NCBI RefSeq assembly: GCF_000282475.1
Contig: NZ_AKJF01000007.1
Location: 1 to 37,586, forward strand
Origin: Pseudomonas sp. GM78
GTDB lineage: Bacteria; Pseudomonadota; Gammaproteobacteria; Pseudomonadales; Pseudomonadaceae
Direction: 5' to 3'
Length of the DNA: 37,586 nucleotides
Notes under the pieces: generated by a model
What the model saw: the letters and a program-made list of their open reading frames with translations, nothing else
Databases searched by the model: none
What the model was told of the DNA's origin: nothing
Program-made: the position numbers and the translations under genes
Shown: positions 1-37,586 of the stretch, in pieces
How the letters are laid out: each line of letters opens with the position of its first letter
How positions within the stretch are numbered: position 1 is the first letter of the stretch

Positions 1-13
1 TCGCTCCCACAGG
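1..13. repeat. Partial REP element at window edge
   Basis: The first bases match the outer end of the REP arms found elsewhere in the window (the CTCCCACAGG tail). The rest of the element would lie upstream of the window, so this is a fragment only. Confidence 0.5.
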
Positions 14-23
14 TTTTATGTTT

Positions 24-1325
24 TCAGGTGGCGGACTGCAGTGTTTGTGATTCGGCGTGCACCTCTGGTGCTGCTTGGGTTTTCAGTTCCCGGGCAACGG
101 TCCAGACGATGAACGCGGCGACGATGTCGAAGATCGCCAGGGTCACGAACAGCGGGCTGTAGCCGATCTTGGTCACCATCACCCCAAACACCAGGGTGAA
201 CGCGGCCGCGCCGAGGTAGCCGAACAAGCCGCCCATGCCGGTGGCTGTGGCCACTTCGTTTTTACCAAACGAGTCAGAGGTGATTGCGTACAGCGCACCG
301 GACAAGGTCTGGTGAGCGAAACCGCCGATGCACAGCAACGCAATCGCCGTGTACGGGCTGGCAACCAGGCCGATACACGCCGGGCCGATCATGCACGAGG
401 CACCGAACAGCAGGACCATTTTGCGCGAGGTGAACAGCGACACTTTGCAGTGTTTGTGAAAGAACGGGCTCAGGTAACCGCCGAGCACACAGCCAAGGTC
501 CGCGGCGAGGAACGGTAGCCAGGCGAACATCGCGATCTCCTTGATGTTCATGTGCCGCTCGGTCATCAGGTACAGCGGAATCCACGCGTTGAAGGTCTGC
601 CAGGCTGGCTCGGAGAGAATCCGTGCGCTGGCGATGGCGTAGAAATTACGGCTGCCGATGATTTTCTTCCAGCTGCCTTTTTGCGTGGCCGGTTCCTTGA
701 AATGCTCTTCCTGGCCGCTGAGGATGTAATCGCGTTCTGCATCGCCCAGGCGCTTTTGATCCCGGGGATGTTTGTACAGGATCACCCATAGGAAGCTCCA
801 GAGCACGCCAAGACCGCCGACGATCAGGAAAGCCAGTTCCCAGCCGCTGTGCAGGATCGCCCAGACCACCAGGGGCGGCGCCAGCAGTGCGCCAATCGAC
901 GAGCCGATGTTGAACCAGCCAATCGCGACCGAGCGCTCCTTGGCCGGAAACCATTCGGTGGTGGCTTTCACGGCTGCCGGCAAGCCTGCCGCTTCCGTCA
1001 GCCCGAGCAGGCCGCGAACGAACGCCAAGCCTTGCCAGCCACTCGCCAGCGCAGCCAGTGCGCAGGCAATCGACCAGGCGAAAGCGAAAATGGCGAAGCC
1101 CATTTTGGTGCCGATGGCATCGATGATGTAGCCGGCCACCGGTTGCATCAGCGCATAGCAGACCTGCCAGGCGACAACGATGTGCGAGTACTGCTCGGTG
1201 GAAATGTTCATTTCGCTCATCAGGGTCGGCGCGGCCACTGACAGGGTATTGCGAGCGAGGTAGTTGACGATCAGACCGGCTGTTACCAGGCCGACCATCC
1301 ACCAGCGGATGCCTTTGACTTTCAT
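24..1325 (-). CDS. MFS transporter, ExuT-like (hexuronate/sugar acid, ACS family)
   Basis: An inner-membrane major facilitator of about 433 residues, the usual length for the anion:cation symporter family, with twelve hydrophobic segments split by a polar loop near residues 190-220. The N-terminus (YLARNTLSVAAPTL, NISTEQYSHI), the loop motif EWFPAKERS and the stretch YKHPRDQK closely resemble Escherichia coli ExuT as I remember it, so galacturonate or glucuronate uptake is the best guess; glucarate or galactonate transport by a relative is possible. The ATG at 1325 is preferred over an adjoining GTG at 1328 because a GGTG Shine-Dalgarno-like motif is better spaced from it. No catabolic genes are adjacent. 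The gene has its own promoter and a GntR-type operator upstream. The stop codon lies close to a REP fragment at the window edge. Confidence 0.8.
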   Translation of the reverse strand: MKVKGIRWWMVGLVTAGLIVNYLARNTLSVAAPTLMSEMNISTEQYSHIVVAWQVCYALMQPVAGYIIDAIGTKMGFAIFAFAWSIACALAALASGWQGLAFVRGLLGLTEAAGLPAAVKATTEWFPAKERSVAIGWFNIGSSIGALLAPPLVVWAILHSGWELAFLIVGGLGVLWSFLWVILYKHPRDQKRLGDAERDYILSGQEEHFKEPATQKGSWKKIIGSRNFYAIASARILSEPAWQTFNAWIPLYLMTERHMNIKEIAMFAWLPFLAADLGCVLGGYLSPFFHKHCKVSLFTSRKMVLLFGASCMIGPACIGLVASPYTAIALLCIGGFAHQTLSGALYAITSDSFGKNEVATATGMGGLFGYLGAAAFTLVFGVMVTKIGYSPLFVTLAIFDIVAAFIVWTVARELKTQAAPEVHAESQTLQSAT

Positions 1326-1377
1326 CACATCACCGTCATTTTTTTGGAGTTATTTTTGGTGTCGCAGTTGTTGTAGG

Positions 1378-1388
1378 TTGTCGTACAA
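1378..1388 (-). promoter_or_regulatory. GntR/FadR-subfamily operator candidate
   Basis: The 11-mer TTGTCGTACAA fits the general FadR-subfamily GntR consensus TNGTNNNACNA exactly and is nearly palindromic. It lies just downstream of the predicted transcription start of the sugar-acid transporter, a position that suits repression relieved by a sugar acid. The regulator is not in this window. Confidence 0.6.
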
Positions 1389-1396
1389 CATGCATC

Positions 1397-1426
1397 TTTA
1401 TAGGAGTGCAAGGGTGAATGTGTCAA
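1397..1426 (-). promoter_or_regulatory. Sigma-70 promoter of the MFS transporter
   Basis: On the minus strand a perfect -35 TTGACA (1426-1421) is followed after 18 bases by TATAAA (1402-1397). Transcription would begin near 1390, giving a leader of about 65 nt and placing the GntR-type operator across or just after the start site. Confidence 0.7.
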
Positions 1427-1490
1427 CAAATATGTCAGGGACTTTGCGAGGTGAGGCGACGGGTGGGAAGAGGAGTGTCATCGTATGACT

Positions 1491-1590
1491 TGTAGGAGCG
1501 AGCAAGCTCGCGATGGTCGTCAACGATGACGCGGGAAGCCTGGCACCCCCAGGCGTTCTCAGGTTTATCGCGAGCAGGCTCGCTCCTACA
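1491..1590. repeat. Paired inverted REP (BIME), GCGAGC class
   Basis: Two oppositely oriented copies of the 'TGTAGGAGCGAGC...CTCGCGAT' element face each other over about 100 bp. The linker between the arms is recognisably the same as that of the unit at 30740-30839, so both derive from one paired unit. The rest of the 1427-1602 gap holds nothing else I can identify. Confidence 0.85.
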
Positions 1591-1602
1591 GGGAATGAGT
1601 CA

Positions 1603-1782
1603 TTACCGACGTTGAAGGAGGCCACGGAGGGCGAGGACAGCAGGAATGCCCAGCCCAAGCCAGCTCAGGGCATCCCAAACGCCATCGCCGAGCAACGCGG
1701 CAAACAACCCGCCGGCACTGAACAAGGCGATAACGGTGGGGGTGCCGAACACCTTCCAGAAACTCGACTGCCGGGGCTTCAT
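1603..1782 (-). CDS. Small membrane protein (59 aa), downstream partner of PepSY protein
   Basis: A 59-residue protein beginning MKPRQSSFWKVFG, with two hydrophobic segments (about residues 14-31 and 37-54) and a basic C-terminus (LLQRR). The start is set by overlap: its ATG shares the ATGA at 1782-1779 with the stop of the PepSY gene, indicating translational coupling. Longer in-frame starts upstream would lie inside the PepSY gene. I do not recognise a named family; small proteins of this kind commonly follow PepSY iron-uptake genes in pseudomonads. It is the last gene of the TonB receptor-PepSY run. The role is unknown; a subunit or assembly factor for the PepSY protein is an inference from coupling alone. 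Confidence 0.75.
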   Translation of the reverse strand: MKPRQSSFWKVFGTPTVIALFSAGGLFAALLGDGVWDALSWLGLGIPAVLALRGLLQRR

Positions 1783-2909
1783 GCCACGCTCTCCGCTTTT
1801 TCCAGCACGGGTTTGGCAGCCTTGCGCCGCACCACCCACAGGTAAACGCCACTGCCGAGCACAATGATTGTCAGCACGTCCAGGGTCGCCCAGAGGATTT
1901 GCATCGGCATGCCGCCGTAGTCACCGAAATGCAACGGCTGCGACATGCCCATGGCGTCCATGTACCAGGGTCGCTCGGCCACGGCGGTGACTTTCAGGGT
2001 GCTGGCGTCGATCAGCACCGGCGTCAGCAAGTGCGAGGTCAGGTGGGTGCTGCCTTTCATGAACACCGCGTAATGGTGCTCGCTGGAGAACCGCGTGCCA
2101 GGGAAGGCAATGAAATCCGGTTGCATGCCGGGAGCGACTTCCTTGGCGATGTCGAGCAAACGCGTGGCCGGCGCCAGTTGTGTCAGCGGTGGCGCATCGC
2201 GATACGGTGCAACCATCGCGCTCAGGCTGTCGTTGCGCCACGCGGCGATCAGCAGGTCGGCGCAGGCACTGATCACGCCGGTCACACCGACCACCAGGGC
2301 CCAAGTCAGGGTTACGACGCCGATCAGGTTATGCAGGTCGAGCCAGCGCAAGCGGGTGGATTTGTCCTGGCGCACGGTGGCGAATTTCAAACGACGCATG
2401 AACGGCAGGTACAACACTGTGCCGGACACGATCGCGACGACGAACAGCAAACCCATGAACGCCAGCAATAACTTGCCCGGCAGCCCGGCGAACATGTCCA
2501 CGTGCAGGCGCAGCATGACCATCATGAAGCCGCCATTGGCCGACGGCATCTCCAACGCTTCGCCAGTGCGGGCGTCGAGCATGAAGGTGTGGGACGAGTT
2601 CGGCTCGGTGCCGGCGGTGGCCGCCATGATCGCGATGGCGCCGTTGGGCTCGTCATCGTCGAAACCGAAATACTGCATGACCTCACCGGGACGATGCTTT
2701 TCCGCCGCCTGCACCAGCTGCTGCAGATTCAGCTGCGGGGTGTCAGCCGGCATCTGCTTCAATTCCGCGGCATCGCCCAGCAAATGGTCGATCTCGTGGT
2801 GGAAGATCAACGGCAGGCCGGTCAGTGCCAGCAACGCCAGAAACACCGTGCAGATCAGGCTGGTCCAGGTGTGGACGAAGGACCAGCGGCGAATTGTTTT
2901 ACTTTTCAT
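1779..2909 (-). CDS. PepSY-associated transmembrane protein (FoxB/PiuB-like)
   Basis: A 376-residue inner-membrane protein of the PepSY_TM family. The first transmembrane helix is at about residues 14-34 (TWTSLICTVFLALLALTGLPLIF); periplasmic PepSY-like stretches follow, then further helices near 150-170, 195-220 and 335-360. Conserved histidines sit in or near the helices (for example HTWTS and DLHNL), as expected for heme-binding family members. Relatives such as FoxB and PiuB are linked to reduction or release of iron from ferrisiderophores at the inner membrane. The ATG at 2909 has a strong GGAGG seven bases upstream. It lies 72 bp behind the TonB receptor with no terminator between, so it is probably cotranscribed and iron-regulated. 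Confidence 0.85.
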   Translation of the reverse strand: MKSKTIRRWSFVHTWTSLICTVFLALLALTGLPLIFHHEIDHLLGDAAELKQMPADTPQLNLQQLVQAAEKHRPGEVMQYFGFDDDEPNGAIAIMAATAGTEPNSSHTFMLDARTGEALEMPSANGGFMMVMLRLHVDMFAGLPGKLLLAFMGLLFVVAIVSGTVLYLPFMRRLKFATVRQDKSTRLRWLDLHNLIGVVTLTWALVVGVTGVISACADLLIAAWRNDSLSAMVAPYRDAPPLTQLAPATRLLDIAKEVAPGMQPDFIAFPGTRFSSEHHYAVFMKGSTHLTSHLLTPVLIDASTLKVTAVAERPWYMDAMGMSQPLHFGDYGGMPMQILWATLDVLTIIVLGSGVYLWVVRRKAAKPVLEKAESVA

Positions 2910-2981
2910 TTCATAGCCTCCAGAAATACCAAAGCCGTCCTCGATGGACGGCCTGGGTACCGGGCGTGTCAGGTCACGTTG

Positions 2982-5405
2982 TTACCACTTGTAGGTGGCA
3001 CTGGCGACGACACTGCGTTCATCGCCGTAGTAGCAATAAAAACTGTCGCAGGTGGAGAGGTAGTCCTTGTCGAACAGGTTGGTCGCGTTGACGGCCAGCG
3101 ACGCGCCTTTGAGGCTGTTGTCGAGGCGGCCGAGGTCATAGTGAACCGCTGCGTCGAACACGGTATAGGCATCTGCCTTGCCGAGTTCGGTGTTGGCCTG
3201 ATCGCCATAGGTGTTGCCGGTATAGCGAACGCCACCGCCGATTCCGAAACCGTCCAGCACGCCGTTGTGCCAGGTGTAGTCAGCCCACGCCGACGCGGTC
3301 TGGTTTGGCATCAGTTGCAGGCGATTGCCCTTGAACGTGCCGTCTTGCACTTCGGATTTAGCCAGGGTGTACGCGGCGGTGAGCTTGAGGTTTTCCGTCA
3401 CATCGGAGACGGCTTCCAGCTCCAGGCCCTTGACCTTCACTTCACCGGTCTGGCTGGTGACTGGAATGCCGCCGACGTTGTTGGTGACCGAGACATTTTT
3501 CTGGGTCAGGTCATACACCGCGGCGGTCAACAACGTGTTGCTGCCCGGTGGCTGGTACTTGATACCCAGTTCCCACTGCTTGCCTTCGGTCGGCTTGAAG
3601 GATTCGGTGGTGGAGGTATCGGCGTTGCTCGCCGGCTGGAACGATTCGGCGTAGGACAGGTACGGCACGAAACCGTTGTCGAATACGTAGCTGATCGCTG
3701 CGTTGCCGCTGAAGTTCTTGTTGCGGTCGGTGTTGGTGGCATCGCCCTTGTTGAAGAACTTGGTGCTGGTATGCACCCAGTCTTCACGACCACCCAGCGT
3801 CAGGCGCCATTGATCGAGGGCCATCTGGTCCTGGACGTACAGGCCGGTCTGATAGGTCTTCTGGTCGTAATCGTAGAAGGCCTGCGAGCGTGGCGGACGG
3901 ACGATGGGTTGACCATAGATCGGGTTATTGACGTTGGTGGTCCCGCCGTCGCCGAAGATCGAGGTGTAGTTGGTGTTGGTGCGCTGGTGATCGAGGCCGA
4001 TCAGCAGGGTGTGGCTGATGTCGCCGGTGGCGAAGTCAGCCTGCAGGTTGTTGTCCACGGCGAACTGACTGATGTCCTCGTCGGTGGTGGTGCTGGTACG
4101 GCCAACGTTGCCGTCGGCATCGACCTGGGTGAACGGGTAGGCGCCGGGGGTGAGGGCCTGGAAGGACAGGTCCGACTTGGTGTAGCGCAGGTTCTGCCGG
4201 AACTGCCAGACATCGTTCAAGCGATGTTCAAAGGCGTAGCCCAGTGCGTAGTAAGTACGGTCGTAGAACTCCCAGTCCGGATCGCCCAGGTTCTTGTGAT
4301 GGGAGATATCGCCCAGTGGCGAGTCGATCTTGGTGCCCTGGATCGGACGGAACTGGCTGGTGATGCCGGTATCGTCACGGGTGAATTGGGTGAGCAGGGT
4401 GAACCGGGTGTCGTCGTCGATGTTCCAGGTCAGGCTCGGCGCGATGTTGTAGCGCTTGTCGTCGATATGGTCGATGGGCGTGCCGCCATCGCGCACCACA
4501 CCGCTGAGGCCGTACAGGAACTGGCCTTCATCGTCGATCTTGCCGGTGCTGGCGAAGTTGATCTGGCGGTGATTGTCGCTGCCGTATTGCACTTGGACTT
4601 CATTGCTCGACTCGGCGCTCGGACGACGGCTGACCATGTCCAGCAAACCACCCGGCGGGGTCTGGCCGTACACGGATGAAGCAGGGCCGCGCAGCACGGC
4701 GAGACGATCCAGGTTCCAGGTTTCCTGCTTGGGGTTGGCATAGACGCCCTTGGGCAACGGCAGGCCGTCCAGGAACTGGGTCGGCTCGAAACCGCGTACG
4801 CGTAACCAGTCCGCACGGGTGTCGCTACCGAAGCTGGCGCCGGTGGTGCCCGGCAAGTAGCGCACGGCGGCGTCGAGGGTGTGCACGTTGCGATCGTCCA
4901 TCTGCTCGCGAGTTACCACCGAGATCGAGCGCGGTGCTTCAACCAGTGCGGTGTCAGTCTTGCTGCCGGCGGCGGTGCGCTTGGCGAGGTAACCGGTGGT
5001 CGGGCCCCACGCGCTTTCAGCGTTTTCCACGCCGATCACGCTGGTGGCCGGCAAGGCCATCACGCCCTCGGGCACGGCCACCAGGGTGTAGGTGCCGCCG
5101 CTTTGTTCCAGTTGCAGTCCGGTGCCACGCAGGGCTTCGCGCAGGGCGCCGGCAGCGTCGAACTGACCTTTGACCGGGGCCGACGTCTTGCCGGCGGCCA
5201 GCGACGGGTTCAACGACAGCGCCAGGCCGGCCTGGCTGGCAATCTGGTTCAGGGTGCTGGCCAGTGGCGCGGCCGGCAGGTTGTAGGCACGAACGCTGGA
5301 CGCCTGTTCAGCGGCGATCAGTTGGCTGCTGGCCAAAGGGGTGCAAAAGGCAAGGGATACGGCCAGCAAACTGGGGCGCAACAAGGTGTCTAGCGAACGG
5401 GACAT
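2982..5405 (-). CDS. fiuA: TonB-dependent ferrisiderophore receptor with signalling domain (FiuA-like)
   Basis: An 807-residue outer-membrane receptor. Residues 1 to about 32 form a signal peptide. Residues about 38-108 form an STN (secretin/TonB N-terminal) signalling domain of the kind that talks to a FecR protein. A plug domain follows (DTALVEAPRSISVVT, then RGFEPTQFLDGLPLP and VLRGPASSVYGQTPPGG), and a beta-barrel ends in the aromatic residue W. The plug motifs and the tail with DKDYLSTC and YCYYGDERSVVASATY resemble FhuA/FiuA hydroxamate (ferrichrome-type) receptors, so FiuA is the preferred name; another hydroxamate siderophore is possible. AGGAG precedes the ATG. The sigma factor and FecR genes upstream form the matching cell-surface signalling pair. 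Confidence 0.8.
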   Translation of the reverse strand: MSRSLDTLLRPSLLAVSLAFCTPLASSQLIAAEQASSVRAYNLPAAPLASTLNQIASQAGLALSLNPSLAAGKTSAPVKGQFDAAGALREALRGTGLQLEQSGGTYTLVAVPEGVMALPATSVIGVENAESAWGPTTGYLAKRTAAGSKTDTALVEAPRSISVVTREQMDDRNVHTLDAAVRYLPGTTGASFGSDTRADWLRVRGFEPTQFLDGLPLPKGVYANPKQETWNLDRLAVLRGPASSVYGQTPPGGLLDMVSRRPSAESSNEVQVQYGSDNHRQINFASTGKIDDEGQFLYGLSGVVRDGGTPIDHIDDKRYNIAPSLTWNIDDDTRFTLLTQFTRDDTGITSQFRPIQGTKIDSPLGDISHHKNLGDPDWEFYDRTYYALGYAFEHRLNDVWQFRQNLRYTKSDLSFQALTPGAYPFTQVDADGNVGRTSTTTDEDISQFAVDNNLQADFATGDISHTLLIGLDHQRTNTNYTSIFGDGGTTNVNNPIYGQPIVRPPRSQAFYDYDQKTYQTGLYVQDQMALDQWRLTLGGREDWVHTSTKFFNKGDATNTDRNKNFSGNAAISYVFDNGFVPYLSYAESFQPASNADTSTTESFKPTEGKQWELGIKYQPPGSNTLLTAAVYDLTQKNVSVTNNVGGIPVTSQTGEVKVKGLELEAVSDVTENLKLTAAYTLAKSEVQDGTFKGNRLQLMPNQTASAWADYTWHNGVLDGFGIGGGVRYTGNTYGDQANTELGKADAYTVFDAAVHYDLGRLDNSLKGASLAVNATNLFDKDYLSTCDSFYCYYGDERSVVASATYKW

Positions 5406-5535
5406 ACAGCGGCTCCTGAAAGGGAATACTTCTCAATTGCCTAGGTGCCGGATGAAAAGTGAAAAGTGATAGGGCTGGATGAAAATAATTTCGATTCAGT
5501 AAATAAAGTCGGGTTTTGTGGTGGATCTGATGGCC
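5406..5535 (-). promoter_or_regulatory. Upstream region of the TonB receptor gene
   Basis: This AT-rich stretch between the fecR-type gene and the receptor should hold the promoter read by the ECF sigma factor. I see a GAAAT motif near the middle on the minus strand and a short direct repeat of GTGAAAA at about 5458-5468, but no unambiguous -10, so the exact promoter cannot be placed by eye. Confidence 0.35.
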
Positions 5536-5536
5536 T

Positions 5537-5630
5537 CTTCGCGGGCAAGCCCGCTCCCACAGGATTTTGGGTCGTTCACGCAATTACCGTTCGACACAGA
5601 ACCTGTGGGAGCGTGGCTTGCCCGCGATGA
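5537..5630. repeat. Paired inverted REP (BIME), GCGGGC class
   Basis: Inverted arms of the type 'GCGGGCAAGCCCGCTCCCACAGG' face each other across a linker of about 40 bp. The linker (containing GTCGTTCAC) is shared in part with the unit at 7272-7363, suggesting a common ancestor. Confidence 0.85.
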
Positions 5631-5652
5631 CGTCCGTCCAGACCCCATCAAA

Positions 5653-6627
5653 TCAAGGCTTGGCCTCGGTCTTCGCCGCCACCGTCACCCACCATTGCGT
5701 ATGGTGTTCAATCTGCACCGGCAGCGTCGGCAACAGCGCGTTCAGCGCCAGGTCGGTGTTTTTCAGCGGGAAACTGCCGGTGATCCGCAGGTCGGCCACT
5801 TCCGGCGCCACACCCAGGTGGCCCGGGCGATAACGACCGATTTCACGCACCAGATCCTCCAGCCGCGCGTTGTCCACCACCAGCATGCCGCGGGTCCAGG
5901 CATCGGCGCCGAGGTTGAGCGCGACAATCGGGCCCAGGCCGTCGCCGCGGATCAGCATTTGCTGGCCTTCGTGCAGAATCTGCTCTTCAGGACTCGATTG
6001 CGGATGGGCGGCCACCGCCGATTGCAGCACGCCGAGACGCGTGCCTTGCTCTTCACGCTTGACCAGGAACCGGGTGCCCAGGGCGCGCATGCTGCCTTCG
6101 CGGGTTTCGACGATAAACGGCCGGGCATCGCCATGACCGGTTTCGACGAGGATTTCGCCTTCCTGCAGGATGACCAGTCGCTGCTTGTCATCGAAGCGCA
6201 CGTCCACGGCACTGTGGGTGTTGAGGTTGATCAGGGTGCCGTCGTCCAGGCGAAGGGTGCGTTGTTCGCCGGTGGCGGTGCGCTGGTCGGCCAGCCAATA
6301 GTCGATCGGCAGGTAGCGCTCACCGGCAAACAGCGCCAGCCCGAGCACCGCAACGATGCTGGCCAGGCCGCTGCCGAGCTTGCGCACCCGGCGGCGAATG
6401 CCTTCGCGTGATTGCAACAGGGCGGTGCGTGCCGGGCCGCTGGCGACGCTGAAGCGCTGGTCGAGCATGCCCAATTGACGCCAGGCGCGGGCATGTTCTT
6501 CGTGGGCGGCGTGCCATTTGGCGAACTCTTCGCGTTCCACCGGGTTGCCGGAATCCAGGGACAGTTGCCAGGCGATGGCGGCGTCGAGCACCTGTGCCGA
6601 CACCGGCTTGGAACTGACCGGGCTCAT
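5653..6627 (-). CDS. fiuR: FecR-family antisigma/signal transducer
   Basis: A 324-residue FecR-type regulator. The N-terminal cytoplasmic antisigma domain (DUF4880-like) occupies about residues 10-55 and contains AIAWQLSLDSG and the tryptophan-rich FAKWHAAHEEHARAWRQL. One transmembrane helix follows at about residues 85-105 (LGSGLASIVAVLGLALFAG). The periplasmic FecR domain includes LRLDDGTLINLNTHSAVDV and IETREGSMRALGTRF-like segments, and the C-terminal part meets the receptor's STN domain. The ATG at 6627 overlaps the sigma factor's stop in an ATGA, so the pair is translationally coupled. A longer reading frame to 6657 is rejected because it lies within the sigma gene. The symbol assumes the receptor is FiuA. 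Confidence 0.85.
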   Translation of the reverse strand: MSPVSSKPVSAQVLDAAIAWQLSLDSGNPVEREEFAKWHAAHEEHARAWRQLGMLDQRFSVASGPARTALLQSREGIRRRVRKLGSGLASIVAVLGLALFAGERYLPIDYWLADQRTATGEQRTLRLDDGTLINLNTHSAVDVRFDDKQRLVILQEGEILVETGHGDARPFIVETREGSMRALGTRFLVKREEQGTRLGVLQSAVAAHPQSSPEEQILHEGQQMLIRGDGLGPIVALNLGADAWTRGMLVVDNARLEDLVREIGRYRPGHLGVAPEVADLRITGSFPLKNTDLALNALLPTLPVQIEHHTQWWVTVAAKTEAKP

Positions 6628-7142
6628 GTCGGCTCCCCGTACAAGGCGATGTAGCACTGACGGATGCCCTGGGCCAGGTACTGGCGCACCCGCGGCACCG
6701 AGACACCAAGGCGCTCGGCGATTTCAGCGTGGCCGAGGCCATCGAGACGGTTGTAGAGAAAGGCCGCACGGGCCTTGCTCGACAGCTTGCCCAGCAGGCG
6801 ATCGATGTTTTTCAGGTCTTCGAGGATCATTTGCTGTTCTTCCACCGAGGGTTGTTCGGCTTCTGGAATCAGCATCAGTTCGGTGAGGTAGGCCTGTTCC
6901 AGCGCGGCGCGGCGGAAGTAGTCGAACAGCAGGCCCTTGGCAATCGCCACCAGAAACGCCCGCGGTTCGCGCGGCTCTTTCAGTTCCTCGCGTCCGAGCA
7001 AGCGCACGAAAGTGTCCTGGCTCAGGTCCTCGGCCCGTTGTGGGCAGGCGACATTGCGGCGTAGCCAGGCCAATAGCCAACCACGGTGGTCGCGATATAA
7101 CGCACCGACGAGCTCACTTTGGGGGCTTGGGACTGACGACAC
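6624..7142 (-). CDS. fiuI: FecI-type ECF sigma factor
   Basis: A 172-residue extracytoplasmic-function sigma factor of the iron-starvation group. Region 2 is at about residues 12-75 (LYRDHRGWLLAWLRR, DLSQDTFVRLLG), and region 4 at about 110-165 with the helix-turn-helix GLGHAEIAERLGVSVPRVRQYLA. It should direct transcription of the receptor gene when the FecR partner relays that the ferrisiderophore is bound. The predicted start is GTG at 7142, with a GGTGA motif a suitable distance upstream; a nearby ATG is out of frame. A Fur-box candidate lies just upstream, consistent with repression when iron is plentiful. The symbol is transferred from the FiuI-FiuR-FiuA set and depends on the receptor call. 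Confidence 0.85.
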   Translation of the reverse strand: MSSVPSPQSELVGALYRDHRGWLLAWLRRNVACPQRAEDLSQDTFVRLLGREELKEPREPRAFLVAIAKGLLFDYFRRAALEQAYLTELMLIPEAEQPSVEEQQMILEDLKNIDRLLGKLSSKARAAFLYNRLDGLGHAEIAERLGVSVPRVRQYLAQGIRQCYIALYGEPT

Positions 7143-7168
7143 GCAGCATCACCGAGTGGGAAGTGTTA

Positions 7169-7187
7169 ACTAACGAGAATTGTTCGC
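7169..7187 (-). promoter_or_regulatory. Fur-box candidate upstream of the sigma factor
   Basis: The 19-mer ACTAACGAGAATTGTTCGC matches the classical Fur consensus GATAATGATAATCATTATC at 11 of 19 positions, a score common for genuine pseudomonad Fur boxes. It lies 27-45 bp upstream of the sigma gene start. Placement fits; the match is only moderate. Confidence 0.5.
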
Positions 7188-7271
7188 GATTGTGTCAGAG
7201 GCGGGGGAGGGAAAGCAATTGGCGTTGGTCGGTTGATTTCCGTGGGTATTCGGACGGACCGCGTCATCGTT

Positions 7272-7363
7272 CATCGCGGGCAAGCCTTGCTCCTACAGGT
7301 TTTGCGTCGTTCACAAATTAATGAACGATACATAACCTGTAGGAGCATGGCTTGCCCGCGATC
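7272..7363. repeat. Paired inverted REP (BIME), GCGGGC class
   Basis: Inverted arms (TCATCGCGGGCAAGCC... and ...GGCTTGCCCGCGAT) flank a linker with an internal imperfect inverted repeat around TCGTTCA/TGAACGA. It fills the gap between the sigma factor and exonuclease genes. Confidence 0.85.
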
Positions 7364-7386
7364 AGGCCGGTACAGGCACAGGATAT

Positions 7387-8094
7387 TCAGAAGGAATGCG
7401 TTTGCTGCCGCCGCTTCCACTGGTTCAACCGCTGCTGCAAGTTCAACGGGCTATGAATCTGCTGCTGGCGCGCGCGGCTGAACAGGATCAGCGCCAGTTC
7501 GGCGGTCGCCAGGGCGTCGGCGCTGGCGTTATGACGTTCGAAGACTTGCAGCTTGAACCAGTCGATCCACTCGTCCAGGCCGGCCTCGCGGATGTTGGCC
7601 TGCGGACACAGCAGCGGGGCGATGTCCGCCACATCCAGAAACACATGCTGCAACCTGTAGCCCAGGTGCTCTTTCAATGCGCGCCCAAGCATGTGCTGGT
7701 CGAACGGCGCATGAAAGGCCAGCACTGGGCTGTCGCCGACAAATTCCATGAATTCGAGCAACGCCTCGGCGGGGTGGCTGCCGGCAGCAATGGCACTGGG
7801 CCCCAGGCCGTGAATCAGCACACTGGGACCGAGTTTGAGTTCGTCGCATTGCAAGGTGCGCTCGAACTGCCGACTGAAATCGATCGCGCCATCCTCGATC
7901 ACCACGGCGCCGATCGACAGTACCCGATCCTTGTTCATGTTCAGCCCGGTGGTTTCCAGGTCGAGCACGACCCAGCGCTGCTCACGCAGGCTGCATTCAC
8001 TCAATCCCGGAACCAACGGCAGGTCTTGCAGGCGTTGTTGCAGGTCTGCGGACAAGCTCGGGCCGGCGGGGCGCAGCCATGAAAACAGGCTCAT
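7387..8094 (-). CDS. DEDDh 3'-5' exonuclease (DnaQ/PolC type)
   Basis: A 235-residue DnaQ-superfamily exonuclease. Motif ExoI is VVLDLETTGLN (D45, E47). ExoII is AFHAPFDQHMLGRAL, and ExoIII is RHNASADALATAEL with the His and Asp of the DEDDh class, so all metal-binding residues are present. It is a stand-alone protein rather than a polymerase epsilon subunit; related proteins process DNA or RNA ends, and the substrate cannot be told here. Its ATG overlaps the stop of the upstream nucleotidyltransferase gene in an ATGA, so the two are translationally coupled. This two-gene pairing is conserved in many proteobacteria. Confidence 0.85.
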   Translation of the reverse strand: MSLFSWLRPAGPSLSADLQQRLQDLPLVPGLSECSLREQRWVVLDLETTGLNMNKDRVLSIGAVVIEDGAIDFSRQFERTLQCDELKLGPSVLIHGLGPSAIAAGSHPAEALLEFMEFVGDSPVLAFHAPFDQHMLGRALKEHLGYRLQHVFLDVADIAPLLCPQANIREAGLDEWIDWFKLQVFERHNASADALATAELALILFSRARQQQIHSPLNLQQRLNQWKRRQQTHSF

Positions 8095-10025
8095 AACTGG
8101 TACCGCAGGGACAGGCTGCTTTGCAGGCGCTGGGCCTGGCGCAGGGATTCACGCAGGATGCGTCGATCCAGATGATTGAGGCTGTCGGGGTCGACCCGGT
8201 TGGAGTAGGGCAAATTCTCCCGGGTCTGTAGCTGATGTTGCTGCATGCGGGTTTGCTGGATGAAGTGGTAGGCCTCTTCGTACGCCGCGCCGTCCAGTGG
8301 CTCGATGACCTCTTTGGCCACCAGCTGGCGAAAGCGCTCCAGGGTATTGTTCGCTTCGATGCCGTGGGCAAGGGCAAGTAACCGCGCCGCGTCGACGAAG
8401 GGGGTCAGGCCCTGGATTTTCAGGTCCAGCGTGGCTTTTTCGCCATTTTTGCGCGCCAGCACGAACTCACGGAAACGACCTACGGGAGGGCGATTGCGCA
8501 ACGCGTTTTCAGCCATCATGCGCTGGAACAGGCGGTTGTCGGCCACCTGGTCGAGAATCGAGCGGCGCAGTTGTTCGCAGCCTTGCTCGCTGCCCCAGAC
8601 CACGCGCAAATCGAAATAAATGCTCGAACCCAGCAGGTTCTCGGGCGTGGCCTCGCGAATGAACGCGCCAAAGCGTCGGGCCCATTCAACCCGCGACAGG
8701 CACAGTTCTGGATTGCCGGCCATGATGTTGCCTTTGCACAGGGTGAAACCGCAAAGCGCCAGGCTGTGGTTGATCTGATGGGCGATGGGCAGCAATTTTC
8801 CGCGGATCTCGGCGGCGTGGGCCGCGTCCCGTGCTTCGAACAGAATGCCGTTGTCCTGGTCGGTGTGCAGCGTCTGTTCGCGGCGACCTTCGCTGCCGAA
8901 ACACAACCAACTGAACGGGATGCCGGGGTCGCCTTTTTCGGCCAGGGTCAGCTCGATCACCCGGCACACGGTGTGGTCGTTGAGCAGGGTGATGATGTGG
9001 GTGATCTGGGTCGAAGACGCACCGTGGGCCAGCATGCGTTCCACCAGTTGACCAATCTCGCCGCGCAGCAGCACCAGGTTTTCCACACGCTGGGCGCTGC
9101 GGATGGTGCGTGCCAGGTGCACCAGGTCGACCCGTTGCAGGGAAAACAGATCGCGTTCCGAGACCACGCCGCACAGGCGCTGATCCTTGACCAGGCAGAC
9201 GTGAGCGATATGCCGCTCGGTCATCGCAATCGCGGCATCGAAGGCGCTGTGATCAGGAGACAGGTAAAACGGCGAGCAGGTCATGTGCCGCTCGATCGCT
9301 TCGTTGAAATCGCCGGTGCCGTTGGCCACGACATGGCGCAAATCGCGCAGGGTGAAAATGCCCAGCGGCGCTTTATGTTCATTGACGATCACAATGCTGC
9401 CGACCTGCTGCTCATGCATCTGGGTCACGGCTTCACGCAGTGGCGTGGAGGGGTTGCATGTCACCGGATGGCGCATGGCCAATTCACCCAGGCGGGTGTT
9501 GAGCGAGTATTGGGTGCCGAGGGTTTCCACGGCTTTTTGCTGGACCTGCTGGTTGACCTGATCCAGCAGGCTGCTCACGCCACGTAGGGCAAAGTCGCGG
9601 AAGGTGCCGGAAATGGCGAACAGCTTGATGAATGCATGTTTGTTCAGCTGTAGGCAAAAGGTGTCCTCTGCGGCCAGGTGTTCGGTGCGCGTTGCACGCT
9701 CCCCCAGCAGCGCGGCGAGGGGAAAGCACTCGCCCGTGGTGATTTCGAAAGTGGTTTCGGTCCCGCCCTTGGCCGAGTGCGGACGTTCGCCGACAACCCG
9801 ACCCTGTTTGACGATATAAAAGTGTTCAACCGGGCCGTCCGCGGGCTTGATGATGCTCTCGCCGGGGGCATAAAAACGCAGCTGGCACTGTTCGACCAGA
9901 TACGCCAGGTGAGCGTGGTCCATCTGGTTGAATGGCGGGAAGCGCTGAAGGAATTGCAAAGTGCCCTGGATGTTCTGCAACACCGCGGTTTTCCCTGCCT
10001 GTGTGAAGGCGTCCGCTTTACTCAT
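8091..10025 (-). CDS. cNMP-binding / CBS / DUF294 nucleotidyltransferase-like protein
   Basis: A soluble 644-residue regulatory protein with four parts. A cyclic-nucleotide-binding-like domain spans about residues 25-150. A CBS pair spans about 180-300 (MRHPVTCNPSTPLREAV and MTCSPFYLSPDHSAFDA mark the two repeats). A DUF294 nucleotidyltransferase domain at about 345-480 has the signature GSEGRREQTLHTDQDNG, with Asp389 and Asp391 as the metal ligands. A DUF294 C-terminal substrate-binding domain follows. The set resembles GlnD-like enzymes that modify a partner protein; the partner is unknown. An ATG at 10025 is chosen because it begins the conserved MSKADAF; an ATG at 10031 is possible and neither has a strong ribosome site. 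It lies beside malate synthase and a response regulator, hinting at carbon (acetate) control. Confidence 0.8.
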   Translation of the reverse strand: MSKADAFTQAGKTAVLQNIQGTLQFLQRFPPFNQMDHAHLAYLVEQCQLRFYAPGESIIKPADGPVEHFYIVKQGRVVGERPHSAKGGTETTFEITTGECFPLAALLGERATRTEHLAAEDTFCLQLNKHAFIKLFAISGTFRDFALRGVSSLLDQVNQQVQQKAVETLGTQYSLNTRLGELAMRHPVTCNPSTPLREAVTQMHEQQVGSIVIVNEHKAPLGIFTLRDLRHVVANGTGDFNEAIERHMTCSPFYLSPDHSAFDAAIAMTERHIAHVCLVKDQRLCGVVSERDLFSLQRVDLVHLARTIRSAQRVENLVLLRGEIGQLVERMLAHGASSTQITHIITLLNDHTVCRVIELTLAEKGDPGIPFSWLCFGSEGRREQTLHTDQDNGILFEARDAAHAAEIRGKLLPIAHQINHSLALCGFTLCKGNIMAGNPELCLSRVEWARRFGAFIREATPENLLGSSIYFDLRVVWGSEQGCEQLRRSILDQVADNRLFQRMMAENALRNRPPVGRFREFVLARKNGEKATLDLKIQGLTPFVDAARLLALAHGIEANNTLERFRQLVAKEVIEPLDGAAYEEAYHFIQQTRMQQHQLQTRENLPYSNRVDPDSLNHLDRRILRESLRQAQRLQSSLSLRYQL

Positions 10026-10285
10026 AACCATTACCGCAGTCTTTTTTTGAATTGTTGTTGTCGGATGACTCACCCATGGTCGACCCCTACGGCCAGGGTG
10101 CCCATTGGACGTAAGTCTAGGTAGGCGGGAAACGTGATGCAGTATCGGAAAAACCCTACCTGAATGTGAGAAAAACCTCACCTTGCCCCTATTGGAAAAT
10201 TATCCGACGGAGTGCACATTGATGGTGTGCTTAGCGATGTCTCACCACTGTGCTAGGGAATTGAATTGAACATGTAGAGAATGCC
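10026..10285. promoter_or_regulatory. Divergent regulatory region, nucleotidyltransferase / response regulator
   Basis: This 260-bp gap separates divergent genes. It contains an inverted repeat AGGTAGG (10119-10125) / CCTACCT (10155-10161) and two similar runs, GGAAAAACCCTACC and GAGAAAAACCTCACC, that look like a direct repeat. They could bind an activator of the nucleotidyltransferase-exonuclease pair. No clear sigma-70 or sigma-54 hexamers were found. Confidence 0.4.
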
Positions 10286-10732
10286 ATGTCCGACCACGAT
10301 ATTTTGAGTGATGCCGAGCGGCAAGCACTCAGTGACGTCATGCTGGAACCCGACCTGCCGCCGCAGCGGGTGCTGATTGTCGACGACGACAAGGACGCCC
10401 GGGAGCTGCTGTCGGAGATCCTGGCACTGGACGGCATTCGTTGCATGACGGCAGCCAGTGGCGAAACCGCACTCAAGATGCTGGAAGAGAAACCCTCGAT
10501 CGGACTGGTCATTACCGACCTGCGCATGGGACATATCGATGGCCTGGACCTGATTCGCCAGGTGCGGGAGTCGGTGCGGGCGGCGATGCCGTTCATCATT
10601 GTCTCGGGCGACGCCGACGTAAAAGATGCCATTGCCGCAATGCACCTGAGCGTAGTGGACTTCCTGCTCAAGCCCATTGATAGCGGCAAGTTGCTGGGGT
10701 TGGTCAAGCATGAGTTGGGGATGGAGCCTTAA
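10286..10732 (+). CDS. Receiver-only response regulator
   Basis: A 148-residue single-domain response regulator. After about 27 polar residues, the receiver domain shows the acidic pocket VLIVDDDKDAR (Asp33-Asp35), the phospho-acceptor Asp78 in LVITDLRMGHIDG, Ser107 in IIVSGDADV and Lys129 in FLLKPID. There is no DNA-binding or enzymatic output domain, so it would act through protein contact or phosphorelay. The cognate kinase is not in the window. It is divergent from the nucleotidyltransferase-exonuclease pair and convergent with malate synthase. A ribosome site is weak (AGAGA). The partner and response are unknown. Confidence 0.85.
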   Translation: MSDHDILSDAERQALSDVMLEPDLPPQRVLIVDDDKDARELLSEILALDGIRCMTAASGETALKMLEEKPSIGLVITDLRMGHIDGLDLIRQVRESVRAAMPFIIVSGDADVKDAIAAMHLSVVDFLLKPIDSGKLLGLVKHELGMEP

Positions 10733-10736
10733 CAGA

Positions 10737-10846
10737 GATCGTTCCCACGCTCTGCGTGGGAATGCAGCCCGGGACGCTCCGCGTCCCTTCAGAGCCGAAC
10801 GCGGAGCGTCCGAAGAGGCATTCCCACGCGGAGCGTGGGAACGATC
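10737..10846. repeat. Nested 110-bp palindrome (second REP family)
   Basis: Outer arms of about 29 bp (GATCGTTCCCACGCTCTGCG... and its inverted copy ending at 10846) differ at one position. Inside them lies a second perfect 12-bp pair, GGACGCTCCGCG (10772-10783) and CGCGGAGCGTCC (10800-10811). Each outer arm also folds on itself (TTCCCACGC/GCGTGGGAA). The sequence differs from the other REP units in the window. Confidence 0.85.
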
Positions 10847-10865
10847 GATTGCGGCGCTCCAAAAG

Positions 10866-10897
10866 AAAAAGCCCTGATCTTTCGACCAGGGCTTTTT
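10866..10897. terminator. Bidirectional rho-independent terminator
   Basis: The perfect stem AAAAAGCCCTG / CAGGGCTTTTT with a ten-base loop lies between the convergent response regulator and malate synthase genes. A and T runs on both sides let it serve either strand. Confidence 0.9.
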
Positions 10898-10919
10898 CAT
10901 ATCCGGCGCAACCGCTCAA

Positions 10920-13097
10920 TTACAGGCCATTGGCAGCCTTGAACTCGCGACGACGACGGTGCAGAACCGGCTCGGTGTAGCCGTTCGGTTGCTTCGTACC
11001 TTCCACCACCAACTCGACTGCCGCCTGGAAGGCGATGTTGCTGTCGAAGTTCGGTGCCAGCGGACGGTACAGCGCATCCCCCGCGTTCTGACGGTCCACC
11101 ACCGGCGCCATGCGCTTGAGGCTGGCCATCACCTGCTCTTCGGTGACGATGCCATGACGCAGCCAGTTGGCAATGTGCTGGCTGGAAATACGCAGCGTGG
11201 CACGGTCTTCCATCAGGCCGACGTCATTGATGTCCGGCACCTTCGAGCAACCAACGCCCTGGTCGATCCAGCGCACCACATAACCCAGAATGCCCTGGCT
11301 GTTGTTGTCCAGTTCGTTCTGGATCTGCTCGGCAGTCCACTGCGGGTTCACTGCCAGCGGGATGGTCAGGATATCGTCAACCGATGCATGGGCACGCTTG
11401 GCCAGTTCGGCCTGACGGGCGAACACGTCGACCTTGTGGTAGTGCAGCGCGTGCAGCGCAGCGGCGGTCGGCGAAGGTACCCACGCGGTGTTGGCACCCG
11501 CCAACGGGTGAGCGATTTTCTGTTCCAGCATCGCCGCCATCAGGTCGGGCATTGCCCACATGCCTTTACCGATCTGCGCACGGCCTTGCAGGCCGGTGCT
11601 CAAACCGATATCGACGTTGGAGTTCTCGTAGGCGCCGATCCATTTTTCCGCCTTCATGTCGGCCTTGCGCACCATCGGGCCGGCTTCCATGGAGGTGTGG
11701 ATTTCATCGCCGGTGCGGTCGAGGAAGCCGGTGTTGATGAACACCACGCGTTCGCTCGCTGCCTTGATGCAGGCCTTGAGGTTGACCGTGGTACGGCGCT
11801 CCTCGTCCATGATCCCGACTTTCAGGGTGTTGCGTGGCAGGCCCAGCACGTCTTCGATGCGCCCGAACAGCTCGTTGGTGAACGCCGCTTCTTCAGGACC
11901 GTGCATCTTCGGCTTCACGATGTAGACGGAGCCGGTACGGGTGTTTTTGCGCGAAGTGTTGCCGTTCAGGTTGTGCATCGCCGCCAGGACAGTCACCAGA
12001 CCGTCGAGGATGCCTTCCGGCACTTCGTTGCCCTCTTTATCGAGGATCGCATCGATGGTCATCAGGTGACCGACGTTGCGCACGAACAACAACGAACGAC
12101 CGTGCAGGCTCAGCTCGCTGCCATCGACGGTGGTGTAGGTGCGGTCGGCGTTCATGGTGCGGGTAAACGACTTGCCACCCTTGGCGACTTCTTCCGCCAG
12201 GTCGCCCTTCATCAGGCCGAGCCAGTTGCGGTAGATCACTACCTTGTCATCGGCGTCGACGGCGGCAACCGAGTCTTCGCAGTCCATGATGGTGGTCAGT
12301 GCGGCTTCCATCAGGATGTCTTTGATACCGGCAGCGTCGGTCTGGCCGACCGGGGTGCTGGCATCGACCTGGATTTCAAAATGCAGGCCGTTGTTTTTCA
12401 GCAGGATGGCGGTCGGTGCCGAAGCATCGCCCTGGAAGCCGATCAACTGGGCGTCGTTGCGCAGGCCGGTGTTGGTGCCGCCTTTGAGGGCGACGACCAG
12501 TTTGCCGTCAACGATTTTGTAGTATGTCGAATCGACGTGGGAGCCGGCTGCCAATGGCGCCGCTTCGTCGAGGAAGGCGCGGGCGAAGGCGATGACCTTG
12601 TCGCCGCGAACCTTGTTGTAGCCTTTGCCTTTTTCCGCGCCGTCAGCCTCGCTGATGGCGTCGGTGCCGTAGAGCGCATCGTACAGCGAACCCCAGCGGG
12701 CGTTCGAAGCGTTAAGCGCGAAACGGGCGTTCATCACCGGTACCACGAGTTGTGGACCAGCCATGCGGGCGATTTCTTCATCGACGTTTTGCGTCGTTGC
12801 CTGGAAATCGGCCGCTTCTGGCAGCAGATAACCGATGTCTTGCAAAAAGGCTTTATAGGCCACGGCGTCGTGCGCCTGACCTGCGCGTTCCTGGTGCCAG
12901 GAATCGATACGAGCCTGGAAATCATCGCGTTTGGCGAGTAGGGCTTTGTTCTTCGGCGCCAGGTCATGGATGACCTTGTCGGCACCGGCCCAGAACTGGT
13001 CGGCGGTCAGGCCGGTTCCGGGAATGGCTTCGTTGTTCACGAAGTCGAACAGGACTTTGGCGACCTGCAGGCCACCGACTTGAACGTGTTCAGTCAT
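10920..13097 (-). CDS. glcB: Malate synthase G
   Basis: A 725-residue malate synthase of the large G isoform, condensing glyoxylate with acetyl-CoA to malate in the cytoplasm as the second step of the glyoxylate route. Visible family stretches include [44 protein letters not shown] (with the active-site Glu/Asp region), [18 protein letters not shown] and the C-terminal [16 protein letters not shown]. Length matches the family. The ATG at 13097 ([11 protein letters not shown]) is chosen over an upstream in-frame codon at 13109 because it matches the usual N-terminus. The gene is transcribed alone and ends at a bidirectional terminator. No glc or GntR regulator is adjacent. Confidence 0.97.
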
Positions 13098-13665
13098 TGC
13101 TTGCCTCACTCTGCTCAGCTATTTCGCTTTTCAGCTCTTCAATTTAACAATGAAGCCTCTGGCATTTAAACCACAAACCCTGCGACCAGTGCATGCCATT
13201 TCTGACGGCTGGGTGGGGACCAATCAACGGCGTGGAGGCCTTGCTGACGGGGCTTTCAGGGATGCGACTGCGCCTGTGGCGGACATCGATCCAACGTTAT
13301 GTAGTGCGCGCTGCGGCATACTACATGATGAATTGCGCTTGTGAAAATTAGACTAATTACGTCGTTCTGCGACCCCATGACGCATTGCAGTCACGCCGGG
13401 GATGAGGATGTTCTCAAAAAAGCATGAGATTGTTCCAGTTAAATATAAAAAGTTGTACACGATTTATGGTTGGCTGGTTAATCGGTGGTGAAGCAATCGC
13501 GCGCAAGCCCACTCCCACAGGTCTTGCGCAATCCCTGTGGGAGCGGGCTTGCCCGCGATGAGGCCGGTCCAAACGACAAGGAATCCGGATCCGCTCCAAA
13601 GCATCTCCAAACCCTTGCCTATACTTGGTTTTTCATAACAAAAATCATGACCAGAGGGCTGCGCC
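13098..13665. other. Long intergenic region upstream of malate synthase
   Basis: No gene is supported here. It holds an inverted repeat ATGTAGT (13299-13305) / ACTACAT (13320-13326) about 200 bp upstream of glcB, an AT-rich block around 13420-13470 and one paired REP. Promoters of both flanking genes are presumably here but could not be placed confidently. Confidence 0.6.
13496..13561. repeat. Compact paired REP, GCGGGC class
   Basis: The arms ATCGCGCGCAAGCCCACTCC... and ...GGGAGCGGGCTTGCCCGCGAT face each other across a linker of about 16 bases, the shortest linker of its class in the window. The arms differ at two positions. Confidence 0.85.
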
Positions 13666-14184
13666 ATGGACCACCTCGTACTCACTGTTTTCGCACCGGA
13701 CAAGCCTGGGCAGGTCGAGCGCATAGCCCAATGCATCGCCGAGCATGGTGGCAACTGGCTGGAAAGCCGCATGTCACGCATGGCCGGGCAATTCGCCGGG
13801 ATTCTTCGGGTGGGGGTCCCGGCGGAAGCCTACGATTCACTGGTCGATGCCCTGCAAGGCTTGTCAACCCATGGCATTCGCGTCTTGATCGCCGAAAGCG
13901 GTATCGAACAATCTTGCACCTGGAAACCGATCGCCATGGAACTGGTGGGCAATGACCGGCCGGGGATCGTGCGCGACATCACGCGCTTGCTCAGTGAGCA
14001 GGGGGTGAACCTGGAACGCCTGGTGACGGAAGTGCGTCCGGCCCCCATGAGCAGCGAGCCGCTGTTCCACGCCGAAGCGATACTGGCGGTGCCCTTGACG
14101 CTGTCTCTGGACGTGCTGCAATCGCGCCTGGAAACGTTGGCGGACGATCTGATGGTGGAATTGGTACTGCGCAGTGAACCTTGA
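13666..14184 (+). CDS. GcvR-like ACT-domain protein
   Basis: A 172-residue protein with two ACT domains, at about residues 1-80 (MDHLVLTVFAPDKPGQVERIAQCIAEHGGNWLESRMS) and 90-170 (ELVGNDRPGIVRDITRLLSEQGVNLERLVTEV). This is the architecture of the glycine cleavage system transcriptional repressor GcvR, which in E. coli has no DNA-binding domain and acts by binding the activator GcvA. The glycine-binding loops (DKPGQV, DRPGIV) are intact. No gcv genes are nearby, so the target is inferred. It stands alone and converges on rarD. Confidence 0.8.
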   Translation: MDHLVLTVFAPDKPGQVERIAQCIAEHGGNWLESRMSRMAGQFAGILRVGVPAEAYDSLVDALQGLSTHGIRVLIAESGIEQSCTWKPIAMELVGNDRPGIVRDITRLLSEQGVNLERLVTEVRPAPMSSEPLFHAEAILAVPLTLSLDVLQSRLETLADDLMVELVLRSEP

Positions 14185-14189
14185 TCAGG

Positions 14190-14336
14190 TTATCCAGTTT
14201 AAACGTGCACCTGCCTGTGGATAACCTGTAGAGACCGCCCGCCAGGCCCCGCCGGCCGGGGCTTCCCAAGAATTGATCAAAAAACCAGCAGTTTCAGTAA
14301 CTTGCGCACAAACGGCGGGGATCACGCTGTGGATAA
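14190..14336. promoter_or_regulatory. DnaA-box cluster in gcvR-rarD gap
   Basis: Two perfect copies of the DnaA 9-mer, read as TGTGGATAA at 14216-14224 and 14328-14336, lie in the same orientation. A degenerate copy, TTATCCAGT (14190-14198, two mismatches), is in the opposite sense. They lie between convergent genes and so are not in an obvious promoter. Confidence 0.5.
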
Positions 14337-14353
14337 CCTTGGGAAGGATCGGT

Positions 14354-14378
14354 GCAGGCCACGGGTAACGTGGCCTGC
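14354..14378. terminator. Hairpin between convergent gcvR and rarD
   Basis: A perfect 10-bp stem GCAGGCCACG / CGTGGCCTGC with a five-base loop is followed on the plus strand, about 12 bases on, by a run of six T. It may terminate the ACT-protein transcript; the spacing to the T run is longer than ideal. Confidence 0.55.
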
Positions 14379-14399
14379 AGAGATTTGTCTGTTTTTTGA

Positions 14400-15287
14400 T
14401 CAGCTGCGGCGGCGCAGGCTGAACCAGGCATCGACGCTGTAAACCGCCAGGCCAGCCCAGATGAAGATGAACGCCACCAGCGTACTGGACGACAGGTGCT
14501 CGCCAAACAGCAGGACAGCCTGCAGCAGCACCAGTGTCGGCGCCAGGTACTGGAGGAATCCCAGGGTCGTGTAGGGCAAATGCCGCGCGGCGGCGTTGAA
14601 GCAGACCAGCGGCACCAGCGTCACCGGCCCGGCAGCTACCAGCCACCAGGCTTCGGAGGTGGTCCAGAATTCCGCCTGGGCGCTGCTGGCTGTTGGATTG
14701 AGCAGCAACCAGGCCAGCGCTATCGGCACCAGCATCCAGGTTTCGACCACCAATCCCGGGAGTGCCTTGACCGGCGCCTGCTTGCGGATCAGCCCGTAGA
14801 AGCCAAAGGTCAATGCCAATACCAGCGACACCCAGGGCAAGCTGCCGACTTGCCATACCTGTTGTGCCACGCCAACCGCCGCCAGCCCTACCGCAATCCA
14901 TTGCATGCGTCGTAGCCGTTCGCCGAGGATCAGCATCCCCAACAGCACGTTCACCAAGGGGTTGATGTAGTAACCGAGGCTGGCCTCCAACATGCGCCCG
15001 TTGTTCACCGACCATACATACGTCAGCCAGTTGGCGGCGATCAGTGTGCCGCTCAGGGCCAGGATCGCCAGCCGACGCGGGTTCTCCCGCAGTTCGCGCC
15101 ACCAGCCCGGGTGTTTCCAGACCATCAGCAGCAAGGCGCCGAACAGCGCCGACCACAGCACGCGGTGAATGATGATCTCCACTGCGGGCACGCTGGCGAT
15201 GGCCTTGAAGTAGAGCGGGAAAAGTCCCCAGATGATGTAGGCACTCAGGCCCAGTATGTACCCGCGACGCGGGTTGGCGGCTTGCAT
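14400..15287 (-). CDS. rarD: RarD, EamA-family transporter
   Basis: A 295-residue inner-membrane protein of the drug/metabolite transporter superfamily with about ten transmembrane segments. The N-terminus GYILGLSAYIIWGLFPLYFK and the internal WLTYVWSVNNGRMLEASLGYYINPLVNVLLG are typical of RarD, a chloramphenicol-sensitivity protein whose natural substrate is not settled. The ATG at 15287 is preceded by AAGGA. It lies between the ACT protein (convergent) and srkA (same strand, separated by a REP unit), and is probably transcribed alone. Confidence 0.9.
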   Translation of the reverse strand: MQAANPRRGYILGLSAYIIWGLFPLYFKAIASVPAVEIIIHRVLWSALFGALLLMVWKHPGWWRELRENPRRLAILALSGTLIAANWLTYVWSVNNGRMLEASLGYYINPLVNVLLGMLILGERLRRMQWIAVGLAAVGVAQQVWQVGSLPWVSLVLALTFGFYGLIRKQAPVKALPGLVVETWMLVPIALAWLLLNPTASSAQAEFWTTSEAWWLVAAGPVTLVPLVCFNAAARHLPYTTLGFLQYLAPTLVLLQAVLLFGEHLSSSTLVAFIFIWAGLAVYSVDAWFSLRRRS

Positions 15288-15382
15288 GCAGAATCCTTGC
15301 TTAGGCAGCTAACAAAGAGGGGATTGTAAGGAGATTTGTCTACGAATGTCCTGCCTGAATCGGTTGGCCAATTGTGAACACA

Positions 15383-15480
15383 AAACCTGTGGGAGTGAGC
15401 CTGCTCGCGATGACGATGTGTCAGCCACAGATGTGCTGAATGTAATGCCGTCATCGCGAGCAGGCTCGCTCCCACAGGGT
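15383..15480. repeat. Paired inverted REP (BIME), GCGAGC class
   Basis: Arms of about 29 bp (CCTGTGGGAGTGAGCCTGCT... and its inverse) differ at one position and are separated by about 40 bp. The unit fills the gap between srkA and rarD. Confidence 0.85.
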
Positions 15481-15492
15481 TTCAGGGTCGGG

Positions 15493-16467
15493 TCAGAAAA
15501 GTTTCAGGGGTTCTTCATTGAGTGCAGCCAGTTGCTCACGCAACGCCAACACCTGATCACCCCAATACCGCTCCGTACCAAACCACGGAAAACTGCGCGG
15601 GAATGCCGGGTCGTCCCAGCGGCGGGCGAGCCAGGCGCTGTAGTGCATCAGGCGTAGCGCGCGAAGGGGTTCGATCAGCGCCAGTTCCCGAGGATTGAAG
15701 TCGTGGAATTCGTTGTAGCCGTCCATCAATTCCGACAACTGACCCAGGCAGTCCTGGCGATCACCGGCCAGCATCATCCAGATGTCTTGCACCGCCGGGC
15801 CCATGCGGCAGTCGTCGAGGTCGACGATGTGGAACATCTCATCACGGCACATCATGTTGCCGGGGTGGCAGTCACCGTGCATGCGAATGTTCTGGTGCGG
15901 AGTATTGCTGTAGGCATCTTCCACACGCTTGAGCAGATCGCGGGCCACGGACTCGTAGGCCGGCAGCAGGCTGCGGGGGATGAAATTGCCTTCGAGCAAG
16001 GTCGTCAGCGAATCATGGCCGAAGTTTTTCACCGCCAGCGCTTCACGGTGTTCGAACGGCTTGGTCGAACCCACCGCATGCAAACGGCCGAGCAATTGTC
16101 CCAGGCGATACAGCTGATCGAGATTGCCGGGCTCCGGCGCTCGTCCGCCGCGGCGGGGGAACAGGGTGAAACGGAAACCGTTGTGCTCGTGCAGTGTTTC
16201 ACCGTTGTGGATCAGCGGCGCGACGACCGGCACCTCGACCTCGGTGAGTTCGAAGGTGAACTGGTGTTCTTCCAGAATCGCTTCGTTGCTCCAGCGTTGC
16301 GGGCGGTAGAACTTGGCGATCAGCGGCTCGGCGTCTTCGATACCAACCTGGTAGACACGGTTTTCGTAGCTGTTGAGCGCCAAAATGCGGGCATCGCTGA
16401 GAAAACCAATGCTTTCGACGGCATCGAGCACGAGGTCTGGGGTGAGCGTTTCAAACGGGTGGGCCAT
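15493..16467 (-). CDS. srkA: Stress response kinase SrkA (YihE/RdoA)
   Basis: A 324-residue cytoplasmic Ser/Thr kinase of the choline-kinase-like fold. The nucleotide-binding lysine is probably Lys52 in IAKFYRPQRW. The catalytic loop is MHGDCHPGNMM (Asp199, Asn204), and the metal-binding motif is IVDLDDCRMGPAVQDIWMML (Asp217). This matches E. coli YihE/SrkA, which protects against oxidative and envelope stress. The ATG at 16467 (MAHPFETLTPD) has AGGAG nearby; the longer reading frame upstream runs into REP sequence and is rejected. Confidence 0.92.
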   Translation of the reverse strand: MAHPFETLTPDLVLDAVESIGFLSDARILALNSYENRVYQVGIEDAEPLIAKFYRPQRWSNEAILEEHQFTFELTEVEVPVVAPLIHNGETLHEHNGFRFTLFPRRGGRAPEPGNLDQLYRLGQLLGRLHAVGSTKPFEHREALAVKNFGHDSLTTLLEGNFIPRSLLPAYESVARDLLKRVEDAYSNTPHQNIRMHGDCHPGNMMCRDEMFHIVDLDDCRMGPAVQDIWMMLAGDRQDCLGQLSELMDGYNEFHDFNPRELALIEPLRALRLMHYSAWLARRWDDPAFPRSFPWFGTERYWGDQVLALREQLAALNEEPLKLF

Positions 16468-16563
16468 GCTGACTCCTGCGCGCAGCAGGCTGCTGCGTCC
16501 GGCCAGGCATGGTAGCGCAGACGGTGCTGCTTTAGGGGGCGCGCGTGGTGTTTGTACTGACGC

Positions 16564-16646
16564 CATCGCGGGCAAGCCCGCTCCCACAGGATATGCGCCA
16601 TATCGAAATTAGCGCAGGACCTGTGGGAGCGGGCTTGCCCGCGATG
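16564..16646. repeat. Paired inverted REP (BIME), GCGGGC class
   Basis: Perfect 26-bp inverted arms (CATCGCGGGCAAGCCCGCTC... and its complement) are separated by about 31 bp. It lies immediately beyond the phosphatase stop codon and could act as a 3' stabilising structure. Confidence 0.9.
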
Positions 16647-16654
16647 AGGCCGGG

Positions 16655-18556
16655 TTAGGCGCCGACGATTCCGCCGTCTTCACGGGTAATGGCAATCACC
16701 GAAGACCGCGGCTTTCCGTTCGGCAAGTGCTCAGGGAAGGTCGAACCGCCGTTCTCCCCCGGATGCTGAATCCCGACAAACAACGTTTTCTGGTCCGGCG
16801 AAAAACTGATCCCCGTCACCTCACAACCAATCGGCCCGACCATGAACCGACGAATCTCCCCGGTCTCCGGGTCGGCGCAGAGCATCTGGTTGTTGCCCAT
16901 GCCGGCGAAATCACCGGCATTGCTCGAATCGCCGTCGGTTTGAATCCACAGCCGCCCGGCATCATCGAAAGCCAGCCCATCCGGACTGTTGAACATGTTT
17001 TGCGGCGTGATGTTCGACGAGCCGCCCTTCGGCGTACCGGCATGCACTTGCGGGTTGCCGGCAACAACGAACAGGTCCCAGGCAAAGGTGTTCGAGGCGT
17101 GGTCGTCGCGGTCGGTGCGCCAGCGCAGGATCTGCCCGTAGACATTCTTCTCGCGTGGGTTCGGCCCGCCCACCGGTTGCCCGTCTTCGCCGCGCTTGGC
17201 GTTGTTGGTCAGGGTGCAGTAAACCTGGCCGTCCTTGGGGCTGACGACAATCCATTCCGGGCGGTCCATACGCGTGGCCTTCACCACACTGGCGGCCAGA
17301 CGCGCGTGAATCAGCACTTGGCCCTGGTCGGCAAAACCGCTGCTGGCGTCGATGCCGTTTTTGCCGTGGGTCAGTTCGATCCATTGCCCTTGGCCCTTGG
17401 GGTGATCGGCATTGCCGTCGCCGGCGTCGAAACGAGCCACGTACAGGGTGCCGTGGTCCAGCAGGTCGCGGTTGGCCTTGGGGTTCTGGTGATTGATCTT
17501 GTCGCGGCTGACGAACTTGTAGATGAACTCGCCGCGCTCATCATCGCCCATGTAGACCACGGCGCGGCCGTCCGTGGTTTCGGCCAGGGCGGCGTTTTCA
17601 TGTTTGAAACGGCCCAGTGCGGTGCGCTTGACCGGTGTCGATTGCGGATCGAACGGGTCGATCTCGACCACCCAGCCGTGACGGTTGAGTTCGTTGGGAT
17701 TGTGCGCCAGGTCGAAGCGCGGATCGTGTTGATGCCAATTGATGTCTTTACTGGTCGCCACCACGCCGTAGCGTTTTTGTGCGGCATCGAATTTCTGTTC
17801 GGCATCGCTGCTGCCAAAGCAGTCGGTGAAGTTCTCTTCGCAGGTCAGGTAGGTGCCCCACGGCGTCTTGCCGTTGGCGCAGTTCTGGAACGTGCCGAGG
17901 ACTGTCTTGCCTTGCGCATCGGCACGGGTTTTCAGCAGTTCGTGACCGGCGGCCGGGCCGCTCAGCTTGATCGGCGAATTGCCATGAATGCGCCGGTTAT
18001 AGCGCGAGCCCTGGACAAACTGCCAATGACCCTTGTCGCGCTGCACCTCGATCACCGATACGCCTTCGCAGGCCAGGGCCTTGTGCACTTCCTGTGCTGA
18101 TTGCGGCATGCCGGCGTGGGGGTAGAGGTAACGGTAGTTGGTGTATTCGTTGTTGATCGCCATCAGCGCCCGGTTGTTGTCATCGGGGAAGGCGAACAGG
18201 CTCATGCCGTCGTTGTTGTCGCCGAACTGGACTTCCTGATGCTCGGCGGTGCCGTTGCCACTCACGTCGAACGCCGGGCCGTTTTTCTGCAGGGGCTGAC
18301 CCCAACTGATCAGAACCGAAGACTTGTAGCCGGGTGGCAGGCTGATTGCGTCGCTGGTCGCGGCGGGAATACTTTCGAAACCCAGCAACCGGCTGGTGCC
18401 GGCGCTGACACTGGCGGCCAGCACGCTGCGGCTCAGCAGGTTGCCGCCGAGGAACATGGCGGCACCGCACAAGGCGCCTGCGCTGATAAAGCCACGACGG
18501 CTGAGGCCGACCATGCGTTCGAGGTCGGTGGACTGGTTTTCTTCTAATAGGCTCAC
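16655..18556 (-). CDS. phoX: PhoX-family phosphatase (DUF839), Tat-exported
   Basis: A 633-residue protein with a twin-arginine signal: SRRGFISAGALCGAAMFLGG near residues 19-38, then a cleavage-like region by about residue 50. The body is a PF05787 (PhoX/DUF839) beta-propeller with family stretches such as WGTYLTCEENFTDCFGS, FKHENAALAETTDGRAVVYMGDDERGEFIYKF and the C-terminal LFVGIQHPGENGGSTFPEHL. PhoX enzymes are periplasmic or secreted Ca/Fe phosphomonoesterases. The start is GTG at 18556 with a good AGGGAG upstream; an ATG two bases further up is out of frame. I see no Pho box upstream, and it follows the ModE gene by 67 bp. Other DUF839 paralogues exist, so the PhoX function is probable rather than certain. 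Confidence 0.8.
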   Translation of the reverse strand: MSLLEENQSTDLERMVGLSRRGFISAGALCGAAMFLGGNLLSRSVLAASVSAGTSRLLGFESIPAATSDAISLPPGYKSSVLISWGQPLQKNGPAFDVSGNGTAEHQEVQFGDNNDGMSLFAFPDDNNRALMAINNEYTNYRYLYPHAGMPQSAQEVHKALACEGVSVIEVQRDKGHWQFVQGSRYNRRIHGNSPIKLSGPAAGHELLKTRADAQGKTVLGTFQNCANGKTPWGTYLTCEENFTDCFGSSDAEQKFDAAQKRYGVVATSKDINWHQHDPRFDLAHNPNELNRHGWVVEIDPFDPQSTPVKRTALGRFKHENAALAETTDGRAVVYMGDDERGEFIYKFVSRDKINHQNPKANRDLLDHGTLYVARFDAGDGNADHPKGQGQWIELTHGKNGIDASSGFADQGQVLIHARLAASVVKATRMDRPEWIVVSPKDGQVYCTLTNNAKRGEDGQPVGGPNPREKNVYGQILRWRTDRDDHASNTFAWDLFVVAGNPQVHAGTPKGGSSNITPQNMFNSPDGLAFDDAGRLWIQTDGDSSNAGDFAGMGNNQMLCADPETGEIRRFMVGPIGCEVTGISFSPDQKTLFVGIQHPGENGGSTFPEHLPNGKPRSSVIAITREDGGIVGA

Positions 18557-18623
18557 ATCAGGCTCCCTGCGATTTTTGCAGTCACCTTAATGGCGGGCGA
18601 TGAAGCTTTTGTTGCAGTTGTAT

Positions 18624-19388
18624 TTAAAGTGGCGTGCCGAGCAATACGTTGGAGGGCGAGAACTGCGCGCGTACCGGTGTTCCGCGGGTCAGCTTGCGAG
18701 ATTGCAAATGCCGGGGCTCGGCCAGCGCGCAGAGGGTCTGGCCATTAGGCAGGCCGATTCGCACTTCGCAGGGGCCGTCTTCGGCATCGAGGATCTCCTC
18801 GATCACGCCTTCGAGGCAATTGTGTCCTGGTGTTGCTTCGTCGTCGCTGCCGAGCACATCGAGCCATCCGGCCTTGATCAGGGCGACGACTTCGGTACCG
18901 GTTTGCAGGTCCAGGCGCACGGTGCTGTCGTGGGTGATCTGCGCCTCGATGCTCAAGCCTTCGGCCAGTTCAAGGCGAACCCGATCGTTGTGGCCCTGGG
19001 TTTCAATGGCCGCTATTTTTCCGTGCAACTGATTGCGTGCGCTGGTCCTGAGCATCAGGCGACCGAGCAGGTCAAGGTCGCTGGCGTCTTCAGCGGCTTC
19101 CAGTACCTGGGCTTGCAGCGCCTGCAGCTTTTGATAAAGGCGCAGCACACGCTCGCCTTCGGCGGAGAGTTTTGCGCCACCGCCGCCTTTGCCGCCGACA
19201 CTGCGTTCCACCAGCGGTTTCTGCGCAAGGTTGTTCAGCTCATCGATGGCATCCCAGGCGGCTTTGTAGCTCAAGCCCGCGCTTTTCGCCGCGCGGGTGA
19301 TAGACCCCTGCTCAGCGATGTGTTGCAGCAGGGCAATGCGTTGCGGGCGACGGACAATGTGCTGGGACAACAACGTAGGCAAGGACAT
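18624..19388 (-). CDS. modE: ModE-family molybdate-responsive regulator
   Basis: A 254-residue regulator. The N-terminal winged helix-turn-helix spans about residues 15-110 (ALLQHIAEQGSITRAAKSAGLSYKAAWDAIDELNN). Two TOBE/Mop domains follow, the first with the characteristic TSARNQLHGKI and the second with the related SRKLTRGTPVRAQF. In ModE these domains bind molybdate or tungstate and switch DNA binding. No modABC transport genes are next to it; the neighbours are a PhoX phosphatase downstream and comF upstream. It may form one transcript with comF (64 bp gap). Confidence 0.88.
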   Translation of the reverse strand: MSLPTLLSQHIVRRPQRIALLQHIAEQGSITRAAKSAGLSYKAAWDAIDELNNLAQKPLVERSVGGKGGGGAKLSAEGERVLRLYQKLQALQAQVLEAAEDASDLDLLGRLMLRTSARNQLHGKIAAIETQGHNDRVRLELAEGLSIEAQITHDSTVRLDLQTGTEVVALIKAGWLDVLGSDDEATPGHNCLEGVIEEILDAEDGPCEVRIGLPNGQTLCALAEPRHLQSRKLTRGTPVRAQFSPSNVLLGTPL

Positions 19389-19451
19389 GGCAGGACGCTT
19401 TGGGCTATGACGATGGTGAGGACGTTGGCGGCTCGGGGCCCGGGAGTCAAG

Positions 19452-20192
19452 TCACGGCGACTCGCCAGGTTTGGGTGTGCGCGCCAGGCAATAGACGTCG
19501 ACGCGTGTGGCGCCTGCGTCCATCAGCAGGTGAGCCAGTGCTTGCGCCGTGGCACCAGTGGTCAGTACGTCGTCCACCAGCGCCAGGTGGCGCCCCTTCA
19601 CTGATGCGTCGGGTGCCAGGGCGAAGGCGTGGCGGAGGTTCTTTTTGCGTGCCTGGGCGTTCAGGTCTTGCTGGGCATTGGTGTCCTGAGGCCTCGATAG
19701 CAGCCGTTCATCGCAAGGTAGGTCGAGGTGCTCGCTGAGCCAACGCGCCAGCATCACGGCCTGGTTGAAGCCGCGTTGGCGCAGGCGCCGGGTCGCCATC
19801 GGCACGGGTACCAGCACCTCGGGTTGCGGCAGGTCATCGTCGAAGCGATGTTGCAGCGATTGAGCAAGAAGTTCGCCGAGCAGGTGGCCAAAGGGCCATT
19901 TCGCGCTGTGCTTGAAGCGGGTAATCAGGCTGTCGACCGGGAAGCTGTAAGTCCAGGGCGCGACCACCTGCTCGAAGGCCGGCGGCTGCATGAGGCATTG
20001 GCCGCACGTCATGCCGGCGGCGGGCAAGGGCAGGGCGCAGGTCTGACAGTGATCGCCGAGCCAGGGCAACTCGGTTTCGCAGCCCATGCAAATGGGCGTA
20101 GCGCCATCGGCGGCTTCATTGCACAGCAAACAGTGTTGATTGTTTTTTAACCAGATGTAAACCTGCCTATCGTATCGTGGTTGACAGCGCAT
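19452..20192 (-). CDS. comF: ComF-family phosphoribosyltransferase-like protein
   Basis: A 246-residue ComF/GntX protein. The N-terminus has four CxxC pairs (Cys21/24, 35/38, 49/52, 63/66), a likely zinc ribbon. The C-terminal domain carries the PRPP-binding motif ALVDDVLTTGATAQ (about residues 204-217). ComF takes part in DNA uptake during transformation in competent bacteria; in Pseudomonas the exact job is unclear. The ATG at 20192 has a good AGGA Shine-Dalgarno. It is divergent from bioB, and the BirA-type operator of the biotin genes lies inside its first 13 codons. Confidence 0.88.
   Translation of the reverse strand: MRCQPRYDRQVYIWLKNNQHCLLCNEAADGATPICMGCETELPWLGDHCQTCALPLPAAGMTCGQCLMQPPAFEQVVAPWTYSFPVDSLITRFKHSAKWPFGHLLGELLAQSLQHRFDDDLPQPEVLVPVPMATRRLRQRGFNQAVMLARWLSEHLDLPCDERLLSRPQDTNAQQDLNAQARKKNLRHAFALAPDASVKGRHLALVDDVLTTGATAQALAHLLMDAGATRVDVYCLARTPKPGESP
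20155..20187 (+). promoter_or_regulatory. BirA operator and bioB promoter
   Basis: Half-sites ATGTAAACC (20155-20163) and GGTTGACAG (20179-20187) are separated by 15 bases. They match the known bacterial BirA box TTGTAAACC-N14/15-GGTTTACAA at all but a few outer positions. The right half overlaps a perfect -35 hexamer TTGACA (20181-20186); an AT-rich -10 lies near 20203-20209. Bound BirA-biotinyl-AMP would block polymerase. The operator also covers early codons of comF. Confidence 0.75.
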
Positions 20193-20286
20193 GACTCTTC
20201 CTTAAATATGCCGAAACACCTGTGATGCGCCGGCGGAAATTCCATTTCCCGGTCGCCTGCCAAAGCATAAAACAAAGGAAACGCCC

Positions 20287-21342
20287 ATGAGCGCCAGCAC
20301 CTCTGCAACTTTGCGTCATGACTGGTCTTTGGCCGAAGTCAAAGCACTCTTCGTTCAGCCATTCAATGACCTGTTGTTCCAGGCGCAGACGGTGCACCGC
20401 GCGCATTTCGACGCCAACCGCGTCCAAGTATCGACCCTGCTGTCGATCAAGACCGGTGCTTGCCCGGAAGATTGCAAATATTGTCCGCAGTCCGGTCACT
20501 ACAACACCGGCCTGGAAAAAGAAAAGCTGATGGAAGTGCAGAAGGTCCTCGAAGAGGCCGCGCGTGCCAAGGCGATCGGGTCGACCCGTTTCTGCATGGG
20601 CGCGGCGTGGAAACACCCGTCGGCCAAGGACATGCCTTACGTGCTGAAGATGGTTGAAGGCGTCAAGGCCCTTGGCCTGGAAACCTGCATGACCCTCGGT
20701 CGCCTCGATCAGGACCAGACCGAAGCGCTGGCAAAGGCCGGCCTCGACTACTACAACCACAACCTCGACACCTCGCCTGAGTTCTACGGCAGCATCATCA
20801 CCACCCGCACTTACAGCGAGCGCCTGCAGACCCTGGCCTACGTACGTGAATCGGGGATGAAGATCTGCTCCGGTGGCATCCTCGGCATGGGCGAATCCCT
20901 CGATGACCGTGCCAACCTGCTGATCCAGCTGGCCAACCTGCCGGAGCATCCGGAGTCGGTACCGATCAACATGCTGGTGAAAGTCGCCGGCACGCCGCTG
21001 GAAAATGCCGACGACGTCGACCCGTTCGACTTCATCCGCATGCTCGCGGTCGCGCGAATTCTCATGCCAAAATCCCACGTGCGCCTGTCCGCTGGCCGCG
21101 AAGCCATGAACGAGCAGATGCAGGCCCTGGCCTTCTTCGCTGGCGCCAACTCGATTTTCTACGGCGAGAAACTGCTGACCACCGCCAACCCGCAGGCCGA
21201 CAAGGACATGCAACTGTTCGCGCGCTTGGGGATCCTGCCGGAAGCCCGCGAAGAACACGCCGACGAAGTGCATCAGGCCGCCATTGAACAGGCGCTGGTG
21301 GAGCAGAAGAGCAGCGAGCAGTTTTATAACGCGGCTGTTTGA
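20287..21342 (+). CDS. bioB: Biotin synthase BioB
   Basis: A 351-residue radical-SAM enzyme that inserts sulfur into dethiobiotin to make biotin. The [4Fe-4S] motif is [10 protein letters not shown] (Cys59, Cys63, Cys66), and further typical stretches are [29 protein letters not shown] and [10 protein letters not shown]. Length is normal. The ATG has AAAGGAAA upstream. It is the first gene of the biotin cluster, with bioF following after a 172-bp gap that contains a REP unit and a 17-bp tandem duplication. Confidence 0.98.
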
Positions 21343-21347
21343 TCTCC

Positions 21348-21381
21348 GATCCTTCTGAAGAAATGATCCTTCTGAAGAAAT
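21348..21381 (+). repeat. 17-bp perfect tandem duplication behind bioB
   Basis: The unit GATCCTTCTGAAGAAAT occurs twice, head to tail, six bases after the bioB stop codon. It is likely a slippage product of the 3' untranslated region. Confidence 0.95.
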
Positions 21382-21387
21382 GCAAAA

Positions 21388-21485
21388 CCCCTGTAGGAGC
21401 GAGCCTGCTCGCGATTGCGGTATGACATCCAATAACGATGTCGACTGACACACCGCCATCGCGAGCAGGCTCACTCCTACAAGGG
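21388..21485. repeat. Paired inverted REP (BIME), GCGAGC class
   Basis: Inverted arms of the type TGTAGGAGCGAGCCTGCTCG face each other inside the biotin operon between bioB and bioF, where they could lower expression of bioFHCD relative to bioB or protect the bioB message. Confidence 0.85.
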
Positions 21486-21514
21486 ATCTGTGTCATCTGA
21501 AAGTCGAGGCCTGC

Positions 21515-22693
21515 ATGTCTTTTGATCTCGCCGCACGCCTGGCTGCCCGTCGTGCTGAAAACCTCTACCGCCAACGTCCATTGCTCGAAAGCCCGCAAGG
21601 CCCGCAAGTAGTGGTCGATGGCCAGCCATTGCTGGCGTTCTGCAACAACGATTACCTGGGCCTGGCCAATCACCCACAGGTGATCGAAGCCTGGCGCGCA
21701 GGGGCTGCGAAGTGGGGCGTGGGTGGCGGGGCTTCGCATCTGGTCATCGGCCATAGCGGTCCGCATCACGCCCTGGAAGAAGCTTTGGCCGACCTCACCG
21801 GTCGCCCGCGTGCCCTGCTGTTCACCACCGGCTACATGGCCAATCTCGGGGCGGTCACGGCGCTGGTGGGGCAGGGCGATACGGTGCTGGAGGACCGGCT
21901 CAATCACGCCTCGTTGCTGGACGCGGGCCTCTTGTCCGGGGCACGTTTCAATCGTTACTTGCACAACGACGCGGCGAGCCTGGCCAATCGTCTTGAGAAA
22001 GCCATCGGCAATACGCTGGTCGTCACCGACGGTGTCTTCAGCATGGACGGCGACATCGCCGATCTGCCGGCGCTGGCGCGAGAAGCCAAGGCCAAAGGTG
22101 CGTGGTTGATGGTCGATGACGCCCACGGTTTCGGCCCGCTGGGCGCCCATGGCGGCGGGAGCGTCGAGCATTTCGGCCTGGGCATGGATGACGTGCCGGT
22201 ACTGGTCGGCACGCTCGGCAAGGCGTTCGGAACGGCGGGTGCTTTTGTGGCCGGCAGCGAAGAGTTGATCGAGAGCCTGATACAGTTCGCTCGCCCCTAC
22301 ATCTACACCACCAGCCAGCCACCGGCCCTGGCCTGTGCGACCCTCAAAAGTCTGGAACTGCTGCGCAGCGAGCATTGGCGCCGCGAGCATTTGCAGACGC
22401 TGATCCGCCAGTTTCGCCAGGGCGCCGAACAAATCGGCCTGGAGTTGATGGACAGCTTCACGCCGATCCAGCCGATCATGATCGGTGACGCCGGGCGCGC
22501 GGTGCGCTTGTCGCAGATGCTGCGCGAACGCGGCTTGATGGTGAGCGCGATCCGCCCGCCCACCGTGCCGGCCGGCAGTGCCCGACTGCGCGTGACCCTG
22601 ACCGCCGCCCATAGCGAGGCGCAAGTACAGCTATTGTTAGAGGGACTGGCCGATTGTTACCAACGACTGGGAGCGGAGCCTGGCCATGCGTGA
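21515..22693 (+). CDS. bioF: 8-amino-7-oxononanoate synthase BioF
   Basis: A 392-residue PLP enzyme joining pimeloyl-ACP or pimeloyl-CoA with L-alanine to give 8-amino-7-oxononanoate. Recognisable stretches are [60 protein letters not shown] and the PLP lysine Lys236 in [16 protein letters not shown]. Length is typical. It overlaps bioH by 8 bp, so the two are probably translationally coupled. Confidence 0.97.
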
Positions 22694-23417
22694 TCGACTG
22701 ATTCTGCTGCCCGGCTGGGGCCTCGGAATTTCACCGCTGCAACCCTTGGCCGCAGCCTTGCAGGGCCTGGATGAACACCTGCGAGTCGAAATCGAGCCGC
22801 TGCCGGAGCTGGAGTCGAGCAATCTTGAGCACTGGCTCGATGAACTCGACGCCAGCGTGCCACAGGACGCATGGCTGGGCGGGTGGTCGCTGGGTGGCAT
22901 GCTCGCGTCCGAATTGGCGGCGCGCCGTGGCGACCGTTGCTGTGGCCTGCTGACCCTGGCGAGCAACCCTTCTTTTGTAAGCCATGAACAATGGCCAAGC
23001 GCAATGCCCGGCGAAACGTTCGATGCCTTCCTGGCGGGTTGCGCTGCCGATCCGCGCATGACCTTGAAGCGCTTTTCATTGCTCTGCGCCCAAGGTGGGG
23101 AAGATCCGCGCGGCCTGTCGAGGCTATTGCTCGCGGGCGCGCCACATTCCACGGCGGCCGTGCTGATGAGTGGCCTGGAGTTGCTCGCGCAACTGGACAC
23201 CCGCCAGGCGCTGCAGACCTTCCGCGGTCCGCAATTGCATCTGTTTGCCGGCCTCGACGGACTGGTGCCGGCCGAAGCCGCCGAGGCGTTACTGGCGTTG
23301 CTGCCGGATGTCGAAATCGGCCTGATCGAACAGGCCGGCCACGGGTTTCTCCTGGAAAATCCCCACGGTGTCGCGGGGGCGATCCAGGCCTTTTTGCATG
23401 AGTGCGGCGATGACTGA
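22686..23417 (+). CDS. bioH: Pimeloyl-ACP methyl ester esterase BioH
   Basis: A 243-residue alpha/beta hydrolase. The nucleophile elbow is GGWSLGG (Ser68), the acid Asp191 is in [10 protein letters not shown], and the base is His219 in [12 protein letters not shown]. In the biotin pathway it cleaves the methyl ester from pimeloyl-ACP methyl ester after BioC-dependent chain extension. Its start overlaps bioF and its end overlaps bioC. Sitting inside the operon differs from E. coli, where bioH is elsewhere. Confidence 0.93.
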
Positions 23418-24222
23418 TTTATCCTTTCCAAAATTGCCCGGTGGTTTGCCCGACAAGCGCCAGGTAGCCGCCTCGTTTTCCCGTGCAGCGGCAAGCTACG
23501 ACAGCGTGGCCGAGTTGCAGCGCGATGTGGGCAGCCAGCTGCTGCACCGTTTGCCGCAGGCGTTCGTGCCCCGGCGCTGGCTCGATCTTGGATGCGGCAC
23601 CGGCTATTTCAGTCGTGCGCTGGGTGAGCGGTTTCCTGGCGGCCAGGGCGTGGCTCTGGACATCGCCGAAGGCATGCTCAATCACGCCCGGCCGTTGGGT
23701 GGGGCTGCGCACTTCATCGCCGGCGACGCCGAGCGAATGCCGTTGCGCGATGCAACGTGCGACCTGATTTTCTCCAGCCTGGCCGTGCAGTGGTGCGCGG
23801 ACTTCGCGTCGGTGCTCAGCGAAGCGCATCGGGTGCTCAAGCCGGGCGGTGTCTTTGCATTTGCTAGTCTCTGTGTGGGCACGTTGTTCGAGCTGCGTGA
23901 CAGCTGGCGTCAGGTGGATGGCATGGTGCACGTCAACCGCTTCCGCGAGTTCAACGTTTATCAACAGCTGTGCGCGGCCAGCGGCTTGCGGGCGATCAGC
24001 CTGGAAAACCAGGCGCATGTGCTGCATTACCCGGACGTGCGCAGCCTGACCCACGAACTCAAGGCCTTGGGGGCGCACAACCTGAACCCCGGGCGTCCGG
24101 GCGGCTTGACCGGTCGGGCGCGGATTCTCGGCCTGGTCGAGGCTTATGAGCAGTTTCGTCAGGCCCAAGGCCTGCCGGCGACTTATCAAGTGGTGTACGC
24201 CGTTTTGGAGAAACCCTTATGA
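23410..24222 (+). CDS. bioC: Malonyl-ACP O-methyltransferase BioC
   Basis: A 270-residue SAM-dependent methyltransferase that caps malonyl-ACP so that fatty-acid synthase can build the pimeloyl chain. SAM motif I is [16 protein letters not shown] (about residues 58-73), followed by [12 protein letters not shown] and [12 protein letters not shown]. The ATG at 23410 ([13 protein letters not shown]) overlaps the end of bioH by 8 bp and matches the usual N-terminus; an in-frame start at 23368 would overlap more and is rejected. It overlaps bioD by 4 bp. Confidence 0.94.
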
Positions 24223-24899
24223 GCTTCGCGTATTTCATCACCGGTACCGACACCGATGTCGGAAAAACCACGATTGCCGCAGGTCTGTTGAATGCCGCGC
24301 GCTCAGCCGGGTTAAGCACGGCAGCGGGCAAGCCGGTGGCCTCTGGTTGCTCGGTGACGCCCAAGGGCCTGCGCAATGCCGACGCTCTGGCCCTGCTGGC
24401 GGAGTGTTCGGTGCCCTTGACCTACCCCCAGGTCAATCCGGTGGCGCTGGAACCGGCGATTGCGCCGCACCTGGCCGCGCGTGAGGCCGGCATTGCGTTG
24501 ACCGTGCAATCGCTGCTGACTCCGATGCAACAGATACTCGACATGCAGGCCGACTTCACCCTGATCGAGGGGGCTGGAGGCTGGCGCGTGCCCTTGGCGG
24601 ACCAGGACAACCTGTCGGACCTGGCGAAGGCGCTGGACTTGCCGGTCATCCTGGTGGTCGGCGTGCGCCTGGGGTGCATCAACCACGCATTGCTGACGGC
24701 CGAGGCGATTGCCCGGGACGGTTTGCAGCTGGCGGGATGGGTGGCGAACATCATCGATCCGAAAACCTCGCGCCTGGAAGAAAACCTCGCGACACTCGCC
24801 GAACGCCTGCCAGCACCCTGCCTGGGCCGGGTGCCCAAGCTCAAGGTGGTCACGGCCGAAGCGGTGGCGGAGCACCTGCAACTGGACCTTTTGGACTAG
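24219..24899 (+). CDS. bioD: Dethiobiotin synthetase BioD
   Basis: A 226-residue ATP-dependent carboxylase that closes the ureido ring to form dethiobiotin. The P-loop is [12 protein letters not shown] (residues 7-18). [19 protein letters not shown] and [15 protein letters not shown] are family signatures. Its ATG overlaps the bioC stop (ATGA). It is the last clear biotin gene; a weak hairpin follows. bioA is not in this window. Confidence 0.97.
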
Positions 24900-24908
24900 G
24901 TATTGGCT

Positions 24909-24938
24909 ATGGCACGGCACGGTGCCATTAGCGTTTTT
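24909..24938 (+). terminator. Weak terminator after bioD
   Basis: ATGGCAC (24909-24915) and GTGCCAT (24922-24928) form a 7-bp stem with a six-base loop, followed by TAGCGTTTTT. It plausibly ends the biotin operon, with partial readthrough into the next gene possible. Confidence 0.5.
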
Positions 24939-25026
24939 GACGGGCGATTTCTCGGTATGTCTGCTTCAATGAGTGTTGATGGCTCTTTGACCATTGATGT
25001 CTCTTTTAGCAAGGACGAGCAATTCC

Positions 25027-25323
25027 ATGGAAATCTCGGGAAATACCGCTTTTTATGCCGGCCTGAGTACGGTTCAGGCGGGGCAGAACCGTGTCGACCA
25101 AGCCGCGGGACAAATCGCCAATACGACGATCGAGCGTTCGGTGACCAGCCAGTCTTCCGAAGCTCAGGTCGATCGCCTGCGTTCGGTCGACCGCAGCCGG
25201 CAATCGGACCTCGTCAGCCATAGCATCGAAATGGCCGAAGGCCGGTTCCAGGTGGAGCTGGGCGCCAAAGTCGCCAAGGCTTCCGATGAAGTGCTCGGCA
25301 CCCTGATCGACACCTACGCCTGA
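25027..25323 (+). CDS. 98-aa protein resembling flagellar rod/hook protein ends
   Basis: A small soluble protein. I place its start at the ATG at 25027 (MEISGNTAFYAG), preceded by AAGGA. Residues 8-33 (AFYAGLSTVQAGQNRVDQAA, then GQIANT) follow the N-terminal pattern of flagellar axial proteins (hydrophobic, GL.., Q...D..A..IAN..T). Residues 63-98 (DLVSHSIEMAEGRFQVELGA, then KVAKASDEVLGTLID) follow their C-terminal heptad pattern (DLV.EMV.MI..QR.YE.N.KV...AD.ML..L). The middle domain of FlgG, FlgF or FlgE is missing, leaving the two coiled-coil ends. It sits between bioD and a fatty-acid gene, not among flagellar genes; I recall a PAO1 gene of unknown function (PA0505) in this position. The likeness is from eye comparison only. 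Confidence 0.7.
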   Translation: MEISGNTAFYAGLSTVQAGQNRVDQAAGQIANTTIERSVTSQSSEAQVDRLRSVDRSRQSDLVSHSIEMAEGRFQVELGAKVAKASDEVLGTLIDTYA

Positions 25324-25370
25324 ACTCACGCTGAAAGCGCACCGTCCGGCGGTACGCTTTCAGCGTGAGT
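25324..25370. terminator. Perfect 16-bp hairpin abutting a stop codon
   Basis: ACTCACGCTGAAAGCG (25324-25339) and its exact complement (25355-25370) enclose a 15-base loop that can extend the stem through ACCG/CGGT. It starts one base beyond the stop codon of the 98-residue protein. A T6 run appears only about 12 bases further on, so it may be a terminator or a 3' stabiliser. Confidence 0.7.
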
Positions 25371-25475
25371 CCTGTCCCCATCTTTTTTCTCGCGCTGCGC
25401 GTTGCTCGTGCAATGGCGTCAGGCTCGCGTGCGCGCTGATTGGTCATGGAATGACGAATGGCAAAAGATCGGTGC

Positions 25476-25504
25476 TTGACAAGATTTAGGCGTAAACGTA
25501 TGTT
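25476..25504 (+). promoter_or_regulatory. Sigma-70 promoter of the first acyl-CoA dehydrogenase
   Basis: TTGACA (25476-25481) and TATGTT (25499-25504) are separated by the optimal 17 bases. Transcription would begin near 25511, within the adjoining PsrA operator, giving a leader of about 63 nt. Confidence 0.8.
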
Positions 25505-25520
25505 TCAAACAACTGTTTGA
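25505..25520. promoter_or_regulatory. PsrA operator
   Basis: The palindrome TCAAACAACTGTTTGA contains CAAAC-N4-GTTTG, an exact fit to the published PsrA consensus (G/C)AAAC-N2-4-GTTT(G/C). It directly abuts the -10 hexamer, so binding would block initiation until long-chain acyl groups release PsrA. Confidence 0.8.
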
Positions 25521-25573
25521 TCGTTTCGACAACGGTCGCTCACTCCCGGTTACATCAGCAGAGGTTTATCGCT

Positions 25574-27379
25574 ATGCCTGACTACAAGGCCCCCTTGCGT
25601 GATATTCGCTTCGTTCGTGACGAACTGCTCGGCTACGAAGCGCACTATCAGAGCCTTCCGGCTTGTGCAGACGCAACTCCAGACATGGTTGACGCCATTC
25701 TCGAAGAAGGCGCCAAGTTTTGTGAGCAGGTGCTGGCTCCGCTGAACCGCGTGGGTGACACCGAAGGCTGCACCTGGAGCGAGTCCGGCGTTAAAACCCC
25801 GACCGGTTTCAAAGAGGCCTACAAGCAATTCGTCGAAGGCGGCTGGCCAAGCCTGGCCCACGACGTCGAGCACGGCGGCCAAGGCCTGCCGGAATCCCTG
25901 GGTCTGGCAGTCAGCGAAATGGTCGGCGAAGCCAACTGGTCGTGGGGCATGTACCCAGGCCTGTCCCATGGCGCGATGAACACCATCTCCGAGCACGGCA
26001 CGCCTGAGCAACAAGAGGCTTACCTGACCAAGCTGGTCTCCGGCGAATGGACCGGCACCATGTGCCTGACCGAACCGCACTGCGGCACCGACCTGGGCAT
26101 GCTGCGCACCAAGGCCGAGCCTCAGGCCGACGGCTCCTACAAAGTGTCCGGCACCAAGATCTTCATCTCGGCCGGTGAACACGATATGGCCGACAACATC
26201 GTGCACATCGTGCTGGCCCGCCTGCCGGATGCACCGGCTGGCACCAAAGGCATTTCGCTGTTCATCGTGCCGAAGTTCCTGCCGAACGCCGATGGTTCGA
26301 TCGGTGCACGTAACGCCGTGTCCTGTGGTTCCCTGGAACACAAGATGGGCATCCACGGCAACGCCACCTGCGTGATGAACTTCGACGCGGCCACCGGTTA
26401 CCTGATTGGCCCGGCGAACAAAGGCCTGAACTGCATGTTCACCTTCATGAACACCGCACGTCTGGGTACCGCGCTGCAAGGCCTGGCCCACGCCGAAATC
26501 GGTTTCCAGGGTGGCCTGAAATACGCTCGCGATCGCCTGCAAATGCGCTCGCTGACTGGCCCGAAAGCGCCAGAGAAAGCCGCTGACCCGATCATCGTGC
26601 ACCCGGATGTACGTCGCATGCTGTTGACCATGAAGGCATTCGCCGAAGGCAACCGCGCGATGGTCTACTTCACCGCCAAGCAAGTCGACATCGTCAAGTA
26701 CGGCGTGGACGAGGAAGAGAAGAAGAAGGCCGATGCACTGCTGGCGTTCATGACCCCGATCGCCAAGGCCTTCATGACCGAAGTCGGTTTCGAATCGGCC
26801 AACCACGGTGTGCAAATCTACGGCGGCCACGGCTTCATCGCCGAGTGGGGCATGGAGCAGAACGTTCGCGACAGCCGCATTTCGATGCTGTACGAAGGCA
26901 CCACCGGCATCCAGGCACTCGACCTGCTGGGCCGCAAAGTGCTGATGACTCAAGGCGAAGCCCTCAAGGGCTTCACCAAGATCGTCCACAAGTTCTGCCA
27001 GACCAACGAAGGCAACGAAGCTGTCAAAGAGTTCGTCGCGCCGCTGGCTGCACTGAACAAGGAATGGGGCGAGCTGACCATGAAGGTCGGTATGGCCGCC
27101 ATGAAAGATCGCGAAGAAGTCGGCGCGGCCTCCGTGGACTACCTGATGTACTCCGGTTACGCCTGCCTGGCCTACTTCTGGGCTGACATGGCACGCCTGG
27201 CTGCCGAGAAACTGGCTGCCGGCACGTCCGACGAGGCGTTCTACAACGCCAAGCTGCAGACTGCGCGCTTCTACTTCCAGCGTATCCTGCCGCGCACCCG
27301 CACTCACGTTGCAACCATGCTGTCGGGCGCCAACAACCTGATGGACATGAAAGAAGAGGACTTCGCGCTGGGCTACTAA
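25574..27379 (+). CDS. fadE1: Acyl-CoA dehydrogenase, FadE/DmdC type (first paralogue)
   Basis: A 601-residue FAD enzyme for the first step of beta-oxidation. It begins [13 protein letters not shown], shared by all three paralogues here. It has an N-terminal extension, the acyl-CoA dehydrogenase middle domain ([31 protein letters not shown]), the C-terminal helical domain ([28 protein letters not shown]) and an extra domain of about 130 residues (PF12806 type). The catalytic base should be Glu441 in [12 protein letters not shown]. Annotators often call this family 3-methylmercaptopropionyl-CoA dehydrogenase, but the PsrA-controlled promoter favours fatty acids. PAO1's homologue in this position is called FadE1, as I recall. 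An upstream in-frame start at 25517 lies inside the operator and is rejected. Confidence 0.9.
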
Positions 27380-27397
27380 GTCTTAACGCCGTTCTTC

Positions 27398-27436
27398 AAA
27401 AAAACCGCTGTTCCTTTGGGAGCAGCGGTTTTTTTT
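27398..27436 (+). terminator. Rho-independent terminator after first acyl-CoA dehydrogenase
   Basis: The stem AACCGCTG (27403-27410) / CAGCGGTT (27423-27430) is extended by flanking A and T runs and ends in eight T. It separates the first dehydrogenase from the diguanylate cyclase. Confidence 0.92.
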
Positions 27437-27553
27437 GTTCAGAGGTTTTTATTGAATAAAAATCTCGACAATTGACTCAGTAAGTCGGGGTTGGTGCCGT
27501 TACAGTTGTTGGCACATTGCCATCAATTGATATGACGGGTCGGAGCCTTACCT

Positions 27554-28846
27554 TTGCCGCGTTCTTCCCCTATGCGTGTGAGTCATTTTTTGCCGTCCTT
27601 ACTGCTGTTACTGGCGGGGCTCGCGGCTGCCTACATCAAGGACTTGAACGTTTTCTTCACGTCGCTGTTCAACGTGCTGCCAACCCTGGTGCTGTTACTT
27701 GGCGGTGCCTACTGTGCGGTTTACCGACGTCAGCGTGAGCTGTTTCTGATGGTCACGGTGTACATCGCCTACTTCCTGCTCGACACCCAGACCGATTACT
27801 ACCGTGACAACGGCAAGGTGCGTGACGACGCCGCGGTGGTGTTCCATTTGTGTTGCCTGCTGTTGCCGTTGCTGTTCGGCGTATTCGCCGCCTGGCAGGA
27901 GCGTACGCATCTGTTCCAGGACATGGTCGCCCGTTTCGCCGTGTTGCTGGCGGTCGGCAGCGTTGCATTGGCGCTTGAACAAAGTTACCCACAGCCGTTG
28001 CTGACGTGGCTGTCACAGATTCGCTGGCCAGCCTTGCACGGCGCCTGGATGAGCCTGATCCAGCTGTCCTATCCGGTGTTCATCGCAGCGTTCGGGCTGC
28101 TGGCCTACCAGTATTGGCGCCACCCCAGACCCCTGCATGCGGCGCAGCTGGTGGGATTGCTCGGGCTGTTCTGGATGTTGCCGAAAACCTTCATCCTGCC
28201 TTTCACCCTGAACATCATGTGCAGCCAGGTGATGCTGATGATCGCCGCCGCCGTTGCCCATGAGGCCTATCAAATGGCCTTCCGTGACGAACTGACCGGG
28301 CTGCCGGGGCGCCGAGCGTTGAATGAGCGCATGCAGCGCCTGGGGCGCAATTATGTGTTGGCCATGAGTGACGTCGACCACTTCAAGAAATTCAACGACA
28401 CCCACGGCCATGACGTGGGTGACCAGGTGTTGCGACTGGTCGCCAGCAAGCTGTCGAAAATCGGCGGCGGCGGTAAGGCCTATCGCTATGGCGGTGAGGA
28501 ATTCGCCCTGGTGTTTGCCGGCAAGAGCCTCGAAGAGTGCATGCCGCACCTGGAAGACATTCGCGAATCCATCGCCACCTACAACATTCGTCTGCGCAAC
28601 CAGGACAGCCGTCCACAGGATGACAATCAGGGCCGCCAGCGCCGCGCCGGCGCCAGTGCCTCGAGTGTGTCGGTGACTGTCAGCATCGGCGTTGCCGAAC
28701 GCGTGGAGCAGCGCACGCCCGAGCGAGTGCTCAAGTCCGCTGACGAAGCGCTTTACAGTGCCAAGGGCGCCGGGCGCAATTGCGTGATGGCGTTCGGGCA
28801 GAACCGCCGTGGTGCCGTGCGCATGGGCGCCGCTGCGGTTGAGTGA
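27554..28846 (+). CDS. Membrane diguanylate cyclase (GGDEF)
   Basis: A 430-residue protein with six or seven transmembrane segments in residues 1 to about 230 and a C-terminal GGDEF domain making cyclic di-GMP. The A-site is RYGGEEF (residues 311-317), preceded by DELTGLPGRRALNERM and MSDVDHFKKFNDTHGHDVGD, so activity is expected. The allosteric I-site (RxxD) is replaced by glycines (KIGGGGKAY). A polar insert (about residues 345-370, RNQDSRPQDDNQGRQRR) interrupts the domain before VSVTVSIGVAE. The sensory region fits no named family I know. A TTG start at 27554 is preferred because GGAG lies eight bases upstream; ATG at 27572 lacks a ribosome site. It sits between two acyl-CoA dehydrogenase genes. 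Confidence 0.88.
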   Translation: MPRSSPMRVSHFLPSLLLLLAGLAAAYIKDLNVFFTSLFNVLPTLVLLLGGAYCAVYRRQRELFLMVTVYIAYFLLDTQTDYYRDNGKVRDDAAVVFHLCCLLLPLLFGVFAAWQERTHLFQDMVARFAVLLAVGSVALALEQSYPQPLLTWLSQIRWPALHGAWMSLIQLSYPVFIAAFGLLAYQYWRHPRPLHAAQLVGLLGLFWMLPKTFILPFTLNIMCSQVMLMIAAAVAHEAYQMAFRDELTGLPGRRALNERMQRLGRNYVLAMSDVDHFKKFNDTHGHDVGDQVLRLVASKLSKIGGGGKAYRYGGEEFALVFAGKSLEECMPHLEDIRESIATYNIRLRNQDSRPQDDNQGRQRRAGASASSVSVTVSIGVAERVEQRTPERVLKSADEALYSAKGAGRNCVMAFGQNRRGAVRMGAAAVE

Positions 28847-28933
28847 TGACGGCGCATTCAGCGTCTGGACTGTCATTGTGAAGGGCGAGGCGGCGGCAGT
28901 AGGTTTGAGTCATCTACCGCCGGAGAAATGACC

Positions 28934-30730
28934 ATGCCCGCCTACAAGGCCCCCCTGCGCGACATGCGCTTTCTGATTGACCACGTCTTCGATTTTCACC
29001 GCAACTACGCAAACCTCGGCGCCTGCGATGCCAGCCCGGACATGGTCAGTGCGATCCTCGAAGAGGGCGCCAGATTCTGTGAGAACGTGCTGTCGCCACT
29101 CAACCGTAGCGGCGACGAAGAGGGCTGCCATTTCGACAACGGTGTGGTCACCACGCCCGCCGGTTTCAAGCAGGCTTTCGCCCAATATGTCGAGGGTGGC
29201 TGGCATGGCCTGGCGGCTGATCCGGCCTATGGCGGCCAGGGCCTGCCCGGCTCACTGGGGCTGGTCATCAGCGAGATGGTGGGGTCGAGCAACACGTCCT
29301 GGGGCATGTACCCCGGCCTGACGCACGGGGCCATGTCGGCGATCCACGCCCATGGCACTCACGAACAGAAACAAACCTACCTGAGCAAACTTACCGCCGG
29401 CCAATGGACGGGCACCATGTGCTTGACCGAAGCCCATTGCGGCACCGACCTGGGTATCATTAAGACCCGCGCCGTGCCGCAGGCCGACGGCAGTTACGCA
29501 ATCACCGGCAGCAAGATTTTCATCTCCGCCGGCGAGCACGACATGAGCGCCAACATCATTCACCTGGTACTGGCGAAGCTGCCGGATGCACCGGCGGGGA
29601 CCAAGGGCATTTCACTGTTTATCGTGCCCAAGTTCCTGCCGGATGCCGCGGGTGAGGCGGGCGAGCGTAATGGGGTTTCCTGTGGTTCCATCGAGCACAA
29701 GATGGGGATCAAGGCCTCGGCTACCTGCGTGCTGAACTTCGACGGGGCCAAGGGCTTTTTGATCGGGGAGGCGAACAAGGGCCTCAACTGCATGTTCACC
29801 ATGATGAACCACGCGCGGCTCGGCACGGGCATGCAGGGCTTGTGTCTGGGCGAGGCGAGTTTCCAGGGTGCGATCAAGTACGCCAACGACCGTTTGCAGA
29901 TGCGCGCACTGACAGGTCCCAAAGCACCGGAAAAAGCCGCCGACCCGATCATCGTGCATCCGGATGTACGTCGGATGCTGCTGACCATGAAAGCCTTCAA
30001 CGAAGGCAACCGGGCCCTGACTTACTTCACTGCGCAGTTGCTCGACGTTGCGCACCTGAGCGCGGATGCAACGGCGCGCCAGGACGCCGAAGATCTGCTG
30101 GCGTTCCTGACGCCGATCTGCAAAGCCTTCATGACCGAAACCGGACTGGAAGTGACCAACCATGGCATGCAGGTGTTCGGTGGCCACGGCTTCATCCGTG
30201 AATGGGGTATGGAACAGCTGGTGCGCGACTGCCGGATCGCGCCGATCTATGAGGGCACCAACGGCATCCAGGCGCTGGACCTGCTCGGGCGCAAAGTTCT
30301 CGGCAGTCAGGGCAAGTTGCTGCGCGGTTTCACTAAAATCGTCCACAAGTTCTGTGCGGCGAACGCTGAGCATCCGCAGTTGGCCGGTTATGTGGCGCAA
30401 CTCAACAAGTTGAATCAGCAGTGGGGCGAACTGACCACCAAGGTCGGCATGGCCGCAATGAAAAATCCGGATGAAGTCGGCGCCGCGTCGGTGGATTACC
30501 TGATGTACAGCGGGTACATCATCCTCGGCTACCTGTGGTTGCGCATGGCGTTGGTGGCGCAGGCGCAGCTTGATGCCGGCAATGGCGATGCGGATTTCTG
30601 CCGGGCCAAACTGGCGACCAGCGAGTTTTACTTCAAGCGCTTGTTGCCGCGGACCGACGCTCATCGGGTGGCGATCGAAGCGGGGAGTGAATGCCTGATG
30701 CAGTTGCCGGCGGAGTTGTTTGCCCTCTGA
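28934..30730 (+). CDS. Acyl-CoA dehydrogenase, FadE/DmdC type (second paralogue)
   Basis: A 598-residue paralogue of the gene at 25574, collinear with it throughout (MPAYKAPLRDMRF; GTMCLTEAHCGTDLGII; SGTKIF-like [27 protein letters not shown]). The catalytic Glu is Glu440 in IYEGTNGIQALD. The ATG at 28934 is chosen over one at 28928 because GGAG (28922-28925) sits eight bases before it but only two before the other. It follows the cyclase by 87 bp without a terminator and could share its transcript. No PsrA palindrome precedes it. The acyl-chain preference is unknown. Confidence 0.9.
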   Translation: MPAYKAPLRDMRFLIDHVFDFHRNYANLGACDASPDMVSAILEEGARFCENVLSPLNRSGDEEGCHFDNGVVTTPAGFKQAFAQYVEGGWHGLAADPAYGGQGLPGSLGLVISEMVGSSNTSWGMYPGLTHGAMSAIHAHGTHEQKQTYLSKLTAGQWTGTMCLTEAHCGTDLGIIKTRAVPQADGSYAITGSKIFISAGEHDMSANIIHLVLAKLPDAPAGTKGISLFIVPKFLPDAAGEAGERNGVSCGSIEHKMGIKASATCVLNFDGAKGFLIGEANKGLNCMFTMMNHARLGTGMQGLCLGEASFQGAIKYANDRLQMRALTGPKAPEKAADPIIVHPDVRRMLLTMKAFNEGNRALTYFTAQLLDVAHLSADATARQDAEDLLAFLTPICKAFMTETGLEVTNHGMQVFGGHGFIREWGMEQLVRDCRIAPIYEGTNGIQALDLLGRKVLGSQGKLLRGFTKIVHKFCAANAEHPQLAGYVAQLNKLNQQWGELTTKVGMAAMKNPDEVGAASVDYLMYSGYIILGYLWLRMALVAQAQLDAGNGDADFCRAKLATSEFYFKRLLPRTDAHRVAIEAGSECLMQLPAELFAL

Positions 30731-30739
30731 CGGCTTTTC

Positions 30740-30839
30740 TGTAGGAGCGAGCATGCTCGCGATGGGCGTCAACGATAACGCTGGAAGCCAGGTGCCCCGA
30801 GGCGCCCTCAGGTTTATCGCGAGCAGGCTCGCTCCTACA
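30740..30839. repeat. Paired inverted REP (BIME), GCGAGC class
   Basis: The arms GTAGGAGCGAGCATGCTCGC and its inverse enclose a linker about 80% like that at 1491-1590, including GTCAACGAT and CTCAGGTTTATCGCGAG. This shows whole units, not single REPs, being copied. Confidence 0.87.
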
Positions 30840-30993
30840 ATTCTTACGTTTCTCCTCTGTATCTGCTGATGACTAAAAATTACAAAACAGTCATGTGCTG
30901 ACCCTATGTGTCGCAAAAGTTGTTGGGTTACACTCGGACCCAAAGAAAACATCTTTCCTACGAACCACCTGTTTAGATCTTGCGAGGTTTGCC

Positions 30994-32772
30994 ATGGCTG
31001 ACTACAAAGCGCCCCTGCGCGATATGCGCTTCGTCCTCAATGAAGTATTCGAGGTCGCCAAACTCTGGGCCGAGCTGCCAGCACTGGCCGATTCCATTGA
31101 TGCTGAAACAGTCGAAGCCATTCTCGAAGAAGCCGGCAAGGTCACCAGTAAAAGCGTCGCGCCGCTGAGCCGTGCGGCTGACGAGGAAGGTTGCCACTGG
31201 GCGGACGGTGCCGTCACCACGCCGGCAGGTTTCCCACAGGCTTACCAGACCTACGCTGAAGGCGGTTGGGTCGGTGTTGGTGGCGATCCGGCCTACGGTG
31301 GCATGGGTATGCCCAAGGCCGTTTCGGCCCAGGTCGAAGAAATGGTCAACTCGGCCAGTCTGGCGTTCGGCCTGTACCCGATGCTGACCGCCGGTGCTTG
31401 CCTGTCGATCAATGCCCACGCCAGTGAAGAACTGAAGGCCGCCTACCTGCCGAACATGTACGCCGGGGTCTGGGCCGGTTCCATGTGCCTGACCGAACCG
31501 CATGCCGGTACCGACCTGGGGATTATCCGCACCAAGGCCGAGCCTCAGCCTGACGGTTCCTACAAGGTCAGCGGCACCAAGATCTTCATCACCGGCGGCG
31601 AACACGACCTGACCGAAAACATCATCCACCTGGTGCTGGCCAAGTTGCCGGATGCACCGGCTGGACCTAAAGGGATTTCGCTGTTCCTGGTGCCCAAGTT
31701 CATGGTCAATGCCGATGGCAGCCTGGGCGCGCGCAACCCGGCAAACTGCGGCTCGATCGAGCACAAGATGGGCATCCAGGCCTCTGCGACCTGCGTGATG
31801 AACTTCGACGAAGCCGTGGGTTACCTGGTCGGCGAGCCGAACAAAGGCCTGGCGGCGATGTTCACCATGATGAACTACGAGCGTCTGGGTGTGGGTATCC
31901 AGGGCCTGGCCACCGGCGAGCGCTCTTATCAGAATGCCGTCGAGTACGCCCGCGATCGTCTGCAGAGCCGTTCGCCGACCGGCGCGCAGAACAAAGACAA
32001 AGTCGCTGACCCGATCATCGTCCACCCGGACGTGCGTCGCATGTTGCTGACCATGAAAGCCTCGAACGAAGGCGGCCGTGCATTCTCCACCTACGTGGCC
32101 ATGCAACTGGACACCGCCAAGTTCAGCGAAGACGCCACCACGCGCAAGCGCGCAGAAGACCTGGTGGCCTTGCTGACCCCGGTGGCCAAGGCGTTCCTCA
32201 CCGATCTGGGCCTGGAAACCACGGTTCACGGCCAGCAGGTGTTCGGCGGCCACGGCTACATCCGTGAGTGGGGCCAGGAGCAACTGGTGCGCGACGTGCG
32301 TATCACCCAGATCTACGAAGGCACCAATGGCATTCAGGCGTTGGACCTGGTGGGGCGCAAGATCGTCGGCAGCGGCGGGGCGTTCTACAATCTGTTTGCC
32401 GACGAGATTCGCCACTTCACCGCAACGGCCAGCGCTGACCTGGCAGAGTTCACCAAGCCGCTCAACGATGCGGTGACGACCCTGGATGAGCTGACGGCAT
32501 GGCTGCTGGACCGGGCGAAAAACAACCCGAATGAAATCGGTGCGGCGTCGGTCGAGTACCTGCAGGTATTTGGCTACGTGGCCTATGCCTACATGTGGGC
32601 ATTGATGGCCAAGGCCGCCTTGGGCAAAGAAACCCAGGACGATTTCTACGCCAGCAAACTGGGCACCGCACGCTTCTATTTCGCCCGCTTGCTGCCGCGT
32701 ATTCACTCGTTGAGCGCGTCGGTGAAGGCCGGTAGCGAATCGCTGTTCCTGCTGGATGCCGGGCAATTCTGA
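30994..32772 (+). CDS. fadE2: Acyl-CoA dehydrogenase, FadE/DmdC type (third paralogue)
   Basis: A 592-residue paralogue beginning [13 protein letters not shown]. Domain order matches the other two: [58 protein letters not shown], with catalytic Glu442 in IYEGTNGIQALD and the extra C-terminal domain. It departs from the pair in several places, such as HAGTD for HCGTD, which suggests an older split and a different chain-length range. PAO1's third gene in this run is called FadE2, as I recall. The ATG at 30994 starts the conserved motif, and the longer frame from 30895 is rejected. Its stop lies 13 bp from the GacA box of rsmY, with no terminator between. Confidence 0.9.
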   Translation: MADYKAPLRDMRFVLNEVFEVAKLWAELPALADSIDAETVEAILEEAGKVTSKSVAPLSRAADEEGCHWADGAVTTPAGFPQAYQTYAEGGWVGVGGDPAYGGMGMPKAVSAQVEEMVNSASLAFGLYPMLTAGACLSINAHASEELKAAYLPNMYAGVWAGSMCLTEPHAGTDLGIIRTKAEPQPDGSYKVSGTKIFITGGEHDLTENIIHLVLAKLPDAPAGPKGISLFLVPKFMVNADGSLGARNPANCGSIEHKMGIQASATCVMNFDEAVGYLVGEPNKGLAAMFTMMNYERLGVGIQGLATGERSYQNAVEYARDRLQSRSPTGAQNKDKVADPIIVHPDVRRMLLTMKASNEGGRAFSTYVAMQLDTAKFSEDATTRKRAEDLVALLTPVAKAFLTDLGLETTVHGQQVFGGHGYIREWGQEQLVRDVRITQIYEGTNGIQALDLVGRKIVGSGGAFYNLFADEIRHFTATASADLAEFTKPLNDAVTTLDELTAWLLDRAKNNPNEIGAASVEYLQVFGYVAYAYMWALMAKAALGKETQDDFYASKLGTARFYFARLLPRIHSLSASVKAGSESLFLLDAGQF

Positions 32773-32785
32773 TGTTGTAACCTGA

Positions 32786-32803
32786 TGTAAGCATTCTCTT
32801 ACA
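32786..32803 (+). promoter_or_regulatory. GacA upstream activating sequence of rsmY
   Basis: TGTAAG-CATTCT-CTTACA is a perfect match to the GacA box TGTAAG-N6-CTTACA. Its centre is about 66 bp upstream of the predicted RNA start, as in known rsmX/Y/Z promoters. Confidence 0.95.
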
Positions 32804-32847
32804 TGACGTGCTGCTGTTCTCCCATAGTCGTAAATTGGATCCACGGC

Positions 32848-32853
32848 TAATCT
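32848..32853 (+). promoter_or_regulatory. -10 hexamer of rsmY
   Basis: TAATCT lies seven bases before the predicted RNA start at about 32861. No good -35 is present, as expected for a promoter that depends on phosphorylated GacA. Confidence 0.65.
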
Positions 32854-32860
32854 ACCTCTC

Positions 32861-32978
32861 ATGGACGTAGTGCAGGAAGCGCAAAGTAACAACACGGACA
32901 CGTAGGATTCTGCCAGGACGGCGGAGTGAAATGGATGTCAGGGAAACAGTCTGCAAAGCCCCGCTTCGGCGGGGTTTT
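32861..32978 (+). ncRNA. rsmY: Small RNA RsmY
   Basis: A predicted RNA of about 118 nt, the length known for P. fluorescens RsmY. It carries eight GGA motifs (at 32863, 32875, 32896, 32905, 32916, 32923, 32933 and 32942), the binding signature for RsmA/RsmE proteins, and ends in the hairpin GCCCCGC-TTCG-GCGGGG plus T run. By sequestering RsmA/E it lifts repression of exoproducts, secondary metabolites and biofilm genes. Its position beside the LysR gene and class III aminotransferase matches the rsmY locus of PAO1 as I recall it. The exact ends are predicted from the -10 and terminator. Confidence 0.93.
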
Positions 32979-32984
32979 CTTTTG
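32955..32984 (+). terminator. Rho-independent terminator of rsmY
   Basis: The stem GCCCCGC / GCGGGG closed by a TTCG tetraloop is followed by TTTTCTTTTG. It lies 16 bp from the end of the convergent LysR gene. Confidence 0.93.
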
Positions 32985-32999
32985 TCTCGAGAAAAGTGT

Positions 33000-33929
33000 T
33001 CAGCTCAGGCCATCCAGTGCCGGCGGGCTGTTCAAGCGCTCATCCGGTCGATTGATCACCTCCTCCAGCAACGTGCGCAGCAAGGCCAGCGATGCCTGTT
33101 GCCGTTGCACATCGCGACAGACCAACCCGACTTTGAGCGGCACCCGCGGCTCGCTCAGGGGTTTCCACAACAGTTCCTGGTTGCCGTGGGTCTTCTGCGA
33201 GCGTCCAGGCAGCACCGTCGCCAGTCGCGTGTGCGGCAGGCTGTCGAGTATACCGGCCATGTTGTTCAGCTCGGCCTGCACCTGCGGACGTCGTCCCAGG
33301 CTGGCCAGTTGTGCCTGCCAGATCTGCCGTATCTGAAACTCTTCACCCAGCAGCAGCATCGGCAGTTCGGCGGCCTGGCTCATGGAGACTTTCTTGAATT
33401 CGCGCAAGGGATGGTCCGCCGGGATGACCAGTGTCAGTTCGTCCTCGTACAACAGCACCCCATGCAGGCCCGGCTGACGTGGTGGCAAGTAACCGATGCC
33501 GATGTCCAGCGAACCATTGAGCAGGCGCCGCTCGATTTCCAGCCCCGTCAGTTCATAGATCTGCACCACCAGATGGGGCTGCGCCTTGCGCACCCGTTCG
33601 AGCATTTGTGGTACCAGGCTGGTGTGCACGGTTTGCAGTACGCCAATGGCCAGGGTGCGCAGCGCGTGCCCCTTGAAGTTGCCCAGAGCTTCGCGTGCCC
33701 GTTGCAGACCATCGAGCAAGGGCAGGGCATGGTTGTACAGCGTATGGGCCGCAAGGGTCGGCAACAGGCGTTTGCTGCTGCGTTCGAACAGGCTCACATC
33801 GAGGGTTTGTTCGAGCTGGCGGATCTGCTGGGACAGCGCCGGCTGGGAAATGGACAGCCGCTCGGCCGCCCGGCCCACATGGCCTTCTTCGTAGACCGCG
33901 ACGAAATAACGCAGTTGCTTGAAATCCAT
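33000..33929 (-). CDS. LysR-family transcriptional regulator
   Basis: A 309-residue LysR regulator. The N-terminal winged helix (MDFKQLRYFVAVYEEGHVGR, then AAERLSISQPALSQQIRQLE) spans residues 1-60. A LysR substrate-binding domain covers about 90-300, resembling the BenM/CatR aromatic-pathway or CynR subgroup only loosely. It is divergent from the aminotransferase, sharing 169 bp of upstream DNA with an inverted repeat, so it probably controls that gene. Its ligand is not evident. On the other side it converges on rsmY. Confidence 0.9.
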   Translation of the reverse strand: MDFKQLRYFVAVYEEGHVGRAAERLSISQPALSQQIRQLEQTLDVSLFERSSKRLLPTLAAHTLYNHALPLLDGLQRAREALGNFKGHALRTLAIGVLQTVHTSLVPQMLERVRKAQPHLVVQIYELTGLEIERRLLNGSLDIGIGYLPPRQPGLHGVLLYEDELTLVIPADHPLREFKKVSMSQAAELPMLLLGEEFQIRQIWQAQLASLGRRPQVQAELNNMAGILDSLPHTRLATVLPGRSQKTHGNQELLWKPLSEPRVPLKVGLVCRDVQRQQASLALLRTLLEEVINRPDERLNSPPALDGLS

Positions 33930-33965
33930 AAGTAATGCTTATCGAAAATGCTGGGAAATCGAAAT

Positions 33966-33987
33966 GGCTCATCGCCTTGGCTGAGCC
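33966..33987. promoter_or_regulatory. Candidate LysR operator in divergent gap
   Basis: The perfect inverted repeat GGCTCA (33966-33971) / TGAGCC (33982-33987) with a ten-base spacer lies between the divergent LysR and aminotransferase genes. A T-N11-A element is contained. A second inverted repeat, TTTGC/GCAAA (34056-34074), is closer to the aminotransferase. Confidence 0.5.
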
Positions 33988-34098
33988 TAGTCTAACCGCA
34001 TTCACACGGCTTACAGGGCCCCGGAACGCGATGAACATCCTTTGCTTCGATGACGTTTGCATAGGTAACGCAAAAAACCTGCTGCGAGGGTTGAACCG

Positions 34099-35382
34099 AT
34101 GAATCTGTTCAGCCTGCGTCGAAACGCGCCCAGTCTCGATGATTTGCTCGTAGACAATTGCTCCCCATCCAGGGACGACAATCTTTGCAGCGAGTACCTG
34201 ATGCCCAGTGTCGATCGGCCCCAACAGGTTTTTGCCCGCGGCCAGGGTTCCTGGTTGTGGGACAGCGATGACCGTGCCTATCTGGATTTCTCCCAGGGCG
34301 GCGGCGCCAACAGCCTCGGCCACAGCCCCAAGGCGCTGGTCAGTGCCATTACCGCGCAGGCGCAAGCGCTGATCAATCCCGGTTTCGCCCTGCATAACCG
34401 CGGCATGCTCAAGCTCGCCGAGCGACTGTGTGCCAGCACGGGCAGCGACCAGGCGTACCTGCTCAACAGTGGCAGCGAAGCCTGTGAGGCGGCGATCAAG
34501 CTGGCGCGCAAATGGGGTCAGTGCCATCGCGGTGGCGCTTCGCGGATCATCGTGGCCAACCAGGCTTGCCATGGTCGTAGCCTGGGGACGATTTCGGCGT
34601 CGGACGGTTCGACCCTGGTCAACCGTTTCGAGCCGCAGCTTCCTGGCTTCAGCCGCGTCCCCTTCAATGATCTTGCGGCGCTGAATGCGGCGGTGGATGA
34701 ACGGACCGTGGCGATCATGCTCGAGCCAATCCAGAGTGAAGCCGGGGTGATTGCGGCCACTGCGCATTACATCAAGGGGGCCGAGCGCCTGTGCCGCGAG
34801 CTGGGCATCCTGCTGATCTTCGACGAAGTGCAAACCGGTATCGGTCGCTGTGGCAGCTTGCTGGCAGAGCAGTCCTACGGCGTGCGGGCCGATATTGTCG
34901 TGCTCGGCAAAGGGCTTGGCGGTGGCGTACCGGTGGCGGCGCTGCTGGCGCGCGGCAAGGCCTGCTGCTTCGAAACGGGAGAAATGAGCGGTACCCATCA
35001 TGGCAATGCGCTGCTGAGCGCGGCCGGCCTGGCGGTGCTCGACAGCGTGCAGGACAAAGGCTTTCTCGAGCATGTCGGGGAGATGGCACAGCACCTGCGC
35101 GAAGGCCTGCAGCGTTTGTCCCATCGTTACGGCCACGGCGAATTACGCGGACAAGGGCTGCTCTGGGGGCTGACCCTGTCGGACGACTCGGCTGACGCCG
35201 TGATCAAGGCCGCGTTGTACGAAGGGCTGTTGCTCGATGCGCCGCAAGCCGATTGCCTGCGATTCACCCCGGCGCTGACGGTCTCCAAATCCAACATCGA
35301 TGAAATGCTGCTGCGCCTGGCCCGCGCCTTCTCTCGCGTGCGCACTGCACAGCTGCAATGCCGTAAAGGGATTGCCGTCTGA
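34099..35382 (+). CDS. Class III PLP-dependent aminotransferase (ArgD/AstC-like)
   Basis: A 427-residue fold-type I aminotransferase. The cofactor phosphate loop is LNSGSEACEAAIK (residues 122-134), Asp242 in LIFDEVQTGIGRCG binds the pyridine ring, and Lys271 in VVLGKGLGGGVPVAAL forms the Schiff base. The closest named families by motif are acetylornithine, succinylornithine and related omega-aminotransferases, but an N-terminal extension of about 25 residues and the lack of arginine or biosynthetic neighbours leave the substrate open. The gene is divergent from a LysR regulator, and the ATG has GAGGG upstream. It ends at a strong terminator. I recall a PAO1 homologue (PA0530), also of unknown substrate. 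Confidence 0.88.
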   Translation: MNLFSLRRNAPSLDDLLVDNCSPSRDDNLCSEYLMPSVDRPQQVFARGQGSWLWDSDDRAYLDFSQGGGANSLGHSPKALVSAITAQAQALINPGFALHNRGMLKLAERLCASTGSDQAYLLNSGSEACEAAIKLARKWGQCHRGGASRIIVANQACHGRSLGTISASDGSTLVNRFEPQLPGFSRVPFNDLAALNAAVDERTVAIMLEPIQSEAGVIAATAHYIKGAERLCRELGILLIFDEVQTGIGRCGSLLAEQSYGVRADIVVLGKGLGGGVPVAALLARGKACCFETGEMSGTHHGNALLSAAGLAVLDSVQDKGFLEHVGEMAQHLREGLQRLSHRYGHGELRGQGLLWGLTLSDDSADAVIKAALYEGLLLDAPQADCLRFTPALTVSKSNIDEMLLRLARAFSRVRTAQLQCRKGIAV

Positions 35383-35430
35383 GCGCACGCTTGCTGCACG
35401 AATTCCCGAACCGTCTCGCGGTATAACGCA

Positions 35431-35469
35431 CGCCCCACGCCTGATTCTTTTGGCGTGGGGCGTTTTTTT
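35431..35469 (+). terminator. Rho-independent terminator after aminotransferase
   Basis: A perfect 11-bp stem CGCCCCACGCC / GGCGTGGGGCG (35431-35441 and 35452-35462) is followed by seven T. Confidence 0.95.
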
Positions 35470-35549
35470 GTGGCGGTTGCATCGTTCAGAAACATCGCCT
35501 GAATACACTGGCTTGTGAACCCTGACCAACGGTACAGGTCGATAAGTTA

Positions 35550-35567
35550 TGGGCTCGCGTGAGCCCA
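35550..35567 (+). other. Leader hairpin of the Pmp3 gene
   Basis: TGGGCTC-GCGT-GAGCCCA forms a seven-base-pair stem with a tetraloop eight bases before the AGGAG ribosome site, in the 5' leader. It may stabilise the message or influence initiation. Confidence 0.5.
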
Positions 35568-35588
35568 CTTCAATCAGGAGCTGCGCCC

Positions 35589-35747
35589 ATGGACTTTATC
35601 CGCATCATCATCGCCATTCTGTTGCCGCCACTGGGTGTGTTCCTGCAAGTGGGGTTCGGCGGAGCGTTCTGGCTGAACATTTTGCTGACGCTCTGCGGCT
35701 ACATTCCCGGGATCGTGCATGCGGTGTACATCATTGCCAAGCGTTGA
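35589..35747 (+). CDS. YqaE/Pmp3-family membrane protein (52 aa)
   Basis: A 52-residue protein with two transmembrane helices: DFIRIIIAILLPPLGVFLQVG, with the signature LPPLGVFLQVG, and FWLNILLTLCGYIPGIVHAV, with GYIPGIVHAVYII. This is the Pmp3/UPF0057 family, found in stress-induced small membrane proteins of plants, yeast and bacteria (E. coli YqaE); roles in membrane potential are known for yeast Pmp3. AGGAG precedes the ATG. Only six bases separate its stop from that of the convergent peptidase, so its transcript must end inside that gene. Confidence 0.92.
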   Translation: MDFIRIIIAILLPPLGVFLQVGFGGAFWLNILLTLCGYIPGIVHAVYIIAKR

Positions 35748-35753
35748 GGTGTT

Positions 35754-37580
35754 TTAATTGGCGGACGCCATCACCCGCCGATAGAACAACCACTCCTGCT
35801 CCAGCGCATGCGCCTGGTTGCCGGCTTTGCGAAAACCGTGGCGTTCGTCCGCGTAGTAATGGGCTTCGACCAGAATGCCGTTGTGCTGCAGGGCCTCGAC
35901 CATGTCGCGGGTCTGCTGCGGCACCACCACGGCGTCCAGTTCGCCTTGAAAGAAGATCACCGGCACGCGGATGTTGCCGGCATGCAGTAACGGCGTGCGG
36001 GCGGCGTAGCGTTCGGCATCCTGTTGTGGATCACCGATCAGCCAGTCCAGATAGTCGCCCTCGAACTTGTGCGTCGCCCGGCCCAGCGCCACCGGGTCGC
36101 TGACCCCGTAAAGACTGGCGCCGGCACGAAACACCTGGTGAAACGCCAGCGCGCACAGCGCCGTGTAGCCGCCAGCGCTGCCACCGCGAATGAAGGCCTG
36201 GTGGCCGTCGATCAAACCACGCTCGGCGAGGTGGCTGACCACTGCACAAGCGTCTTCGACATCGACTTCGCCCCAGCGCAAATGGAGGGCCTGGCGATAG
36301 TCCCGGCCGTAACCGCTGCTGCCGCGATAGTTGAGATCGGCCACGGCGAAACCGCGTTGCGCCCAGTACTGGATGCGCGGATCGAGCATCGGATAACACG
36401 CCGAGGTCGGGCCGCCATGGATGAACACCACCAGTGGCGGCTTGGTGTCGCCGGTCATCGCCGGGTAGAAGAAGCCGTGGGCTTCACCCGAACCGCTTGG
36501 GTAGCGCAGGGTTTGCGGGCGGCTGATTTGCTCGGCGGGCAGCGGTGCAATACCGCCGGCGAGGACGTTCACTTGCCGGGTCTGGCGATCGATGGCGATC
36601 ACCGCCGCTGAACTGACGGGGGAGGCGGCAATGCAGTAGATGAACTGATCATCCACGGCAAGATGACGGAAGCGGCTGTAATCACCGGTATAGTCGTCGC
36701 AGGCGCTGGCGCAAAGCCCCAATCGGCCGAAGCCGTCCTCTGTCCAGCTGGCGAGGTAGCTGTCATCGCTCAGGGGTAACCAGGTGCAACCGCCCAGTTG
36801 CCAAGGGGCCGGGCCGTGATCGGCAGCGGCGCTCGGCAATGGTGCCAGGCCATCGGCCGATTCCATCCAAGGCTGCCAGAAACCAGCGCGATCGGTCAGG
36901 CAGAACAAGCGACCGTTACCATCGAAGCGAGGTTGTTGCAGCGACTCTTGCGCCTGGTCGCCAGCCACGCAGCAGGGTGCCGCGAAGCCGCCATCGGCCT
37001 GGCGTTGGGCGACCATCAAGCGGGTCGCGGTCCAGGGCTGATCCGGGCGACTCCACTCGATCCAGGCCAGGCGTTGCGCATCGGGGCTCAAGGTCGGTGC
37101 GGCGTAGAAATCCGCGCCTTCGGCCAACAAGTGCCGCGCGCCATCTGCCAGGTCGATCGCCACAAGGCGGTGTTCATTGCGGTTTTCCTCAACCGCCAAC
37201 ACCTGGCCGTTGGCGAACTGCAAATCGCCGTATCGACACACGCCTGACGTCAGCACCTCGGGAGTCTCGCCTTGCAGTGATTGGCGATACAGCTGCTGAT
37301 CGGCCTCGTTGACGAAGACCACACCGTCGTCGGTCAGGCAAAACGCACCACCGCCATATTCGTACACCCGACTGCGCACGCTGAACGGGGGGGGCGTCAG
37401 GCAGTTGGCCACGTCATCACGACAGTGCCAGATCCGACACGCGGCATCCTCCGGGCGGTATTCGTTCCAGAACAAGCCATGGGGGCCGACCTGCAGCTCG
37501 GCAAAATCGATGCCGGCGGCGACGGCGTTGGCGGCGCTGAAGGGTTCAGCTTTTGGCGATGAGGCGTGAGTTTCGTTCAT
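35754..37580 (-). CDS. S9-family prolyl oligopeptidase-like serine peptidase
   Basis: A 608-residue cytoplasmic-looking peptidase. Residues 1 to about 360 form the beta-propeller lid, and about 380-608 the alpha/beta-hydrolase domain. The nucleophile is Ser468 in IRGGSAGGYTAL, with Asp549 in FFQGELDAVVVP and His581 in YADERHGFRK completing the triad; LVVFIHGGPTSACYP is the oxyanion-side loop. The family cleaves short peptides, often after proline or of acylaminoacyl type; the substrate here is unknown. No signal peptide is seen. The ATG is at 37580, six bases from the window edge, so the ribosome site is not visible and an earlier start cannot be excluded. Confidence 0.9.
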   Translation of the reverse strand: MNETHASSPKAEPFSAANAVAAGIDFAELQVGPHGLFWNEYRPEDAACRIWHCRDDVANCLTPPPFSVRSRVYEYGGGAFCLTDDGVVFVNEADQQLYRQSLQGETPEVLTSGVCRYGDLQFANGQVLAVEENRNEHRLVAIDLADGARHLLAEGADFYAAPTLSPDAQRLAWIEWSRPDQPWTATRLMVAQRQADGGFAAPCCVAGDQAQESLQQPRFDGNGRLFCLTDRAGFWQPWMESADGLAPLPSAAADHGPAPWQLGGCTWLPLSDDSYLASWTEDGFGRLGLCASACDDYTGDYSRFRHLAVDDQFIYCIAASPVSSAAVIAIDRQTRQVNVLAGGIAPLPAEQISRPQTLRYPSGSGEAHGFFYPAMTGDTKPPLVVFIHGGPTSACYPMLDPRIQYWAQRGFAVADLNYRGSSGYGRDYRQALHLRWGEVDVEDACAVVSHLAERGLIDGHQAFIRGGSAGGYTALCALAFHQVFRAGASLYGVSDPVALGRATHKFEGDYLDWLIGDPQQDAERYAARTPLLHAGNIRVPVIFFQGELDAVVVPQQTRDMVEALQHNGILVEAHYYADERHGFRKAGNQAHALEQEWLFYRRVMASAN

Positions 37581-37586
37581 TGCGAA

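Follow-up and report, generated by a model that had tools for sequence, protein, structure and literature searches.

An rsmY locus with an exact GacA box between an acyl-CoA dehydrogenase gene and a LysR-type regulator gene in Pseudomonas sp. GM78

Does the short interval that follows an acyl-CoA dehydrogenase gene in Pseudomonas sp. GM78 hold a complete Gac/Rsm riboregulator, and does transcription of the fatty-acid gene contribute to it? A sequence-only reading of the window, by which we mean the whole 37,586-nucleotide stretch of DNA analysed here, had proposed a complete rsmY locus and had raised the possibility of transcripts reading through from the dehydrogenase into it. We conclude that positions 32861-32978 are almost certainly rsmY, the gene for a GacA-activated sponge RNA for RsmA/RsmE-type proteins. 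It is an already known gene, correctly recognized by that reading. The features of the locus are collected in Table 1.

Table 1. Features at and around rsmY, in positions of the window
Feature	Position	Strand	Remarks
Third acyl-CoA dehydrogenase ORF	30895..32772	+	Pfam Acyl-CoA_dh_N, _M, _1, _C; upstream of rsmY
Left flank arm ACCTGA	32780..32785	+	pairs 4/6 in the window
GacA box (upstream activating sequence)	32786-32803	+	TGTAAG-CATTCT-CTTACA; zero mismatches
Right flank arm TGACGT	32804..32809	+	wider inverted repeat
-10 element TAATCT	32848-32853	+	read from the sequence
RsmY small RNA	32861..32978	+	118 nt by the Rfam model; RF00195
Intrinsic rsmY terminator	32955-32978	+	GC-rich stem-loop, then T-rich tail
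LysR-type regulator	33000..33929	-	Pfam; convergent with rsmY

A search against Rfam placed the RNA in family RF00195 with a score of 122.9 bits, far above the cut-off of 57 (E 1.9e-29), along the full length of the model (1-121 of 121), and so bore out the identity proposed earlier. No other Rfam match in the 37.6 kb window exceeded its cut-off. The start of the RNA and its length of 118 nt are those of the model alignment rather than mapped ends. The gene was to be expected, because an RsmY match was found in each of the 199 genus genomes searched, 196 of them over the cut-off. Elsewhere in the GM78 genome, an RsmY-like match on contig 18 (29.7 bits, below the cut-off of 57) has a broken first stem and was taken as chance. 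Upstream of rsmY, the dehydrogenase gene, which to judge from its protein letters probably starts at ATG 30994, ends in a stop codon at 32770-32772, and the GacA box follows after the 13 bp that had been claimed. Downstream, 21 bp separate the stem of the rsmY terminator from the stop codon of the convergent LysR gene (window 32861-33002). Few T follow the rsmY hairpin when it is read on the minus strand, which makes antisense RNA running into rsmY conceivable.

The GacA box matches the pattern TGTAAGN6CTTACA without a mismatch, as had been read, and begins 75 bp before the RNA. This was the one exact site found in the genome (7.29 Mb, 235 contigs), where about 0.13 would be expected from base composition, or 0.0007 per window. 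When up to two mismatches were allowed, the genome held 63 sites per strand versus 89 for a reversed control pattern; therefore, only position and exactness carry weight. A chance occurrence of the box at rsmY was rejected, since the genome search returned no other exact site and relatives keep the box at the same place. The element TAATCT lies 44 bp past the box, where a -10 had been placed at about 45 bp, and 7 bp ahead of the first base of the RNA as set by the Rfam model. It is present in 18 of the 19 rsmY upstream sequences listed and corresponds to the -10 that has been published for P. chlororaphis and P. protegens rsm genes (PMC3684763). A sigma-70 consensus promoter was searched for in 32500-33300 and not found, which fits a promoter with a lone -10 that depends on an activator. 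The upstream sequence is stated to be required for rsmY in P. fluorescens 2P24 (PMC3510223).

The RNA carries eight GGA motifs within its 118 nt. Counts of at least eight were reached in 2 of 2000 dinucleotide shuffles (mean 3.2) and in 24 of 2000 simple shuffles (mean 3.8), and the number given by the earlier reading is thus both correct and enriched. In the predicted ensemble all three letters are mostly unpaired at 32875, 32916 and 32942, and two of the three at 32905 and 32933. The motifs at 32923, 32863 and 32896 are mostly paired in the predicted fold, which we count against the RsmY reading. Several GGA motifs are reported to be needed (PMC2375449). The terminator that had been described was found as a stem-loop at the 3' end of the RNA; it is the only terminator-like site in 32500-33300, so none lies between the dehydrogenase stop codon and the RNA, in agreement with what had been said of the interval up to the box. 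Box, -10, GGA motifs and terminator are thus all present, and the locus is complete as proposed.

The partner families of RsmY were observed in the same genome as directly as the sequence of the locus, its family membership and its genome context. One RsmZ (RF00166, 133 bits) and one RsmX (RF02144, 102.2 bits, on contig 56) lie over their cut-offs; an RsmY match of 27.8 bits on contig 56 was discarded, as it is this RsmX, which scores 102.2 bits with its own model. Additionally, there are four CsrA/RsmA-family genes, and one response regulator exceeds the cut-off of the GacA/UvrY-family model (316 bits versus 280). For GacA binding, transcription, protein titration and the targets of RsmY we draw on the known system. 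By this analogy, phosphorylated GacA would bind the palindrome, whose centre lies about 66 bp upstream of the RNA start, and would then activate a promoter with a -10 element and no good -35. The resulting RNA of roughly 118 nt, with its eight GGA motifs, would bind RsmA/RsmE-type proteins, and their capture would free target mRNAs for translation.

The RsmY of P. fluorescens SS101 (PflSS101_4962; PMC4353343) has the same 18-bp box, the same length of 118 nt and eight GGA motifs, and it is GacA-dependent there, with rsmY lowered in both gacS and gacA mutants. Nothing of kind differs from the window, the likeness being one of described features rather than of RNA sequence. P. putida RsmY is reported to bind RsmA, RsmE and RsmI in vitro (PMC7937890), and in P. 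chlororaphis 30-84 rsmY is the most abundant of the three (PMC3684763). RsmZ (RF00166) and RsmX (RF02144) belong to the Rfam clan of RsmY and are likewise GGA-rich sponges for RsmA-type proteins, described by separate models. Unlike the rsmY box, the rsmZ box lies 187-190 bp upstream (28 of 30 rsmZ loci kept); in GM78 it reads TGTAAGTCTTCGCTTACT and begins 189 bp before the rsmZ RNA. The rsmX box is half-degenerate, TATRGC-N6-CTTACA, in 22 of the 25 loci kept of 30, and the best candidate in GM78, TATAGCGAATGTCTTACA, has three mismatches and lies 74 bp before the RNA. These 22 rsmX loci (among L158 and L200-L228) have TATRGC instead of TGTAAG as the left half and retain CTTACA as the right half; the distance to the RNA is 74 bp in most. 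An exact GacA palindrome occurs in one rsmX locus, L221. In enterobacteria, CsrA is captured by the sponges CsrB and CsrC, which UvrY, the orthologue of GacA, activates by way of an inverted repeat of 18 nt (PMC4682653); at 360 and 250 nt these RNAs are longer than RsmY.

The locus was compared across 150 aligned loci, made up of the window, the 30 best-scoring loci from the genus search and 119 listed by an exact-pattern scan of named genomes, a sample weighted towards close relatives rather than a census. The GacA box is exact in 123 of the loci listed and one letter off in 23. The remaining four have 5-6 mismatches; the sequence of three of them (L068, L086 and L106) ends within or before the box, as presumably does that of L121. 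Among the 146 loci listed with a box, it begins 74-76 bp before the RNA in 145, and the RNA has eight GGA motifs in 102, seven in 33, nine in 7, ten in 2 and six in 2. A dehydrogenase was found upstream of rsmY in 138 of the 150 loci listed and was not found there in 12, namely the four box-less loci and eight others. Among those 138, the gap from stop codon to box is 13 bp in 59 and 14 bp in 59, and ranges from 3 to 172 bp in the other 20. A lax scan returned a terminator-like site at the 3' end of rsmY in 138 of 138 loci listed, which served as its positive control. Conservation of the location of rsmY, at least to some extent, has been described across several strains (PMC4353343). One locus, L065 (JAKJHY010000102.1, 3.8 kb), listed under Mycobacterium sp. 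MBM, carries rsmY with an exact GacA box and with dehydrogenase and LysR neighbours; the contig most likely stems from Pseudomonas and was placed in that assembly by error.

With the dehydrogenase this close, a meaningful part of RsmY might be made as the 3' tail of the dehydrogenase mRNA, and fatty-acid metabolism would then feed the Rsm system. We consider this very unlikely. The arrangement itself is favourable: both genes lie on the same strand with 13 bp from stop codon to box and no terminator-like site between them, the dehydrogenase is upstream in 138 of the 150 loci listed with the box 13 or 14 bp past its stop in 118 of the 138, and the lax scan returned no terminator-like site between the two genes in 123 of these 138, the window included. 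Such a site was, however, returned in 15 of the 138, and a hairpin-forming repeat lies between dehydrogenase and rsmY RNA in many relatives. Furthermore, rsmY RNA in P. chlororaphis 30-84 is reported at 38112 RPKM in the wild type and 329 RPKM in a gacA mutant, about 100-fold lower (PMC3684763). In the P. chlororaphis locus L060 the box follows the same dehydrogenase after 14 bp, with a 34-base perfect hairpin between; together with the gacA figures, this arrangement means that at most about 1% of rsmY RNA is GacA-independent under those conditions. L060 may not stand for the window, because its hairpin between dehydrogenase and box is longer. The readthrough suggested by the sequence-only reading therefore stands as structurally possible, given the lack of a terminator-like site in between, and is unproven; it is probably minor, since P. 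chlororaphis retains 1% of its rsmY RNA once gacA is lost. As judged by title and the start of the abstract, no paper on a joined dehydrogenase-rsmY transcript was found.

The data on PsrA point the same way. In P. fluorescens 2P24 an rsmY promoter fusion was unchanged in a psrA mutant, this 330-bp fusion being blind to readthrough (PMC3510223). In P. aeruginosa, PA0508, the third of three adjacent homologues and the presumed orthologue, was halved rather than raised in a psrA mutant (PMC5722320), and the only exact PsrA-type operator of the window sits at the first dehydrogenase, not at the third. A PsrA-mediated fatty-acid control of rsmY gained no support either: when up to two mismatches to SAAACN4GTTTS were allowed, the window had 44 sites versus 47.8 by chance, the sole exact one being that at the first dehydrogenase. 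This operator, CAAACAACTGTTTG at 25506-25519, directly follows a TTGACA-17-TATGTT promoter-like site (window 25476-25519). Its position before the first acyl-CoA dehydrogenase gene suggests fatty-acid-responsive control of that gene; a paper on P. aeruginosa describes the PsrA motif and the control that it exerts over PA0506 (PMC5722320). Between the first and second dehydrogenase genes lies an ORF (27554-28846) whose C-terminal half resembles, by eye, a GGDEF diguanylate cyclase.

In many relatives the rsmY palindrome is extended by six bp on each side, and these flanks differ between species in matching ways. All six arm pairs are formed in 49 of the 146 loci listed, as ACGTCA/TGACGT in 28, ACGTTA/TAACGT in 9, ACGCAA/TTGCGT in 5, ACGACG/CGTCGT in 2, and as ACGTCG/CGACGT, ACGCCA/TGGCGT, ACGCTG/CAGCGT, ACGGCA/TGCCGT and ACGCTA/TAGCGT in one locus each; the mean folding energy of the 30-mer across these 49 loci is -16.1 kcal/mol. 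In the window the arms have decayed to four pairs of six, and the 30-mer folds at -6.0 kcal/mol. Many lineages lack the wider repeat (for example, a group of 16 loci with AGGGCG/TGACGT and three pairs of six), and thus rsmY can exist without it. In a set of 30 loci from a search beyond the genus, the box was found by pattern in 22, and complete arms only in L230, a same-genus genome, followed by L246 with five pairs of six.

Where the box lies 3-60 bp past the dehydrogenase stop codon, 9 of 74 distinct arm pairs are perfect versus a mean of 1.5 after shuffling of the right arms among the left ones, and none of 10,000 shuffles reached nine. Because related sequences can mimic a pairing excess, we also let each flank column evolve on its own in simulations along a maximum-likelihood dehydrogenase tree, which covered 132 of the 138 loci (six with fewer than 500 bases of the gene were left out). 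The in-register excess had a z of 8.0 and was reached in 0 of 1000 simulations; z was 7.1 when only spacings of 13-14 were used (113 tips), and 6.0 when the LysR gene supplied the tree (113 tips), again with 0 of 1000 simulations reaching it. A weak point is the saved-change count on the LysR tree, which was only modest, being reached by 48 of 1000 simulations. Out-of-register pairs showed no excess at offsets of -3 to +3, nor at -2 to +2 in a second run. Recombination was accordingly rejected as the source of the arm covariation, since out-of-register pairs share the same linkage yet are without excess. Covariation was found at flank positions 1 (simulated p 0.014), 2 (<0.001), 3 (0.001) and 6 (0.012), and not at positions 4 and 5, where the right side is nearly constant; beyond the six, position 7 was null (p 0.35) and position 8 gave p 0.027, a further weak point. 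An independent-pairs sign test supported position 2, with 6.3 the same way versus 0.3 the other (median p 0.03, range 0.008-0.22); its samples at positions 1 and 6 were small. The flanks of rsmZ boxes formed 1.33 of six pairs versus 1.11 when shuffled (p 0.09; 24 distinct arm pairs, 28 of 30 loci), and those of rsmX boxes 1.43 versus 1.49 (23 distinct arm pairs, 25 of 30 loci). The wider repeat is not general to GacA boxes. No description of the flank covariation was found in the accessible literature, most subscription papers, the main ones on rsm promoters included, lying outside the search.

How the flanks came to match can be read in several ways. The dehydrogenase mRNA may end in a hairpin formed by the wider repeat, for end protection or weak termination, with the same stretch serving as a DNA operator for rsmY. 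Consistent with such a hairpin, the flank pairs covary on the tree, the repeat begins about 7 nt past the stop codon where the stop-to-box spacing is 13, loci with complete arms have the low mean fold energy given above, and rsmX and rsmZ boxes show no such flank pairing. This origin is nevertheless rather unlikely, as the repeat is lost or weak in many lineages, including in the window, and a clear T-run right after it is absent: 15 of the 138 loci listed pass the lax scan, and other hairpins account for at least two of these. Moreover, most arm changes fall on the faster-evolving left side, and among 13 distinct one-mismatch arm pairs scored by eye, a small sample, seven would leave a G-U on the transcribed strand, three on the other and three on neither. 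Alternatively, the covariation may be mutational, with DNA template switching copying one arm of the palindrome onto the other and no function kept. Such an origin is quite possible, if short of probable: template switching is reported to create and mend inverted repeats (PMC8794818), and it would account for the loss in some lineages as well as for the lack of a clear G-U preference. It should, however, act on rsmZ boxes too, where the pairing is close to that of shuffled arms; the rsmZ core is itself less perfect. We weight the mutational reading slightly above the RNA hairpin. The symmetry of the flanks may also reflect GacA contacts beyond 18 bp, the repeat bound by UvrY being given as 18 nt (PMC4682653). 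That in much of the genus the box lies within a longer repeat kept complementary by paired changes, acting both as a DNA operator and as a functional RNA hairpin that insulates rsmY or couples both genes, seems to us unlikely.

The covariation of the flanks is a small side observation and the only unfamiliar point of an otherwise ordinary rsmY locus. Annotation of rsmY is useful because protein tracks leave such a gene out. Should the covarying flanks be functional, the rsmY promoter would have to be drawn as 30 bp rather than 18, with a structural tie to the preceding gene; should they be mutational, they would provide a natural example of template switching that imitates RNA covariation in a DNA operator.
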